From Anaerolineaceae bacterium (lineage in GTDB: Bacteria > Chloroflexota > Anaerolineae > Anaerolineales > Anaerolineaceae), in the NCBI GenBank assembly GCA_002702705.1, contig PABH01000056.1, positions 1 to 64,000 on the forward strand: 64,000 nt of DNA. Direction: 5' to 3'. The position numbers were made by a program, and so were the translations under genes. Position 1 is the stretch's first letter; every line of letters begins with the position of its first letter. Positions 1 through 64,000 of the stretch are shown here, piece after piece. The notes beneath the pieces are model-generated. The model was not told where the DNA came from. It did not search any database and saw nothing but the letters and a program-made list of their open reading frames with translations.

Positions 1-62
1 ATTCTTACTTTGGCTGTGTTCCTATTGCCAATTTTTTTGGCCTCGCCCTTTGTTTTTTCTGT

Positions 63-193
63 TTATCCATTCCCTATTGCCTTTCCATTACATCTGTAGG
101 TGTAGGTAAAGGTCGATATGGTCTGATCGGTTCGGGTAAGGGAGAGGTTGGACAAGTAGCCAAGATCATCATAAAAACTTGGGGATTCTCTTC
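63..193 (-). pseudogene. RHS/YD-repeat fragment
   Basis: Read on the minus strand, this stretch encodes about 43 residues containing YDDLGYLSNLSLTRTDQT and then STFTYTY, a typical YD-repeat pattern of RHS proteins, before a stop at 63-65. There is no start codon or ribosome binding site. It lies directly behind the stop of the membrane protein gene at 194-940, in another frame. It is therefore a displaced RHS tail, as often found behind toxin/immunity pairs in RHS loci. The fragment may continue to the left in another frame, but I see nothing convincing in the first 62 bases. Confidence 0.55.
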
Positions 194-940
194 TTAATTT
201 CCAGGAATTCCCTCGCTATAAATCCTCCCATCAATTACATCAATTTCTATTTCGTAATGATCACCAAAATTAATACTCCAACCTGAATGGCTCGTATAAG
301 GACCAAATGTTATATAGACTAAATGACTATTTTCTAACATCAAATTATCACAATTAATACTATTTTCTCTTGAAATTTGGATTGCTTGATCTACCGTGAT
401 TTTCATATCTGAAATTTTTTTTCCTTTCCACGGATGAAGAAAACCTGAATATTTGGTTTCTGACCATTGAATTTCTCCGATTTGGGAGTTTATAAAAACC
501 TGCCGTACTATCCTTTTTTTGAAAGGATCCTTTTTTGTTTCGAAAGTCGTGATGAGACTCGAAGAGTATCCTATTCCAAAGTCCTCACAAGTAGTTCTAA
601 AACTAAGGTAATTAATATTTTGATCTAGTATGTCCTCTCCAAATTGCACAAAAAATAAAGATTTCTGTAAATAAAAATACTCGTTTTGATTTAAGAGCAC
701 TCTATCTACCGGGGCATTTTCTATCATTTTTTTCGTTGAAAACGGGTTTTCATTATCTTTATTCATATTGATCATTACCATTTCGGGATTAAAGTAAAGT
801 ACTCCCTCTTTTCTTTCTTCAATGCTCTCAGAACTTGTTGAAAAATCAATGTAAACAAGCAAACAAAAACACAATAATGAAAATAAAATAATCAGCATTA
901 TGCTTATAAGAATCGTTTTTAACAACTTTCTATTTTTCAT
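194..940 (-). CDS. single-pass membrane protein, candidate RHS immunity protein
   Basis: A 248-residue protein of no family I recognise. Residues about 7-30 form one strong transmembrane helix near the N-terminus; the rest is polar and probably extracytoplasmic. The last ~60 residues (ITVDQAIQISREN, then ...DHYEIEIDVIDGRIY) faintly resemble a PepSY-type fold, which is a weak impression only. I chose the ATG at 940, preceded by GGAG, over an upstream TTG at 973. The gene overlaps the end of the putative toxin ORF by 11 bp, so the two are translationally coupled. A small gene right after an RHS C-terminal domain is usually the cognate immunity gene; that role is inferred from position only. The DNA is clearly more AT-rich than the housekeeping genes to the right, suggesting transfer. 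Confidence 0.55.
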   Translation of the reverse strand: MKNRKLLKTILISIMLIILFSLLCFCLLVYIDFSTSSESIEERKEGVLYFNPEMVMINMNKDNENPFSTKKMIENAPVDRVLLNQNEYFYLQKSLFFVQFGEDILDQNINYLSFRTTCEDFGIGYSSSLITTFETKKDPFKKRIVRQVFINSQIGEIQWSETKYSGFLHPWKGKKISDMKITVDQAIQISRENSINCDNLMLENSHLVYITFGPYTSHSGWSINFGDHYEIEIDVIDGRIYSEGIPGN

Positions 941-1688
941 TACGTATGGGTTCTCCAATAGAATATTCTTCAAAAATTGTTAAATCTGAACTTTCAATTC
1001 CAAAAGGTAATAACCAACCAGATTTAATCAATTCCCTTATATCATTTGTAAACAAAGCTAACATAAATCTTGTATCGTAATTATTATGACCCTTTTCTCT
1101 GATACCATATAAGCCTACTTTTGGATTCCTTGAATTAAAAATTTCTCTCCACGCATAGTTAAAAAGATTAGAATATTCTTTTTCTTCAAAGTTCAAATAG
1201 AGATTAAGATCTTTTTCGTAATTAATTTCTTGACTATTTTGAGCTATTGCAGCAATGATAAACTTATCACCAGGTTTACAGTTATGGCAAAAATTAATTT
1301 GCCCGTAAATTCGTTTTTCCATTGCTTTAATTGCTATCCGAGGTGTAATTTGGTCATATCCAAAAATCTTATATAGTCTTCTTTGTATAGGATTAAAGAG
1401 TTCATTATATTCATTATCATCCATTTGTGCTGGACTTACGCCCCTAGTCCATTCACGCCTTTTTCCGTTAATCGTAATTATCACACACCTCAAATAAGCA
1501 TCAATAGTATTTTTTAATACGGTATCAACCAGGTGTTGATCCCAGATAGACATCCATTGACTTTGTATTGCCATACCTGCTGCAACATAAATGTCTCGTG
1601 TCTGAGGTGTTGGCCCAAAATATTCTTTATTTTCTTCAACCCATTTCAGTCCTCTGTAATCAGGATTCTCACCCATAAAAGTCCCCAT
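930..1688 (-). CDS. variable C-terminal domain of an RHS protein (putative toxin)
   Basis: A 252-residue reading frame with no recognised domain. It begins in the same phase as the RHS core encoded at 1776-2081, but the stretch between is only readable in another phase. It therefore looks like the C-terminal part of that RHS protein and not an independent gene. The start given (ATG at 1688) is simply the first ATG and has no good ribosome binding site. Visible features are many Trp/Tyr residues, a CHNC pair near residue 138 and a mostly soluble composition. By analogy with RHS systems this region would be the released toxin, with the gene at 194-940 as its antidote. No catalytic motif is evident, so no activity is proposed. 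The DNA is AT-rich. Confidence 0.45.
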   Translation of the reverse strand: MGTFMGENPDYRGLKWVEENKEYFGPTPQTRDIYVAAGMAIQSQWMSIWDQHLVDTVLKNTIDAYLRCVIITINGKRREWTRGVSPAQMDDNEYNELFNPIQRRLYKIFGYDQITPRIAIKAMEKRIYGQINFCHNCKPGDKFIIAAIAQNSQEINYEKDLNLYLNFEEKEYSNLFNYAWREIFNSRNPKVGLYGIREKGHNNYDTRFMLALFTNDIRELIKSGWLLPFGIESSDLTIFEEYSIGEPIRNEK

Positions 1689-2081
1689 GTTTTACATAAT
1701 TCACTTTCTGGATAACGATCACAATAACCATTTGATGAAAAATTACCTGTTGGATCCGTAAAAACAACGGAGTTATCAAAGGCATAAATCCATTAATTTT
1801 TTGTTATAAGGAACAATATCATCACCCTCCCACACATCCCGGCTTAGGAACCTTCCATCGCCAACACCATAATACCGAGCCCGGAGGTACACCAACCCCG
1901 TTGTTGGATCAAACATCTGACCCGTTAATCCGTAGTCTGTGGTGCTTTCGCTGCTGGTATTTAACACCTCCCCAAACGGTGAGCAGCTCTGAGTTAAGGT
2001 GATATTTCCATCGGTCAAGATTGTCCTACCCTGATTATTTGTACCATACCTTATGTTAGTCAAATTCGGAAAATTGGACAA
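1646..2081 (-). pseudogene. RHS-repeat-associated core domain, frameshifted and truncated
   Basis: The reading frame from 2081 to 1776 carries the RHS core signature: SPFGEVL, YGLTGQMFDPTTGLVYLRAR, GRFLSRDVW. After 'PYNKK' it meets a stop. Skipping one base in the A/T run near 1790-1795 opens another frame that reads WIYAFDNSVVFTDPTG, the canonical end of an RHS core, and continues to a stop at 1646-1648. Upstream of 2081 the frame is closed and no RHS repeats are found, so the large N-terminal part is missing. This is a remnant, or an orphan cassette left by recombination. The Pro/Thr-repeat gene at 2196-2882 just upstream is unrelated. Confidence 0.75.
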
Positions 2082-2195
2082 GTTTAATGATCAACGTTTC
2101 GTGTACAGGTAGACTCTACCCCAAGCCAAATTGTTCCATAATCCGATGATAATTCTGAACAAACAATACTGTATTTACTAGAAGTCATCCCTGCA

Positions 2196-2882
2196 TCAGG
2201 GATAAGCGGTTGGACCAGAGGTGGGGACTCTCGTAGGCGGTGCCGGGTAAGCGGTTGGCGGAACCGGGGTACGGGTTGGCGGGACCGGGGTACGGGTTGG
2301 CGGAACTGGTGTATCGGTTCGCGGTACGGGAGTATTGGTCCGCGTTACCGGTGTATTGGTTCGTGAGACCGGCGTGTTTGTCCGCACTATGGTCGTATTG
2401 GTTGGTCTTTGGGTTATAACCGGAATCGTTCTGGTCGCCGTAAAGGTGGGGGTTTCTGTTGCGGTGGGTGTCATTGTCCAGGTGATTGTTGGGGTAGCAC
2501 TGATAACCGTTGTAGTAAACTGAATGGTTGGTGTCATGGAAACAAAAAGGGTCGGCAAAACAGGCGGATTATTTGGATTCGACCCAGGCAGTGGTGTGAT
2601 GGTTGGAACCGGCGAACTCAATTCGATAATGATCTGTTCCACATTCGCTGCTGCCTGCCGATCACGAATAGTGTCTTCAATAATACCCAACTGCAAGGGC
2701 TTAATCCTGGCAAACCGCGGATCAACGCTGTAATCCGCGTTAAGGGGAGAACGCAGCGAAATGGGCAAAACCTGAAAACCAGCTAACACACGCGAGGGAT
2801 TAATCCACCATAAAAGTGCCGCGGCCAAAAAAATGACGGCGGATAGGGTTGGAATAAATGGTAATTTAAATTTACGTTTCAT
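2196..2882 (-). CDS. exported protein with Pro/Thr heptad repeats
   Basis: A 228-residue protein with a hydrophobic N-terminal segment (residues about 8-35) that can act as a signal anchor. A short folded-looking part (about 36-95) follows, then a long low-complexity tail rich in Pro and Thr. From about residue 160 the tail is a 7-residue repeat, TNTPVxR drifting to TRTPVPP. Such tails are typical cell-wall-spanning or heavily glycosylated linkers in Chloroflexota. The gene begins 15 bp after the stop of the cyclase gene and is probably the last gene of the dnaG-rpoD-cyclase run. Its function is unknown. Antisense frames through the repeats are artefacts of composition. Confidence 0.75.
   Translation of the reverse strand: MKRKFKLPFIPTLSAVIFLAAALLWWINPSRVLAGFQVLPISLRSPLNADYSVDPRFARIKPLQLGIIEDTIRDRQAAANVEQIIIELSSPVPTITPLPGSNPNNPPVLPTLFVSMTPTIQFTTTVISATPTITWTMTPTATETPTFTATRTIPVITQRPTNTTIVRTNTPVSRTNTPVTRTNTPVPRTDTPVPPTRTPVPPTRTPVPPTAYPAPPTRVPTSGPTAYP
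2215..2400 (-). repeat. 21-bp minisatellite encoding Pro/Thr heptads
   Basis: About eight to nine imperfect copies of a 21-bp unit within the end of the gene at 2196-2882. On the plus strand the unit is close to GGCGGAACCGGGGTACGGGT plus one base. The copies nearest the stop codon are almost identical and those further in have drifted, as expected for slippage-driven growth at one end. Copy number is likely to vary between strains. Confidence 0.75.
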
Positions 2883-2897
2883 TCCACCAATCCAATT

Positions 2898-5129
2898 TTA
2901 CAACATAACATCTAATTTTGGTACAGAGGCTGCTGTAGTTAAGCGATATACCATGATTCGCTCTTCTTTACCTTTCACAGTATGTAAGCCAATTGATTCC
3001 AGATTAAAAGTATCGGCCATTTCACCCAAAGCTGAATAGGTAGCCTGGCTGACCAGAATGCCGCTTTCTTTAAATACCTGTCGGGTCAGATTTTCAATCC
3101 GCTGGGTGGTGTTTACGGTATCTCCAATCACGGTATAGTGCATCCGGTCACTGGTGCCTAATCCCCCCGCCATGACGACACCGGTATGTACCCCAATTCC
3201 GGTTAAGAAAGGCGGATCACCGCGCCGTTTGCGTTTGCGATTTAATGCTTCGACGGCATTATACATCTCCATCGCAGCCTGACAGCCAGCCAAAGCACTC
3301 TTTTTGGGGCTGACCATCTTCGGCAGAATACCAAAAAATGCCAATACGGCATCCCCATCCATCTTATTAACCACACCGCCATGTTCCACAATAATCGGCA
3401 GTAATTCTCCAAAATATTCATTTAACCATTCAAAAATGGTAGAAGGGTCAGACTTTTCCGCCATGGTTGTAAAGCCGCGAATATCGGCCATCAAGACGGT
3501 CGCCACAGCTTCCTGTCCCTCCAGACGCAAATTGCCGGAAGAGAAGGTCTGACGAAGCTGCTCTCGCACTTCGGGGGAAACCGTTCGCCCTAATAAATCA
3601 CGATAAATGGAACCCTCTTGTAAACCAGCAACCATAGAGTTAAAGGAATGTGCCAAAATAGCCACTTCGTCATTGCCGGTAGAATTCACTTTAACATCCA
3701 GATTGCCGCGTGCCACTTGAGTTGATGCCCCAACCAGCCTTAATAAAGGCCTGGTGATTAAATTTGCCAGCCAGATACCGATCAGCACCACCAACAAAAC
3801 ACCAGCCAGGGATAGTGCAAAAACTTGAATGCGGGTAACCTGACTGGTGCGGATTAAAAATGCCTGCGGTAAACTGGTTCCTAACAAACCAATATCCATC
3901 TGCCCGCTGCGAGCTTCCCAAATTCCCAATAATTCACTATATTCGACACTGTTAACTTTAATATCACGGGTAATACTGGAATTATCCTGCCCACCCAAAA
4001 TCTGCAGCACACGGTCTTGGGCAACAGTATACGTGGTGTCATTCGCTTGAAAAATCGTTGATTGAAGCACATTGCCGTCAAAATCATAAAAACTGATCGC
4101 ACCCAATGTGTCAGCCTGCATTTCCGCAGCCAACCGGTTTAAAGACTTACCCACCAAAACCATACCGACCTGGTTGTTTTCGGCATCAAACACAGGGCCT
4201 GCCACATAAAAATAGGTTCCCCAAGGGGCAACCACAACCCCAGGGTATTTGTCCCCCAATTCGTCCACTACTTGGGCAGCAACCAGGCGCACAAATCCTT
4301 CATCTTTAAAGAACGTCTCACCTCGATCAACCTGGTAATCCCCCGCAGAAACGCCAACCGGCAAACGTAATGATAACTGGCTGACCATATCCATATTCAA
4401 TAATTCGATTGCTTCTTCGTCATTGTTAACGGCAATCGGCAAAACAAAATTCCGTAAACCTTCCGCATCGCCAGCCGCCAATGCCTCTCCAACACCTTCC
4501 GTGTTGGCAATGGAACGCAGGGTAATTAATAAACGATCTTCTTCCTGCACCATCCAGTCTGCACTTTGTTTACCGGTCGCCAATAATTGATTTAAAAAGC
4601 GGTCTTGAACCGTATCAAATACCATCTGGCTGACGATATAAGCCGTTGCCAGGGCAAACAGCACCGCCAGAATCAAATAAGGTAAGGTGATTTTTATCCG
4701 GACCGGAATCCGCACCCGCGGCATGGTGCCCGGTTCATTCGCTGCAGATATTTCCTCTTCCGCTTTTTCATCAATATCCAGCCGTTCAATGGCTTTCATC
4801 ACCCAACGTTTGGTAAAGGGCTGGCGCAAAAAGATATTTACACCCAATTGTTTGGCCAACATTTCCCGTTTTAAATCGGGATGTTTGTTGGTCATAATCA
4901 AACGAACTTCTGGATAAAGCTGTCTGACCTGTTTAATAAAGGTTTGCCATTCATCACCCGGAAAATGCAAATCAAGGAAAATTACATCCGGACGCACTTG
5001 TTTAATTAAAGCCAAAGCCTGACCCAACTGCCAGGCTTCCCAGACTTCGTTCTCTTTATCTTTAACCAGGCGAGATAGGGCGCGGGCGGTTTGAATTTCT
5101 GTTTGGACAATTAGAACACGCAGCGCCAT
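2898..5129 (-). CDS. receiver-like / extracytoplasmic sensor / HAMP / class III nucleotide cyclase
   Basis: A 743-residue membrane protein. Residues 1-118 have a CheY-like fold pattern with Asp53 in the phosphorylation position (FLDLHF). The acidic pair expected near residues 9-10 reads Q-T, and the expected Lys reads Q in LRQPF, so it is probably a pseudo-receiver. A transmembrane helix at about 148-170 leads to a ~270-residue extracytoplasmic domain, likely Cache-like. A second helix and a HAMP segment (LANLITRPLLRL) follow near 440-500. The C-terminus is a class III adenylate/guanylate cyclase with the metal site in MADIRGF (near 547), the NKMDGDAVLAFFG segment near 590, and YTVIGDTVN followed by TTQR near 666, so the catalytic residues look intact. 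It would make a cyclic nucleotide in response to an external signal. It starts 25 bp after rpoD. Confidence 0.85.
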   Translation of the reverse strand: MALRVLIVQTEIQTARALSRLVKDKENEVWEAWQLGQALALIKQVRPDVIFLDLHFPGDEWQTFIKQVRQLYPEVRLIMTNKHPDLKREMLAKQLGVNIFLRQPFTKRWVMKAIERLDIDEKAEEEISAANEPGTMPRVRIPVRIKITLPYLILAVLFALATAYIVSQMVFDTVQDRFLNQLLATGKQSADWMVQEEDRLLITLRSIANTEGVGEALAAGDAEGLRNFVLPIAVNNDEEAIELLNMDMVSQLSLRLPVGVSAGDYQVDRGETFFKDEGFVRLVAAQVVDELGDKYPGVVVAPWGTYFYVAGPVFDAENNQVGMVLVGKSLNRLAAEMQADTLGAISFYDFDGNVLQSTIFQANDTTYTVAQDRVLQILGGQDNSSITRDIKVNSVEYSELLGIWEARSGQMDIGLLGTSLPQAFLIRTSQVTRIQVFALSLAGVLLVVLIGIWLANLITRPLLRLVGASTQVARGNLDVKVNSTGNDEVAILAHSFNSMVAGLQEGSIYRDLLGRTVSPEVREQLRQTFSSGNLRLEGQEAVATVLMADIRGFTTMAEKSDPSTIFEWLNEYFGELLPIIVEHGGVVNKMDGDAVLAFFGILPKMVSPKKSALAGCQAAMEMYNAVEALNRKRKRRGDPPFLTGIGVHTGVVMAGGLGTSDRMHYTVIGDTVNTTQRIENLTRQVFKESGILVSQATYSALGEMADTFNLESIGLHTVKGKEERIMVYRLTTAASVPKLDVML

Positions 5130-5154
5130 TTAACCTCACTCGTGAATGTGTATA

Positions 5155-6789
5155 TTAAGACAAATACTCTCTCAATTGACGGCTGCGGGTGGGGTGCCGT
5201 AATTTCCGTAATGCTTTGGCTTCAATTTGGCGAATCCGCTCACGCGTCACATTAAAATACCGGCTGACTTCTTCCAGGGTGTGATCCTTCCCGTCAATCA
5301 GTCCAAACCGAAGTTCCAATACCTGACGTTCTCTTTCAGATAACGCACCCAAAGCGCTTTGCACTTGTTCCCGCAGCATTTCCCGGGCAGCCGCATCCAT
5401 TGGTTCCAGGGCATCGTCATCTTCAATAAAATCACCCAATTGGCTGCTGTCTTCATCCCCAACAGGTCGTTCCAGTGAAACCGGTTCTTCTGCAGATTGG
5501 AGAATGCGCTGCACTTTTGCCGTTGCAGTAGCCCAACGAGATTGTAATTCCAGATTGATTTCGGTTTCATTCTCACGGCAGCGTTTAATTTCTTCCACAT
5601 CAGCTTCCGCCATAAAACCACCTTCTAGAGCCAGTTCTTCATGGGTTGGTTCACGACCGAGCTGCTGCACCAATTGGCGCTGTACTCGTAACAAGCGGGT
5701 AATCGCTTCAAACAGGTGAACAGGAATACGAATGGTTCTGGCTTGTTCGGCAATATAACGGCTAATCGATTGGCGAATCCACCAGGTGGCATACGTGCTG
5801 AATTTGAACCCACGCGTCGGGTCAAACTTTGCTACAGCCCGCAGCAAACCAAGGTTACCCTCCTGAATCAGATCAAGGAAAGATATACCCCGGCCGAGAT
5901 ATCGTTTTGCGATACTGACCACCAGGCGCAAATTAGCCCGGATTAAACTCTGATTGGCTTCTTCTGAACGCCAATGCAAAAGATCAAGCTCCTGAGCCAA
6001 TAAATCTTCACCCGGATAAGCTTCTTCAAAAAACTTTAGGGCTGGTAATTTTTGATTGTCCTGCAAATAGGGCAGTAATTTCGTAACCGTTGATTCCGGC
6101 ATCAGGTAAAAACACAAATAAACCTGGAAAGCATACCGCACCAACACATCCCATTTTTCGTCTTTACCCCACATGCCATTATCAAGATAAGAACGTAAGT
6201 AGGAAGGTTCATCTGCCTGCCATTGACGGCGTAACATTTGGGCTTCCAGTAAGATCAAATCCAAATCAGGATTAGCATCCTGCTCTAACTTTTTTACCTC
6301 TTCTTTAAGCGACTGCCAGGAAGAATGTAAATTTTCAGTCATTAACTCAAAAATTTCAGCATAATAACCTTCATCCTGCTTCGTTCTTGAAGATTTAATA
6401 ATAATTTCTTCAATCAGCCGCTCTGCTTCGATCCGTGCGGCTAAGCGGAATTCACTATCCGCATCCAATAAATCAATCCGTCCAATCTCTTTCAGGTAAA
6501 GCCGAACCGGATCTTCATTAATATCTCCGGCAGCAGCAGCCTCTAAAATCTCAATCGGATCGTCCGGTGTTTCGTCATCCGTATTTTCCTCTTCAGCATC
6601 ATTCCAGTCTTGTTGAGGTTTTTTGGGTTTACGACGTGAAACAGGGCCGCCTTTTTTTATGATTTTTGCAGACGGAATTGATTCGCTTTCCTGGTTTTTT
6701 TTATCTTCCATCGGTTCCTCTAAATGGGGATTTTCAGGATTTTGATTTTTTTTATTTGTTTGAGATTTCTCAGTTTTCTTTTTGGGCAT
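5155..6789 (-). CDS. rpoD: primary RNA polymerase sigma factor
   Basis: The 544-residue housekeeping sigma-70 factor that directs RNA polymerase to -35/-10 promoters. The N-terminal ~85 residues are a charged Lys/Glu-rich tail in place of a classical region 1.1. Region 1.2 ([20 protein letters not shown]) begins near residue 97. Region 2 has the hallmark [17 protein letters not shown], then [18 protein letters not shown] and [18 protein letters not shown] (about 285-345). Region 3 follows, and region 4 ends with the helix-turn-helix [20 protein letters not shown] (about 505-525). A ~140-residue spacer lies between regions 1.2 and 2. The gene is 25 bp downstream of dnaG, as in the conserved dnaG-rpoD macromolecular-synthesis pair. 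The Shine-Dalgarno sequence is weak. Confidence 0.97.
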
Positions 6790-6814
6790 AGTCTAAATAT
6801 ACCATAATTTAAAT

Positions 6815-8728
6815 TTAATCAAGTTGAATCGGCGTGCCTAAAGCTTTGTCTAAAAGACGGCGTAATTGGGTATAACGGGTAATCATTTCCTGATATGGGT
6901 TTAAGCTGCGTTCACCTTCTTCCATCAAAACTTGAAGCATAAAATGCATCTGCTGCATTCCCTCATTTACCCGCAAAAGGCGTAATTTCATTAAGGATAA
7001 CATCAGGTCTTCCTTCATACGCTCTTCCAGTTGATTTCCTTTCTGATTTTCTTTATCGAGTTCGTCTACCAGAAACTTCACATCATCCGTTACCTGTTCC
7101 CGTACATATAAATCCGGTTCAACCTGGTCTTGTTCCAATGATTGGATAATCAGACGGGATAACAACTGATGATCGGCATGTTCAAAATCTTGCACATCCA
7201 AACGGTTAAGGTCATTCTTTTGTAAAAAACGATCCAGATCGTTTAACCACTGCGGTTCTCGAATCAGCAAACGTAAAACATGGCGCTCTAAAGCAATTGC
7301 CAACTGCCCGCTGGAATGTGTTTTTAAGGCTTTTTTTTCAATTGGGGTTACAGCCTGTTCAATCTTTGGTTTGCGCCGAGTAGGTCTTTGTTTGATTGGA
7401 CTTTGGGGAACCAAAGTGCGCTCATCCACCCGCAACAACCTTGCCAACCGCTGACGGTAAGTATCTCTTTCGATGGGATCGGCAATATCTCCAATCAAAG
7501 GCAAAATTTGATCCGCAATCTCTCGTTTCACCTTGGGATCGGTTAAATCTTTTTGAGCAGCGAGGGTATCCATCACGTGTGCTACAACAGGTTTGGCAGC
7601 GGCTAAAATCGCTCGCCACTCATCCGGATCACGCAGCACCACCTCGTCCGGATCCATCCCATCCGGAATGGTGGTTATCCGCACATCCGCCTGCAAGCGT
7701 CCTTCATGGCGAATCAGGCCGCGCGCATCAAAAACAATTTCATCACTGCGGTTGAGCGTCTGGCGTGCAATCTCCAATCCGCGCATGGTAGCCTTTTCAC
7801 CTGCCGCATCCGCATCCAGTGCCAAAATAAACCGCCGGGCATAACGTTTTAACATCCGCAGATGATCTTCTGTTAATGCCGTTCCCATCGGAGAAACCGC
7901 GTTTGTAAACCCAGCCTGGTAGGGCACAATCACATCCATATACCCTTCCACAATCACCACTTCATTCTCCTGGCGAATGGTCTTGCGTGCCAGGTCCAGT
8001 CCGTATAACAAACGTCCTTTATCAAACAAAGCGGTCTGGGGTGAGTTTAAATATTTGGGAAAGTCTTCGGAATCCAATACACGCGCGCCAAAACCCGCCA
8101 TACGGCCTCGTCCATCCCGGATGGCAAACATAAGACGGTTACGAAATCGATCATAAAAGCCGCCACTTTCCCGCTCTGAAACCAATCCGGCATCCACCAA
8201 TTCCTGCTCTTGGTAACCCTTACCCAAAAAATAATTCATGGTAGCTTCCCAAGAAGCCGGTGCATATCCCAGCCCAAAGGTTTCAATGGTCTCGTGGGTC
8301 ACACCGCGATTTTCAAAATAGGCCAGGGCCGGTTTACCCTGCGGGCTTTGCAGCAGTTGATGACGGTAAAATACCACGGCGTCTTCCAATAAGGTACCCA
8401 GGCGGTCATACTGCTCTTCCTGCTCCTGCTGTTCCGGGGATTGTGGTTTTAATTCCACCCCCACCCGGTCCGCCAGGTATTTTAAAGCCTCGGCAAAGTC
8501 CCAGCCTTCCTTTTTCATCACAAACTTAAAAACATCCCCGCCTTCATTACACTGCCCAAAACAACGCCAGGTGCCGGATTCAGGAAATACGGCAAAAGCA
8601 GGGGTGCGTTTGTTATCATGAAATGGACAAAAACCGGAATAACTTTTTCCGGCCCGGCGCAGTTTCACCGTTTCTGATACCAAATCTACAATATCAATGC
8701 GATCTTTTACTTCATCAATTACTGACAT
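6815..8728 (-). CDS. dnaG: DNA primase
   Basis: A 637-residue primase that makes RNA primers for replication. The N-terminal CHC2-type zinc-binding domain has Cys34, His37, Cys56 and Cys60 (GFCPFHD...WRCFGQCNEGGD), with CxxxC in place of the usual CxxC at the second pair. The catalytic core follows (about 125-260), with the TOPRIM motif VVIVEGYMDVI near residue 257 and the acidic DADAAG segment near 305. The C-terminal ~200 residues are the helicase-interaction region and are less conserved. It is the first gene of the run that continues into rpoD, the cyclase and the Pro/Thr-repeat protein. About 180 bp of upstream sequence (8729-8906) separate it from glyQS; I see no clear promoter there. 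Confidence 0.97.
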   Translation of the reverse strand: MSVIDEVKDRIDIVDLVSETVKLRRAGKSYSGFCPFHDNKRTPAFAVFPESGTWRCFGQCNEGGDVFKFVMKKEGWDFAEALKYLADRVGVELKPQSPEQQEQEEQYDRLGTLLEDAVVFYRHQLLQSPQGKPALAYFENRGVTHETIETFGLGYAPASWEATMNYFLGKGYQEQELVDAGLVSERESGGFYDRFRNRLMFAIRDGRGRMAGFGARVLDSEDFPKYLNSPQTALFDKGRLLYGLDLARKTIRQENEVVIVEGYMDVIVPYQAGFTNAVSPMGTALTEDHLRMLKRYARRFILALDADAAGEKATMRGLEIARQTLNRSDEIVFDARGLIRHEGRLQADVRITTIPDGMDPDEVVLRDPDEWRAILAAAKPVVAHVMDTLAAQKDLTDPKVKREIADQILPLIGDIADPIERDTYRQRLARLLRVDERTLVPQSPIKQRPTRRKPKIEQAVTPIEKKALKTHSSGQLAIALERHVLRLLIREPQWLNDLDRFLQKNDLNRLDVQDFEHADHQLLSRLIIQSLEQDQVEPDLYVREQVTDDVKFLVDELDKENQKGNQLEERMKEDLMLSLMKLRLLRVNEGMQQMHFMLQVLMEEGERSLNPYQEMITRYTQLRRLLDKALGTPIQLD

Positions 8729-8906
8729 TAAGTCCTCACATTGATTCTATACCATTAAAGTTTTTTGTGGGTTGTTTGCACATTTTTGAATGCCAGCGAT
8801 CCTATTCCATCACCAGCAGATTCTATCTCGCAAACCAACCCACCCTACCAACTTTTCGTTCTTCACTGCCTGTGCCCCGAAGGGGTATTAATTTTTCACG
8901 AATTAT

Positions 8907-11903
8907 TTAAAACCCTTCCAACTGGGTAAAATCTACCACGCCATTTGCCAGCGCTGCGATCCGCTGCAGCATACCCAGACGGTTGGCCTTAACAGCCGGG
9001 TCTTCCGCCATCACCAGTACCTCATCAAAAAACTGATTGATAACCGGCATCAACGGCATAAATACCTGGAAAAAATCGGTCACAGAACCAGCACGGCGCT
9101 CAACGGTCATGACTGATGTAACCCCGGCATACAATTCGCGTTCCGCATCTTCTTCCAGCAAGGAAGGATCAATCGCAAATTCTTGGGTTAAATCGCGGGT
9201 TATCCGTACACAACGAGAGTATGTTGGCAAAATCAAATCCCAATCACTGCGTTCCACCCATTTGGTTAATGTTTCTACCGCCGAGGAAGCCGAAGCCGGG
9301 TTATAACCCTGTTCATTAATCACTGCGGCTACCACATCATGTTTGTAACCCTGCTCCAAGAGCCAGTTTTGTAAACGACCACTGATAAACTCAATACAGG
9401 CATCTTGTTTTTCCTGTGACATTTCAATCGGCAAAAAGCTGGCTGCCAGCTTTAATCCTTCTCGTAAGTCAAATTCCAAATTCCAGGCCACCAGGATTTG
9501 CACCAAGCCCAATGCAGCGCGGCGCTGTGCGAAGGGATCTTTGGTTCCGGTGGGAGCCAAACCAGCCGCAAACAAACCGCTCAGGGTATCCAACCGGTCT
9601 GCCAGACCAACCAACAAACCCGCTTTGGTAGAAGGCATTTGATCACCGGAAAAACGCGGCAAATAATGTTCATATATAGCTTTCCCAACAGCTTCCGGCT
9701 CTCCGGAATGGTTGGCATAAAAACGTCCCATCACACCCTGCAGTGAGGTCATCTCAACTACCATGTGGGTCATCAAGTCCGCTTTACACAAACTGGCTGC
9801 CCGGCGAGAGAAGCGGGCTTCAGCTTCATCAAGTCCTGACCCTTCCAATAAGGCATTCACAATCTTCTCAATCCGTTCGGTCTTATCCAACATGGATCCC
9901 AGTTTTACCTGGAAAGTTAAGGTGGATAAGGAAGGCCGGATCTCCGCCAGACTGGTCTTTAAGTCTTCTCGAATAAAGAAAGCCGCATCCGCAAACCGCG
10001 CACGCACAACCTGCTCATTTCCATCCGCCACATTCTCCAGATAACGATCATCACCATTCCGTACGCCCACAAAATACGGCATTAACTTGCCATTCAAATC
10101 GAAGACAGGGAAATAACGCTGGTGTTTTTTCATTACCGAAATCAGTACTTCTGACGGCAAATTGAGATATTCACTTTCAAAAGTGCCTGTAAAAGCGGTT
10201 GGCGCTTCTACCAGAAGAGTTACTTCATCTAATAAGTCCTCATCGAAACGACTGACATCAGCGCCCACCTTCTGCATGACGGCCTTTACCTGATCTCGAA
10301 TGGTGTCCTTCCGTTCATCAACATCCAAAATGATGCCCTGCCGCTGCATAAAGGAAAAATAATCTGCTGCCGATTTAATTTCAGCTTGCTCCGGTTCGAC
10401 AAAACGCAATCCGCGGGTAATTTTTTGGGAATGAATGCCCGCATATTCAAAAGGTACCAATTCATTACCAAACAAAGCCAACAGCCAGCGAATCGGGCGA
10501 GAAAAACTAACGCCGCTTTCGTTCCAGCGCATAGATTTGTCAAAACGTAAGGCGGCTATTTCTTGCGCCAGTGCATTTGCCAAAACATTAATAGTCGGCT
10601 GACCTTCTTCATGCACTTCAACGGTGACGTAAGAACCGCCATCTACTTCCTTCACTTGTAAATCTTCAACATCGACACCTTTCCCACGGGCAAAACCAAT
10701 GGCAGCTTTGGTGGGGTTTCCATCCGCATCAAAAGCGCGGTTGGCTGGAGGGCCTTTCACTACTTGCAGTAAATCTTTCTGCCGCTCCGCTAAATCCGCA
10801 ACAGAAACTAAAAGGCGTCGTGGAGTGCCATACACTTTTAAGTCACCATGATCCAACCGCAATTCTTCAAACAAGTTGGTGAATCGTTCTTCCAATTGTT
10901 TTAATACCGAATTGAGATCATTTACCGGTAGTTCTTCAACCCCGATTTCAAACAAAAAATCAGAGGGGGATTGGATCACTGGCAGGGTATCTTCCGACAC
11001 AGAGACAATTGTTTCCGAACTGGCTTCTTTTAACCAGGGATATTCCATCGTTTTACGCTGTTCATAATAGGCTTCCGCTACTCGGCGTGAAAGTTCGCGC
11101 ATCCGGGAGAACAAAGCCTGGCGCTCGGTGACACCCACCGCCCCTCTCGTATCCAAAATATTAAAGGTATGTGAACATTTTAAAACGTAATCATGGGCTG
11201 GTAATACCAATCCCAGGTTTAAAGCTGCTTCCGCTTCCGCCTCATACAAATCATACATCTCACGCAGGCGGTCCACATTGGCAACTTCAAAATAATATTG
11301 GCTGTGTTCCTGTTCGGCTATCAGGTTAACATCGCCGTAGGTACGCGAAGAACTCCAACGGATATCCCGAAAATCGCGCACTTTCTGTAAAGCCATGGCA
11401 ATCCGTTCCAAACCATAGGTAATTTCAACGGAAACCGGATCAGCTGGCATTCCGCCCGCCTGTTGAAAATAGGTGAATTGGGTAATTTCCTGGCCATCAA
11501 GCCAAACTTCCCAACCCAAACCCCAGGCACCCAACGCCGGCGATTCCCAGTTGTCTTCCACAAAACGGATATCATGTTCCGCTGGGTTGATGCCAATCGC
11601 TTCCAAGGATTTTAAATAAATCTCCTGCGGATTCCCCGGATCGGGTTTTAAGATGACTTGAAATTGATAATGCTGTTGTAAACGATTGGGATTTTCTCCA
11701 TAACGGCCATCATCGGGGCGTACGGACGGTTCCACATAGGCGACATTCCAGGGTTCGGGGCCCAACACCCGTAAAGAAGTGGCTGGGTTCATGGTACCCG
11801 CCCCAACCTGGGTGTAATAAGGCTGCCAAATCAAACAACCTTGTTCATTCCAATACTGCTGTAATTTAAGAATAATTGATTGAAAGTCTAACGGTTGGCT
11901 CAT
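8907..11903 (-). CDS. glyQS: glycyl-tRNA synthetase, alpha and beta subunits fused
   Basis: A 998-residue single-chain form of the heterotetrameric bacterial glycyl-tRNA synthetase, charging tRNA-Gly with glycine. Residues 1-about 300 are the GlyQ alpha catalytic part ([49 protein letters not shown]). A short linker near 300-315 leads to the GlyS beta part, starting [12 protein letters not shown] and including the KHQRYFPV segment and the C-terminal anticodon-binding region. In most bacteria these are two genes; the fusion is known in chlamydiae, some Chloroflexota and others. It is monocistronic as far as visible: its own promoter lies at 11995-12023 and the next gene, dnaG, starts 178 bp downstream. 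The start has a clear GGAGG. Confidence 0.96.
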
Positions 11904-11994
11904 TTTTCCTCCAAAACCTGAATGTTCCTATACCGGAATAAAATAATTTATTAAATGAAATAATTACAATAAAATGCGGCGTTTTGTAAAAGCA

Positions 11995-12023
11995 ATTATA
12001 CCAATCATTTTTCAATCGTTGAA
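11995..12023 (-). promoter_or_regulatory. sigma-70 promoter of glyQS
   Basis: On the minus strand TTCAAC (12018-12023) is followed after exactly 17 bp by a perfect TATAAT (11995-12000). Transcription would start near 11988, leaving an ~85-nt AT-rich leader before the ATG at 11903. No T-box motif is visible in that leader. Confidence 0.6.
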
Positions 12024-12054
12024 AAAAACAACAGCCTTAGAAGTATTTCTTACA

Positions 12055-12430
12055 AAAAGAGGCTCGCCCCTCCCGTTGGTGAATTTTACGTTAACGATGT
12101 GAATAGTCAGCCCAACGGGAGGCGGATTTAACAGGAAGCTGAGCAGGAATAAATATGAGCATTGGAAGTGCAACTAAGCCTCCGGGAGGGCGGATTTTTA
12201 CCGAGGTGTTTTGAAATTTACCTCCCGGAGGGGTTACTTTCTTCCAAAAAGGGGCTCGCCCCCTCCCGTTGGTGAAATTTGCGTTAACGATGTGAAATAC
12301 AGACCCAACGGGAGGCGGATTTAACAAGAGTCTGAGTAGGAATAAAAAATGAGTATGGGAAGTACAACTAAGCCTCCGGGAGGGCGGTTTTTTACCGAGG
12401 TGTTCTGAAGTTCACCTCCCAGAGGGGTCA
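12055..12430. repeat. two tandem ~190-bp copies of a palindrome-rich element
   Basis: Copy 1 begins near 12055 and copy 2 near 12247, 192 bp apart and nearly identical over about 180 bp. Each copy contains two inverted repeats: CCTCCCGTTGG pairing with CCAACGGGAGG about 40 bp further on, and CCTCCGGGAGG pairing with CCTCCCGGAGG. Transcripts from either strand would fold into paired hairpins. There is no open frame of note and no transposase. A weaker relative, with CCCTCCGGGA and CCGGAGG arms, may exist near 18690-18750. It is probably a non-autonomous, genome-dispersed element. Confidence 0.75.
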
Positions 12431-12658
12431 ATAGAGACATCCCACTTGCGGGCGTTCCTCAACCTCGGGATTTAATCAAAGGATCAGCCTCATTTTCAGC
12501 ACTTCCCTGCTTGAAGAGATCAATCTTTGCAAGGATTATTGCCCAAGGTTTGCTCTTAAGTAGACATAGTCGATCTTTTGGCAAGACAACTCTTTGACGA
12601 GATGAACCCAATTGGAAAACACCCTGAAACGTCAATTAACAAACCAAAAGCCGACTTT
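12431..12658. other. non-coding stretch between two repeat families
   Basis: About 230 bp between the 190-bp repeats and the 143-bp repeats. I find no convincing gene, promoter or structured RNA here. Short plus-strand reading frames that begin here run on into the repeats and look like chance frames. Confidence 0.4.
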
Positions 12659-13087
12659 TAACTATACTGCTGAGATTGACATCTACAAAAGGACATTGAT
12701 TTTAAACCGTTTTTGTTGGGCACGCGGCAAGCCATCTTTCGTGAAAGTTTCGCTCATATGTAATAAAAGGTTACGACTAACAAATGCTTGCCCAACCTAC
12801 TTAAATATACCCCTGTGATTGGCATCTATCTAAGGATATTGATTTTAAACCGTTTTTGTTGGGCACGCGGCAAGCCATCTTTTGTGAAAGTTTCGCTAAT
12901 ATGTAATAAAAGATTACGACTAACAAATGCTTGCCCAACCTACTTAAATATACCCCTGTGATTGACATCTTCAAAAGAACATTGATTTTAAACCTTTTTT
13001 GTTGGGCACGTGGTTATCATATCGCTGTGGAATTGATCTTCAGCTTGCAAATAATCGATCTGACATACCGGCCTTGCCCAACCTACG
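12659..13087. repeat. three tandem 143-bp units carrying an 82-bp GTTGGGCA element
   Basis: Three units with a period of exactly 143 bp. Each holds GTTGGGCA and TGCCCAAC arms that start 74 bp apart: 12715-12796, 12858-12939 and 13001-13082. The first two units are nearly identical throughout. The third keeps the arms, their spacing and the left flank (ATTGATTTTAAACC) but has a different interior sequence. A diverged single copy lies at 17021-17098. The conserved ends with a variable interior suggest a mobile, non-autonomous palindromic element. Short frames across the units are chance. Confidence 0.8.
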
Positions 13088-13147
13088 TCTGCTACGTCTG
13101 CTCGTACTCCGAAGAGTATCCACTTTTCACTTTTCGTTATAAACTTT

Positions 13148-13921
13148 TCACTTCCCCGAATATCCCTGATTAACATCCTTAATAAAATGCTGGGTTTTTA
13201 TATCCCGTTCTAACAAAAAAGTGAGATACCAATTCATGATGGATTCAACTTCTTCCTTAACATAGTCATCCGGTTCGGCGGCCAGTGCCTGCTGGTACGT
13301 ACTGCGCTGAAAATGGCGTAAATACTTCAAGGCCTGTAACCCGATCCGGCGGGCATCTTCTCCCTTATGGCCGCATTTTGGACAAATCACGCCACCTTGC
13401 ATGGCCGAAAAGTATTGGTTTTGGGCTTGAATTTCATCACCGCAAAACACACAGTTAAACAACTGGGGGCGGTAGCCCATTAAATCCAATAGACGAATTT
13501 CATAATAATGAATCACCACAAATAAATTTTCACCTGCATCCAACCGTTCCAGGGTTTCCACCAACAAACGATAGGCCGGGAAATTTGGACCATCCTCATA
13601 GGTAAAACGATCCAACAACTCCACAATATATGCCGCATAGGCTGTTTTTTGCAAATCTTCGCGAATGGACATAAAAGCCTGAAGGGTATCCGCCTGCGTT
13701 ACAATCCACCAATCACGCCCCTGGGCTAATAATAAAGCCGAGCGCATAAAGGGTTCCAAATGTCCGGCCTTACGCGAGCGGGTTTTCCGCACCCCTTTTG
13801 CCACCACCCGAATTTTACCCAGTTCCTTGGAAAAAACCGTTAATAAACGATCCGCCTCCCCCCACCGGTTATGCCTTAAAATGACCCCATCCACGTGCCT
13901 GCTGCGTTCCCGGGAAGGCAT
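13148..13921 (-). CDS. recO: DNA repair protein RecO
   Basis: A 257-residue recombination mediator that helps load RecA on SSB-coated single strands in the RecF pathway. The N-terminal OB-fold part reads RHVDGVILRHNRWGEADRLLTVFSKELGKIRVVAKGVRK. The central helical domain is followed by a zinc-binding module with two Cys pairs, CVFCGDE and CPKCGHK, spaced by ~24 residues (near 157-190). The length is normal for the family. It is the last gene of the glmU-corC-cdd-recO run, beginning 14 bp after cdd. Downstream lies only repeat DNA. Confidence 0.95.
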   Translation of the reverse strand: MPSRERSRHVDGVILRHNRWGEADRLLTVFSKELGKIRVVAKGVRKTRSRKAGHLEPFMRSALLLAQGRDWWIVTQADTLQAFMSIREDLQKTAYAAYIVELLDRFTYEDGPNFPAYRLLVETLERLDAGENLFVVIHYYEIRLLDLMGYRPQLFNCVFCGDEIQAQNQYFSAMQGGVICPKCGHKGEDARRIGLQALKYLRHFQRSTYQQALAAEPDDYVKEEVESIMNWYLTFLLERDIKTQHFIKDVNQGYSGK

Positions 13922-13935
13922 CTGCTATTCCTCTA

Positions 13936-14346
13936 TTAACTCTTTGGCAAATCTTTGGGCGTAAATGCACCCGGCAGCAGCTCAGCCACTGTTTTTTCCT
14001 GGTGAATGGTGCCATGATGGTCTGCGATAATTACCAGGGTATCCAATCCATATTCTGCCAACACCTGGCGGCAAGAACCACAAGGGGTACCCGCATTTTC
14101 AGTTACTACTGCAACCGCTTCAAAATCTAATTCACCCTGCGATACTGCATTAAACACAGCCACCCGTTCGGCACACATGGTTAAAGGAAAAACTGCGTTT
14201 TCAACATTGGCACCGTCATATACCTTACCCGAACTTGTTAAAATTGCTGCACCCACCGCATATTTTGAGTAAGGGGAATAGGACCAATTCCGCACATGAA
14301 TGGCTGCTTCCACCAATTGTTTTTTTATTTCTGAATCAATGATCAT
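13936..14346 (-). CDS. cdd: cytidine deaminase
   Basis: A 136-residue zinc enzyme converting cytidine/deoxycytidine to uridine forms in pyrimidine salvage. The active-site signature is intact: NAVFPLTMCAERVAVFNA, with the catalytic CAE, and later PCGSCRQVLAEY, which supplies two further zinc cysteines. I use the ATG at 14346, not an earlier one at 14370. It follows the stop of the upstream gene by one base, has AGAGGAAT just before it, and gives the family's usual length. The arrangement implies translational coupling with the CorC-like gene. Confidence 0.96.
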   Translation of the reverse strand: MIIDSEIKKQLVEAAIHVRNWSYSPYSKYAVGAAILTSSGKVYDGANVENAVFPLTMCAERVAVFNAVSQGELDFEAVAVVTENAGTPCGSCRQVLAEYGLDTLVIIADHHGTIHQEKTVAELLPGAFTPKDLPKS

Positions 14347-14347
14347 T

Positions 14348-15604
14348 TTATTCCTCTTCTTCCGCCTCATACAGCACCCGATTCGCAGTTATTTTTCGGA
14401 TTCTGCGTCCGCTGACAATTTGAACCGTTAACACCCAGCCATCAACCTTAATTTGTTCCCCCCCCACGGGTACCCGCCCAATTTGTCCATAAATATAACC
14501 ACCCAAAGTGTCCGAGACATCATCGGTCAAATCAACCCCCAAGATATCATAAACATCATCCAGGTCAATACGCCCGGAAAAGAGGTATTCATCGTCAGAA
14601 ATCTTCTGAAATTCCAACTCTTCACCCTGGTCGTACTCATCACGAATTTCACCGACAATTTCTTCGACAATATCTTCCAGTGTCACCAAACCCGCTGTAC
14701 CGCCATATTCATCCACAACAATCACCAAATGCACACCACGGGCCTGCATTTCGCGTAATAATTCATCCACATTTTTTGATTCCGGAATAAAAAATGCTTT
14801 TCTTAATAAGGGACGAATGCCCTGGATATTATCGCGTTCCGGATCAACCGATAACAAATCTTTGGCATATAACAAACCAATGATGTCATCAATTGTTTCT
14901 TCATAAACCGGAATACGGGAATGGCCGGATTTGTTAAATACACCAATCGCTTCTTCAATACTGCTGGTTACTTCTAGAGCAGTCAAATCAATACGCGGCA
15001 CCATAATTTCACGGCTGAGGGTTTCTCCAAATTGAAATATGGAGTAAATCATTTCGCGTTCGCCTTTTTCCAGGCTGCCCTGCGCCTGACCGGAAGTAAC
15101 CCAGCTTTTTAATTCTTCCTCAGTGACCGGACCCAAACGCTGCTGCAAAACCTCCGGCGAGCCTAATAATCCCATCAAAATAGCCGCTAAGGGAGCCACA
15201 ATAACCGAAAGTACATTCCCCACCGGGGTAAGGCGCACAGCCCAACGTTCCGGGGCTTTCAGTACAATACCTTCCAGCCCAAACTCCAGCAGCATGATCA
15301 GCAGTGCCGAAATTACGATGATCAAAAAAACAAAACCGAGATTAAGTTGGGGAATGGAAACCAAAACCACCCAACCGATAATCGCACTCAGGATGAAATG
15401 AATCAGAATCATGGTGATTCTTAATACCACCCGCAGTCGCTTTTTTTCCAACAAAAGCAGGGTTTTTTCCACACCCCTTGCATTAGAGACACCCAAACCA
15501 ACCAACTGCATTGGGCGCGTATTTAATAAACTAGCTCGTAATACGGAAAACAATAAATCGAATACAATTGTTAATGCTAAGATCAGCCAATGAAGATCGT
15601 TCAC
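14348..15604 (-). CDS. membrane CBS-domain protein (CorC/HlyC, DUF21 family)
   Basis: A 418-residue protein of the CNNM/CorC-related family, associated with magnesium/cobalt export or homeostasis. The N-terminal DUF21-type membrane domain has several helices within residues 1-150. Two CBS motifs follow (about 200-315: MVPRIDLTALEV...SGHSRIPVYEETIDDIIGLLYAKDLL; VDEYGGTAGLVTLEDIVEEI), then a C-terminal transporter-associated CorC_HlyC domain (about 335-415: EYLFSGRIDLDDVYDILG). The CBS pair probably senses adenine nucleotides. The old label 'hemolysin' for this family is not supported. It lies 7 bp after glmU and is coupled to cdd. Confidence 0.9.
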   Translation of the reverse strand: MNDLHWLILALTIVFDLLFSVLRASLLNTRPMQLVGLGVSNARGVEKTLLLLEKKRLRVVLRITMILIHFILSAIIGWVVLVSIPQLNLGFVFLIIVISALLIMLLEFGLEGIVLKAPERWAVRLTPVGNVLSVIVAPLAAILMGLLGSPEVLQQRLGPVTEEELKSWVTSGQAQGSLEKGEREMIYSIFQFGETLSREIMVPRIDLTALEVTSSIEEAIGVFNKSGHSRIPVYEETIDDIIGLLYAKDLLSVDPERDNIQGIRPLLRKAFFIPESKNVDELLREMQARGVHLVIVVDEYGGTAGLVTLEDIVEEIVGEIRDEYDQGEELEFQKISDDEYLFSGRIDLDDVYDILGVDLTDDVSDTLGGYIYGQIGRVPVGGEQIKVDGWVLTVQIVSGRRIRKITANRVLYEAEEEE

Positions 15605-15611
15605 CTTGGTT

Positions 15612-16949
15612 TTACTTTCTCAATTCTTTGGCGGGAACGCCAATCACAATTTTTCCTTCAGGTACATCTTTGGTTACTACAGCACCAGCCCCGGTTTTCG
15701 CCCCTGCCCCAATGGTCACAGGTGCAACCAGCATGGTATCGCTGCCAATAAAAACATCATCACCAATCACGGTAGGATGTTTTTTCTCACCATCATAATT
15801 ACAGGTGATTGTCCCTGCACCAATATTAACATCTTTTCCAATGGTTGCATTACCAATGTATGAGAAATGCCCCATTTTTGTCCCTTCTCCCAAATAGGAA
15901 TCCTTTACTTCGCCAAAATTGCCCATGTGCACATGGTTTGCAAGATGAGCACCTTTGCGTAAACGCGCAAAGGGACCCATGTCTACATCATCTTCAAGGT
16001 GTGCTTTTTCCAATACGGAAGCCAATACCCGGCACCGATCTCCAATTTTTGTATCCGTGATGATTGTATTGGGGCCGATGGTACAGTTTTCACCAATAAT
16101 TGTCGAACCATATAAAAATGTATTGGGTTGAATGACCGTATCCATACCAATCGAAACCCCAGCTTCAATATAGGTGCTGGCGGGATCAATCATTGTGACG
16201 CCGGATAACATCAATCGATCCAAGATTCGGCGGCGCATGACTGTTTCCGCTTCCGCCAAATGAATGCGGGTATTGATCCCCATCGTTTCCATCTCATCAT
16301 CAGCCGTCACAACTGCCACATTTCGTCCTTCAGAAACAGCAATTTCCACCACATCCGTTAGATAATATTCTCCTTTTGGAGATAAGGGGACATTTTCCAA
16401 AGCATTCCACAGCCAATCCGCTTCAAAACAATACACACTGGCGTTTACTTCCTTAATCAAACGCTGCTCCGGCGTAGCCTGTGCTTCTTCCACAATCGCT
16501 GTTACCTTACCCGCTTCATTTCGAATAATCCGTCCAAAACCACGTGCATCCTGTGCCACCACAGTTAACATGGTCAGCGGGCCATCATTGGATCGTTGGG
16601 TATCCACAATCTTCTGGATTGTTTCCTGGCGGAATAAGGGCATATCACCAAACATTACCAAAATGAGGCCTGTTTCGTTTTTAAGATTTGGTTTGGCGGC
16701 CTGCACCGCATGACCTGTACCAAGCTGCTCGGATTGTAAAGCGTACTCCACTCGATCTCCGAGGTAATTCTGCACTTCTTCCGCAGAGTGACCTACAACC
16801 ACAACGGTTTTTTTGGCTCCCACATCAAACGCATTTTCCACAGCATAAGTTACCAAAGGTTTGCCGCAAATTGGATGCATCACTTTTGACAAAACCGAAT
16901 TCATGCGAGTCCCTTTACCGGCCGCTAAAATGATGGATGATAATTGCAT
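15612..16949 (-). CDS. glmU: bifunctional GlcNAc-1-P uridyltransferase / GlcN-1-P acetyltransferase
   Basis: A 445-residue two-domain enzyme making UDP-N-acetylglucosamine for peptidoglycan and other envelope polymers. The N-terminal nucleotidyltransferase has LAAGKGTRMNSVLSKVMHPI (residues about 8-27), with the G-x-G-T-R-M signature and metal-binding residues in MFGDMPL. The C-terminal left-handed beta-helix (about 245-440) has hexapeptide repeats, including GEVKDSYLGEGTKMGHFSYI and GAGTITCNYDGEKKH, which carry the acetyltransferase residues. The length is normal. It is first in a co-oriented run with the CorC-like gene, cdd and recO. A promoter lies at 16988-17016. Confidence 0.97.
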   Translation of the reverse strand: MQLSSIILAAGKGTRMNSVLSKVMHPICGKPLVTYAVENAFDVGAKKTVVVVGHSAEEVQNYLGDRVEYALQSEQLGTGHAVQAAKPNLKNETGLILVMFGDMPLFRQETIQKIVDTQRSNDGPLTMLTVVAQDARGFGRIIRNEAGKVTAIVEEAQATPEQRLIKEVNASVYCFEADWLWNALENVPLSPKGEYYLTDVVEIAVSEGRNVAVVTADDEMETMGINTRIHLAEAETVMRRRILDRLMLSGVTMIDPASTYIEAGVSIGMDTVIQPNTFLYGSTIIGENCTIGPNTIITDTKIGDRCRVLASVLEKAHLEDDVDMGPFARLRKGAHLANHVHMGNFGEVKDSYLGEGTKMGHFSYIGNATIGKDVNIGAGTITCNYDGEKKHPTVIGDDVFIGSDTMLVAPVTIGAGAKTGAGAVVTKDVPEGKIVIGVPAKELRK

Positions 16950-16987
16950 TTTCTCTCCTAAATTCCATAATGAAACAGAATAGTATG

Positions 16988-17016
16988 ATTATACCGCTGA
17001 ATTTTTCGCCCTCCAA
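16988..17016 (-). promoter_or_regulatory. putative promoter of the glmU operon
   Basis: On the minus strand TTGGAG (17011-17016), a 17-bp spacer and a perfect TATAAT (16988-16993) lie 39 bp upstream of the glmU ATG, with GGAGAGAAA as ribosome binding site. The -35 lies next to the palindromic repeat at 17021-17098. Confidence 0.55.
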
Positions 17017-17020
17017 ATAG

Positions 17021-17098
17021 GTTGGGCACACGGTATAGGATCTTTTTTCGATCCAGCGCGGTTAACTTCCTGAACTTTACCTTGACCATGCCAAACCC
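17021..17098. repeat. diverged single copy of the GTTGGGCA element
   Basis: Starts with AGGTTGGGCACACGG and ends with TGCCAAACCCAC, matching the arms of the 82-bp elements at 12715-13082 with about 6 bp less between them and a different interior. It sits between the glmU promoter and the tRNA-Gln gene. Confidence 0.5.
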
Positions 17099-17216
17099 AC
17101 TTAAACGAATAAGCTTTGCGCCATTCGGGAAATTACGGCACAAAGCTTACTGTTGTTTGGTATGTGTTTTATTCCAAATCCTTCAAATAAAAAACGCATA
17201 CGCTTCTTTCAAGAGA

Positions 17217-17290
17217 TGGCAGGGGCACACGGATTCGAACCATGATCAACAGTTCCAAAGACTGGTGTGCTGCCATTGCACCATGCCCCT
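17217..17290 (-). tRNA. tRNA-Gln (anticodon UUG)
   Basis: A full cloverleaf on the minus strand. The acceptor stem is AGGGGCA/TGCCCCT, the D stem GTGC/GCAC, and the anticodon loop CTTTGGA with anticodon TTG. The T arm is CATGG-TTCGAAT-CCGTG. The discriminator is G (usual for tRNA-Gln) and CCA is encoded at 17219-17217. The outermost anticodon-stem pair (C-T) is mismatched, and the D loop is short. Confidence 0.93.
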
Positions 17291-17359
17291 GTATACTAAC
17301 CCCGGTATTTTAACACAATACTTCCAATTCCGCCAATATAACAGACATATTCGGAAAGG

Positions 17360-17412
17360 GCTATTTGCAAAGCAGCCTTAAAAAATGATTTGGGGGTTCG
17401 CAAACTAACACT
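17360..17412 (-). repeat. partial copy of the TTTGCAAA...CTAGTTTGCGAA dispersed repeat
   Basis: The minus strand reads TTCAGTGTTAGTTTGCGAAC and then CTGCTTTGCAAATAGCCCT. The first part matches the right end of the element at 43142-43231 almost exactly. The spacing between the arms is shorter here. It lies just beyond the stop codon of the response-regulator gene. Confidence 0.4.
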
Positions 17413-17425
17413 GAATAGAGCCGTT

Positions 17426-18541
17426 TTATTCTTCAGCCGTTGCCTCGCCTGGGGTAAAGCCGAGTTTTTCTGCCTGTTCATAACTAATCATATCGGGATT
17501 GCCCAAATCAAAACCAACCTCTTCATTTGCTTTTTCCCAAAACTGATCTACATCCTGGTTTTGTTTTACTTCTTCCGATTCTAAAATCGATAACAATGTA
17601 TCGAGATTCTCTTCATCCACTTCATCTAACGCTTCAATATCTGAATTATCTTCCGATTCATCAAATAAATTTTGCTCAGCGTCAAATTCCTGGTCTTTTG
17701 TAGGGATTGCGCCCATATTGCCCAAAATAGCCATTAAATCGTCCTGATAAGAAACCAGGCTGTCAATCACCAACGGCAGTCTTAACGCGCCTCGTTTATT
17801 GGCTGTGACGGCAAGCAGTGTGTAATCTTTTAACAACAGCAGTAAAATCTCCTGACCATCAAAACGAAAAACCATCACGGATTGAGCTTTGTTTTTTGAT
17901 GCAAAATTGGCAAATTTTTCTCCGGCAGATAATAAGGGTAATAAGGCAGGCAGCCATTTATCTTCAAAATTTTTGAGTGGAAACACGCCGGTCTGTGCCG
18001 CAATTTGACCATTTTCATCTAACAAATAAACCGCCTGGGCTGCAATTTCACCACGAATTTGAACCAGCGTGTCAGTTAAACTCCCTAACTCTGTTTCTTC
18101 TTCCTTACGGGCAACAATTGGCAGTTCCGGCACCATCTCAGTAGACGCCATTTGTATATCATCCGGTAAATCAATCCCCAGATAAGAGCCAACAGCATCC
18201 ATAAATAGTGGAATTTCAATCGGTTTGCGTAAAAAGAAATTTGCACCCGCTTCCCTTGCTTTTGTTTCTAAATCCAGATCGGTTAATCCGGTGATCATAA
18301 TGATATTAAGGTTTTTTTCTTTTTTTCGAACTTTTCGTAAAAATTCAAGGCCAGAAATACCGGGTAATCGAATATCAGAAATCAAAAGATCCCAAGGTTC
18401 ACGTGCGAACTCTAACATGGCTTCTTCTGCCGAAGGAACCACCTTCACCTTAATCGATTTATCCAACGTATGAATAGCCGTCTTTAATATTCGGGTCAAA
18501 TCGAATGAGTCGTCAACGATTAATATACGTTTTTCGGTCAT
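17426..18541 (-). CDS. response regulator with C-terminal Roadblock/LC7-like domain
   Basis: A 371-residue cytoplasmic protein. Residues 1-122 are an intact receiver: acidic pair in ILIVDDSF, phospho-acceptor Asp in LLISDIRLPG (near 55), Thr in MITGL and Lys in FLRKPIE. There is no DNA-binding domain. Residues about 160-275 (TLVQIRGEIAAQAVYLLDENGQIAAQTG...) resemble Roadblock/LC7 (MglB-type) domains, which act on small GTPases or as scaffolds. The last ~90 residues are very acidic and probably disordered. The output is thus likely protein-protein interaction. No histidine kinase is adjacent; the gene stands alone, with a perfect -10 (TATAAT) at 18576-18581 upstream. Confidence 0.8.
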   Translation of the reverse strand: MTEKRILIVDDSFDLTRILKTAIHTLDKSIKVKVVPSAEEAMLEFAREPWDLLISDIRLPGISGLEFLRKVRKKEKNLNIIMITGLTDLDLETKAREAGANFFLRKPIEIPLFMDAVGSYLGIDLPDDIQMASTEMVPELPIVARKEEETELGSLTDTLVQIRGEIAAQAVYLLDENGQIAAQTGVFPLKNFEDKWLPALLPLLSAGEKFANFASKNKAQSVMVFRFDGQEILLLLLKDYTLLAVTANKRGALRLPLVIDSLVSYQDDLMAILGNMGAIPTKDQEFDAEQNLFDESEDNSDIEALDEVDEENLDTLLSILESEEVKQNQDVDQFWEKANEEVGFDLGNPDMISYEQAEKLGFTPGEATAEE

Positions 18542-18948
18542 AACACACTCCGGATTTTAGTCTACTTTGACTTTTATTATACGTTAAATTTTCAATCCAA
18601 CCCGGATAATTTACAAAACAAAATTGTAAGAATAAACCACCCGATAAGAAACCTAAAATATTGATGCAATCTTAAATTTACCTTTGGTGGAGAAGGCACC
18701 CTCCGGGATGTTTCGTTTCACGTACTGATTTAACAAGCAGTCCTGCCGGAGGTTGTTTCTTAAAGTGGTATTTTTTTATATCAAAACCAACTATAAAAGC
18801 CGTTTAACCGCACACGGAAGAACAGAGATACAGATTTTATAATTGCCATTGCAATGGTTAAGTTATGGATTGCCCTGACCATCATTGAAGCAATGAAGAA
18901 AAACCTTGGGGTGGGGTGACTCTTTAAATTTACTTTACTTAAAACATA
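18542..18948. other. non-coding region with degenerate repeat arms
   Basis: About 400 bp between the response regulator and the ABC operon terminator. It holds the probable -10 of the response-regulator gene (18576-18581). An imperfect palindrome near 18690-18750 (CCCTCCGGGA...CCGGAGG) recalls the 12055-12430 repeats. A 68-codon minus-strand frame at 18781-18987 runs into the terminator and is not credible as a gene. Confidence 0.4.
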
Positions 18949-18981
18949 ACCACCCGAAAGGATGGCTGTCTTTCGGGTGGT
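18949..18981 (-). terminator. intrinsic terminator of the first ABC operon
   Basis: A perfect 12-bp stem, ACCACCCGAAAG / CTTTCGGGTGGT, with a 9-nt loop, 18 bp beyond the stop of the last ATPase gene. On the minus strand it is followed by TATGTTTTAAG, a modest U-rich tract. Confidence 0.8.
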
Positions 18982-18999
18982 TCGCAAATAAAAATTAGG

Positions 19000-20013
19000 T
19001 TAGACCAAATAACAAGCTACGTAATGACCATCACCTTTATCTTCCAATGGTGGATGCAAACTTTCCTCACATACCTTTACCGCCAATGGACAGCGGTCAT
19101 AAAAACGGCAGCGCGGTTTCGGGTTAATCGGTTTACTGATACTGCCCAAAATAGCCGGATCAGGGCGTTTGTACATTGGGTCCGGAATCGGTACTGCGGA
19201 GATCAATGCTCTGGTATAAGGATGCAGCGGATTGGCTAATACTTCTTCCGTGTTGCCACGTTCCACCACTTTGCCCATATACATAACGGCAATATCATCA
19301 CTGGAGTAACGAGCGACTGCCAAATCATGGGTAATATAGAGATAACTGACATTTAATTTTTGTGCCAGTTCCGACATCAGGTTCATCACACCAGTCCGGA
19401 TGGAAACATCCAACATCGAAGTTGGTTCATCTGCTACGATAAAATCGGGATTGATGACCAAAGCTCGGGCAATAGCCACCCGCTGGCGCTGCCCACCGGA
19501 AAGTTCATGTGGATAACGGAACATAAAAGAACTTGCTGGTGTTAACCCAACCTGCTCCAATAATTGAGCCACCTTAAATTCTCGTTCCGGTGTGGTTCCA
19601 ATACCCTGTACGGTTAAGGGCTCTGCTACTGCATCATAAATTGTCAGCCGTGGATTCAAAGATTCATAGGGGTCTTGGAAAATCATCTGTACCCGCTGCC
19701 GGTAATGTTTGAGCTCTTTTCCCTTTAAGGAGGCCATATCAACCAGACCGCCACCATCCTGATTATCAGCCAGGAAAATATGTCCATCGGTCGGATCATA
19801 TAAGCGGGTTAATAACTTACCCGTTGTGGTTTTTCCACAGCCGGATTCACCGACCAACGCCAGAGACTTCCCATGTTGAATCTCAAAGCTCACATCATCT
19901 ACGGCATGGATGTAAACCTGATTTCGGCCAAAAAAATCACCACCCACAGGAAAGTATTTTTTTAGATGTTCAACTTTAACCAGCGGCATGTTGCCATTTT
20001 TATTTTCTACCAT
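19000..20013 (-). CDS. oligopeptide/dipeptide ABC transporter ATPase (OppF/DppF type)
   Basis: A 337-residue cytoplasmic ATPase, one of two that power the peptide-type importer encoded at 19.0-25.3 kb. Walker A is [12 protein letters not shown], the signature [15 protein letters not shown] and Walker [10 protein letters not shown]. The C-terminal OppF-type extension has the Cys cluster [16 protein letters not shown], which in relatives binds an iron-sulfur cluster. I use the ATG at 20013, which overlaps the stop of the preceding gene (TAATG) and has GGAGG upstream; a longer frame from 20040 is not needed. It is last in the operon, before the terminator at 18949. Confidence 0.92.
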
Positions 20014-20987
20014 TAGGCCACCTCCGATGGGTTCCAGCATGCAATCATATGACCGCCGCCAATATCTTCAAATGGGGGTTGTTCTTTCTTACACTTATCC
20101 AAAGCCCGTGGGCAGCGTGGATGAAAACGGCAACCTGATGGTGGATACAAAAGATCAGGTGGTTCTCCTGCCAGGGCAACCAGTTTTTTCTTTTCTCCCT
20201 TAATGCTGGGGAATGCAGACATCAGCGCAACCGTATAGGGGTGGCGTGGACGTTTGAATACATCATCCGCCTGGCTTAACTCACATAATCGACCTGCATA
20301 CATAACACCAATGCGGTCACTTACTTCTGCAATCACAGCAATATCATGGGAAATATAGATCATGCTCATACCCAATTTTTGCTGCACCTGGCGCAGCTCA
20401 CGCAGAACCTGGTCCTGAACAATCACATCCAAAGCCGTTGTCGGTTCATCCGCAATAATTAAATCGGGGTTACAGGCCAATGCCATTGCAATCACCGCAC
20501 GCTGGCGCATACCACCAGAAAATTCATGCGGATACCGTTCGGCCATTTGTTCATCGATGCCCACCAGGTTAAACAATTGTTTAACTCTTTCCTTGGCATC
20601 TTCCGGCTCAACATTCCGTTCGTGCTGGTCGATGGCTTCAATAATTTGATCTCCAACCTTATAAACCGGATTCAACGAGTTCATTGCTGCCTGAAAAACC
20701 ATCGAAATTCGATCCCAACGGATCTTCTGCATCTCGTTGTCACTAAGCGGCACCATATCCAAATCTTCAAGGTAAATATGGCCTCCTGTAATCCGGGCAT
20801 TATCCGCCATGATTTTTAATAATGTCATTGCTACCGAGGTCTTACCGCAGCCTGATTCACCAACCAGACCAAGTGATTCCCCGCGCTTCAAATCAAAAGT
20901 GACGTTATCAATGGCGGAGACATCACCTTTGGTTGTTTTGTAAATCATCGTCAGGTTTTGCACTGACAATAACGGTTTTTCTGCCAT
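20013..20987 (-). CDS. oligopeptide/dipeptide ABC transporter ATPase (OppD/DppD type)
   Basis: A 324-residue ATPase paired with the OppF-type partner. Walker A is [11 protein letters not shown], signature [15 protein letters not shown], Walker [13 protein letters not shown]. The C-terminus has CRFHPRCPRALDKCKKE, the OppD/F cysteine motif. The start is the ATG at 20987 with AGAGGAAAC in front; an upstream TTG would add five residues without better support. It is 23 bp downstream of the OppC-type permease gene and coupled to the next ATPase by a one-base overlap. Confidence 0.92.
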   Translation of the reverse strand: MAEKPLLSVQNLTMIYKTTKGDVSAIDNVTFDLKRGESLGLVGESGCGKTSVAMTLLKIMADNARITGGHIYLEDLDMVPLSDNEMQKIRWDRISMVFQAAMNSLNPVYKVGDQIIEAIDQHERNVEPEDAKERVKQLFNLVGIDEQMAERYPHEFSGGMRQRAVIAMALACNPDLIIADEPTTALDVIVQDQVLRELRQVQQKLGMSMIYISHDIAVIAEVSDRIGVMYAGRLCELSQADDVFKRPRHPYTVALMSAFPSIKGEKKKLVALAGEPPDLLYPPSGCRFHPRCPRALDKCKKEQPPFEDIGGGHMIACWNPSEVA

Positions 20988-21010
20988 TTTGTTTCCTCTC
21001 AATTCTTTCT

Positions 21011-21958
21011 TTAGCGGCGGCGAAGTCTGGGATTGACCACTTCATCCAATGCACGACCCACCAAATAAAAAGCCATACATAACAAAGTGATTGCCAAACC
21101 GGCAGGCACAATCAGATACCAATACTTCCATCCGCCCAATAAATAACCAGCAGCCTGGGTCGTATTGATCATCATGCCCCAACTGATTCGCAGATTGAGC
21201 AGGCCAAAAAAGGACAAAGCGGCTTCAGAGAAGATTGCACCGGTAACCGTAAACATCATGTTCAAAAATGCCAGAGGCATTAAATTGGGCACAATATGAC
21301 GGAAGATAATGTGCATATCACTGCCGCCAGCAATTCTGGCTGCTTCAATATATGGTTTTACCTTGATGGTTAAGGCCTGGGCTTTGAAGATAATTGTTGT
21401 TCCACCAAAGCCGCCCAAAATACCAATCAATAAAGCCAGTTCGATCATGCCAAAATCAAAAAAGGCTGATAAAACCACCAACAGCGCCAGGAACGGCAAA
21501 ATATTAATCAGATCTGCCAGGCGCATAAAGAAAGAATCAATTGCTCCTCCATAATAAGCCGAGATGGCACCGACCGAGGTAGCTAAAATCACCGTGGTTA
21601 ATGCCGCCAGCATACCCAAGATAAATTCAGATCGGGTACTGTACATAAGCTGGCTAAGTACATCACGGCCAGCGGGGTCGGTTCCAAGCAAATGCTTGAG
21701 TGATGGCTGGGCAGGGTTAAAGAAAATTTCAGGATCATTACCGATAAATGGGTCGTAAATCGCCGGATCCCAAACCGTGTTCATTAAAATCGGATGTAAA
21801 ATCGCCATGACGGCAAATAAAACAATAATGCCAAGGCCAAACAATCCAATTTTATTTTGAGAAAAAATTGCCCAATTTTTCTTAAACCCCTTCCAAGAAG
21901 TTCGTAAACGGATACGCCATATTGGCTCGGCGTGAATTTGATCGGTTGTAGTTGCCAT
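21011..21958 (-). CDS. peptide-type ABC transporter permease (OppC/DppC)
   Basis: A 315-residue inner-membrane permease. The N-terminal OppC_N helix (IGLFGLGIIVLFAVMAILHPIL) is followed by an extracytoplasmic segment, LLGTDPAGRDVLSQLMY, typical of DppC proteins. Five further helices follow. The coupling EAA loop (EAARIAGGSDMHIIFRHIVPNLMP, near 195-220) contacts the ATPases. The gene is 9 bp after the OppB-type permease gene and forms a heterodimeric channel with it. Confidence 0.93.
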   Translation of the reverse strand: MATTTDQIHAEPIWRIRLRTSWKGFKKNWAIFSQNKIGLFGLGIIVLFAVMAILHPILMNTVWDPAIYDPFIGNDPEIFFNPAQPSLKHLLGTDPAGRDVLSQLMYSTRSEFILGMLAALTTVILATSVGAISAYYGGAIDSFFMRLADLINILPFLALLVVLSAFFDFGMIELALLIGILGGFGGTTIIFKAQALTIKVKPYIEAARIAGGSDMHIIFRHIVPNLMPLAFLNMMFTVTGAIFSEAALSFFGLLNLRISWGMMINTTQAAGYLLGGWKYWYLIVPAGLAITLLCMAFYLVGRALDEVVNPRLRRR

Positions 21959-21967
21959 TTTATACTC

Positions 21968-23116
21968 CTAAGAATACCGAATACGGGGGTCTAAGAAGGC
22001 GTAAGCAATATCTGCAAATAAGTGGGCAAATAAAGCCAGTGAGCCAATAAACAAAAATGCACCCATTACCATGGGAATATCTCCCGTTGTGGAGGCCGTC
22101 AGTAGGGTCAAACCCATACCTTCCCAGGAAAAAATGGTTTCGGTGATAATGCCACCAGCTAAAATAAATGGCAGGCCAATAACAAAGTTGGTAAACACCG
22201 GCAGCAGCGCATTGCGGGCTGCATGTTTATCCCGGACAACTTTCTCCGGTAAACCTTTTGCCCGGGCAGCCATAATATAATCTTCCCGCAGTGTATCCAA
22301 CATGGTGGTACGGGTTAACAACATTGTGCCAGAAAAACTAACCAACAATAGCACAAAGATTGGAAGCACCATATGCCATAAGATATCAAAAGCCAGAACG
22401 CCATTTTCTCCAACGACCCAAACTCCAACACAGATGGCCAATGCAGCTAAGATTCCCACCAGGCGAATCCAACGCGATTTGTGCGGGTTTAACTTGCGGG
22501 TGAAGAAGTAAATCAAAGCGGCTACCACTGCAAAAATAAATGCCGTTAATAACAAACGATTAAAAATAAAGTTTGCATTCACCGGAGCACGCAGCCACAA
22601 CTTTGCTGTCAGGAACTTACCAATCGGCACCCATTTCAGGGTAAAACCAAACAAATAAATCATCATGAGTGCCAGCCAAGGGGTAAAGACGGTATATAAA
22701 GCCGCCCCCACCACCGTGACTGAATACTCCAGGCCGGTGCCACGCTCCCATGCCAGCACCCTTCCTAACCAATACCCTACCACAAATTGAATAATTGCAG
22801 CTGTCAGAAACAAGAATATGGTTCGTGGTGCTCGTTCCAGAATAACATCCATCACAGGGCGTTTTAATTGATATGATTCACCTAAGTCTCCTTTGAGCGT
22901 GTTCCCCATCCATTTAAAGAAACGCTCGTAAACGGGGCGATCCAACCCTAAACGCTTTTGCAGCGATTCACGCATTTCAGGGGTGAATTTAGGATTCATC
23001 ACATATTGCAGGGTGATATCTCCGGGTTGTGCGTCAAGCAAAAAATATGTCAACGCAAAAAAGACAAATAGAGTAATCACAATTTGCAATAGGCGGTTAA
23101 CAAGATATTTCCACAT
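21968..23116 (-). CDS. peptide-type ABC transporter permease (OppB/DppB), enlarged
   Basis: A 382-residue permease, about 50 residues longer than usual for OppB/DppB. It starts MWKYLVNRLLQIVITLFVFF with the OppB N-terminal helix. The EAA loop reads EDYIMAARAKGLPEKVVRDKHAARN near residue 280. The additional length lies in the middle (about 185-245), where an extra pair of hydrophobic stretches flanks a basic RKLNPHKSRWIR segment. The ATG at 23116 is preceded by AAGGAGAGAGT; five more in-frame codons upstream are not needed. It begins beyond the hairpin at 23214-23242 that separates it from the binding-protein gene. Confidence 0.92.
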   Translation of the reverse strand: MWKYLVNRLLQIVITLFVFFALTYFLLDAQPGDITLQYVMNPKFTPEMRESLQKRLGLDRPVYERFFKWMGNTLKGDLGESYQLKRPVMDVILERAPRTIFLFLTAAIIQFVVGYWLGRVLAWERGTGLEYSVTVVGAALYTVFTPWLALMMIYLFGFTLKWVPIGKFLTAKLWLRAPVNANFIFNRLLLTAFIFAVVAALIYFFTRKLNPHKSRWIRLVGILAALAICVGVWVVGENGVLAFDILWHMVLPIFVLLLVSFSGTMLLTRTTMLDTLREDYIMAARAKGLPEKVVRDKHAARNALLPVFTNFVIGLPFILAGGIITETIFSWEGMGLTLLTASTTGDIPMVMGAFLFIGSLALFAHLFADIAYAFLDPRIRYS

Positions 23117-23213
23117 ACTCTCTCCTTGCATATTAGGTTCATTGTCCTAATAAAAAAAAATTAACAATGCCAACAAAAGAAAAACGGACAAAACCCAACA
23201 AAAACGTTCTCAA

Positions 23214-23242
23214 TTCCTTGGGGGGCAAAGCCCCCCAAGGAA
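23214..23242 (-). terminator. hairpin between binding-protein and permease genes
   Basis: A perfect 13-bp stem, TTCCTTGGGGGGC / GCCCCCCAAGGAA, with a 3-nt loop, 22 bp after the binding-protein stop and ~100 bp before the permease start. On the minus strand it is followed by TTGAGAACG and then GTTTTTGTT, so termination would be partial. It probably sets a high ratio of binding protein to permease or stabilises the upstream mRNA. Confidence 0.75.
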
Positions 23243-23264
23243 AACTTTACTATTTAGAAACAAA

Positions 23265-25274
23265 TTACTCTAAGGCTCTCGCCAGGGTTGGGCGGCCGTA
23301 ATAGCCAGGGCCAATCCCATCAAGTACTTCCGTGTAAGGGAATTCGATATTGCGGAATGCATCAACCATCGGTGTAGTGAAGAGGGTGATGTATGGCAAT
23401 TCTTCAGATAACAGAACCTGGATATCCATAGCGATTTGCTGGGCAGCGTCCATATCGGTTTCTGAGTACAGGGCAACACATTTTTCAGCTAATGCCGGGC
23501 TTTCGTAGTTATACGGATTGCCGCCAACTTGATCAAAGAAATCACACAGATAGTCCGGGAAGGCGGTCAGACCCCAACCCAAGATGAACATATCGTAATC
23601 GCCTGTTTCGTAAACAGCGGAGATGATATTGTTGAAGTTGGTTAATTCAGCATTCACCGGCATACCTAATTGGCTCATCCATTGTTCAATGTACACACCA
23701 GCGGTAGCGCGTAGTGGATCGTAACCAGCGGAAGGAGCTAACAGGGTATATTCGGGCATGGGTTGGCCATTTGGTAAAATGAGGCCTTCACCGTAGTTCA
23801 CGGAACCACCACGATCTTCATTCCATGACGGTTCAACTTCCCAGGTGTAACCAGCGTCTTTTAACATACTGACGGCAGTTTCCATGCGGCCTTTTGCATC
23901 CTGACCTTCACACCAACGGGTAACATTTTTGTTATGCCAGAAGGTAAGACCTTCGGGAACAAGGGTGTAAACCGGCAGTGCCTGACCTTGCAAAACACGT
24001 TCTGCTAAGAAATCAAGATCAATCATACAAGCAATTGCCTGGTGTAAGATCGGATCGGCTAATTCTTCACGTGCATAATTGAATGCAAGGAAGCGGAAGC
24101 CATTGGCTTTGTTGGTGGTGATAGTAATTGCATCGTCGGTTTTTAATTGATCAACAAAACCTTGTGAAATACCATTTGGGGTCAAAATGAAATCTACATC
24201 ATCATTGCGCAGGGCCAGAACTGCGGCATCGGCATTGTAGACTGTGTAAAGGGCACTATCAAAGAAGGGGCCGGTCACGTATTCAAGGGTTTTATCGCCG
24301 GTAGGTTCACCGTAAGCAGTAAATTCATAACTGCCATCAGGAGAAACTTCACGGAAAGCACCGTTTTCATACATTTCAACTTTGTTGCCAATGGCGCTGT
24401 TGTTTTCATTTACAACTGATTCAGAGAAAGCGCCAACTTCCCATTTATTCAGCATCCATTCACCAAAGACCGGTTCACCTTCGTTATCCATATTCTGGAC
24501 AATTTCAATTGCTTCGGCAACAGTGGCAATACCGTCTTCGCTTTCATAATCCACACCTTCAACCATGGCTAAAGCATCGGCAAGTTTGGGTGCCCAGTAT
24601 GCGCTGCTGACGATATTCCCTTGCAGGGTACCGTATTGCCAAAGGGAGAGACCTGGCTCGATGTTGAAATAGAATTTTACATTCAGGTCATCGACGGCTT
24701 CCACTTTGTTCAAGTATTCAGCATTGTATTGACCAAGCCAGTTACCACCCATGCGGAGGGCTAACTGGGTATTGGCTGTAAACGCAACATCTTCAGCGGT
24801 TAACGGAGATCCGTCATTCCACACTAAACCATCTTGCAGTTTGATGGTGCTAACAAACAAACCATCTTCTTCAACAAAGGGTTCCGGTAAACCTTCTGCA
24901 ACCATGGGGATAAAATCCCAACGTTTGTCAGAAAGGGTGTACAGGGACGGCCAATGTACATCGGTGACGAGATAATTCCAGAAACTGGAATCTGTATCAT
25001 CATATAACGCCCACACATTGGTGGTGGTCATATCTTCCAAGACTGCGTACCGCACAACCGGATCACGTTCGCTCATAACGGGTTCTTCGGCAGTCGGTTC
25101 TTCGGCAACGGGTTCTTGGGCTGTTGGTTCTTCAGCCGCTGGGGTATCAGCAGCCGGTTCTTCAACCGCGGGCGGTTCTGCAGGAGTTTCTGCAGGGGCA
25201 GGTTGGCAGGCAGCCAAAATCATGCTGGCTGTGATAACCAAACCTACGATCAACATAAGGGTATTTCTTTTCAT
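23265..25274 (-). CDS. ABC transporter substrate-binding lipoprotein, family 5 (peptide type)
   Basis: A 669-residue solute-binding protein. The lipobox is LAAC (Cys near residue 23), followed by a ~50-residue linker of Pro/Ala/Glu repeats and then the SBP_bac_5 fold (WNYLVTDVHWPSLYTL; LQDGLVWNDGSPLTAEDVAFT; DPILHQAIACMIDLDFL). It is longer than the ~530 residues typical of the family, mainly because of an insert near 250-350. The start is the ATG at 25274 with GGAGGAGAAGG; a longer frame to 25427 runs through the promoter. It is the first gene of the operon. The true substrate may be peptides, nickel or sugars; the family does not decide. Confidence 0.92.
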   Translation of the reverse strand: MKRNTLMLIVGLVITASMILAACQPAPAETPAEPPAVEEPAADTPAAEEPTAQEPVAEEPTAEEPVMSERDPVVRYAVLEDMTTTNVWALYDDTDSSFWNYLVTDVHWPSLYTLSDKRWDFIPMVAEGLPEPFVEEDGLFVSTIKLQDGLVWNDGSPLTAEDVAFTANTQLALRMGGNWLGQYNAEYLNKVEAVDDLNVKFYFNIEPGLSLWQYGTLQGNIVSSAYWAPKLADALAMVEGVDYESEDGIATVAEAIEIVQNMDNEGEPVFGEWMLNKWEVGAFSESVVNENNSAIGNKVEMYENGAFREVSPDGSYEFTAYGEPTGDKTLEYVTGPFFDSALYTVYNADAAVLALRNDDVDFILTPNGISQGFVDQLKTDDAITITTNKANGFRFLAFNYAREELADPILHQAIACMIDLDFLAERVLQGQALPVYTLVPEGLTFWHNKNVTRWCEGQDAKGRMETAVSMLKDAGYTWEVEPSWNEDRGGSVNYGEGLILPNGQPMPEYTLLAPSAGYDPLRATAGVYIEQWMSQLGMPVNAELTNFNNIISAVYETGDYDMFILGWGLTAFPDYLCDFFDQVGGNPYNYESPALAEKCVALYSETDMDAAQQIAMDIQVLLSEELPYITLFTTPMVDAFRNIEFPYTEVLDGIGPGYYGRPTLARALE

Positions 25275-25379
25275 TTCCTTCTCCTCCGAAATGGATATAG
25301 TGGTAATGAATTTTTGATTTTTGGGAAAATTGCCGTGGAAGACAATTTTCCAACGACATAAGGAAGACCCTCTGGCCGG

Positions 25380-25425
25380 GTCGTATTCGCAATATAGCAT
25401 TAAGAAAAATGACAGTAAATACGAC
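25380..25425. promoter_or_regulatory. inverted repeat bracketing the promoter (candidate operator)
   Basis: A perfect 8-bp inverted repeat, GTCGTATT (25380-25387) and AATACGAC (25418-25425), encloses the -10 and overlaps the -35 of the promoter at 25391-25419. The arm starts are 38 bp apart, a little under four helical turns, so a dimer of dimers or a loop could bridge them. This is a candidate operator of unknown regulator. Confidence 0.4.
25391..25419 (-). promoter_or_regulatory. promoter of the first ABC operon
   Basis: On the minus strand TTTACT (25414-25419), a 17-bp spacer and TATATT (25391-25396), with TGC directly before the -10 (extended -10). It lies ~117 bp upstream of the binding-protein ATG. 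Confidence 0.6.
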
Positions 25426-25427
25426 AA

Positions 25428-25882
25428 CTGTCCAACTAAGAGCGTTTAATCGAACATTTTGGGAAAAATCGGCCTTTTATATTACAAGGGCATTGGGCAG
25501 CTGTACAATTAAAAAACCCCCTGTTTTGCTGTTTAAGGAATCAAAAATCTCGAGATTGGATAACATACCAAAACCGAGATTTTTGGGATAAAAATTCTAT
25601 TTAAGCACATTGTATCTGGATTTATGGAAAAATATTGTGCAAGGATAAATCTCGGTTTTTGCTCTTCCACACCATAAGGTATACGCACACCCATTCTGGA
25701 AAGAGCAGACCTCAAGATGATACCTACAAACAGATAATCTCTTTACTTTTCCTGATTTTCCAGCGATTTTATACAATGCCGAAAATCTCGAAGTCGGATA
25801 TTACATAAAATCATACCAAAACCCTTGGTCCGAAGGTAGATCAAAAGGATTTGGGATAAACCGTTAGTACATCAGCTCTGTT
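25428..25882. other. non-coding region with ATCTCG-type inverted repeats
   Basis: About 450 bp without a credible gene. AAAAATCTCG (25543-25552) and CGAGATTTTT (25575-25584) form a perfect 10-bp inverted repeat with a 22-nt loop. Related pieces recur near 25645-25660 (AAATCTCGG) and 25785-25860 (AAAATCTCGA...ATACCAAAACC...TTTGGGATAAA), so this is a diverged tandem family. The first hairpin could end transcription; otherwise no function is visible. Confidence 0.45.
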
Positions 25883-27025
25883 TTATTTCTCCGTATCTAA
25901 GGAACTGATGAATTTGCTCACCATAGTCATGATCGCTTTTTCATGTTTCCATGATTGATCATTATGCTCCAGCCAAAACGGGTAGGATGTTGTCACGACA
26001 ACCATATCAAGATCTTCCACCAGTACAATTAGCTGGCCACCATGACCCCATGCAAAATTAACATGATGGTTTCCCGCATTAGCGGACCACCATTGATATC
26101 CATATCCAATATCACGAAAATCACCCACCTTTTTAACAAAAGCTTCATTCACTGAATAAGTTTGAAGTGAATCCTCCACCCAGTCTGATGGAATGATCTG
26201 CTGATCATCAAATACGCCATCGTTGAGATATAACAGCCCAAACTTAGCAGCATCCCGGGCTGAAAGATGAAGATCACCACATCCATTATTATGTCCTTCT
26301 GCATCTTGCCCCCATTCACCGGGCTCCACGTTTAGGTAAGAAAAGAGGTTTTCTTCCGCATACGCTTTCATATTCATTCCACAGGACCTATCAACAATGA
26401 TCCCCAACCAATTTGAAGACAAATTACTGTAATGAAAGCGGGTTCCCGGATCGTCAACGAGGGGAAAATCTTCAATCAGATGGGGATACCGTCCTGATAA
26501 GAGACCATCCCAAAGGGCTTGACCATCTTCTTCATTGGGATATCCACCCCGCATCTCTAATAAATTTCGGACTGTTATTTGTTCTTTTCGGGGATCAGTT
26601 ATCTCATCTGCTACATCCGGATAAAAATCTAGCAGTTTTTGATTAACACTCGATATACAACCCTGATCAAGGGCAATTCCTACCAGAGCCGAAGTAAAAC
26701 TTTTCGTTACTGATTGAAGCCGGTCCTTTTGGTCAACCGAACCGTCATTGAAATAATCTTCTGCAACCAAATAGCCATTTTTAATGACGAGTAAGCTGTA
26801 AAGGGTCTCCAAATCGGCTGCATTGAGATACATCTCTGCCACAGGATAAGAATCCAGACCCTGCTCCTCCGGCGTGGATACAGGCCAATCCTCTCTGACC
26901 AGTGGTGTGTAATCAACAGAATTTAATGCCTCTTTTGATGGACCACATGCCACTAAAAGTGACAGGATCAAAATTGGAAAGACAACTTTTCTAAAATAGT
27001 GTTTCGTTCGTTTTGACTTCTTCAT
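25883..27025 (-). CDS. serine beta-lactamase-like lipoprotein (class C / EstB / DD-peptidase family)
   Basis: A 380-residue lipoprotein with lipobox LVAC after a short helix. The penicillin-recognising fold is marked by SVTK (active-site Ser/Lys, near 110-113), YSN in FHYSNLSSNW (near 210) and GHGG near 330, standing in for KTG. Proteins of this family include esterases and D-amino-acid peptidases as well as beta-lactamases, so drug resistance should not be assumed. The start is the ATG at 27025 with CGGAGG. It sits among peptide-binding proteins, which would fit trimming of cell-wall or other peptides before uptake; this is inference. It lies 109 bp downstream of the lone binding-protein gene at 27135-29117. 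Confidence 0.88.
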   Translation of the reverse strand: MKKSKRTKHYFRKVVFPILILSLLVACGPSKEALNSVDYTPLVREDWPVSTPEEQGLDSYPVAEMYLNAADLETLYSLLVIKNGYLVAEDYFNDGSVDQKDRLQSVTKSFTSALVGIALDQGCISSVNQKLLDFYPDVADEITDPRKEQITVRNLLEMRGGYPNEEDGQALWDGLLSGRYPHLIEDFPLVDDPGTRFHYSNLSSNWLGIIVDRSCGMNMKAYAEENLFSYLNVEPGEWGQDAEGHNNGCGDLHLSARDAAKFGLLYLNDGVFDDQQIIPSDWVEDSLQTYSVNEAFVKKVGDFRDIGYGYQWWSANAGNHHVNFAWGHGGQLIVLVEDLDMVVVTTSYPFWLEHNDQSWKHEKAIMTMVSKFISSLDTEK

Positions 27026-27134
27026 TTGGGTTCCTCCGTTGAGGTTCTTATCCAAGATACCATAAAAGCACCTTGTTTCCAAATTAGCCACCCAACGGAG
27101 GATTCAGCGAACTTATCGCTCTATTTAACTCAAC

Positions 27135-29117
27135 TTAAGGCGTACATCCCGTTCCGTAATCGTAATTTTCCAGATTCCACAACACACTGCGGGCGCTGAC
27201 ATCTAAGGATTCGAATCCACAAAAATCAACCCGCCCCGCTGTTGTTTTGAGATGATAATATAAAGGCAAAACGGGCAAATCATCATAAAATATTTTCTGC
27301 AAATTTTGCTGCGCGGAGAAATATTCTTCCCCATCGGACGGGGACAGATTTAAGACACTTTCACAGGCTGCATCAAATGCAGGATTTTGATAACCACTGA
27401 TATTGGCACCAATCCATAAATTATCTTGCGTTGGGATTTGGGCAGTGGTATATAACGTGCATGGTGAATTCCGGCTTGTCGTCCAGGCAAATTGGGCCAG
27501 ATCAAAATTACGCCCAAACATGACACCTTCCGGACCCTGCGCGTATAAATCGGTAGGTAACATTTGTTGTAAATTAACTTGAATACCACAACCGGCTAAG
27601 GAGACAGCATAGTCATAAGAAGCCGCTACCCGCAGCGCGGATTGGGTGGTGGCATAATTTAAACTTAAAACCGTCCCATCCAAAACATTTGTCACCCCAA
27701 AAGAAACCCGCGGTGTGGTAGGATCCTGGTCATCATCTCGCCAACCAATTTCTTCCAATAAAGCCTGTCCCTTAGCAGGGTCATAAGGCAGGGCCGTTAA
27801 ACTCTGATCATACGCCGGATGGGAAGGGGGATAAAAACTTACCGGCACCCTGGAGCGGTTTACGAAATATCGATTTGCAATGGTTTCGCGATCCGTGCAG
27901 TAAGCCACTGCCTGCCGCATGCGTACATCACCAAACCAATCCGGACGATCAACACTTGGTTGATTTCCATCGTCATAATCAGAAGAGACAATCCCAAAAT
28001 CTAAATGTTCCCATTCGGGACCCTGACCAAACCACGCTTGTAGTTTTCCTAGGTTATGTCCTTCCACCACATCGACCAATTGTTCATCTAACTGCACACT
28101 GGCATCAATAAAATCACATTCTCCAATTTCCAGTGCTTTTAAATTACTATCCGCATGGGGTCCTAAAAAACGAAACACCAATTTATCAAATTTAGGCAGA
28201 TTTTGATCCGCTTTAAAATAAAACGGGTTTTTACTTAAAGCCAAATGATCGCCAAACACCCAATCATCAATTTGATATGGACCCCACCCCAATGGATAAC
28301 GGGTGGCTTCCGGGGATTCTAATAAGTCTGCGGCGGAAATTGAGGCCAATTGATGATTTGGAAGAGGAAGCCAAAATGTATCCGCCACCGAATTTGGTAA
28401 AAATCCGGGAATCCCCTGCCAAACAACCGTTGTTTCATCTGCTGCAAGATAACTGGCGGTGCGATCCAAAAAATAACGATTCACCGGAGTTGCAGGATCA
28501 TTCGCGATTTGATAAGAAAATACGGAATCATGTGCGGTTAATACTTCCCCATCGGACCAGGTCAAATTTGGTAATAACGGATAAGTAATAACAGCCTGAT
28601 CCATTAATACCTCAGCACTTCCATCCCAGGTGATGAGACAGTTTTGATCTTCACATCCTGCCGGAAAAACCGTAGTTCCTTCGATCAGCGGAACCACTTC
28701 TCCATCCGAATTGATCACCAAATCACCTCTGACTCTGGAAACGGTTTCCAATCGCAGACCACCATTTTCTTTTGTTGGCTGCTCTTCAAAAATAACGGGT
28801 TGGGGTTCAAAATTTATCGTATCAAATGGACCATCATAAATCGCTTCCAGGATGGACCACATCGTTCTGCTGTTAAATCCATACGGATATAAAGAGATCG
28901 GTTCTTCGCCCAGGCAGATCACCAGGCTTTTTTCGGGGACTTCGGTTGGCACGGGCGTGGGAGGAAGGGAAGTTTCCGTAACCTCCGGAACAACGGTGTT
29001 ATTAATTGGCTGTACTGGTTGATTTGCCGTACAGGAAACAGTTAACATTAATAAAGTGAGTAAAAATAAAACAAACCAATGACGCAGATTCAATCTGGCC
29101 TCCTTGAAATCGTTCAA
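27135..29117 (-). CDS. divergent family 5 substrate-binding lipoprotein
   Basis: A 660-residue lipoprotein (signal helix LRHWFVLFLLTLLMLTVSC, lipobox Cys near 29) followed by a Thr/Pro linker and a solute-binding fold. Recognisable pieces are ITYPLLPNLTWSDGEVLTAHDSVFSYQIA, DVRMRQAVAYCTDRETI and GYQNPAFDAACESVL. It is clearly different from the other three binding proteins in the window, with no permease or ATPase of its own, so it may feed one of the neighbouring transporters. The start at 29117 keeps the signal peptide intact. Downstream is the beta-lactamase-like gene. Confidence 0.85.
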   Translation of the reverse strand: MNDFKEARLNLRHWFVLFLLTLLMLTVSCTANQPVQPINNTVVPEVTETSLPPTPVPTEVPEKSLVICLGEEPISLYPYGFNSRTMWSILEAIYDGPFDTINFEPQPVIFEEQPTKENGGLRLETVSRVRGDLVINSDGEVVPLIEGTTVFPAGCEDQNCLITWDGSAEVLMDQAVITYPLLPNLTWSDGEVLTAHDSVFSYQIANDPATPVNRYFLDRTASYLAADETTVVWQGIPGFLPNSVADTFWLPLPNHQLASISAADLLESPEATRYPLGWGPYQIDDWVFGDHLALSKNPFYFKADQNLPKFDKLVFRFLGPHADSNLKALEIGECDFIDASVQLDEQLVDVVEGHNLGKLQAWFGQGPEWEHLDFGIVSSDYDDGNQPSVDRPDWFGDVRMRQAVAYCTDRETIANRYFVNRSRVPVSFYPPSHPAYDQSLTALPYDPAKGQALLEEIGWRDDDQDPTTPRVSFGVTNVLDGTVLSLNYATTQSALRVAASYDYAVSLAGCGIQVNLQQMLPTDLYAQGPEGVMFGRNFDLAQFAWTTSRNSPCTLYTTAQIPTQDNLWIGANISGYQNPAFDAACESVLNLSPSDGEEYFSAQQNLQKIFYDDLPVLPLYYHLKTTAGRVDFCGFESLDVSARSVLWNLENYDYGTGCTP

Positions 29118-29351
29118 ACGTGTTTATGTTTCAATTAGAACAAATCCCATTATAACCAGCGATCCATAGTCAGGCAAATAAAGTTTTAGGTTGATGCTCA
29201 TCAAGACACTACGCAGCCGAGTATGATTCACTTTATCTCCTCATACAAATCCTCTCCCTGACGGAAGAGAATACTTTAACACACCGTGGGAATTTAATAA
29301 ACTTTGTAAACTTGCATGCTGATAAATGATGATTTTGAAGTTTTACAAATC

Positions 29352-29378
29352 CCCTTCTCCCGATTTTTGGGAGAAGGG
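29352..29378. repeat. inverted repeat in the 29.1-29.5 kb intergenic region
   Basis: A perfect 10-bp stem, CCCTTCTCCC / GGGAGAAGGG, with a 7-nt loop, followed by TTAGGGATGAGGG. Purine-rich flanks of this kind are common dispersed repeats in many bacteria. It could also halt transcription from the binding-protein gene ending at 29529. The remaining ~410 bp between 29118 and 29528 hold only an imperfect hairpin at 29471-29511 (GATGGGTTAA/TTAACCATC). Confidence 0.5.
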
Positions 29379-29528
29379 TTAGGGATGAGGGTTTATCCGG
29401 CTATCAGTGCTTCTATTTGAACAGATGCAATTTTTCTTAAAATAATTCGTCTTTTAAATCAACCTCTTCCGATGGGTTAAGCTTCATCAGCCTACAACGA
29501 ATTTAACCATCAGAAGGCTCATTTTTTA

Positions 29529-31355
29529 TCAATTTTCACTCTTCATTTCCATATTCACATCCCACTTCTCAAAGTATTCCTGTCCACCCGTGGAAAAAGT
29601 ACGGGTAACATATGGTTTTGTGAGTGTGGTACGCGTATACCAGTAAATTGGAGCAATCACCGCATCTTCCATCACCAGAATATTTTCAGCTTCGGCATAC
29701 ATTTCTACTCGTTTGACCGGGTCTGATTCGCTGGCTGCCTCCAACAATAGTTGATTAAAATATTCGTTTTGATAGTGAACACCGCCGGAAGGTTCTCCAT
29801 CTGTAAAAGGGTTTGAAGAACCATTTTTAGCGAACACTTCTCGAATGAAATTATTAGCATCTGGATAATCCAAACACCAACTCATGCGGTAAATCTGGGG
29901 CGTATCCGCACTGCGAACAGTGTTCAGGTAAACTTTCCATTCTTGATTAACCAATTTTACATTTACACCCAACGTATCAGACCACATTTGTTGAACGGCT
30001 TCCGCTACGATCCGTTGACCATCCGATGTATTAAACATTAACGTCAAATCCAAATCAGCAGCTGTTAAACCGGTCTCATCCAAATAGGACTGTAATTCTG
30101 TTTTTGCTGCTTCCGCATCTGATTTCACACCAAGATCCGGGTGGGTTTGAATGGTAGGAGCGCCTGCCAATCCAGGTCTTGAAAACCACTGTGCTGCTTC
30201 TTGCCCGCCTTTTAAGACATTCTCAATCAACGCCTGTCGATCAATCGCCATAGAAAGGGCACGCCGTACACGAACATCATTTACATAATCTGCTGCTGTG
30301 TTAAATCCATAATAATAGGTGCAAAAATGGGGTGCAATCACAAATTCTGCAGAAAGAACGGGGTCCGTTTTAACGCGGTCAATATCCCCCAATGGCACAC
30401 TGACCATATCCACATTCCCGGTTTCGTATTCTGCCATAGCAGGGGATTGATCTAACATCAAACCCGTAATTTCTTCAATTTTTGGTACTGGAATATTGTC
30501 GGTTCCAGGCCAAAAAGGGTTTTTAATCATTGTCAAACTGGCATCATGTACCCATTCTTTTAAAACATACGGACCGTATCCTTGAAAAAAGCCTGCTTCC
30601 GTCCATTTATCACCACGTTCTTCGATAATCCACTGCGGTTCGGCGAACGTTATCCACATTCCTGCTATCGCCGGGTTATAAGCAACCGGCTCCAAAAAGC
30701 TTAACGCGATTGTGAAATCATCCAACACTTCTACCCCCACGGTGGTTGGATCATCGGTCTCACCGTTATTATAAGCACTTGCACCAACCAATGTCATTCC
30801 CAATACATAGGCATAGTCGGATGCTGTCTCGGGGTTTAATGTACGCAGGATACCATAATAAAAATCATGGGCTGTTACCAGGCGTACATTTCCTTCTTCA
30901 TCCAACACCTGTTCCACTGTTTTGCCATTAAAACGGACCCAAGGCACATCATCCCTTAGTGTAAAAGTAATCGTTTCAGTGCCATCTTCATTAACGACGG
31001 ATCTCCATGCGGTTGCCATTCCGGGTTCAACCGCATTCGTGACTTCATTTAGCCGCGTAAGCCCAACAAAAGTCTCTACAGCTACCTGAATCGATGAAGT
31101 ATCCGTACCCAAGGAGGGATCGATGGTGGGCACATCCCCTACACCGAAGTTAAAGGTCAGCGATTTTTTCTCTTCCGCTGGAACAACCGCTTCAGGGACA
31201 GTGGTGATGACCACGGTTTGAGGGGCGCTTTCGACGATGACAGTTTCCACAATGGTTTCTGCTTCGGCTGCCGGAGATGGGGTAACCTGACAGGCACTTA
31301 AAATCAAACTGGCAACAATAAATAAACCCGCTACAACAAAGATTTTTGAACGCAT
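29529..31355 (-). CDS. ABC transporter substrate-binding lipoprotein, family 5 (duplicate)
   Basis: A 608-residue lipoprotein with lipobox LSAC (Cys near 22), a short Pro/Thr/Val linker and a family 5 binding fold. It is a close paralog of the gene at 33791-35605, with near-identical stretches such as PSLGTDTSSIQVAVETFVGLTR, VNEDGTETITF and IAPIYWYTRTTLTKPY. It is a stand-alone copy behind the terminator at 31533-31563, so it is probably expressed from its own promoter and supplies an alternative receptor to the permeases upstream. The start is the ATG at 31355 with GGAGGAG; a longer frame to 31418 lacks support. Confidence 0.9.
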   Translation of the reverse strand: MRSKIFVVAGLFIVASLILSACQVTPSPAAEAETIVETVIVESAPQTVVITTVPEAVVPAEEKKSLTFNFGVGDVPTIDPSLGTDTSSIQVAVETFVGLTRLNEVTNAVEPGMATAWRSVVNEDGTETITFTLRDDVPWVRFNGKTVEQVLDEEGNVRLVTAHDFYYGILRTLNPETASDYAYVLGMTLVGASAYNNGETDDPTTVGVEVLDDFTIALSFLEPVAYNPAIAGMWITFAEPQWIIEERGDKWTEAGFFQGYGPYVLKEWVHDASLTMIKNPFWPGTDNIPVPKIEEITGLMLDQSPAMAEYETGNVDMVSVPLGDIDRVKTDPVLSAEFVIAPHFCTYYYGFNTAADYVNDVRVRRALSMAIDRQALIENVLKGGQEAAQWFSRPGLAGAPTIQTHPDLGVKSDAEAAKTELQSYLDETGLTAADLDLTLMFNTSDGQRIVAEAVQQMWSDTLGVNVKLVNQEWKVYLNTVRSADTPQIYRMSWCLDYPDANNFIREVFAKNGSSNPFTDGEPSGGVHYQNEYFNQLLLEAASESDPVKRVEMYAEAENILVMEDAVIAPIYWYTRTTLTKPYVTRTFSTGGQEYFEKWDVNMEMKSEN

Positions 31356-31383
31356 TTTTCTCCTCCAATATCTTGCGTTTTTG

Positions 31384-31432
31384 GTAACCCAAACTGCTAC
31401 CATTTTCGATTTTAGCAAGAAAAATGGGTTAC
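31384..31432. promoter_or_regulatory. inverted repeat upstream of the duplicate binding-protein gene
   Basis: A perfect 8-bp inverted repeat, GTAACCCA (31384-31391) and TGGGTTAC (31425-31432), 29 bp upstream of the ATG. TAAAAT on the minus strand lies between the arms but no good -35 accompanies it. It could be an operator or a leader hairpin. Confidence 0.3.
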
Positions 31433-31532
31433 TACTCCTAATTGTAGTGCATAAAATTATTTTTATATTCAGTTTTTTCTTTGATTTTTTTTGAACTCGT
31501 ATTGGCGAAGTAAGAAAAAACCCCTTTAAAAT

Positions 31533-31563
31533 ACTATGACGGAGGGAAATCCTCCGCCATAGT
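31533..31563 (-). terminator. terminator of the second ABC operon
   Basis: A stem ACTATGACGGAGG / CCTCCGCCATAGT, 13 bp with one A-C mismatch, closing a 5-nt loop, 31 bp after the OppC-type permease stop. On the minus strand it is followed by ATTTTAAAGGGG and then TTTTTTC. Confidence 0.75.
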
Positions 31564-31593
31564 AGGTTCTAAGCCGCGATGAAATTACAATGA

Positions 31594-32622
31594 CTATTGT
31601 GTTCCACGTAACCGTGGATCCAGCGCATCACGTAAACCATCTCCAAGGAAGTTGAAGGCAAACATGGTTATGGCCAGGGCCAACGCTGGGAAGACTGCTT
31701 GATTCGGATAGGTACGGATCACCTGAGCACCATCAGAGATCATAGAACCCCAAGATGGTGTGGGTGGATTTACACCGATACCAATGAAGGATAAAAATGC
31801 CTCTGTGGAGATATAACCTGGAATAGCGAGTGTTTCCGCAACCACCAAGGGGCCTACCACATTGGGCAAAATATGTTTAAACATAATCCGTGTATCACGG
31901 GCGCCTAACGTTCGGGCCGCTTCGATATATTCTTTCTCTCGAACCGATAAAACCTGTCCACGAGTTAGGCGGGCCATTGTTTCCCAGGCAGTTAACCCGA
32001 TACCGATGAAGATAAATAATAAACCACCGGTGGCTGCATCGAGTTGACTAATACCATAAGTAAAAGACCCAGGGTCCGGCCTTGCAAACGTGGAGCGGAA
32101 GAATGCTAACAAAAGAATGATGAATAATAAACTTGGGAAGGCATATAACACATCCACAATACGCATCATCAAGTTATCTAACTTACCGCCAAAATAACCG
32201 GAAATACTGCCGTAGGTCACGCCAATGATCAAACTGATAATTGGACCAATAAAAGCAACGGTTAAGGAAACCCTGGCACCAAATAAAATTCGGCTAAAAA
32301 GATCGCGACCAACATAATCTGCGCCGAGTAAATAATCCGACGAAAGTTGGGCATAGGGTTTCATGGTTGGGAACATATTTAAAATCCATTGTGGGACTTT
32401 ATTTTGATCAACCAAGGTTTGTTCAGCAAAAGGATAAGGAGCGATAGAATTGGCAAAAAGTGCACCAATTAATAGGATCAAAATGATACTACCGCCGATC
32501 ACTGCTGCGCGATTGCGTACCAAGCGCCGAAGAGAATCTTGCCAGAGGCTTTCCCCTTTTTGGCTGATCGGTTCACCACCGGCACCAAAATCTTTATCAT
32601 CTAAAGTTACAGGTTTGGTCAT
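31594..32622 (-). CDS. peptide-type ABC transporter permease (OppC/DppC)
   Basis: A 342-residue inner-membrane permease. The N-terminal ~35 residues are cytoplasmic, followed by the OppC_N helix (AAVIGGSIILILLIGALFANSI). The marker LLGADYVGRDLFSRILFG and the EAA loop EYIEAARTLGARDTRIMFKHILPN (near 235-258) are clear, and the C-terminus DALDPRLRGTQ is typical. It is the last gene of the oppDF-SBP-oppBC operon, 21 bp behind the OppB-type gene and 31 bp before a terminator. Confidence 0.94.
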   Translation of the reverse strand: MTKPVTLDDKDFGAGGEPISQKGESLWQDSLRRLVRNRAAVIGGSIILILLIGALFANSIAPYPFAEQTLVDQNKVPQWILNMFPTMKPYAQLSSDYLLGADYVGRDLFSRILFGARVSLTVAFIGPIISLIIGVTYGSISGYFGGKLDNLMMRIVDVLYAFPSLLFIILLLAFFRSTFARPDPGSFTYGISQLDAATGGLLFIFIGIGLTAWETMARLTRGQVLSVREKEYIEAARTLGARDTRIMFKHILPNVVGPLVVAETLAIPGYISTEAFLSFIGIGVNPPTPSWGSMISDGAQVIRTYPNQAVFPALALAITMFAFNFLGDGLRDALDPRLRGTQ

Positions 32623-32643
32623 ATTTTTTTACCTCTCACAAAA

Positions 32644-33702
32644 TTAATCGTACCGAATACGCGGATCAAGGAAGGCATACATGATGTCTACCAATAAATT
32701 CGCAACAACCAGGAAAACGGCATACAACAAAATGGTACCCATAATAACCGGGTAATCACGATTGGTAATACTGGTTACAAAGTACTTTCCCATACCGGGA
32801 ATACCAAATGTTAATTCGGTCACAAAGGTACCAGTAACCAAAGCAGCAATCATGGGGCCTAAAATTGTGACCACTGGGATCATGGAATTCTTTAATGCGT
32901 GGCGTACGATCACCATGGATTCTTTAACACCCTTTGCCCGGGCGGTACGGATATAATCTTCACGAATAACCTGTAGTAAACTGGCACGGGTTAAGCGTGC
33001 GATGATAGCGGAACTGCCTAACCCCAACGCAATACTTGGCATTAAGGCTTTTTCCCAATACTTCCAGCCTAAATCACTGGGAAAAACACCTAATACATAG
33101 GGTGGTTGTGCACCCCACCCTGTAGCAGGTACCCATTTTAACGTAACCGCAAAAATCCATATCATTAATGGGCCGAGAACAATGACAGGAACGGATACAC
33201 CGAAGATGGCAATACTCATACTCAGGTAGTCAAAAATCGTATTTTGTTTCAGGGCTGAGATAATCCCCAACGGAATACCAAGAATTAAAGCTACAAAAAG
33301 TGCGTTTAATCCTAACTGCACCGAGATGGGCAGCTGTTGGCGGAAAATATCATTAACCGTGCGGCTGCGAGAAGAAAAGGTCGGTCCAAAATTCATCCAC
33401 TTGATCCAAAAAGTGTCAGTAATTTTGATATTGACCAGACTATCATCTTCCACATCACCCGTTAAGCCCTCACTAGAAAATTGAGGAATAAAAACAGCAT
33501 TTAAATAACGGAGGTACTGCATAACCAATGGCTCATCCAGGTGATACCGTTTTTCCAGATTCTTGATAATGTCTGGGGGTAATGCCTTTTCAGCATCAAA
33601 AGGACCACCAGGGACAGCGTGCATTAAACCAAAGGTGATAAAAGAAACAACCAAAATAACTACTACCATATAGAGTAATCTTCGGATAATAAATCGGCCC
33701 AT
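32644..33702 (-). CDS. peptide-type ABC transporter permease (OppB/DppB)
   Basis: A 352-residue inner-membrane permease. It begins MGRFIIRRLLYMVVVILVVSFITF and has the family's extracytoplasmic loop after helix 1 (PGGPFDAEKALPPDI). The EAA loop EDYIRTARAKGVKESMVIVRHALKN lies near 250-275 and the C-terminal DIMYAFLDPRIRYD is typical. An insert of ~35 residues near 75-120 lengthens the first periplasmic loop. It starts behind the hairpin at 33743-33766 that follows the binding-protein gene, and is paired with the OppC-type gene 21 bp on. Confidence 0.94.
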   Translation of the reverse strand: MGRFIIRRLLYMVVVILVVSFITFGLMHAVPGGPFDAEKALPPDIIKNLEKRYHLDEPLVMQYLRYLNAVFIPQFSSEGLTGDVEDDSLVNIKITDTFWIKWMNFGPTFSSRSRTVNDIFRQQLPISVQLGLNALFVALILGIPLGIISALKQNTIFDYLSMSIAIFGVSVPVIVLGPLMIWIFAVTLKWVPATGWGAQPPYVLGVFPSDLGWKYWEKALMPSIALGLGSSAIIARLTRASLLQVIREDYIRTARAKGVKESMVIVRHALKNSMIPVVTILGPMIAALVTGTFVTELTFGIPGMGKYFVTSITNRDYPVIMGTILLYAVFLVVANLLVDIMYAFLDPRIRYD

Positions 33703-33742
33703 TGAACCTCCAATAAAAGAAAGCAGTATGTAGAGAAATTAT

Positions 33743-33766
33743 GGGGGAGGGGTAAACCCCTCCCCC
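33743..33766 (-). terminator. GC-rich hairpin between binding-protein and permease genes
   Basis: A perfect 10-bp stem, GGGGGAGGGG / CCCCTCCCCC, with loop TAAA, 24 bp beyond the binding-protein stop and ~40 bp before the permease start. There is no U tract, so it probably acts as an RNA stabiliser or partial terminator. The layout mirrors that at 23214-23242 in the other operon. Confidence 0.7.
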
Positions 33767-33790
33767 GGTCTATCTAATCTGGTTTACCGT

Positions 33791-35605
33791 TTAGGGTTTA
33801 GCAGACATATCAACATCCCACTTTTCAATATATTCTTGACCACCGGTCGAGAATGTACGAGTGAGATATGGTTTGGTAAGGGTGTTGCGGGTGTACCAGT
33901 AGATTGGTGCAATGACCGCATCTTCTACAACCAGGATTTCTTCGGCCTGGGCATAGAGTTCAACACGTTGTACAGGATCCTGCTCGCGGGCAGCTTCCAG
34001 TAATAATTCATTGAAGGCATCGTTTTCATAGAACACGCCACCAGATGGTTTGCCATCGGTGAATGGGTTGGCAGAGCCATTGGGAGCAAAGTTTTCGCGG
34101 ATGAAGTTGTTGGCATCCGGGTAATCCAAACACCAGCCTAAGCGGTAGATCTGCGGGGTGTCGGCACCTTTAATGGTATCGAGATAAACTTTCCATTCCT
34201 GGTTCACAAGTTTAACATCCACACCAAGGGTGTCTTTCCACATCTGCTGGATAGCTTCAGCAATCTTGCGGTGACCTTCGGATGTGTTGAACATCAGGGT
34301 CAGATCAAGTTCTGCTGCAGTTGTACCCATTTCATCCAGGTAGCTTTGTAATTCAGCTACTGCGGCTGCGGGATCAGATTTGATACCTAAGTCAGGATGG
34401 GTTTCCATGGTCGGGGCACCAGCTAAACCTGGGCGTGAGAACCATTGTGCCGGTTCCTGGCCGCCTTTGAGGACGTTGTCGATCAAGGATTGGCGATCGA
34501 TGGCCATGGAGAGGGCGCGGCGGACGCGGACATCATTCACAACCGGGGCGGATGTGTTGAAGCCATAGTAGTAGGTACAGAAGTCAGGAGCAACAACCAA
34601 TTGAGCGGAGAGTTCCGGATCAGCTTTGACACGATCCATATCAGCTAACGGCACAGCAACGGATTCGGTGTTACCAGATTCGTATTCAGCCATGGCTGGG
34701 GAAGCATCGAGCATGAGCCAGGTCACTTCCTGGATTTTTGGTGTTGGGGCAGATTCGATTCCAGGCCAGAAGGGGTTGGCAACCAAGGTGATGTATGAAT
34801 CATGGATCCATTCCTTGAGGGTGTAAGGACCATAACTCTGGAAGAAACCAGTCTCTGTCCATTTGTCGCCACGTTCTTCAATGATCCATGACGGTTCAGC
34901 ATAAGCAATCCACATACCAGCGATGGCCGGGTTGTAGGCAGCCGGTTCAATGAAGGTTAAAGCGATGGTGTAGTCATCAATCACTTCAACGCCAACGGTC
35001 GCCGGATCATCGGTATCGCCGTTATTGTAGTCATTGGCACCTTTCATGGTCATTCCTAAAACATAGGCATAACCAGAGGCGGTTTCAGGTTCTAAGGTAC
35101 GCAGGATGCCATAATAGAAATCATTGGCTGTAACCATGCGAGGATTACCTTCTTCGTCCAATACCTGTTCAACTTCATTACCGTTGTAGCGCACCCAGGA
35201 GATGCCTTCGCGGAGTTTGAAGGTGATGGTTTCGGTTCCGTCTTCATTCACAACGGATGACCATTCAGTTGCCATGCCGGGTTCAACAGCATTGGTGACT
35301 TCATGCAGACGGGTGAGACCAACAAAGGTTTCAACTGCGATCTGGATGGAGGTGGTGTCAGTACCCAATGAAGGATCAAGGGTAGGAATGTCGCCAGGCC
35401 CAAAGTTGAGGGTAATGGCTTTCATTTCTTCCACTTCTTCTACTGGTTCTGGAGTGGCTGTGACGATAACTGTCTGGGGGGTACCTTCAACAATCACAGT
35501 TTGGACAATGGTTTCCGGTTCGGGTGCCGGCGCAGGCTGGCACGCACCGAGGATCATACTAAGAACGATCAGTAGACCCGCAATAAGAAAAAATTTTGAA
35601 CGCAT
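33791..35605 (-). CDS. ABC transporter substrate-binding lipoprotein, family 5
   Basis: A 604-residue lipoprotein, lipobox LGAC (Cys near 21), with a linker of Pro/Glu/Val (PAPAPEPETIVQTVIVEGTP) and the SBP_bac_5 fold (FKLREGISWVRYNGNEVEQV; VRVRRALSMAIDRQSLIDNV; WCLDYPDANNFIRENF). It is the receptor of the operon whose ATPases lie upstream and permeases downstream. The start is the ATG at 35605, behind AAGGAGGAAGAAG; a frame reaching 35761 is spurious. The sequence reads as more codon-optimised than its duplicate at 29529-31355, hinting at high expression (an impression, not measured). Confidence 0.93.
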   Translation of the reverse strand: MRSKFFLIAGLLIVLSMILGACQPAPAPEPETIVQTVIVEGTPQTVIVTATPEPVEEVEEMKAITLNFGPGDIPTLDPSLGTDTTSIQIAVETFVGLTRLHEVTNAVEPGMATEWSSVVNEDGTETITFKLREGISWVRYNGNEVEQVLDEEGNPRMVTANDFYYGILRTLEPETASGYAYVLGMTMKGANDYNNGDTDDPATVGVEVIDDYTIALTFIEPAAYNPAIAGMWIAYAEPSWIIEERGDKWTETGFFQSYGPYTLKEWIHDSYITLVANPFWPGIESAPTPKIQEVTWLMLDASPAMAEYESGNTESVAVPLADMDRVKADPELSAQLVVAPDFCTYYYGFNTSAPVVNDVRVRRALSMAIDRQSLIDNVLKGGQEPAQWFSRPGLAGAPTMETHPDLGIKSDPAAAVAELQSYLDEMGTTAAELDLTLMFNTSEGHRKIAEAIQQMWKDTLGVDVKLVNQEWKVYLDTIKGADTPQIYRLGWCLDYPDANNFIRENFAPNGSANPFTDGKPSGGVFYENDAFNELLLEAAREQDPVQRVELYAQAEEILVVEDAVIAPIYWYTRNTLTKPYLTRTFSTGGQEYIEKWDVDMSAKP

Positions 35606-35649
35606 ATTCTTCTTCCTCCTTAAGGAATTTGTGGAAATTGGTTTAACAC

Positions 35650-35667
35650 GTACAGCATCGGCTGTAC
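35650..35667. repeat. short perfect hairpin ahead of the binding-protein gene
   Basis: GTACAGC / GCTGTAC around a 4-nt loop, ~45 bp upstream of the ATG at 35605, within the 137-bp gap after the OppF-type gene. With no U tract it is more likely an RNA processing or stability element than a terminator. Confidence 0.45.
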
Positions 35668-35742
35668 TTTTTAGAGAAATCTTTTTAAACAATCCCTGCA
35701 GAGCCTCACCTCCTTCCGGGGATTTTTTGGTTGATTCCGCAA

Positions 35743-36732
35743 TTAATTTACGACGTGGCAAGCCACAAAGTGATCAGGTTTTACCTCTCGAAATTCCGGT
35801 TTTTCAACCGAACAAATATCAATGGCCAGGGGACAGCGTGTGCGGAATCGGCAGCCTGAAGGTGGGTTCACTGGTGAAGGAACATCACCTTCCAGAACAA
35901 TCCGTTGCCGTTTTTCTTCTACAACGGGGTCCGGAATCGGAACAGCAGACAACAATGCCTGAGTATATGGATGTAAAGGATTTTCATATAATTCATCACG
36001 TGTTGTTAATTCAACAATGATGCCCAGATACATCACAGCAATACGGTCACTGATGTGACGAACCATAGAAAGATCATGGGCGATGAAAAGATACGTTAAT
36101 CCAAATTCTTTTTGTAAATCTTCCAAGAGATTAACAACTTGGGCTTGAATGGATACATCCAAAGCGGAGATTGGTTCATCACAAACGATTAATTCCGGTT
36201 GTAAGGCCAAAGCACGGGCTACGCCAATCCTTTGTCGCTGTCCACCGGAAAATTCATGCGGGAAACGGTTTGCAAATCTTGAATTTAATCCAACGAGATC
36301 TAATAAGTGCTCTACCCGTTCCTGTGTTTGTTTTTTATCGGCTAATTTGTGGATCACCAAAGGCTCTCCAATAATTTCGCCCACCGTCATTCTTGGGTTC
36401 AAACTGGCGTAGGGATCCTGGAAGATCATCTGCATCTGGCGCCGCATGGCACGTAATTCTTCGCTTTTTAACTTTGCCAGGTCTTTGCCCTGATACCAAA
36501 CGCTGCCAGCAGTAGGACGGTAGAGTTGTAAAATGGTACGTCCGGTTGTTGATTTTCCACAACCCGACTCACCCACCAAGCCTAAGGTCTCACCACGATG
36601 AATATCGAAGGAAACGCCATCTACTGCGTGAACAGCACCGATTGTTTTTGAAATAATGATCCCTTGGGTAATGGGGAAATGTTTTTTTAAGTCCCTTACA
36701 CTCAGGAGAATTTCTCTGTTGTCCGTTTTCAT
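35743..36732 (-). CDS. oligopeptide/dipeptide ABC transporter ATPase (OppF/DppF type)
   Basis: A 329-residue ATPase. Walker A is [12 protein letters not shown], signature [15 protein letters not shown], Walker [13 protein letters not shown]. The C-terminal OppF extension carries [19 protein letters not shown]. The ATG at 36732 overlaps the stop of the OppD-type gene in an ATGA arrangement and has GGGAGAG upstream; a frame from 36765 is not needed. A long plus-strand frame antisense to its 3' end and the next gene (35202-36020) is not a gene. Confidence 0.93.
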
Positions 36733-37718
36733 GCGCGTTCTCTCCCGGTTTTGGTATCTACCCAACAGGCAGCGTAATGATCAGGCCCTGTTTCCAATAA
36801 GGGCGGATTTTCCTGAAGGCAGTGTTCTCTGACAAAGGTACAGCGAGGTGCAAAGGGGCAAGAGGTTGGTTTGTCCATGAGAATAGGGGGCAAACCATCA
36901 ATTGATTCAAGTCTGCGATACTGATCCGTATCCAGACGAGGTAAACTGTTTAATAAACCTAACGTATAGGGGTGGGTAGGATTAGCATATAAACTCTTAA
37001 CTGGCGCTGTTTCGATAATATAACCGCCATACATAACGGCCATTCGATCCGCCAAACCGGCGATTACACCAAGGTCATGGGTAATCCAAATAATCGCCAT
37101 ACCCAATTTATCACGCAGTTCTTTCACCAGTTCCACAATTTGAGCCTGAATGGTTACATCCAAAGCAGTTGTCGGTTCATCCGCGATTAAGACGGAAGGA
37201 TTACAAACCAGTGACATTGCGATCATAACGCGTTGGCGCATTCCACCGGAAAATTGGTGCGGGTAATCATTTAAGCGTGCTTTGGCTTTGGGAATCCCCA
37301 CTAACTCCAACATATCAGCCACGCGCTCATATGCCTGTTTTCGTGACATACCCTGGTGAATTTCCAGTGGTTCCGCCACTTGACGACCAATCGTCAAAAC
37401 AGGATTAAATGATGTCATTGGATCTTGGAATACCATGCTGATTTGGGAACCTCGAACATGGCGGATTTCCTCATCCGACATCTTTAACAAATCTTTACCT
37501 TGATAAAAGGCTTGACCTGCGACTACTTTTCCGGGTGGTGATGGAATTAAACGTAACATAGACATTACTGTCACGCTTTTACCACAGCCACTTTCTCCAA
37601 CAATACCTAGGGTTTCGCCTTCTTTTAAGCTGAAGGATACCCCGTTTACTGCGTGTACAATGCCCTCACGCACACGAAACTGCGTCTCGAGGTCCTGCAC
37701 TTTCAATAATTCGGCCAT
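36729..37718 (-). CDS. oligopeptide/dipeptide ABC transporter ATPase (OppD/DppD type)
   Basis: A 329-residue ATPase and first gene of the second peptide-type transporter operon. Walker A is [13 protein letters not shown], signature [15 protein letters not shown], Walker [13 protein letters not shown]. The C-terminal motif reads [20 protein letters not shown]. It is translationally coupled to the OppF-type gene by a 4-bp overlap. A near-consensus promoter lies 86 bp upstream of the ATG. Confidence 0.94.
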
Positions 37719-37803
37719 GCAATTACTGCCCTCACGTATTTAGTTTTTTACGGGAAATTTTCTGCAGTGCTTTGACTGCCTACAACGACTTAGAACCAAC
37801 TTC

Positions 37804-37832
37804 AGTATAACGCTTTTTAAAAAGCATGTCAA
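37804..37832 (-). promoter_or_regulatory. strong promoter of the second ABC operon with palindromic spacer
   Basis: On the minus strand TTGACA (37827-37832), exactly 17 bp, then TATACT (37804-37809). The spacer contains GCTTTTTAAAAAGC (37812-37825), a perfect 14-bp palindrome filling most of the gap between -35 and -10. That is a classic position for a repressor operator. Transcription should start near 37797, giving an ~80-nt leader. Confidence 0.8.
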
Positions 37833-38032
37833 ATCGTCATGATCAACATCATATCTTTATTTGATTAAAATTACCTTAAAGCGTGTGAAAATATACCTGT
37901 TTACATATGACAGGCTAATCTATACATAATTGATTCATACGTTCTGTTTTGTATTTTAGGCAGCACAAAGTTCAAACGGTTCGTTTTATCTCTTTCGTAA
38001 ATGGTAATATTTTTCTAAAAAACCATCACCAT
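37833..38032. other. non-coding remainder of the rsgA-ABC intergenic region
   Basis: Together with the promoter the gap between the rsgA stop and the first ATPase gene is 314 bp. The rest is AT-rich. I see no terminator for rsgA with a clear stem, and no gene. Confidence 0.35.
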
Positions 38033-38995
38033 TTAAGAAATCCCGTCTTCGCCAAACCGTTCATCCAGCCAGTCTTCGGCTTCTCCGTATCGCATACGCA
38101 AATAGGATTCATAACGCTGCGCCGAAACCGATCCTTCTTCCACAGCCTCTTTCACTGCGCATCCTGGTTCATCCACATGGGTGCAATCACTGAATTGACA
38201 ATCCGCAACCAATTCACTTAACTCCGGAAAATAACCATCCAGTTCTTCCGGTTCAATATCCCATAAAGATAACATCCGTATGCCCGGTAAATCAGCTACA
38301 AAACCACCCTGATCCAACGGGAAAAGGCGCCGTACTACCGTGGTATGTCGCCCTTTTGATGTGGATTCACTAACATGGCTGACGGCTAAGCCCAATTCTG
38401 GCTGCACCGCATTTAATAAACTCGATTTGCCCACCCCGGATGGGCCAACCATACCTGAAAGTTTTCCTGTCAGCACATTCCGTAAGGCATCAATACTGTT
38501 ATTTTCTTTAGCCGATGTATATAACACCGGGTAACCTAAGGTTTCGTATACGGAAAATAACTGTTTGGCTTTATCTTCACCAATTAAATCAACTTTATTT
38601 GCAGCAATGACAACCGGAATCTGCTGCTGTTCACAGATCACCAAAAACCGATCCAACATACGTAGGCGAGGTTCTGGTTGGCTGACCGAAAAGACCAATA
38701 TAATTTGATCCGGATTGGCTAAAAATACTTGTTTGTACTCACCTCTTGCCGTTGGAGCAGAGCGAATTAAAGCCCGCTTTCTATCCTCAACAGCTTCAAT
38801 AGAACCAGTGCCATCCTGCTGGAGAGATACTTTCACTAAATCCCCCATCGCGATAATATCTTCCCGAATTGTATCCTGGCGGCGTCTTTTTAATCGTCCA
38901 CGTGGGTGACAAATCACCTCACGGCCATCTTTTAAACGAACTTCATAAAATCCAGAACTTAAGCTCATTACGCGACCAGTTAACAAATCGGGCAT
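38033..38995 (-). CDS. rsgA: ribosome small-subunit-dependent GTPase A
   Basis: A 320-residue circularly permuted GTPase that assists late 30S subunit maturation. The N-terminal OB fold (1-70) precedes the permuted G domain: G4 ANKVDLI near 137, G5 TSAKEN near 165, G1 GPSGVGKSSLLN near 188, switch GRHTT near 217, G3 DLPGIR near 240. The C-terminal zinc-binding part has CQFSDCTHVDEPGCAV, with the usual Cys-Cys-His-Cys set. It starts 9 bp after the penicillin-binding protein gene, in the maf-PBP-rsgA run. Confidence 0.95.
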   Translation of the reverse strand: MPDLLTGRVMSLSSGFYEVRLKDGREVICHPRGRLKRRRQDTIREDIIAMGDLVKVSLQQDGTGSIEAVEDRKRALIRSAPTARGEYKQVFLANPDQIILVFSVSQPEPRLRMLDRFLVICEQQQIPVVIAANKVDLIGEDKAKQLFSVYETLGYPVLYTSAKENNSIDALRNVLTGKLSGMVGPSGVGKSSLLNAVQPELGLAVSHVSESTSKGRHTTVVRRLFPLDQGGFVADLPGIRMLSLWDIEPEELDGYFPELSELVADCQFSDCTHVDEPGCAVKEAVEEGSVSAQRYESYLRMRYGEAEDWLDERFGEDGIS

Positions 38996-39004
38996 AGTAT
39001 CTCC

Positions 39005-41230
39005 TTACGGTTCCGGTGTTTCAGCCGGTGGTTGATCGGTAGGCGTTTCATCGAATGGGCTGGTTGGGGTCTGAGTTACATAAAAAGTGGTTTCCCAAGG
39101 ATACAAACGCAGGGCTTTTCCAAAGAAATACTCTTCCACAATTCGCCGGAACATGGGGGCTGCTACCTCTGAACCTTCCCCTGCATTTTCCGCCAGCACC
39201 ACAATCGCAATATCCGGGCGGGTGGAATCACCTAAATTCGTATACCCCGCAAACCAGGCATGTGAATCAAGCGGTTCGTTTTGGGCAGTTCCCGTTTTTC
39301 CATAAACCGGAACCTGCAAACCTAACATAGCATAATGGGCTGTACCGCGGTTTTCAGCCACCACATCGCGCATTGCTCCCTGAATAAGAGAGAGGGTTTC
39401 ATCCGATATAGGCAAATCACCTTTTTTAATCGGTTCAAATTCCTCAATCGCTTCCCCATTCGGATTAACAATTTTTTCCACAAGTTGGGGCTGGTACAAG
39501 GTACCACCGTTTCCAATCGCGGCAATAAATGTGGCTACCTGGAGCGGAGTAACCAACATGGAACCCTGTCCAATCGAAAGCTGGACCACATCACCAGCTG
39601 TAGTTGCATTTGGAATATTTCCGCTCACTTCGGCCACCTGCCCAATGCCCGTCGGAGACCCAAGCCCAAAAGCCCGTGCCATGTCGGATAATGCATTTGG
39701 CAAATTACGTTCAAACAAAGTTAACCCGATATGATAAAACCAGGGGTTACAGGAGCGCATCAAGGCACCGGAAATATTCAAATCACCACTAGGCGGCAAT
39801 TCTTTTTCATAGGTCCAATCATAAAAGGTCTGGCCTGGTAATTCCGTAAAGGTATTACCGCAGAAATAAATTTCTTCCGGAGTAAAAGTTTCCGTTTCCA
39901 GTGCAGTAGCCATGGTAATAATCTTAAATACCGAACCCAGGGGGTAAGCAGACTGTGCTGCCCGGTTGAGTAAACGGTTATCTTCCGCATTTAACATATC
40001 GTTGATCATCCAACTGTAGTTGTAATTGTTCGGATCAAATAAATTTGGATCAAAAGTCGGGGTAGAAGCCATCGCCAAAACCCGTCCGGTATCGCGTTCC
40101 AAAACAACGGCAGCCCCTTTAAAACCCTCAATTGCACGTTCAACGGCATATTGGAAGTCTTTATCCACGGTGGTATAAATTGAATCGGATGGCAGGGTAT
40201 CGGACCGGGTAATGGAAGTAACCGGAACCCCCGTCGGGTCTACCACGCGTAAATTTGCACCGCGCTGCCCCACCAGGTAATCCTCTCCCCATTTTTCCAG
40301 GCCAGTCCGGCCAACTTTTTCATCCTGGCGGTATCCCAGCCGACCATATTCTTCCACCTCTTCCAAAAATATATCTTGAATATAACCCGTCACATGGGCC
40401 GCACCACCGCCGTTAAAATAATAACGTGCGGTGTAAAAATTCATTTCCAAACCGCCCAATCCGGCCAGAGTGTCCCAATATCTATCAACATTGGCACGGG
40501 CTGTTTCCCCAACGGGAATATACCAATCATCGCCGGCGTTCTCATATAAGGAAGCGATATAATCCGGGTTTAATCCGGTTAATCGAGAAAGATAGGTTAA
40601 CAACGTGCCTTCCCGGCCCTCTTCAATTTTACCGGGTGTGATTCCCAATGCAACCACTTCCGATTCGGCTACCAGTGCATCCCCATTCCGATCATAAATA
40701 TTTCCGCGGGCCGGAACGGTAATCTCCATACTCAATTGGTTTCCATCCTGTAATTCGGGCAGGATCATTGTGCTTTCCCACTGCACCTTCCAGCTGCCGT
40801 CCTCAAAAACAAGATTCATTAACGTTTCTCGGGAAAACGTACCCACCAAAACCGTGCTAAACGATACACGATACCCCACCTGGGCTGTACGGGGGTTGGT
40901 TAAGGCTGATGTAATTTCATAATCCAATTCATTTAAGGACATTTTCACCGCAACCTGGCGGTAATAATCTATGAACTCTTCCTTTGGAAAAGCGTCCTTA
41001 CTTAAGGTGCTTAACATGGCGTACATTGATTCATAATCTTCCGTTGCCCACAAGTCTAAAAAAGCCACCGCCGTTTCTTTCACATCAGGTGCCGGGGTTA
41101 TATTCACCTGTGGTTCAGGTAAGGTAGCCACACCTGCTGATGTGGGCATGGTCGCTGTGGGCGTGCTTGTATTTGTGCAGGCAGTGATTAATAAAACCAT
41201 CAATAAAATCAAACTGCGAAAACGTTTCAT
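39005..41230 (-). CDS. class B penicillin-binding lipoprotein (peptidoglycan transpeptidase)
   Basis: A 741-residue protein. The N-terminus is a lipoprotein signal (LITAC, Cys near 18) followed by a Thr-rich linker, so it is lipid-anchored; class B PBPs more usually have an uncleaved helix. An NTF2-like MecA-N domain (about 50-160) precedes the PBP dimerisation domain (about 175-350). The transpeptidase domain has SVFK near 432, SCN in RSCNPWFYH and KTGTAQN near 643, the three active-site motifs. It would cross-link peptidoglycan in elongation or division. The start at 41230 has GGAGG; it lies 60 bp behind maf and 9 bp ahead of rsgA. Confidence 0.92.
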   Translation of the reverse strand: MKRFRSLILLMVLLITACTNTSTPTATMPTSAGVATLPEPQVNITPAPDVKETAVAFLDLWATEDYESMYAMLSTLSKDAFPKEEFIDYYRQVAVKMSLNELDYEITSALTNPRTAQVGYRVSFSTVLVGTFSRETLMNLVFEDGSWKVQWESTMILPELQDGNQLSMEITVPARGNIYDRNGDALVAESEVVALGITPGKIEEGREGTLLTYLSRLTGLNPDYIASLYENAGDDWYIPVGETARANVDRYWDTLAGLGGLEMNFYTARYYFNGGGAAHVTGYIQDIFLEEVEEYGRLGYRQDEKVGRTGLEKWGEDYLVGQRGANLRVVDPTGVPVTSITRSDTLPSDSIYTTVDKDFQYAVERAIEGFKGAAVVLERDTGRVLAMASTPTFDPNLFDPNNYNYSWMINDMLNAEDNRLLNRAAQSAYPLGSVFKIITMATALETETFTPEEIYFCGNTFTELPGQTFYDWTYEKELPPSGDLNISGALMRSCNPWFYHIGLTLFERNLPNALSDMARAFGLGSPTGIGQVAEVSGNIPNATTAGDVVQLSIGQGSMLVTPLQVATFIAAIGNGGTLYQPQLVEKIVNPNGEAIEEFEPIKKGDLPISDETLSLIQGAMRDVVAENRGTAHYAMLGLQVPVYGKTGTAQNEPLDSHAWFAGYTNLGDSTRPDIAIVVLAENAGEGSEVAAPMFRRIVEEYFFGKALRLYPWETTFYVTQTPTSPFDETPTDQPPAETPEP

Positions 41231-41290
41231 ACATCCTCCAGAGCCCGGTAAAACCCGGACACCAGTTTCTTTTCTTTTAAAAAAATGCAA

Positions 41291-41959
41291 TTAACCAATA
41301 TTTTCTCCTGCTAAAACAGCAGCATGAATAGGACAATCATAATTCAAGTGTTTTTGGCAGGCAATAGGCACATTTATTTTTATTTCTTCCCCCAATTTCC
41401 ATAAGGCTCGGGTTAAATGACATAATGGCAGTCCCATTACACTGGCAAAACAGCCTCGAAAATCCTCCACGGGGTGAAACGCCTTGTTTTGGATAGCGTA
41501 TCCACCCGCCTTATCCATAGGATCACCACTGCGGATATAAAGCGTAATTTCCTCATCTGAATAGGAGCGCATGGGTACATCCGACACACATAACTCCGTA
41601 ACCATTTTTCCTTGTTTTGGTTCATACAGGCATATCGCGGTATAGACCTGGTGAACCCGGTCTCTCAATTGTGTTAACATTTCAAAAGCTTCAGCCTCAT
41701 CGGCTGGTTTTCCTAAGATTTGATTTCCATCTGCTACGGTAGTATCGGAAGCCAAAATTAAAACTGACTGTTCAGCGTGTTCTGCCACTGCAGCTGCTTT
41801 TTTTTCTGCCAGACGGGAAACATACACACCAGGGGATTCATTCGGCAAGAGTGATTCATCCACATCTGCCGGACATACCGCAAAATCCCGACCGAACAGG
41901 TTTAATAATTCGCGCCGGCGGGGGGAATTTGATGCCAAAATCCAAGATTGTTCACTCAT
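41291..41959 (-). CDS. maf: Maf-family nucleotide pyrophosphatase
   Basis: A 222-residue septum-inhibition/nucleoside-triphosphate pyrophosphatase protein, thought to remove non-canonical nucleotides. The N-terminal WILASNSPRRRELL is the family hallmark, with LILASDTTVADGNQILGKPAD near 68-88 (catalytic Asp and Lys), MRSYSDEEITLYI and DKAGGYAIQ near 150. The last ~30 residues, with Cys residues (IACQKHLNYDCP), are an unusual tail beyond the normal fold. It heads the maf-PBP-rsgA run. Confidence 0.93.
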   Translation of the reverse strand: MSEQSWILASNSPRRRELLNLFGRDFAVCPADVDESLLPNESPGVYVSRLAEKKAAAVAEHAEQSVLILASDTTVADGNQILGKPADEAEAFEMLTQLRDRVHQVYTAICLYEPKQGKMVTELCVSDVPMRSYSDEEITLYIRSGDPMDKAGGYAIQNKAFHPVEDFRGCFASVMGLPLCHLTRALWKLGEEIKINVPIACQKHLNYDCPIHAAVLAGENIG

Positions 41960-42026
41960 GTGCCGATTCTAACACAAACAGTAACCACGTGGTTATCGTG
42001 CTTAAAATATTATGCATGCTTTCAGA

Positions 42027-43076
42027 TTACCGAATGGGTTCATAAAATTCAGGAAAGGCTACAAATCCAAACAATGTTTCGGGAAATTCATCGGTAACGA
42101 TTAAAAAGCCAAGATCGTCCAGGGTGACCAAACCCTCCCAATTTCGTGCTTCATCATCCGGTAGGAGTTCCAATTGGATCGGTGCTTTTTGGACAGGAAC
42201 AATGCCATCTTCTGTAAATTGCAATGGGATTAACCGTTCAACCGTCGTATTTTGATTGTGGGTATATCCTTTTCCATATGTTTGGCTGAAAAAATCTTCG
42301 GCTGGTTTTAGTTTTTTATCACCCGGATAAAAATAGTTAATCACCCAAAAAAGTCCATTCGTATCAACATTACTGGCATCGGTGACCCGGTATTCAATGG
42401 TAGGAAAGGATAACCGGTCCATCGGATGAAGATCAAGGTCAAGAGAATAAGCGCTGGGGTCGGCATTTACATTGAATCCATTGGCTTCATAAAAAGTGAT
42501 GACCCGCCGCCCAAACACCACAATACTTTCATCACTCATATTATCAAGTTTAGCCTGTGGTTCCAATTCAGTTAAGGAATCCGCATCTAAGGCAATTTGG
42601 TCCATGGTTTCATTAAGGATTCCGGACACAATATAACCCATCATCTCACCCTGTTTGGCTTCAATCGTTAAATAAACGGTGTTATTTTCTACGGCAATCG
42701 CCTCAAACCCTTCAAAACCAGGGATCGATTTTTCAAGCCCGGCTGAATCCAGCGTGATTGGCAGCATGGGCAAGGGTTCCGAACTGTTGGTTTGGATGGC
42801 TTGAAGCAGGGTATCTTTTGAGATGCGGAATAACTGGTTGTTAAAACGGCCGGGATATTGGGGCAGGAAAATCAACCAGTCACCAGCCCAGCTCAGCCCG
42901 CTGATTTCAGCTTTGGGGGTGTTGAGGGGAGCAGCCAGGGTTAATAATGTGACTGGCATTTCGTAAGCGGTAGGTTCCGGTGCTTCAACACGGGCTGGCA
43001 GATTCGGCTGGCATGCGCTGAAGACAATCAGCAGACTTAATAGGACAAAAAAAAGGTTTAGATAGGTTTTTCTCAT
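42027..43076 (-). CDS. lipoprotein, possibly beta-propeller (phytase-like/SdiA-regulated type)
   Basis: A 349-residue protein with a lipoprotein signal (LIVFSAC, Cys near 21) and no motif I can name with certainty. Phrases such as ISGLSWAGDWLIFLPQ, IPGFEGFEAIAVENNTVYLTIE and WEGLVTLDDLGFLIVTDEFPETLFGF recall the repeating blades of 'esterase-like activity of phytase' or SdiA-regulated propellers. This assignment is tentative. It is transcribed away from the permease-peptidase fusion, sharing a 262-bp intergenic region, and ends 67 bp before maf. Confidence 0.7.
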   Translation of the reverse strand: MRKTYLNLFFVLLSLLIVFSACQPNLPARVEAPEPTAYEMPVTLLTLAAPLNTPKAEISGLSWAGDWLIFLPQYPGRFNNQLFRISKDTLLQAIQTNSSEPLPMLPITLDSAGLEKSIPGFEGFEAIAVENNTVYLTIEAKQGEMMGYIVSGILNETMDQIALDADSLTELEPQAKLDNMSDESIVVFGRRVITFYEANGFNVNADPSAYSLDLDLHPMDRLSFPTIEYRVTDASNVDTNGLFWVINYFYPGDKKLKPAEDFFSQTYGKGYTHNQNTTVERLIPLQFTEDGIVPVQKAPIQLELLPDDEARNWEGLVTLDDLGFLIVTDEFPETLFGFVAFPEFYEPIR

Positions 43077-43141
43077 ATATGTAGTTCCCTGGATTGATTA
43101 ATAAAATTATAGCATGCGGCGTTTTGGTATGATCACGGCAA

Positions 43142-43231
43142 TTTGCAAACTAGATTGACAAGAATTGCTATACATGGCGTATATAGAGAAATTTTGGGGT
43201 CAAAAATCTTTTTTCAGTGCTAGTTTGCGAA
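43142..43231. repeat. TTTGCAAACTAG...CTAGTTTGCGAA palindromic element
   Basis: Inverted arms TTTGCAAACTAG (43142-43153) and CTAGTTTGCGAA (43220-43231) match at 11 of 12 positions and enclose 66 bp. Similar sequence recurs at 17360-17412 (minus) and 48473-48546 (plus), with shared flanks CACGGCAA and AGCCCT. TTGACA (43155-43160) inside it, followed 19 bp on by TATATA, might serve as promoter for the fusion gene. Confidence 0.5.
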
Positions 43232-43338
43232 CAGCCCTGTAGGTATGATTGTTTTAGCTTGTCCATTTAATTAGGCCAATGTACAATAAATCAAATCAAA
43301 TAAGCATCATCGTGTTTAACCATTTCCAAGAGCATTTC

Positions 43339-46300
43339 ATGTCATTAAAAACGAATACTAAAAATAACAAAACAATCGCTTCCTATGGGAAAATAATTTT
43401 TCAACGTATCCTCAGTACGATCACTACCCTGGTCGTGATTGCCTATTTGACGATTTTTGTATTGATCCTGGCTGAAAGAGGTCGAGATCATTTACCTGCC
43501 CAACCATTACAATCTGCCGGAAATGCAATTTCCCGTCTTATTACCTATTTTTTTGATCATCCTCTAACCTATTTATGGCACCGGCAGGATATTGGTGCAT
43601 TTCAATTTGTTCTAGATACTTTTCTGAATAGTGCCGGATTATTACTCGTTTCGATTATTTTTGCAGCTGTGATAGGTGTGTTATTAGGTTTGGCAGCTGC
43701 CCTTTCAAAAGGACGGGTAGGTTCGTCACTTGTGTTGATTTTTTCAGTGTTTGGCATGTCCACGCCAAGTTTTTTATTTGCGATGTTATTGTGGATTTTT
43801 AATGTTCAGATCATCCAATACAAATTGGGTTTAAAAGCATTACCTCCTACCGGAATTGGTTGGGATTTACATTTAATTATGCCCGCCTTGGTTTTGGCTG
43901 CTCGCCCGCTGGCGCAAATAGCCCAGGTGACCTATATTTCATTACGTGATGTTTTGGGGGAAGATTATATTCGAACCGCACGATCCAAAGGACTTTCTAA
44001 TCGTCTGATATATTTTCGGCACGCTTTTCGTAATATTCAAATCCCGGTATTAACCACGATCGGGACTTCCATTCGATATGCCATCGCCAGTTTGCCTGTC
44101 GTTGAGTTCTTTTTTCTCTGGCCAGGCATCGGCTTAACTTTACTTCAGGCAATCGAACTGGGTTATACCAATCTTGTGATGGATTTAATCCTGGCACTTG
44201 GTTTGTTTTTTATTGTGTTTAACCTGATTCTGGATTTTATTTATCCCCTGCTGGATGCCCGCTTAAGGAAAGACGGTACATCAAGCGAGATCAGTGATGC
44301 AGTGCGTTTAAGGGATCTATGGAATGGGTTGTGGGAAACCGTAACGGGTTTTGTTACGGATATTTTGGTGTTTTTAAAAATAACAAAACGGAAGAAAAAT
44401 CATTTACCCCCGCTGAGCAGTCACTTCTCGCAAAAGGAAGGGGAAGCCCCTGCGATTGGCTCGGTGAAATGGAAACAATGGTTCAGTTGGATCATCAATA
44501 ATCCGGCCTTAATAATTAGTTTTGTGTTGGTGCTTGGTTTAGCCGGCGTGATGCTGTTTGGCCAGCAATTAACTTCTGCTAATCCGTATGAAATGAATGG
44601 TGTTATGAAAGTTGATGGTGTAATCGGTGCACCACCGTTCGCGCCATCAAACACATTTCCCTGGGGTACGGATCACTTAGGGCGCGATATGATGGCATTG
44701 GTTTTAACAGGCGGTCAGCGTACCTTAACCCTGGCATTGTTGGTAATGGCAGCTCGAATGGTTGTAGGTACCTTTTTGGGTGTCATTGCTGGGTGGTGGC
44801 AGGGTGGATTGTTTGATCGTCTGATTACCCGATTGTTAAATATTTGGGCTGCATTTCCCATTACCATCTTTGCCATGTTATTGATCCAGGCGATCGGTAT
44901 TCAACAAGGCACATGGGTGTTTGTTGTGGCCTTATGTATTGTGGGGTGGGGAGAAGTAACTCAATTTGTACGTTCACAAACACTTCGAATCAAACCGCAG
45001 TTATTTGTAGAAGCTTCCCGTTCACTGGGTGCTTCTGCTGGTGGAATTTTGATCCGGCAGGTGTTTCCTAATTTGGTAGCCTCATTAATTGTCATCGCTT
45101 CATTAGAAATGGGCGGCATTCTCATGCTGCTGGCTGAATTAGGATTTCTGAATGTCTTTTTGGGCGGTGGTTTTCAGGTGGAATTTGCTGTTGGGCAGTG
45201 GGTCATGTTCTCCGATATTCCGGAATGGGGCTCCTTATTAGCAAACATCCGTGATTGGTGGCGCAGTTATCCCTGGATGGCCTGGTACCCTGGATTAGCC
45301 TTTTTCATCGCAATCATGACATTTAATCTGTTTGCGGAAGGCCTGCGTCGTTTTCTGGAAGACAGCCGGGTAAATCTGAGCCGTTTATTTAACCGCTATA
45401 CGTTCTTAAGTCTGGTTGTTATTGGTTTAGCCATTCTGTGGGTAACACAAAGTCAATCTCCATTGGGACGGTATCGCTCTGTTGCCCGTCAATTTGACTC
45501 GGAACGGGTTTTTGAAGATATCGAAGGCATCCTCAACCCCGTTTTTAATGGCCGAGAATCCGGTACACCGGATGATTTAGCGATTGCAACCTATCTTGGA
45601 CAACAAATGGAAAAAATTGGTTTGTTTCCAGCCGCATCCGATGGAAATTATGTTCATGCGGTTCGTACTTCACGACTGCATTTATTACAAACCCCTGCAT
45701 TGGTTATCGAGACGCAAGATTCTGGATTTGAAAAAGAGCTGGTTTATCGAGAAGATTTTGTGGATTTTGGGGGACCAGGCGAAACCTATGGAGAAGCATT
45801 TGGTAGTGTGATCGGATTGGCCTATGGACCAGGAGATGAAAAAGCAATTTTGCAAAATTTATCAGGGTTAACGCTGTTGGACAAAGCACTCATCATTCGG
45901 GCTGAAGATTATGGGAAAGCTGGACTAAATAATGCCTCTCTGATTTTGGTAATATCCTCGGATGAAAAGATATTTACACAAAAAAAACTGTATTTCACCC
46001 CATTTTACCGGGGAAATCCAACACCAACATTTTGGATATCTGAAACCACCGCTAATGAGTTATTAAGTAGTTGTGGTTCCAGCTTAAACCAATTTAAACA
46101 AGAAGCAAACAACCTTGAGGCTGGCCAAATATATATTACTGAGCCCGGAGTAACAGTGTCTGGATCCATTATCTTGGAAGAACGGCTGGATGATGAATAC
46201 CATGTAGTGGTGGGTGTTTTACCGGGTGAAGGGGCTGCTGTGATGCAAAATGGTCATGCCTTGGATAATGAGGTGACCGTAGTCAGCGCTTATTATGATG

Positions 46301-46863
46301 GACTTGGCAGCCAACCGGATGGGATCATTTACCCTGGCGCGAATGACAATGCCAGCGGTGTGGCTGTTTTGTTCGAAACAGCCCGCCAATTATTAGATAG
46401 CCCCTACGCTCCCTCCCGCACCGTGGTGTTCATTCTGTGGTCTGGCGCAGAGCGAGGTGAACCCTTTGCAGTGAATGACACAATGGGATCCATCAATGGG
46501 TTAAGTGATTTCATCCTAAACGAAATTGTTGAAATTAGCGGCGTAGGTGCAGGCTCCGGTAAAGGCATCTCCTTGGGTGGGGATTCAAGTTATCGTCTTG
46601 TAAAACTGGCTCAACAAGCGGCAGATCGGTTAAATATTTCAACCACCACCCGGGGTCGAGGGCCGCATTACGGTATTGTTCCGGAAGCGCCTGTCCGTCT
46701 GTCTCGCAATGTACCAAGTTTGTACTTTAGTTGGGATGGTGCTGATGAAACCGCCCACACCTTGGAAGATAATCTCTTAAGTTTAGATCCTGAAAAATTG
46801 ACCAAAAGCGGCCAGTTGATTACATTGATCCTGTTGGTACTTTCCAGGGAATTAAATTATTAA
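43339..46863 (+). CDS. OppB-OppC permease fusion with C-terminal M28 peptidase-like domain
   Basis: A 1174-residue protein. Residues about 25-315 are an OppB-type permease (EAA loop EDYIRTARSKGLSNRLIYFR near 203). A cytoplasmic linker of ~80 residues follows, then an OppC-type permease to about 680 (WGTDHLGRDMMALVL; EAA loop VEASRSLGASAGGILIRQ near 555). An added helix (YTFLSLVVIGLAILWV, near 690-705) should put the rest outside the cytoplasm. Residues about 720-1174 resemble family M28 aminopeptidases: ANDNASGVAVLFETA near 1000, a WSGAER segment and AHTLEDNL near 1145. The usual H-x-D reads Y-Y-D and the usual E-E reads E-R, so two metal ligands look lost. No ATPase or binding protein adjoins it. 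The start is uncertain; an ATG at 43279 is also in frame. Confidence 0.85.
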   Translation: MSLKTNTKNNKTIASYGKIIFQRILSTITTLVVIAYLTIFVLILAERGRDHLPAQPLQSAGNAISRLITYFFDHPLTYLWHRQDIGAFQFVLDTFLNSAGLLLVSIIFAAVIGVLLGLAAALSKGRVGSSLVLIFSVFGMSTPSFLFAMLLWIFNVQIIQYKLGLKALPPTGIGWDLHLIMPALVLAARPLAQIAQVTYISLRDVLGEDYIRTARSKGLSNRLIYFRHAFRNIQIPVLTTIGTSIRYAIASLPVVEFFFLWPGIGLTLLQAIELGYTNLVMDLILALGLFFIVFNLILDFIYPLLDARLRKDGTSSEISDAVRLRDLWNGLWETVTGFVTDILVFLKITKRKKNHLPPLSSHFSQKEGEAPAIGSVKWKQWFSWIINNPALIISFVLVLGLAGVMLFGQQLTSANPYEMNGVMKVDGVIGAPPFAPSNTFPWGTDHLGRDMMALVLTGGQRTLTLALLVMAARMVVGTFLGVIAGWWQGGLFDRLITRLLNIWAAFPITIFAMLLIQAIGIQQGTWVFVVALCIVGWGEVTQFVRSQTLRIKPQLFVEASRSLGASAGGILIRQVFPNLVASLIVIASLEMGGILMLLAELGFLNVFLGGGFQVEFAVGQWVMFSDIPEWGSLLANIRDWWRSYPWMAWYPGLAFFIAIMTFNLFAEGLRRFLEDSRVNLSRLFNRYTFLSLVVIGLAILWVTQSQSPLGRYRSVARQFDSERVFEDIEGILNPVFNGRESGTPDDLAIATYLGQQMEKIGLFPAASDGNYVHAVRTSRLHLLQTPALVIETQDSGFEKELVYREDFVDFGGPGETYGEAFGSVIGLAYGPGDEKAILQNLSGLTLLDKALIIRAEDYGKAGLNNASLILVISSDEKIFTQKKLYFTPFYRGNPTPTFWISETTANELLSSCGSSLNQFKQEANNLEAGQIYITEPGVTVSGSIILEERLDDEYHVVVGVLPGEGAAVMQNGHALDNEVTVVSAYYDGLGSQPDGIIYPGANDNASGVAVLFETARQLLDSPYAPSRTVVFILWSGAERGEPFAVNDTMGSINGLSDFILNEIVEISGVGAGSGKGISLGGDSSYRLVKLAQQAADRLNISTTTRGRGPHYGIVPEAPVRLSRNVPSLYFSWDGADETAHTLEDNLLSLDPEKLTKSGQLITLILLVLSRELNY

Positions 46864-47094
46864 TTCTTGCTGTGATTAGGAATTTGTTGGGGGTAATACT
46901 TTATAAATTGATTCTGGAAAAATGGAACTTTTTGTTACCGTTAAACGTATATATAGGTAGAAGAATGAAACAAATAGAACCTTAACTTCGTCTAAATTCT
47001 TAATAACATCACTGGTTTGAAATCTGTAATGTAAAAAACACATAAAGTTTATATTTCTTACAGGATTGAAAGTTTATTTTACAGATAGGCTGCC

Positions 47095-47100
47095 TATAAT
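47095..47100 (+). promoter_or_regulatory. -10 element ahead of the structured leader
   Basis: A perfect TATAAT. The best -35 at usual distance is TTTATT (47073-47078, 16-bp spacer), which is weak; TTGAAA at 47066-47071 is too far. Transcription would begin near 47107. The preceding 46864-47065, behind the fusion gene, shows no gene and no clear terminator. Confidence 0.45.
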
Positions 47101-47107
47101 AGCAGTA

Positions 47108-47215
47108 TAGGGTTTGTATTTTACAGGTAAAAAATTTATTTACAAACCTGGCCAAACGGTGAGGAAAACTCCCGTCCAAAGATAGGCGGGAAACCATACT
47201 GGAAGGCGAACCTTT
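47108..47215 (+). ncRNA. structured leader RNA, possible riboswitch of unknown class
   Basis: The ~110-nt stretch can form several mutually exclusive helices. GGTTTGTA near 47111 pairs with TACAAACC near 47141, or alternatively GGGTTTG pairs with CGAACC near 47207, which would close the whole element. Inside, CGG-T-GAG/CTC-CCG forms a hairpin with loop GAAAA, competing with TCCCG-T-CC/GG-CGGGA. The words CAAAC and CAAAG flank the first hairpin, as in c-di-GMP-I (GEMM) aptamers, but other conserved positions do not fit. It precedes a 28-codon membrane-peptide gene by ~115 nt. Confidence 0.35.
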
Positions 47216-47328
47216 TTGTAATGAGCGGTGTTATTGTTAATAAGGAAATTACAGGTAGTTCTATTGGTTAAAACAGCTTTACTTGTTACTTTTTTTTACC
47301 GTTATCGTTTGTTTGCAGGAGGTATATC

Positions 47329-47415
47329 ATGTCCGGAGTCGTCTATGTAGTTGTTGCTTTTGTCGGTGTAATGTTTGCAGCAATGAGCCTGGTTGGAATA
47401 CGCCAAGAAAATTAA
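47329..47415 (+). CDS. 28-residue membrane microprotein
   Basis: A short frame, MSGVVYVVVAFVGVMFAAMS and eight more residues ending in RQEN, that is a single hydrophobic helix with a short polar C-terminal end. GCAGGAGGTATATC just before the ATG is close to an ideal Shine-Dalgarno sequence, and a terminator follows at 47511-47553, so it reads as a real transcription unit. The size and shape recall helper subunits such as KdpF or CydX, but no such complex is encoded nearby. Its function is unknown. The structured leader upstream may control it. Confidence 0.6.
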   Translation: MSGVVYVVVAFVGVMFAAMSLVGIRQEN

Positions 47416-47510
47416 TTCCTCAGGTCGTTGGAAGTTCGTAAACCCGTTTACGGGAAGGTTCAAAGAAGAGTTTATGTGTAGAAAAGTTTTTTCTTATGTT
47501 TCTCCTCCTT

Positions 47511-47553
47511 AAAAACGCCCAGGTGCTTCAAAACCTTGGGCGTTTTTGTTTTA
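47511..47553. terminator. bidirectional terminator between microprotein and DinB-like genes
   Basis: Stem AAAACGCCCA-GG / CC-TTGGGCGTTTT with a ~10-nt loop. It is followed on the plus strand by TTTTTGTTTT, and the A-rich left arm gives a U-rich tail on the minus strand. It serves the plus-strand microprotein unit and the convergent gene that ends at 47571. Confidence 0.8.
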
Positions 47554-47570
47554 ATCGTTTGATAAGTGGG

Positions 47571-48278
47571 TTATGAAATAAGCAATTTTTGAATATGAAA
47601 ATAATGATCGCGCTCATGCCAGGCAGCGCGTCGTAACATCTTGCGCGGGCTCCACAGCTCACCATCTCTGCCGCGTACCATTTCTTCCCCAGCCAAATCT
47701 GGTAATACGGTAAGAAAGCGCTCCCGCACCAGGGATAATCGTTCTATCGGGTCGGTGGGCAGGGCATAGCGCGTCATTCCGGCCAATCCCAGCCGCTCCA
47801 TATACCACCATTCAGCGCCGCCGATATGTTTGAGAATACCAGCAATCGTCCAGCGCTCACCAGTGTATTCTTTTTGCATCTGATCCGGGGAAAGCGTACT
47901 CACCAAAGATAACAAATCCTCCCGGCTCCAATTCAGAATCTGTATCCCCTGCAAAACTTCAACACGATTTAAAGGCTGCCAATCCTGCTGAAACCAGGAC
48001 ATGACCGTCTCACCACCCTGGCTGACCACTTCATAATCTTTCACCTGAAAATTTTGAAAACTTTCTACCAAACGCACATCAAAATCGCGGATCTCTTTCA
48101 TCCAGGAATCTTTCCCGGCTTTTTGGTTGATCCATAGTTGGTATTGAATAAAGGTCTGCGGAAACCACAGCAACACTTCCTGGTCGTTACCGCCATAGGC
48201 AAAACAGCCGGGGTAATCTAACGCCCAGGCAATCGCTCTCTTTTCGTAGTTTGTATCAATACCAATTTTTACGTGCAT
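47571..48278 (-). CDS. DinB-like metal-dependent protein with N-terminal HicB-like segment
   Basis: A 235-residue soluble protein. Residues 1-50 (VKIGIDTNYEKRAIAWALDYPGCFAYGGNDQEVL) look like a HicB-type beta strand unit. Residues about 105-235 form a four-helix DinB/DUF664-type domain with histidines at conserved helix positions: LKHIGGAEWWYMERL and AWHERDHYFHI, a likely divalent metal site. DinB relatives include bacillithiol/mycothiol transferases and maleylpyruvate isomerases, so thiol chemistry is possible but not shown. The start has AAAAGGAGATCCC. It is a lone gene, convergent with the microprotein unit. Confidence 0.75.
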   Translation of the reverse strand: MHVKIGIDTNYEKRAIAWALDYPGCFAYGGNDQEVLLWFPQTFIQYQLWINQKAGKDSWMKEIRDFDVRLVESFQNFQVKDYEVVSQGGETVMSWFQQDWQPLNRVEVLQGIQILNWSREDLLSLVSTLSPDQMQKEYTGERWTIAGILKHIGGAEWWYMERLGLAGMTRYALPTDPIERLSLVRERFLTVLPDLAGEEMVRGRDGELWSPRKMLRRAAWHERDHYFHIQKLLIS

Positions 48279-48472
48279 GGGATCTCCTTTTGTTTTTGAT
48301 GATTATAAACGATGCAGACTTGTGCAAGTTAATTTTTCCCAGAATAAGAAGGTAGTCAAATCCAGAATATAAGGCAGTCTTTTTGGTATATGAGAATGAG
48401 CCAGGCGGCAAAAAACCAGTCATTTGACCATTGGAATATTTGTCCCAAAGTTCTATCATTACAACCACGGCA

Positions 48473-48546
48473 ACTTACAAAGTGGATTGATAAGTATTAC
48501 GATATTTTACGCACAACGATAATTATTTTCAGAACTGCTTTGCGAA
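48473..48546. repeat. degenerate copy of the dispersed palindromic repeat
   Basis: Shares CACGGCAACTTACAAA at the left and CTTTGCGAAAAGCCCT at the right, plus GATTGATAAG and TTTTCAG inside, with the element at 43142-43231. The arms no longer pair well. It lies in the 423-bp region 48279-48701, which otherwise holds only the promoter at 48575-48602. Confidence 0.4.
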
Positions 48547-48574
48547 AAGCCCTATCATTACTACATTTTGTAAA

Positions 48575-48602
48575 TTCAAAATGACACGAATCATTTTATA
48601 AT
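48575..48602 (+). promoter_or_regulatory. putative promoter of the YIP1-ABC export operon
   Basis: TTCAAA (48575-48580), a 16-bp spacer and a perfect TATAAT (48597-48602), 100 bp before the first gene's ATG. Confidence 0.5.
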
Positions 48603-48701
48603 AGTTCTATTTATGAAACTTTTTTCACCCTTTCAACGTCTTATCAGTCCGAGTTTGTTCTGTTTTTAATTTAATGATTCGTTCATATTAAAAGGAGAGT
48701 T

Positions 48702-49481
48702 ATGTCTGAAAACGAATTTGATTACCTTGAGGAAGAAAAACCAAAAAAATTACAGTTTGGCTGGGTGTTCCCAATCCTGTTTAAACCACGCCAAACCCTA
48801 AAAGAGATTGCAGAAAAAAATCACAGTGTTTGGTTGGCACCACTGCTGTTGTTGATGGTTTCCGCGTTAGTGGTAGTGCTGGTCAGTGTGCCGGTTTTAA
48901 ACCAGAGTGCCGGACCTGTGGAAATGCCCCCTGATTTTGAGTATTTTTCACCGCAGCAGCAAGAGCAGTTCCAACAGGCCGTGAATATGGGAAGCAGTCC
49001 GGTTAATACAATTGTCTTCCCCTTGTTATTGCGCTACGCTGGCATCTGGATCAGTTGGTTTTTATTGGGCAGTATTTTACATCTTTCTTTAACGTTAAAT
49101 GGCAGCCGTTCCAGTAACCGTTCGGCCTTAAACCTGGTGGCTTGGGCCTCTATTCCCTTTGTCATTCGGGATATTGTACAGGCGGTGGCGATCTTAACCA
49201 CCAAACAATTAATTTTAAAACCTGGTCTGTCCGGTTTTGTTACGGATGGAGCCACAGGTTTGATGATTTTTGTGGGGGCGTTATTGGGATTTGTTGACCT
49301 CTATTTAATCTGGCAGATTATTTTATTAGCGGTAGGTGCCAAACAAATTTCCGGCTTAAAAAGTGGAAAAGCCTGGCTGGCAGTTTTGATTGCTGTAGTT
49401 GTATTTTTATCCTTAAAAGCCTTGCCTGTCTTTTTAGGTGCCCAACTCTCCTCGCTATCCAGCGGTGGAATGATGTTTTAG
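48702..49481 (+). CDS. YIP1-family membrane protein
   Basis: A 259-residue protein with a cytoplasmic N-terminal ~40 residues (LFKPRQTLKEIAEKN, a typical lead-in of bacterial Yip1-domain proteins) and five to six membrane helices spread over about 45-255. The ~35-residue loop near 75-110 is probably extracytoplasmic. An AAAAGGAGAG ribosome binding site precedes the ATG. The stop is 3 bp before an ABC ATPase, so it is first in the operon at 48.7-53.2 kb. The molecular role of bacterial YIP1 proteins is not established; here the position suggests a part or modulator of the exporter. Confidence 0.85.
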   Translation: MSENEFDYLEEEKPKKLQFGWVFPILFKPRQTLKEIAEKNHSVWLAPLLLLMVSALVVVLVSVPVLNQSAGPVEMPPDFEYFSPQQQEQFQQAVNMGSSPVNTIVFPLLLRYAGIWISWFLLGSILHLSLTLNGSRSSNRSALNLVAWASIPFVIRDIVQAVAILTTKQLILKPGLSGFVTDGATGLMIFVGALLGFVDLYLIWQIILLAVGAKQISGLKSGKAWLAVLIAVVVFLSLKALPVFLGAQLSSLSSGGMMF

Positions 49482-49484
49482 GTT

Positions 49485-50219
49485 ATGACCGACAAGCCAT
49501 ATATTCAATTTTTAGATTTACGGAAGACCTTCGTGATGGGGCGCCAGAAAGTGCATGCCCTGGATGGGGTTAATTTGGATATTGCCCCTGGTTCTTTTAC
49601 AGTCATTATGGGACCTTCCGGTTCCGGTAAAAGCACCCTGCTTTATTTGTTAGGCGGATTGGACCGGGCCACATCGGGGCAGATTTGGGTTAACGGAAAA
49701 GAGTTGGAAGGCCTGGATGAAAACGATCTGGGTATTTACCGCCGCAAAAGTGTGGGGTTCATCTTCCAGTCATTCAATCTAATTGCCAGCATGAGTGCAC
49801 TGCAAAACGTGATTTTTCCGATGCGCTTTGCCGGCATTCCCCGCGGGGAACGCCATAAGCGAGCGGTGCGTTTATTAAACCAGGTTGGCCTGGGAAAACG
49901 TGCCTTGCACAAACCAACCGAACTTTCCGGTGGTCAGCAGCAGCGCGTGGCAGTTGCCAGAGCATTGGTAAATAACCCCGCCCTGATTTTGGCCGATGAG
50001 CCGACTGGTAATTTGGATACAACCAGCAGTTTTGCGATTATGAAGATTTTAAAAGAACTTAACGAAGATGGTCGAACCATCGTGGTGGTCTCACATGATG
50101 CCCGCATGCGCCAGTTTGCATCCCACATGGTGTACATTTTAGATGGAAAAATTGTATCAGAAGCAGAATATGAAGAAGCTTCCAGTTTTGAAATTCCTGA
50201 AGATGATACGGAGGAATAA
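49485..50219 (+). CDS. ABC transporter ATPase of the LolD/MacB type
   Basis: A 244-residue ATPase. Walker A is GPSGSGKSTLLYLLGG (near 40-55), Q loop FIFQSFNL, signature LSGGQQQRVAVARAL, Walker B LILADEPTGNLD, and the switch His in VVVSHDARM. The GNLD and short length are typical of LolD/MacB/FtsE ATPases that pair with FtsX-like permeases and drive mechanotransmission, not classical import. The permease is encoded two genes downstream (51833-53152). The last ~20 residues are acidic. Confidence 0.93.
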   Translation: MTDKPYIQFLDLRKTFVMGRQKVHALDGVNLDIAPGSFTVIMGPSGSGKSTLLYLLGGLDRATSGQIWVNGKELEGLDENDLGIYRRKSVGFIFQSFNLIASMSALQNVIFPMRFAGIPRGERHKRAVRLLNQVGLGKRALHKPTELSGGQQQRVAVARALVNNPALILADEPTGNLDTTSSFAIMKILKELNEDGRTIVVVSHDARMRQFASHMVYILDGKIVSEAEYEEASSFEIPEDDTEE

Positions 50220-50225
50220 TAATTA

Positions 50226-51827
50226 ATGAAAAAAACAATTCACTTATTACTTGGGTTGATCTTAATGACAGCGATCATTCTAACCGCCATTGGTTCCCAA
50301 CCCGTTAAGGCGCAAACTGAAACACCGGTTACGCCAACCGAGTCGGCAACAGCAACACCAACACAGCCCGTTGAGACAGCAACACCAACCCAACCCGCAG
50401 AGACTCCAACACCAACTACGCAACCTACAGAAACGACCGCTCCAACTACCGCACCTTTTGCACGGCCGCTGGTCGTGATTGATTCCTACAATACGGGTGA
50501 TGATTCCATTTCCATGGGTGATGGATTCAACTTAAATGTACGCCTGAAAAACACAGGGCGCGGCGCAGCTTACAATGTAGTGGCAAACTTCCAAAGTACC
50601 GAATTTTCCCCATTGGAAACCGGCGGCGTGAAAGCGGTAGCCACCATTGATGCCAGTGGTGCAGTGGATATACGTCAGCCAATGAAAGCACACACGGATC
50701 TCTGGGGGGTTACCTCTGGTACGGTCACTGTGGCTTTGAGTTACACCGATTCAGCCGGCACAGCATATACTGAAAACTTCAGTATCACGATTGCGATAAA
50801 ACAGCCCGATTATTCCAGCTGGGCCGCTACCGCCACACCGACGCCGAAACCAAGAGCTCAATTGGTTGTAGCCGGTTATACAGTAGATGCCGATCCATTA
50901 CAACCCGGAACCATTTTTAACCTTGATATCGAGGTACGCAATTTGGGCAGCACGACAGCCAAAAATGTAACCATGGTGTTAGGCGGCGGCGTTGTGCAAA
51001 CCTCCAACGGAGATGGAAATGATGGTACCCCGAGCGGGGGCGTATCCGGCGGTGGGGCAGAATTGACCAATTTTGCACCGCTCGGCAGCTCAAATCTCAT
51101 TTTTATCCCGGAAGTACCGGTTGGTGAAAATGTAAAAAGCAGTGCCCAGTTAATTGTAAACGTCTCTTCGAACCCGGGTGCATATCCTTTTAAACTTTCT
51201 TTTGTATATAACGACGAGAATGGCAACCGCGTGGTTGATGACCAGGTTATCACCCTGTTGGTATACTCGCTGCCACGGGTTGAAGTTGGTTTTTACCGCG
51301 ACCCCGGCATCCTAATGACCGGTCAGCCCGGCCCACTGCCATTACAAATTACCAATCTCGGTAAAACCACGGCGGTATTGGGAAACATGAAAGTCACCGC
51401 AGACGGTGTTGAGATTATGGAAAATGTTTCCTTAGTCGGCGCATTAGAACCGGGTGGTTATTTTACAATGGATGCCATGGTGATCCCATTCCAGGCTGGA
51501 CCGCTGGAACTGAATGTCCAGGTTGGTTATACCGATGATTTTAATCAACCACGGATGATCGAACAAAAAGTGGTCGTGCAGGTAGAAGAAATGCCGGTTT
51601 TTGAACCACCACCGGAAGGTGAAATGGATCCGGGAATGGAAGGCCCTGGATACCCGATGCCGGGACAACCTGAAACTTTTGGGCAAAAATTACTACGGGC
51701 TATTAAAGGCCTGTTAGGTCTCGGCAGTGCGCAGCCACAGCCTGTGATGGAACCGATGCCAATGCCGGATGAGATGTACAATGAATCACCCCCTCAGAAA
51801 CCGGTGATCGTTGGACCAAAAGGATAA
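50226..51827 (+). CDS. exported CARDB-like adhesive/adaptor protein
   Basis: A 533-residue protein with a Sec signal (MKKTIHLLLGLILMTAIILT, cleavage likely after VKAQ near 30) and a Thr/Pro/Gln-rich linker to about 80. Three Ig-like CARDB/COG1361-type domains follow, near 80-190, 215-340 and 345-445 (ISMGDGFNLNVRLKNTGRGAAYNVVANF; LQPGTIFNLDIEVRNLGSTTAKNVTM). The C-terminus is Pro/Met/Glu-rich. It sits between the ATPase and permease genes, so it probably works extracytoplasmically with the MacB-like permease, in the place where MacA would be. That role is inferred from position. Confidence 0.85.
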   Translation: MKKTIHLLLGLILMTAIILTAIGSQPVKAQTETPVTPTESATATPTQPVETATPTQPAETPTPTTQPTETTAPTTAPFARPLVVIDSYNTGDDSISMGDGFNLNVRLKNTGRGAAYNVVANFQSTEFSPLETGGVKAVATIDASGAVDIRQPMKAHTDLWGVTSGTVTVALSYTDSAGTAYTENFSITIAIKQPDYSSWAATATPTPKPRAQLVVAGYTVDADPLQPGTIFNLDIEVRNLGSTTAKNVTMVLGGGVVQTSNGDGNDGTPSGGVSGGGAELTNFAPLGSSNLIFIPEVPVGENVKSSAQLIVNVSSNPGAYPFKLSFVYNDENGNRVVDDQVITLLVYSLPRVEVGFYRDPGILMTGQPGPLPLQITNLGKTTAVLGNMKVTADGVEIMENVSLVGALEPGGYFTMDAMVIPFQAGPLELNVQVGYTDDFNQPRMIEQKVVVQVEEMPVFEPPPEGEMDPGMEGPGYPMPGQPETFGQKLLRAIKGLLGLGSAQPQPVMEPMPMPDEMYNESPPQKPVIVGPKG

Positions 51828-51832
51828 ACCTG

Positions 51833-53152
51833 ATGCGTTTTTGGGATTTAGTCAGCCTGATTTTTGAAAACCTCAGCCGCCGTAAAGGCCGGGTGGTTTT
51901 AACCGCGGTCGGTGTGGTAATTGGTACTGCAGCCGTTGTGCTGTTGGTTTCTTTGGCCAGCGGGCTGCAAAAAAGTGCTACCAGCAATCTGTATGGGATT
52001 GATGATCTGACCAAAATTGAAGTTTATCCCAATTATGGCGGCGGCATGTATATCGAAGGACCAGGTGGTGGCTCAACGGATACGATGAAACAGCTAACCA
52101 CCTCTGCCCTCCAGGAAATTGCCGCGATTGATGGTGTGAAAGAAGTTATTCCCAAAGAATACCTGATGGGTGGGGCAGCCATTCGTTATGGCCGATTAGA
52201 GAACTACTCTAGTTTGATGGCTGTAGACACGGACGATCTGGCAAATATGGGTTACAAAATTGATCAAGGATCGACTGAACTCCGTAAAGGAACAGCTGTC
52301 GTGGGAAGCTGGGTCGTACAGAATTTTTACGATCCCAGTGTGCGACCGGGACAGGAACAGCCCACGCCGCCCACAGCCGAAGATCTATTAAACCAAAAAC
52401 TTCGAGTGGTGTTAACCAAATGGAGTTCGGATGGAGAAGAGATTCAAAAAACCATCAATTTGCAGGTCATCGGAATTTTACAAGAAGGCCGGAATGATGG
52501 TGACGGCAGTATTTTTATTGACTTTGGTGAATTGACCACATTAAACGAATGGTTTAATAATGGCAAACGGATCAATCGAAACAAAGATGGATATAACAAC
52601 GTTGTTGTTAAAGCGGAAGATGTAGATCAGGTGGTCGCCATCACCGAACGAATTAATGAATTGGGTTTTATGGCTTATTCTCCTCAGAGCATGGTTGAGG
52701 GAATCAACAGTTACTTTATTATATTGCAGCTCGTTTTTGGCGGAATTGGTGCCATAGCCCTGTTGGTGGCAGCAATTGGGATTGCCAATACCATGACCAT
52801 GGCTATTCTGGAGCGAACGAAAGAAATTGGGCTGATGAAAGCCATTGGTGCCACCAACCGTGATGTTCTGAGCATTTTTTTGGGAGAAGCAGCTGGAATT
52901 GGCTTCTTAGGAGGCTTGGGCGGCGCCCTATTGGGCTGGCTCGGTTCCAAAGTGATCAATGTGGTTGCAATGTCCTTTTTAGCCAGTCAGGCTCAGAGTG
53001 GCGGCATTCCCTCTGGATTAAACGCCGTCACACCGGCCTGGTTATTGATCTTTTCAATTATTTTTGCCACACTGGTGGGGTTGCTTTCAGGTTTATACCC
53101 AGCCCTACGGGCAGCCACCCTGGCGCCTATGATGGCATTAAAATACGAATAA
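51833..53152 (+). CDS. MacB/FtsX-type ABC permease
   Basis: A 439-residue permease with the MacB layout: helix 1 (VVLTAVGVVIGTAAVVLLVSLASGL, about 20-45), a ~250-residue extracytoplasmic MacB_PCD domain, then three C-terminal helices in an FtsX domain (IGAIALLVAAIGIANTMTMAILERTKEIGLMKAIGAT near 303-340). It forms the membrane part of the exporter with the ATPase at 49485-50219. The start is 5 bp after the CARDB-like gene. The substrate is unknown: MacB relatives export peptides, lipoproteins or drugs. Confidence 0.92.
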   Translation: MRFWDLVSLIFENLSRRKGRVVLTAVGVVIGTAAVVLLVSLASGLQKSATSNLYGIDDLTKIEVYPNYGGGMYIEGPGGGSTDTMKQLTTSALQEIAAIDGVKEVIPKEYLMGGAAIRYGRLENYSSLMAVDTDDLANMGYKIDQGSTELRKGTAVVGSWVVQNFYDPSVRPGQEQPTPPTAEDLLNQKLRVVLTKWSSDGEEIQKTINLQVIGILQEGRNDGDGSIFIDFGELTTLNEWFNNGKRINRNKDGYNNVVVKAEDVDQVVAITERINELGFMAYSPQSMVEGINSYFIILQLVFGGIGAIALLVAAIGIANTMTMAILERTKEIGLMKAIGATNRDVLSIFLGEAAGIGFLGGLGGALLGWLGSKVINVVAMSFLASQAQSGGIPSGLNAVTPAWLLIFSIIFATLVGLLSGLYPALRAATLAPMMALKYE

Positions 53153-53166
53153 CCCAATCAGGCAGT

Positions 53167-53203
53167 CGCATCTCCGAGAAGTTCAAGACCTCTCGGAGAT
53201 GCG
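53167..53203 (+). terminator. hairpin closing the export operon
   Basis: A perfect 13-bp stem, CGCATCTCCGAGA / TCTCGGAGATGCG, with an 11-nt loop, 14 bp beyond the permease stop. There is no U tract behind it (ATGGTGAAAAACG), so termination may be inefficient or Rho-assisted. Confidence 0.6.
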
Positions 53204-53485
53204 ATGGTGAAAAACGAGTTTCTATGAAATTTAAAAATCGGTAATTATCGGAAGAAAAAATAGGGGGGTTAAATAATTCGTTTTTTGGCAAAAAATCGTT
53301 CCAAATATCACAAAAACCTTAATTATTTCTCGAAATAATTACATTTCAGAGTCAAAAACAGACTCAGTGACTCAAAACGATTCGTATAGAAGGATAGAAA
53401 TGTGTTGGATCAAGAGGGGGAAAAACCTTTTTTCTCGAAAAAATTAAAAGCGAGTTTTTTTAACATTTCTAATCTTATTTTAATG
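53204..53485. other. AT-rich non-coding stretch with small palindromes
   Basis: AATTATTTC/GAAATAATT (53321-53340) is a perfect 9-bp inverted repeat, and GAGTC / GACTC copies follow at 53349-53373. No gene or clear promoter is seen. Confidence 0.4.
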
Positions 53486-54670
53486 TTAATAGACTAAGGG
53501 GCTTTTTCTTTTCTGTTTGGGAAAAAAGAGGTTGAGAAGCGGATTCAATAATCCCTCTTTGCGATGCACATCCCATATTACCAATCCCAACAGCGTAATT
53601 TGTAAAAAGGCTACGATTTCAATAGGTAGCCAACCTTGATGATCCTCAGTTAAAAAATAGGTGTAAGTCAGGGCGCTAGTAATTTGCAATCCAAAACCCA
53701 GATACCAGCTTTTCCAATCTACCACAGCTAAGATCAACAAAAATAAGGCTGCTGGGTAAAAGTAGCGATCATGCATTTTTGGTAAAACCATGGGGATTAA
53801 AAACAAAAAGAAAGCTGCATATCTTAACCAAAAAGCAGGCGAAACAGGTTTTTTTGAAAAATAAATCAGGGCAAATAAAACAATAAAAGCAATTGAAGTA
53901 GCGATTATGCCTGCCGGAACTAACAGATCATAACGGTAATTTGGCAGAAAGACATAAAAATTCGGTGCATTCATTGTAAGTGAACGAAAAAAAGAGGATT
54001 GATCGACATAAATTAACATCACTTCTGTAAACGATCTCCCTGCCAACAAGGTAGGTATCGCTGTTAAGATATAAGGAATAGGAGTAAGTAACAAATTCAG
54101 CAGGTTTTTTTTGGTTTTTAAATAATAAATAAGTAAGAGAGGAGCAAAAAACATAGCCTGGAATTTAAAGGCCAATGCCATACCGAAAGACAATACAGCA
54201 GGCAACGATTTTTCTGAAATTAGATAATAAAAAGATAACAAAATCCAAAAAGTATAGATTCCATCACACTGTCCCCAAAAAGAACTATTTAAGATAACAA
54301 CTGGACTGAATAATACGAGTAAGGTGATTACGATACGTTTTGAAGGTGAGTTTGTAATTCTAAAAACAATCATCCCAGCTAACCAGGCATTCAAAAAGTC
54401 AAAAATAACAGATATTATCTTGATACTTTCCAAAGGTGACATAAATTTAAGATAAGAAAACAAAACCAACAAAGTAGGATATGCCGGACTGTAATTAGTA
54501 AATGCATATTTCAATGCGGGATAACCATGATGTGATTGGATAAACTCATACCAGGGCAATACAAAATAATCTAAGTCAAGGTTAGTAAAAGGAAATAATA
54601 AAACCCTGATAACGAAAGCAGTAACAAAAGCAAATTGAATCGCAATTTGCTGTTTTTTTGTAAAATTCAT
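53486..54670 (-). CDS. GT-C-type integral membrane glycosyltransferase (GT87/DUF2029-like)
   Basis: A 394-residue protein with about ten membrane helices. The first extracytoplasmic loop reads TNLDLDYFVLPWYEFIQSHHGYPALKY; its acidic LDLDYF pair fits the catalytic Asp of polyprenol-phosphate-dependent GT-C enzymes. NSSFWGQCDGIYTFWILLSFYYL is the W-G-Q-x-D motif common in this superfamily. It probably transfers a mannose or similar sugar from a lipid carrier to an envelope acceptor. It is a single gene, AT-rich and with many hydrophobic codons; no other glycan genes adjoin it. Confidence 0.8.
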   Translation of the reverse strand: MNFTKKQQIAIQFAFVTAFVIRVLLFPFTNLDLDYFVLPWYEFIQSHHGYPALKYAFTNYSPAYPTLLVLFSYLKFMSPLESIKIISVIFDFLNAWLAGMIVFRITNSPSKRIVITLLVLFSPVVILNSSFWGQCDGIYTFWILLSFYYLISEKSLPAVLSFGMALAFKFQAMFFAPLLLIYYLKTKKNLLNLLLTPIPYILTAIPTLLAGRSFTEVMLIYVDQSSFFRSLTMNAPNFYVFLPNYRYDLLVPAGIIATSIAFIVLFALIYFSKKPVSPAFWLRYAAFFLFLIPMVLPKMHDRYFYPAALFLLILAVVDWKSWYLGFGLQITSALTYTYFLTEDHQGWLPIEIVAFLQITLLGLVIWDVHRKEGLLNPLLNLFFPKQKRKSPLVY

Positions 54671-54829
54671 AAAAACCTCTAAAAAGGTTATCTTGAGTAA
54701 TTTTTTTTGCGAATTATAACATTTTATATGAGTAATTACGGTTAGGTTCGAGGCTAAAAAATCATGAAGTTTTTTTTATTCCAAACCCATGACGTGGTAT
54801 CATAATCCTATCAGCAGGAGGTTGATTTT

Positions 54830-55552
54830 TTGAATCTGTACGCCTTTTTGATCGGTGCAGGTGGATCATTGGCCGTATGGCGGGTCACCAAAACCGTTGT
54901 ATCCTCATTGGCAAAACGTTGGGCTTTAGCAGCTTTGTTCGTTTTGGCAGGAGCCTTGTTCGGAGCGCGGATCGGGTTTGTTTTTTGGCAGCCAGGGTCA
55001 TTCTTTGGTTCATTTTGGCAGGTCTTTCGTTTAGATCAGGGTGGATTGGTATGGTTTGGGGCCTTACCTGGTGCGTGGTTGATAGTATGGCTCATTGCCA
55101 AACAACGTTCATTGCCTTTTGTTATGGTTGCAGATCGAATGGCTACCATGCTGCCACCCATGGGGATCATGACCTGGTTAGCATGTTGGACAGCTGGCTG
55201 CGGCTATGGCGTGGTGCTTGATAACGGTTGGTGGGCTCCTTTTACAATGGATGAACGCGGATTGTGGGCTGTTCGCCTGCCTTTGCAGTTCCTGGCAGCA
55301 TTAAGTTTATTTTTGATCTTTTCCACCTGGGAAGCAAAGTTCCCGAAACGCAGGCCCGGGCAGCGAGCCGCATTAACCTGGCTCCTGTTTTCCGCCCATA
55401 CCCTTTTCTTTTCTTTTTTGCGAGCTGATCCGCGTCCAATCTGGCAGGATTTGGCATGGGATGAATGGGCAGCTTTATTCTTTTTAGGCACAGCCTTAAT
55501 TTTCTTTTTAATCACTTTTTGGCCGCGTAAAAAAATTGAGCGGTATGCATAA
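54830..55552 (+). CDS. Lgt-like membrane protein (prolipoprotein diacylglyceryl transferase family)
   Basis: A 240-residue protein with about seven helices. GARIGFVFWQ near 43-52, RLDQGGLVWFGALPGAW near 65-85, ADRMATMLPPMGIMTWLACWTAGCGYG near 100-126 and RLPLQFLAALSLF near 145-158 follow the order of Lgt motifs. However, the catalytic-loop His of HGG is Trp/Phe here, and the G-R-x-G-N-F-x-N signature is replaced by a Cys-containing ACWTAGCGYG. It may be a paralog with a different acyl or lipid role. Start is the TTG at 54830, behind CAGGAGGTTG with good spacing. It may be cotranscribed with the NAD genes 41 bp on. Confidence 0.75.
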   Translation: MNLYAFLIGAGGSLAVWRVTKTVVSSLAKRWALAALFVLAGALFGARIGFVFWQPGSFFGSFWQVFRLDQGGLVWFGALPGAWLIVWLIAKQRSLPFVMVADRMATMLPPMGIMTWLACWTAGCGYGVVLDNGWWAPFTMDERGLWAVRLPLQFLAALSLFLIFSTWEAKFPKRRPGQRAALTWLLFSAHTLFFSFLRADPRPIWQDLAWDEWAALFFLGTALIFFLITFWPRKKIERYA

Positions 55553-55593
55553 GTGTGGCGTTATAATTTAATCATCTTGTTTTGGTGGTGTTT

Positions 55594-56463
55594 ATGAAAT
55601 GTAAACTTGGATTAGCACAAATTAATACCAAATTAGGAGATGTTCAAGCCAATCTTGAAAAACATCTTCGTTTGATCAAAGAAGCCCGTAATCAGGGTGT
55701 GGATTTGTTGGTGTTTCCGGAATTATCACTGACGGGTTATGTGCTGCAGGATTTAGCCGCAACAGTCTCCATAAAACCGGAATCGGGTGACCCGATCTTT
55801 GGTCCCTTATTGGCAGCCAGCTGTAATATTGACCTGGTTGTCGGTTTTGTTTTGGAAGATGAACGCAACCGGTTTTATATTGCCGGGGCTTATCTTTCCG
55901 GGGGTGTGGTAGTTCACGTGCATAAAAAGATTTATTTACCAACCTATGGCTTGTTTGATGAAAGCCGGTTTTTTGCCTGGGGTGACGAGGTGCGTGCGTT
56001 CGATACCCGCTTTGGCCGGGTGGGTTTATTAATTTGTGAAGATTTTTGGCATGCTTCCTTACCGTATTTATTATGGCAAGATGGGGCTGATGTCCTTTTG
56101 TTTACATCCGCTTCTCCCGGACGCGGATTAAATGATGAGAACCAGTTGGAATCGGCGCGGTGGGTTGACCACATTAACCGTGGATATGCCAGTTTATTTA
56201 CTACCTTTGTCGTACACAGCAATCGGGTCGGTTATGAGGACGGCTTAAATTTTTGGGGTGGGTCTATGGTTTATGATCCCAATGGGTCGGTTTTGGTGCG
56301 CGCACCCCAGCATGAAGAAGCCCTCACCGTCTCGGAAATTGACCTTAACCAATTACACCGCACCCGCACGCGCCTACCGCTGCTGCGTGATGAACGTACG
56401 GCTTTAGTGCAGCGCGAATTAACGCGTATATTATCGCAGGGCACGCGTCCGGCGGGCCGTTAA
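55594..56463 (+). CDS. nitrilase-superfamily amidase, glutaminase partner of NAD synthetase
   Basis: A 289-residue carbon-nitrogen hydrolase. The catalytic triad is visible: Glu in LVFPELSLTGY (near 44), Lys in HKKIYLPTYG (near 112) and Cys in GLLICEDFWH (near 148). The CEDFWH wording and KIYLPTYGLFDESRFF are those of the glutaminase domain of glutamine-dependent NAD synthetase, normally fused to the synthetase. Here it is a separate gene 13 bp before nadE, so the two proteins probably associate to channel ammonia from glutamine. The ATG at 55594 is used; an upstream in-frame TTG adds four residues. Confidence 0.88.
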   Translation: MKCKLGLAQINTKLGDVQANLEKHLRLIKEARNQGVDLLVFPELSLTGYVLQDLAATVSIKPESGDPIFGPLLAASCNIDLVVGFVLEDERNRFYIAGAYLSGGVVVHVHKKIYLPTYGLFDESRFFAWGDEVRAFDTRFGRVGLLICEDFWHASLPYLLWQDGADVLLFTSASPGRGLNDENQLESARWVDHINRGYASLFTTFVVHSNRVGYEDGLNFWGGSMVYDPNGSVLVRAPQHEEALTVSEIDLNQLHRTRTRLPLLRDERTALVQRELTRILSQGTRPAGR

Positions 56464-56476
56464 AAAAGGAGCAGCC

Positions 56477-57298
56477 ATGAACCCATTATCGATTAATACT
56501 GACCTGGCAAAAAAAATCCTGACCGGCTTTATTCATAGCGAATTAACAAGAGTAGGTTTTACCAAAGCCGTTGTTGGTTTATCCGGCGGCATTGATTCAG
56601 CATTGTCCTGTGTTTTGGCGGCCGAAGCATTAGGGCCGGAGAATGTTTTGGCTGTGCGTATGCCTTACCGCTTATCCTCCCAAGATTCACTGGATGATGC
56701 CCAACGAGTCATCGATGTCACTGGCGTACAGTCCCTTACCATTGAAATCACGGATATGGTGGATCCGCTCATTAACCGCTTTCCGGAAATGGATCGTTTA
56801 CGCCAGGGGAATATTATGGCCAGAACCCGGATGGTTGTTTTGTTTGACCAATCAGCGGCCTTTCAAGGATTGGTGATTGGTACCAGTAATAAAACTGAGA
56901 TTTTATTGGGTTATTCCACCTGGTATGGCGATTCAGCCTGTGCGATCAACCCAATCGGTGACCTTTACAAAGCGCAGGTACGCCAGCTTTCCCGTGCAAT
57001 TGGTGTACCCCATGAAGTGATCGACAAACCCCCTTCTGCCGATTTATGGGCCGGCCAAACCGATGAGGATGAGTTAGGTTTTACATACGAAGCTGTGGAC
57101 CAATTATTATATTTATTAGTCGATGAACGGTACACGGCAGAAGAATGTGTGGAAGCCGGATTTTCGGTTGATTTTGTAAACTCTGTTGTGAATCGTATTC
57201 GCCGCAACCAATTTAAACGCATCATGCCACCCATCTGTAAGATCAGCAACCGTACCATTGGATACGACTTTTTATACCTGCGTGATTGGGGTACCTGA
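56477..57298 (+). CDS. nadE: NAD synthetase (ammonia-channel domain as separate protein)
   Basis: A 273-residue synthetase converting nicotinate adenine dinucleotide to NAD with ATP. The P-loop-type signature is VVGLSGGIDSALSCVLAAEAL (near 32-52), followed by RMPYRLSSQDSLDDA, QGNIMARTRMVVLFDQSA, GTSNKTEILLGYSTWYGDSACAINPIGDLYK and the adenylate site KPPSADLWAGQTDEDELG. AAAAGGAGCAGCC precedes the ATG. With the amidase gene directly upstream it forms a two-gene NAD synthetase. It ends 4 bp from the convergent CPBP protease gene, with no visible terminator between them. Confidence 0.95.
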   Translation: MNPLSINTDLAKKILTGFIHSELTRVGFTKAVVGLSGGIDSALSCVLAAEALGPENVLAVRMPYRLSSQDSLDDAQRVIDVTGVQSLTIEITDMVDPLINRFPEMDRLRQGNIMARTRMVVLFDQSAAFQGLVIGTSNKTEILLGYSTWYGDSACAINPIGDLYKAQVRQLSRAIGVPHEVIDKPPSADLWAGQTDEDELGFTYEAVDQLLYLLVDERYTAEECVEAGFSVDFVNSVVNRIRRNQFKRIMPPICKISNRTIGYDFLYLRDWGT

Positions 57299-57302
57299 TT
57301 TA

Positions 57303-58850
57303 TTATTGAATTGATTGGATTAAAACGTAATTAAACATTCGGCTTTCTAGTTTAACCAGGGTATACGGGGCATTCACATCATACCAGGCGCGTTGGTTAT
57401 TGCTTAAACTCACCTTCCAGGCACTGAATGTACCGGCCGGGGTAACGACTTGTTCGGGACCACTGACGGTGAGATACGCATTGGTGTTAAGCAGTGGTCC
57501 ACTGTCTTGTGATTTTTCTCGCCAGGTAAGCGGTTCCAAATAATCAAATCGGTTAATCACCGTATCAGGAAAAGAAAGTCCCATCAACCGCCAGGGCCAT
57601 TCATCTTCTACCAGGGTTTGTTGAGGAAAAGTTTCCGTGATCAACCTATCATTTTCATCCAGGTTAAAAACCAATGTTTGGTCTATTTGCTGAATTTGCC
57701 ATGAAGTAAGGTACGAATCGGAAATATTGGTTTCTGTCATTTCCTGGAGAGATAAATCTTCCTGATCCCAACTCGCATTGATCTTGGTTTCCATCGCAAG
57801 AGAAGAATAAAAGCTGTTGTTTTCTTTGTATTCAAAAGCCTCAATTTCACGATTACACTCCAACGTTGAGGACTGCATGGTACATGTCATTTCCCCCACA
57901 GGCAAATCCCCTTTATGAAGAACTTCGTATGTATAGCTTGTTTTTTTCTGAGGAAGTTGGTCTGCGCCCAACGTTAAACGTGTTAATGAGGTTGCGCTGG
58001 TTACCTCTACCACCGCCATAACGATAAAAACGATAAGGGCAGCCAAAAGAGGCCAATACACAGACCAAGTGCGTGAAGGTAGTGTAATGCGTTCGGTTTC
58101 TGGTTCAGGGGCAGCGGTGAGCCGGTGAAGTAAAAATAATCCTGCAACAACCATCAAAATACCAAATGCGGCCGCCGGGACAGATGGAAAAGGCAGGGTA
58201 AACTCCGGAAAAAGGCCAGCCTGGATGATGACAATGGAAGCCAGGGCGTTGTTTGCAAAATGTACCAGCATCGCCGCTGCCAGCGATTGTGTGCGCCAGT
58301 AGGTATACCCCAATATGAGAGCGATTGGAATAAGGGACACAAAACCTTGAAATCGCATGTGGTAAACCACAAACATCAAACTGGCAATCAGCACGGCCGT
58401 GATAGGTTTTTTCTCTTCTTGGTAAGCACGTTGAATCGTACCGCGAAATAAAAACTCTTCGCAGATCGGGGCGGCAATAGCAAAAGCCGCAAAAATAATG
58501 ATTGCTTGAAACCAATTGTTTGGTAAGATCCCATCTACTGGCGGCAAAGAATAACCGGTAATTTGAACCATAAAACTTTCAATGATGCTGTCGATTAACC
58601 AGGCACCCCCACCGAGGAAAACAGCTACCAGGCTGATGGCAGCCCGTGGTTTTTGGAGGCGGGTATTTTTTATCAAAGAAACATTGTTTTTTCGATGCAG
58701 CCAAATAACCGGTAAAAGAATTAACAACAATTCAGTACCTAACAGTCCCCAGCCAAAAGAAACCAACTGCATCAGACTTCCAAATACCAATACCAATATT
58801 AAGGTGACCAGATATAAACGATTAACCTGTTTTACAGATGGAAATTTCAC
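57303..58850 (-). CDS. CPBP-family (CAAX/Abi-like) membrane protease with extra C-terminal domain
   Basis: A 515-residue membrane protein. The protease core is in the N-terminal half: EEFLFRGTIQRAYQEE (E-E-x-x-x-R, near 128), MFVVYHMRF (F-x-x-x-H, near 163) and LVHFANN (H-x-x-x-N, near 197), the three CPBP motifs on membrane helices. About eight helices lie within 1-295. The last ~220 residues are a soluble, probably extracytoplasmic beta-rich domain (LPQKKTSYTYEVLHKGDLPVG...) with no family I recognise. Substrate unknown; members process prenylated or bacteriocin-type peptides or act in regulation. Confidence 0.85.
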   Translation of the reverse strand: MKFPSVKQVNRLYLVTLILVLVFGSLMQLVSFGWGLLGTELLLILLPVIWLHRKNNVSLIKNTRLQKPRAAISLVAVFLGGGAWLIDSIIESFMVQITGYSLPPVDGILPNNWFQAIIIFAAFAIAAPICEEFLFRGTIQRAYQEEKKPITAVLIASLMFVVYHMRFQGFVSLIPIALILGYTYWRTQSLAAAMLVHFANNALASIVIIQAGLFPEFTLPFPSVPAAAFGILMVVAGLFLLHRLTAAPEPETERITLPSRTWSVYWPLLAALIVFIVMAVVEVTSATSLTRLTLGADQLPQKKTSYTYEVLHKGDLPVGEMTCTMQSSTLECNREIEAFEYKENNSFYSSLAMETKINASWDQEDLSLQEMTETNISDSYLTSWQIQQIDQTLVFNLDENDRLITETFPQQTLVEDEWPWRLMGLSFPDTVINRFDYLEPLTWREKSQDSGPLLNTNAYLTVSGPEQVVTPAGTFSAWKVSLSNNQRAWYDVNAPYTLVKLESRMFNYVLIQSIQ

Positions 58851-58909
58851 GGTTTACTCACTCATTGATGGGATAGTGCCTGAATTTTATCATGGATTGA
58901 AAGAAGCAC

Positions 58910-61900
58910 TTATCTGCTGATGAGCGGCAGGTAGGTAGCCTCAAGCGGGTAACAGGACTGCAGCCGGACGTCATCAATGTACCAACCTTCTGCGCTGGAA
59001 GATGAATCTGTACCAAAAAGGAAACGAAATTCAACATTTTGATTGGTTTGCCCTTGTAAATCACTTAAGTCAATCACCGTTTTCACCCAACCATCTCTAA
59101 TCCATTCCCCATTTGGCCACGACTCACTACTTCCACACCAAACTTTTGCACTCGTTTTATCTATAAGAGGATTGCCATAAGAATCAGCTAAATTACCTGT
59201 CGGAGGTGATATTAGATATTGATCTGAATAAAAATCCATCCATGTGTTCCCATTGTCCAGGCTATATTGGATAATACCGCCATCAAAACAAGTTTCCGAA
59301 ATTCCACCTTCAATATCAAACCATTGCCAAAAACGTAATGTTGGCTGTACCGTTTCACTCAGTACGGTAACCTGTGGGCTAATTAAGTGTTGGAGGCTAA
59401 TGGAGATTATATCTTCCACAAAATAAGCATAATTTGGGGTTTGAGAACGAACAGTTTGCCGTGCCCAACGGTTTGTGTTGATTTCTGCCAAATTGACCCA
59501 ATCCGATTCAAAACTGGTTAGGTAATCAGTCTGAACTGCATATCCAACTGGGCAATCCCCTGGTTGAGATGGGGTTCTGAATTGCCTGGTTGATAAATAA
59601 ATGCTGCTGCCGCAAGCATTTATTGCCTGAACTCGCCAATAATATGTTGAATTACTTTCCAATGCAGATGTAACTTCAAAAATGGATGTACTCAGGTTGT
59701 CAGCATCAATAATAACTTGAGAAAACAAAGGGTCAGTAGCTATCTGGAAGTGATAGGTTTTTGCCTGTTGAATTGTTTCCCAGGTGAAAATAGGGAAAAG
59801 TGAATCCACTGTACTACGATCTAACGGGCTTGCTAATAATGGAGCTAGAGGGGTTTGATTCACAACAGATAGATTAAGTATTGTATTTTTTATTGTGGTA
59901 TCACTTTGACCAATAATCGTGATTGGAATCTCTCCAAGGTTCATTTCTGAATCTGAAGTGATAGTTACAATTGTGTCTGAGGTTGCGATTACAGGGTTTT
60001 CTTCAAACTTAACCTCTAAACCCGTTGGCACGTTTTGACTGCTTAAACTTACCGTTTCTTGTAATCCGGAAAATGAAGTAACACTTAAAACACTTTGAGA
60101 AGAATTACCGGCACATATACCTAAATTATCCGGATTTGTTGATAAGGAAAACGTCGGTGTTTTGATACGGATACTGGGGTCACCCAATAGCATATAGGTT
60201 TCCCAGTAATAGCGGGCAAAATCGGAATATTGATTTTGTACAGCCGTTAACCCGTGAAATATTGAGGTTGAAAGTGTATTTTGAGGGAGAAGAACCTCAT
60301 AAAATTTATCAAAAAGACGGCGTTCCAACACATCATCAGGTCCCCAATAACTGTAATCAGCAGAACCCAAATAAACAATAGCACCCTTATTTGGTGTTAC
60401 CAGCCAGGTTTCGCCAAAAACCGTAGGGTATGAGGTATTCGCAATATCGTTCGTTTCACAGGCAAACCCCGCTACAAACGGGTAAACCTGGTCGGCATCT
60501 AACGTATTGATGTCTGAACTGGTGAAACCAAAATCGCTCCATGATGTGGGAGATCCATGCCCTGAATAAATGACCAGACTGCGTTCATCATTAATGGCTG
60601 TTTTTAAATCTGTTTCACGTGCGCTTTCAGAAACATAATATAATTTATCGCCGCCAGGAGAAGGGTTGGTTGGAAAGCTGCCGCTGTATCCACGCGGTAA
60701 GGTGTGCGTGGTGATGACATAATTATGGCTGCCTTCTGCTTCAGGGTAGTGGGAACTATCAGCCGTTGCAACAAAGGCTGCTTTTTGAACCCAATCTTCA
60801 TTCCCCGTAAGTGCTGCATAACTGGTTAATTTACTTAAAATAGTGTCCAATTGTGTTTGATTTTGGGCAGGCAAACGCCCTACCAACAAATCGGGCACAT
60901 AATCGGCGGTCATCGTTGCGTAATACAAATCCGTTGCTTTACTGAAACAGGGCGAGGTGGTACAAACAGGGGTTTGGCTGGTTGGCCAGGAAGGCACATA
61001 ATTGGTATCTCCCACCAGAAGCAAATAGGTAGGTGGGACCGCCCAATTGTGATAAGCATATTCGATATAGGTTTTAATGGCGGTGTTGGTGCTGCCAATC
61101 GTTTCCAGGGTTTCAACGGTCACGTCATACCCTTCCGCTTCTTTTAAATCCACAAAAGGTGCCAGGCTGGGAGCAAGGCTAGCGGGGGTAATAATCAGAT
61201 ATCTAATACCTTCCAGCCTTTTGGTGTCCGATGCCGCTGTGTTTGGATTCAACACCATTTCACTTACCATGTCATCAAATACCGCTGAACCACGCGTTTG
61301 AACAAACAAATCGGGTTGGGTTAGGCTGTCCCATGTAATGGTGAATGTGATCTCTTTTAATAGTTCCAGTTGACCTGATTGTGGCTGGTAACGGACTGGT
61401 TGAATTTGTATGGGGAGAATATGGTGATCCCGCACTTGAAAAGAATCGGGCAAGTGGGCATAAGAAGGTGGATAAATTTGATTTTGTTGGTAAATCATTT
61501 CATCGGCAGGCTGCCAGGGTGGGGTCGGACCGGATTTTGAAGCCTCCATTTGCCTTGGCATGATCGTTGCAGGCAAACCATAATCCACCAGGCTGATCGT
61601 TTTGGTTTTTACATCAACTTTACTGATGCGGGCGGCTGCCTGGATGGGAATTTCCACCTGAGTTGTGAAAATTGGCAGATCGGGTGCCCCCAATGGCGCA
61701 GCCTGACCATATCCTTCCAAAAAGAGACGGCTGAATTCCCCTTGATCGTTTTTAAATGAATCTGCCCATATACCCGGAAATCGGATCTGAATTTGCAGGC
61801 TGGTTTCACTGATCGACTGCACTTCAATTTGTGGCTGGCGGGTAGAATCTGTTTCGGTCGTGGTGCTTAACCAAACTGAACCAGACTGTGCATACACCGC

Positions 61901-61978
61901 ACCAGCCTTGCTGGTGGAATAAAATAAACTGCTAAAAAGAATAAAAGACAAGAGCAGAAAAGCAAATTTTTTTATCAT
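58910..61978 (-). CDS. secreted gingipain-like cysteine protease (family C25)
   Basis: A 1022-residue protein with a Sec signal (residues 1-about 30, ending near VYAQ). An N-terminal propeptide-like domain extends to about 230. The C25 domain (about 240-610) has RYLIITPASLAPSLAPFVDLKE, YLLLVGDTNYVPSW, DLLVGRLPAQ, the catalytic His in VIYSGHGSPTSW and the catalytic Cys in VAGFACETNDIAN, and ends YMLLGDPSIRIK. Ig-like and fibronectin III-like modules follow (NQTPLAPLLASPLDRSTVD...YYWRVQAINACGSSIYLS). The last ~200 residues look like a MAM/jelly-roll module (FRFLFGTDSSSSAEGWYIDDVRL). No sorting tail is obvious. Probably degrades extracellular proteins, feeding the peptide importers of this window. 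Confidence 0.88.
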   Translation of the reverse strand: MIKKFAFLLLSFILFSSLFYSTSKAGAVYAQSGSVWLSTTTETDSTRQPQIEVQSISETSLQIQIRFPGIWADSFKNDQGEFSRLFLEGYGQAAPLGAPDLPIFTTQVEIPIQAAARISKVDVKTKTISLVDYGLPATIMPRQMEASKSGPTPPWQPADEMIYQQNQIYPPSYAHLPDSFQVRDHHILPIQIQPVRYQPQSGQLELLKEITFTITWDSLTQPDLFVQTRGSAVFDDMVSEMVLNPNTAASDTKRLEGIRYLIITPASLAPSLAPFVDLKEAEGYDVTVETLETIGSTNTAIKTYIEYAYHNWAVPPTYLLLVGDTNYVPSWPTSQTPVCTTSPCFSKATDLYYATMTADYVPDLLVGRLPAQNQTQLDTILSKLTSYAALTGNEDWVQKAAFVATADSSHYPEAEGSHNYVITTHTLPRGYSGSFPTNPSPGGDKLYYVSESARETDLKTAINDERSLVIYSGHGSPTSWSDFGFTSSDINTLDADQVYPFVAGFACETNDIANTSYPTVFGETWLVTPNKGAIVYLGSADYSYWGPDDVLERRLFDKFYEVLLPQNTLSTSIFHGLTAVQNQYSDFARYYWETYMLLGDPSIRIKTPTFSLSTNPDNLGICAGNSSQSVLSVTSFSGLQETVSLSSQNVPTGLEVKFEENPVIATSDTIVTITSDSEMNLGEIPITIIGQSDTTIKNTILNLSVVNQTPLAPLLASPLDRSTVDSLFPIFTWETIQQAKTYHFQIATDPLFSQVIIDADNLSTSIFEVTSALESNSTYYWRVQAINACGSSIYLSTRQFRTPSQPGDCPVGYAVQTDYLTSFESDWVNLAEINTNRWARQTVRSQTPNYAYFVEDIISISLQHLISPQVTVLSETVQPTLRFWQWFDIEGGISETCFDGGIIQYSLDNGNTWMDFYSDQYLISPPTGNLADSYGNPLIDKTSAKVWCGSSESWPNGEWIRDGWVKTVIDLSDLQGQTNQNVEFRFLFGTDSSSSAEGWYIDDVRLQSCYPLEATYLPLISR

Positions 61979-62248
61979 TATTATGAATTCGATCCGGAAA
62001 GATACGGCCCCTTTTTTATGTATTGTAACATAATTGAGTTGGTTTTTTTGCGATATTTTTTGAATGAAGATAAAGAATTGTGATCTCCTCCACCATCAAT
62101 ACGGTATCCTTTTTTATAAATTCCTTATTAATATCATCAAGAGATATATCATTTTGCTTTACAAAACCAGCGTCTGTTTTTATACTAAGGTTATAAAAGC
62201 CCGTAAACATGTGCCGCAGTAAAGCGGCATTTTCTTGGATAGGATCAT

Positions 62249-62980
62249 ATGACAATTCAAAATCTACAAAGAGATGGGACACAGGTTTCATTCGATAAAA
62301 CACGGTTGGTCTTTTTTGATATGGATCAAACCATTTTAGACACCACATCGTATCACCGTAAAAACTTTTTGACCGTGTTAAACAAACTTTACGAGATTAA
62401 TCAATTACCCTATGTGGAAAATGCGGGCAACCCAATGATGGTTGCATTAAAACGATGGTGCACAGCTGCCGGGGTGGGGCAAACCTTTATGGAGAGCCAT
62501 CTCAAAGAAGCGGAAAGAATGCTGGTGGAAAATATGTTAGCGATCCTTCCGAATGATTTGCGTGGTGCTGTTTTGCCGGGTGTAATCGACTTACTGGAAA
62601 CCCTTAGCAAAGCCCAAATCCCCTTGGGTTTAACCACCGGAACCTTACGAGAAATTGCTGTCCCTATTTTAAAAAGGGCTGGTTTGTTAGGTTATTTTCC
62701 ACTGACTGTATTTGGTGATCAAGCAGAAACCCGGGAAGATATCGTCCGCAGCGGTTTGGAAAAAGCCACCTGGGTATATGGTTTGGCAAATGAGGAAATT
62801 TCCCTCGTTACGGTTGGAGATGGCATCACGGATATCCGCGCCGGAAAAGCGTTTAACGCCAGAACCATTTCTGTTACAACGGGTGGCTTGTCAAAAGAAC
62901 GATTACAGGCTTACCAGCCGGATTATATTTTCCCTGATTTAACCGATACAAACGCCTTATTTGAAGCCATTGTATATTAG
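62249..62980 (+). CDS. HAD-superfamily phosphatase
   Basis: A 243-residue cytoplasmic hydrolase. Motif I is VFFDMDQTILDT (nucleophile Asp and acid/base Asp, near 23-30). The cap helices span about 35-105. Motif II is GLTTGTL, the motif III Lys lies near EKATW, and motif IV is VGDGITDIRAGK. The pattern resembles phosphoglycolate phosphatase/beta-phosphoglucomutase-like members, but the substrate cannot be read from sequence. GATAGGATCAT precedes the ATG. Just downstream is the promoter of the FMN-riboswitch unit, so a flavin-related role (for example dephosphorylating a riboflavin precursor) is conceivable but only suggested by position. Confidence 0.85.
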   Translation: MTIQNLQRDGTQVSFDKTRLVFFDMDQTILDTTSYHRKNFLTVLNKLYEINQLPYVENAGNPMMVALKRWCTAAGVGQTFMESHLKEAERMLVENMLAILPNDLRGAVLPGVIDLLETLSKAQIPLGLTTGTLREIAVPILKRAGLLGYFPLTVFGDQAETREDIVRSGLEKATWVYGLANEEISLVTVGDGITDIRAGKAFNARTISVTTGGLSKERLQAYQPDYIFPDLTDTNALFEAIVY

Positions 62981-63102
62981 GTTTTATCCTTGTTGAATAC
63001 CCTTCATAGGTTATTTGCCAGGACAGGTCTTCCTTAACCTCACCTTCAAGAGAAGCAATTAAACGAAGCAAGGGCAGATTTTGTAAAATAATTCACAAAT
63101 TA

Positions 63103-63131
63103 TTGACAGAAAAACAGCATCCCCCTATACT
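63103..63131 (+). promoter_or_regulatory. promoter of the FMN-riboswitch transcript
   Basis: A consensus TTGACA (63103-63108), a 17-bp spacer and TATACT (63126-63131). Transcription should begin near 63138, about 18 nt before the aptamer. Confidence 0.85.
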
Positions 63132-63155
63132 TGGGGTTAATAATTAAATAGTAAT

Positions 63156-63279
63156 CCTTCGGGGCAGGGTGAGGAATGAAAATTCCAATTCCCGATCGGT
63201 GGTCATAACCCACGCGCACAAGTTCGTGCATGACTCGGTGTAATTCCGAGGTCGACGGTACAGTCCGGATAAAAGAAGG
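63156..63279 (+). promoter_or_regulatory. FMN riboswitch (RFN element)
   Basis: A typical RFN aptamer: closing stem CCTTC (63156-63160) with GAAGG (63275-63279), then the conserved GGGGCAGGGTGA, ATTCCCGATCGGTGGT, a variable hairpin (GCGCACAAGTTCGTGC), ACTCGGTGTAATTCCGAGG, CGACGGTACAGTCCGGAT and AAAAGAAGG. Small insertions are in the usual variable loops. It senses flavin mononucleotide, and normally shuts off the downstream gene when FMN is plentiful. Confidence 0.95.
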
Positions 63280-63311
63280 TAAAGTAAATCACATACGTTG
63301 ATTTGCTATTG

Positions 63312-63340
63312 CCCCGGAAACATTTGTTTTCGGGTTTTTT
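63312..63340 (+). terminator. riboswitch expression-platform terminator 1
   Basis: Stem CCCGGAAAC / GTTTTCGGG (9 bp with one G-U) around ATTT, followed by TTTTTT. It is placed 33 nt after the aptamer, as expected for FMN-induced termination. Confidence 0.85.
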
Positions 63341-63349
63341 CTTCAATAC

Positions 63350-63381
63350 CCCGTATGGTTATTTAACCTGCGGGTTTTTTT
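63350..63381 (+). terminator. second tandem terminator before the permease
   Basis: CCCG...GGTT-ATTT-AACC...CGGG, a two-part stem with a small internal loop, followed by seven T residues, ending 13 nt before the permease ATG. It may be a back-up terminator, or may limit ribosome access to the start. Confidence 0.6.
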
Positions 63382-63393
63382 ATGGGATTTTAA

Positions 63394-64000
63394 ATGATAA
63401 AAAGCAAAAAATATCTAAAAAAACAAAAATTAAATAGCAGCGGATTTGTCATTTTATCCATCGGTTTTGCGTTGTTGGTTTGGTTTTTGGTTACTCGCTG
63501 GGGTGACCTGCCTGCTTTTATTCTGCCTTCTCCCATGCAAGTGTTCAACCGTTTTTGGATTTCCATTTTCGATGGCAGCCTCCTGCGTCACAGCAGTTAT
63601 ACACTCCTGGAAGTGGCACTGGGTTTAACAATCGGATCCATATTGGCAACCCTGACCGGATATCTACTGGCAAAATCCCCTGCCTTGGAACGGCTTATAT
63701 CCCCTTATCTGGTTGCCAGCCAGGCAATTCCGGTCGTGGCGATTGCTCCTTTATTGGTGATCTGGTTTGGGCCAGGGTTATTCTCTAAGGTATTAATTGC
63801 GGCGTTAATTGTGTTTTTCCCAGTGTTGGTGAACACGGTGGTAGGCGTACGAGCCGTCTCGAAGGATTATTATGACTTAATGCGTTCACTGCGAGCTTCA
63901 CGCTGGCAGGTTCTCAAATACCTGGAAATCCCCGCCGCTTTACCTGTTTTTTTTGGCGGCCTGCGTGTTGGGGCAACACTTTCGGTGATTGGTGCTGTGG
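63394..64000 (+). CDS. ribX: RibX-like ABC transporter permease (partial, runs off the window)
   Basis: The first 202 residues of an inner-membrane permease of the nitrate/taurine/thiamin-precursor type. A Lys-rich N-terminus leads into helix 1 (FVILSIGFALLVWFLVTRWG). The marker LPAFILPSPMQVFNRFW follows, then four more helices. The EAA loop LRASRWQVLKYLEIPAALPV lies near 170-190. With an FMN riboswitch directly upstream it fits RibX of the RibXY riboflavin importer described from Chloroflexota; a binding protein and ATPase would be expected beyond 64000. The start is the ATG at 63394 with only weak GGGA upstream. The symbol rests on the riboswitch context. Confidence 0.8.
   Translation, partial: MIKSKKYLKKQKLNSSGFVILSIGFALLVWFLVTRWGDLPAFILPSPMQVFNRFWISIFDGSLLRHSSYTLLEVALGLTIGSILATLTGYLLAKSPALERLISPYLVASQAIPVVAIAPLLVIWFGPGLFSKVLIAALIVFFPVLVNTVVGVRAVSKDYYDLMRSLRASRWQVLKYLEIPAALPVFFGGLRVGATLSVIGAV

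Follow-up and report, generated by a model that had tools for sequence, protein, structure and literature searches.

The window, that is, the whole stretch of DNA analysed (64,000 nt of Anaerolineaceae bacterium, GCA_002702705.1, contig PABH01000056.1, positions 1-64,000, forward strand), encodes a protein in which both permease halves of an Opp-type transporter and an outer domain related to M28 zinc aminopeptidases are joined in one chain. The outer domain has lost catalytic residues, and the same architecture recurs in the phylum Chloroflexota. We give roughly even odds to the view that the protein is an Opp-type import channel carrying a peptidase-derived receptor and powered by shared OppD/OppF ATPases.

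Architecture of the permease-M28 protein

The gene is a single uninterrupted open reading frame of 1,194 aa; a start at 43339 would give 1,174 aa, and either ATG is possible. Its parts, the active-site positions of the outer domain and the nearest Opp ATPases are as follows.

43279..46863, plus strand: whole gene (ORF), OppB-like half, OppC-like half, 13th helix and M28-like outer domain
43675..44271, plus strand: first permease half, BPD_transp_1, residues 133-331, with its EAA loop from 43948
44644..45354, plus strand: second permease half, NCBIfam Opp2C match, residues 456-692, with its EAA loop from 45004
45397..45453, plus strand: 13th membrane segment by hydropathy, residues 707-725, which puts the C-terminal part outside
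45466..46860, plus strand: outer domain, PA and M28-like, the PA part taken from a low-confidence model
46252-46821, plus strand: Pfam Peptidase_M28 match within the outer domain
46291..46293, plus strand: Y1005, where zinc ligand H97 would stand (alignment)
46345..46347, plus strand: D1023, the bridging zinc ligand D117, kept (alignment)
46447..46452, plus strand: A1057-E1058, on Glu151-Glu152 (alignment)
46537..46539, plus strand: S1087, at the position of zinc ligand D179 (alignment)
46666..46668, plus strand: H1130, probably equivalent to zinc ligand H256, with a two-residue uncertainty in register
35743..37718, minus strand: nearest OppF and OppD ATPases, outside the gene, possible shared ATPases

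Pfam recognises BPD_transp_1 in two stretches (7.4e-45) and an EAA loop is found in each half, which bears out the initial annotation in its description of two complete permease halves with their own loops in one chain. The extra helix and the M28-like domain that it placed after them were recovered as well. Hydropathy gives 13 membrane segments arranged 6+6+1 with the M28 part beyond the last one, and the Peptidase_M28 match (9e-14, 52.1 bits) passes the gathering cut-off of 21.3. The best NCBIfam matches are Opp2B for the first half and Opp2C, Opp4C and NikC for the second, all well below their cut-offs (163.9 against an equivalog cut-off of 300 for Opp2C), and Sap-type permeases, which NCBIfam names putrescine exporters, are among the weaker ones. 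The protein thus resembles the OppB and OppC permeases (BPD_transp_1) of Opp/Dpp/Nik-type importers in its two EAA-bearing halves and in its best matches. Those permeases, however, are two chains, whereas this one adds an extra helix and an M28 domain within a single chain, has no ATPase or binding protein of its own beside the gene and falls far below the equivalog cut-offs.

The outer domain is alike in fold and motif order to M28 aminopeptidases with a PA domain (2ek8 and 1amp type), but it is tethered to a membrane permease and has lost the catalytic base and the Zn2 ligands. Two AlphaFold runs on six sequences yielded models of low quality (pLDDT 58.6 and 47.2), so the cleft and the zinc site are not visible in them. 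A Foldseek search with the M28 model only (the outer domain, pLDDT 58.6) returned M28 aminopeptidases, glutamate carboxypeptidase II and transferrin receptor at TM-scores of about 0.4, and was used as support for the fold and not for the metal site.

A second full-length copy, 45% identical and likewise with two permease halves and M28, is present in the genome of origin (5.9 Mb, 96.8% complete). An assembly join of three genes is excluded by this copy together with orthologues of the same domain order in independent assemblies, which include Thermanaerothrix daxensis, whose homologue L010 is 49% identical, and a genome in one contig (G617), and the chance that the gene is any kind of assembly or annotation artefact is negligible.

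Active-site residues in the window protein and its relatives

Active-site positions were mapped by a match to 1amp-type aminopeptidases and by alignments with secreted relatives; the residue numbers H97 to H256 are those of the 1amp-type enzyme. The initial annotation had read the first zinc motif as Y-Y-D where H-x-D is usual, and the alignment agrees, with Y1005 at the H97 position. Its second reading, E-R in place of the Glu pair, was right that the pair is altered but one residue off, as the alignment puts A1057-E1058 on Glu151-Glu152 with R1059 next. With A-E for E-E, the domain has lost its catalytic base but retains the metal Glu, E1058. E152 is thus the one ligand found intact at a position other than first supposed; H97, D179 and the base are not. 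A third changed ligand, D179 to S1087, had been missed in that annotation.

The last zinc His is placed two residues apart by MAFFT and by hhalign. In split forms such as L095, the His lies as far from the following strand as it does in intact relatives, while the window protein needs a seven-residue insertion; this equal spacing favours H1130, which is probably the last zinc ligand. In human glutaminyl cyclase, Zn1 is held by Asp159, Glu202 and His330 and Zn2 by His140, Asp159 and Asp248 (PMC11312887). In M28 terms, the window domain would thus retain Zn1, with D1023 and E1058 kept and H1130 uncertain in register, and would lose Zn2, both of whose other ligands are replaced (Y1005, S1087), along with the base (A1057). 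One zinc site of Asp, Glu and probably His may therefore survive while the other is gone. Besides, R1059, R1125 and R1127 are invariant in six sequences of the window's clade.

To place these changes in the family, we scored 70 permease-linked M28 domains of at least 300 aa with near copies removed (51 with both permease halves in the chain and 19 others), a set that excludes loci L135-L144 and five domains of f43, a family of another class. The Zn1 trio alone was kept in 27 and the base E151 alone in 30, neither in 13 and both in none, where three domains without the last His region were scored as lacking the trio. Asp99 is kept in all 70. Both E151 and E152 are Glu only in L079, which itself lacks D117 and D179, and five split-type forms among the 27 keep every metal ligand and miss only the base. 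The replaced residues are conserved within clades, with Arg at the D179 position in 25 of the 51 two-permease chains. As controls, we scored the first M28 domains of secreted partners, which have E151 and E152 in 14/14 and all five scored positions in 13/14, the remaining one being cut short, and six other non-permease M28 domains, which keep all five. The second M28 domains of the secreted partners keep all five positions in 1/14.

The f43 family differs, as its OppC-M28 frames carry the H-D-E-E-D set in 5/5 from five genomes, and the L113 copy has the SDH motif too. Five of 75 permease-linked domains therefore look active. The weakened or lost catalysis suggested at first annotation fits the 70 scored domains, where base and trio never meet, but not these five. 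The permease-permease-M28 order recurs widely, and the H and E ligands are not replaced in all members.

A zinc enzyme may persist in reduced form, with the outer domain acting as a one-zinc hydrolase or transferase through D1023, E1058 and H1130 on peptides before their import. The trio is indeed kept in those 27 domains, five of them with every metal ligand, the f43 members look intact, and an enzyme related to M28, human glutaminyl cyclase, functions with Zn1 alone (PMC11312887). Against this, the trio is absent from 43 of the 70 domains and the catalytic Glu is missing from all 27 that keep it. This Glu is the base in aminopeptidases and cyclases alike, and we regard a surviving one-zinc enzyme as improbable.

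Selection maintains the domain. In four pairs (dS 0.8-1.2), dN/dS was 0.087, 0.182, 0.106 and 0.095 for the M28 part, which is purifying selection, and 0.062, 0.085, 0.081 and 0.121 for the permease part.

Family forms and the order of events

The permease-permease-M28 order was found in many families of Chloroflexota. A pattern-limited scan of genome contigs, the one search here that bears on distribution outside the phylum, gave six loci, five full and one cut by a contig end, with one from Thermanaerothrix daxensis. A class-level search of 396 genomes, the window's own included, returned an M28 match at 1e-12 in 75. By hand count, 47 of the 396 have a fusion-size frame (1,107-1,501 aa) with an M28 match, leaving out G440, whose 1,410-aa frame with two M28 matches looks to be of the secreted type; frame length alone is no proof of permease halves, which were confirmed by phmmer in the fetched loci.

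Three forms can be distinguished. Form A is OppB-OppC-M28 in one chain, in some cases with a TPR-like N-terminus. In form B (L079, L083, L086, L088, L135 and L136) the same chain is preceded by a LolD/MacB-like NBD. Form C has a separate OppB gene followed by an OppC-M28 gene (about 820 aa), in several loci a beta-propeller gene, and then a protein of about 1,600-2,070 aa with two M28 domains, which has a Peptidase_MA match in 2/3 scanned and, in one (L099), DUF418 in front.

Form B bears on the direction of transport. The family could be an exporter or a one-way valve through which a peptide or other small molecule leaves the cell and is received by the outer domain, as the weaker Sap-type matches, the LolD/MacB-like NBD of form B chains and the MacB and HlyD genes that adjoin these chains in four loci would allow. 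We find this quite unlikely, as Opp and Nik importers are the best family matches and Walker A is intact in only one (L083) of the four form B NBDs read. MacB-type genes were also noted close to some copies, which is an observation of position alone.

We also examined trees of both parts. In the OppC tree, 32 M28-linked rows are split from nine canonical rows by one branch (100/100), so that M28-linked second halves stand apart from canonical OppC; f43 branches apart from the split and fused forms, and two of the canonical rows have long branches. Without the f43 OppC-M28 proteins, the M28 tree has the 49 permease-linked domains to one side of a single branch (SH-aLRT 96, quick method); when f43 is added, its tethered domains group with soluble f43 M28 proteins. 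The permease tree fits one old tethering with later loss of catalysis, and the M28 tree fits a separate tethering in f43 or an exchange of the M28 domain there.

As the five f43 domains look fully active, tethering may have come first, with a working enzyme, and disarming afterwards. We consider, at slightly less than even odds, that a zinc aminopeptidase joined to an Opp permease became a dedicated substrate receptor throughout the class, in place of the binding protein or as an aid to it, that an active form persists in a group of another class, and that either the base or the zinc trio was lost, alternatively, by clade. In that case, the shift from cutting and importing to catching and importing would be readable in living sequences. 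With intact, half-disarmed and fully disarmed forms in one family, both the new function and the order in which residues were lost can be put to the test.

ATPase supply and the proposed receptor role

The initial annotation had seen no Opp ATPase or binding protein adjacent to the gene, and this stands, as 5.6 kb separate the gene from the nearest Opp ATPase, which belongs to another operon, and 7.5 kb from the nearest family 5 binding protein, both of them encoded on the opposite strand. We compared the neighbourhoods of 61 loci, which are 60 places (L082 is the same place as L117). An Opp NBD occurs in the examined flanking DNA at four of these, the window (on the other strand), L115, L116 and L117, the last three having been chosen for an OppD on the same contig, which makes the context sample non-random, and L115 and L116 being of one genus. 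Neighbourhoods are not conserved; a canonical Opp gene is absent from the examined flanks in 53/60 places, many of the contigs being short. Apart from the window, same-strand canonical Opp genes or a family 5 binding protein lie within 10 kb at six of the 60 places (L077, L082/L117, L115, L116, L120 with a weak match, and L127). The binding protein is encoded beside the fusion in L127 and L077, and in L127 the fusion sits between OppB-OppC and this gene on one strand. No constant neighbour gene was found; of six neighbours of about 600 aa that were scanned, three belong to unrelated families and three had no match.

The docking surfaces for an ATPase appear to be retained. Ala and Gly of the EAA loop are invariant in 62 first halves, and Gly is invariant in 70 second-half rows, which contain the window twice; the whole loops are not more conserved than the remaining permease. 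The invariant residues suggest that an ATPase still docks. In the window's own genome, 17 Opp NBD matches were found at 1e-25, of which 12 are OppD/OppF-like (at or below 1e-55) and the other five score about 100 bits. The 12 form six pairs, and every one of these shares its contig with a canonical permease pair. One more canonical permease pair, the seventh, lies on contig 6 and has no NBD on its contig among the matches listed; no spare Opp ATPase pair was found among the 17. Across the carrier genomes, an OppD-like NBD is present at 1e-55 in 54/55, seven of them with only two, and the sole exception (G721) is 76% complete. These 12 NBDs, together with the OppD-like NBDs of nearly all carrier genomes, make it plausible that ATPases are borrowed from OppD/OppF encoded elsewhere. 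A comparable arrangement is described for MsmK, an ATPase shared by sugar importers (PMC4519317).

The scarcity of dedicated ATPases could also mean that nothing is transported, the permease halves being a scaffold or sensor whose outer domain senses or stabilises something else, for example cell-wall peptides. The Walker A motif lost from three of the four form B NBDs read and the TPR-like N-termini of several members would suit such a role, but the invariant Ala and Gly of the EAA loops, and purifying selection acting on permease and M28 parts alike, argue against it, and we hold it to be unlikely.

Of the readings considered, a tethered receptor that has lost catalysis agrees best with these results and is partly supported, as base and Zn1 trio are together in 0/70 domains, purifying selection acts on the domain, and the loops at which an ATPase would dock are retained. 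The apparently active f43 domains count against it, since they indicate that tethering needs no receptor role. Overall, the observation made at first annotation was correct in outline once its motif reading is corrected, and its interpretation is plausible and better supported than before.

On this reading, a single chain makes up the whole membrane part of an Opp/Dpp-type ABC importer, and the outer domain tethered to it descended from an M28 zinc aminopeptidase and was then disarmed. The old active-site cleft would most likely still bind one end of a peptide, perhaps through a single surviving zinc in the window's clade and, in another clade, through Gln and Arg where ligands used to be; a cation replacing zinc might allow a carboxylate or carbonyl to be gripped but not cut. 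The outer domain would then pass the peptide to the channel beneath it, either instead of a binding protein or in support of one, with ATP hydrolysed by OppD/OppF encoded elsewhere. ABC importers of the Opp type are expected to take their substrate from a binding protein, and a peptidase-derived receptor inside the permease, if true, would be a different solution to substrate capture that links peptide trimming and peptide uptake in Chloroflexota.

No report of a permease-M28 fusion was found among the matches listed from the open-access literature searched, which is weak evidence of absence. The outer domains of GlnPQ-type importers have the binding-protein fold, whereas that of the window protein is an M28 fold by sequence. 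Both types have the outer domain covalently joined to the membrane part, as described for the permease-linked binding domains of GlnPQ (PMC8025302). The proposed receptor, if true, would be a parallel to nicastrin in gamma-secretase, the closest precedent in principle, for which a substrate-binding site evolutionarily derived from a peptidase and a role as receptor or gate are described (PMC2647162). Nicastrin likewise has an M28-like outer domain in a membrane protein, and the 70 scored domains similarly appear to lack a working catalytic site. Nicalin and transferrin receptor are database matches of the M28 domain; these two and nicastrin are eukaryotic and have no attached ABC permease.

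Genes flanking the OppB-OppC-M28 fusion

In the window, the gene that fuses OppB, OppC and an M28-like outer domain is accompanied by the following genes.

42027-43076 (-), lipoprotein-like gene of 349 aa, divergent from the fusion
48702-53152 (+), Yip1, LolD-like ATPase, 533-aa protein and MacB-like permease

The lipoprotein-like gene had no Pfam match, and it is kept next to the fusion in two other loci (L009 and L012), where the order Yip1, LolD-like ATPase, 533-aa protein and MacB-like permease beside the fusion is also the same.

ATPases and the permease pairs

A canonical pair was located on contig 6 of the window's own genome.

L003:480-2295, canonical OppB/OppC pair

As no OppD/OppF-like ATPase of that contig was among the listed NBD matches, this may be another pair sharing ATPases. 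In L079, L083, L086 and L088 the NBD, OppB, OppC and M28 form a single chain of ~1,440 aa adjoined by MacB/FtsX and HlyD genes, and Walker A is intact in one of the four (L083).

M28 domains in other arrangements and multiplied copies

Large secreted-looking proteins carry two M28 domains, in some with Peptidase_MA between them; the first domain is intact and the second often is not.

L095:5843-10732, two M28 domains
L099:7455-13628, two M28 domains with DUF418 in front
L101:6883-11865, two M28 domains

In family f43, which belongs to another class, the OppB and OppC-M28 genes of L113 and L145-L149 encode an intact-looking M28 site, and in L113 a second M28 gene adjoins them.

L113:9740-12106 (-), OppB and OppC-M28 genes

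Copies lie one after another in two loci.

L140:1835-10109 (+), G011, one OppB-like gene followed by three consecutive OppC-M28 genes
L087:688-8262 (+), G690, tandem of two complete fusions
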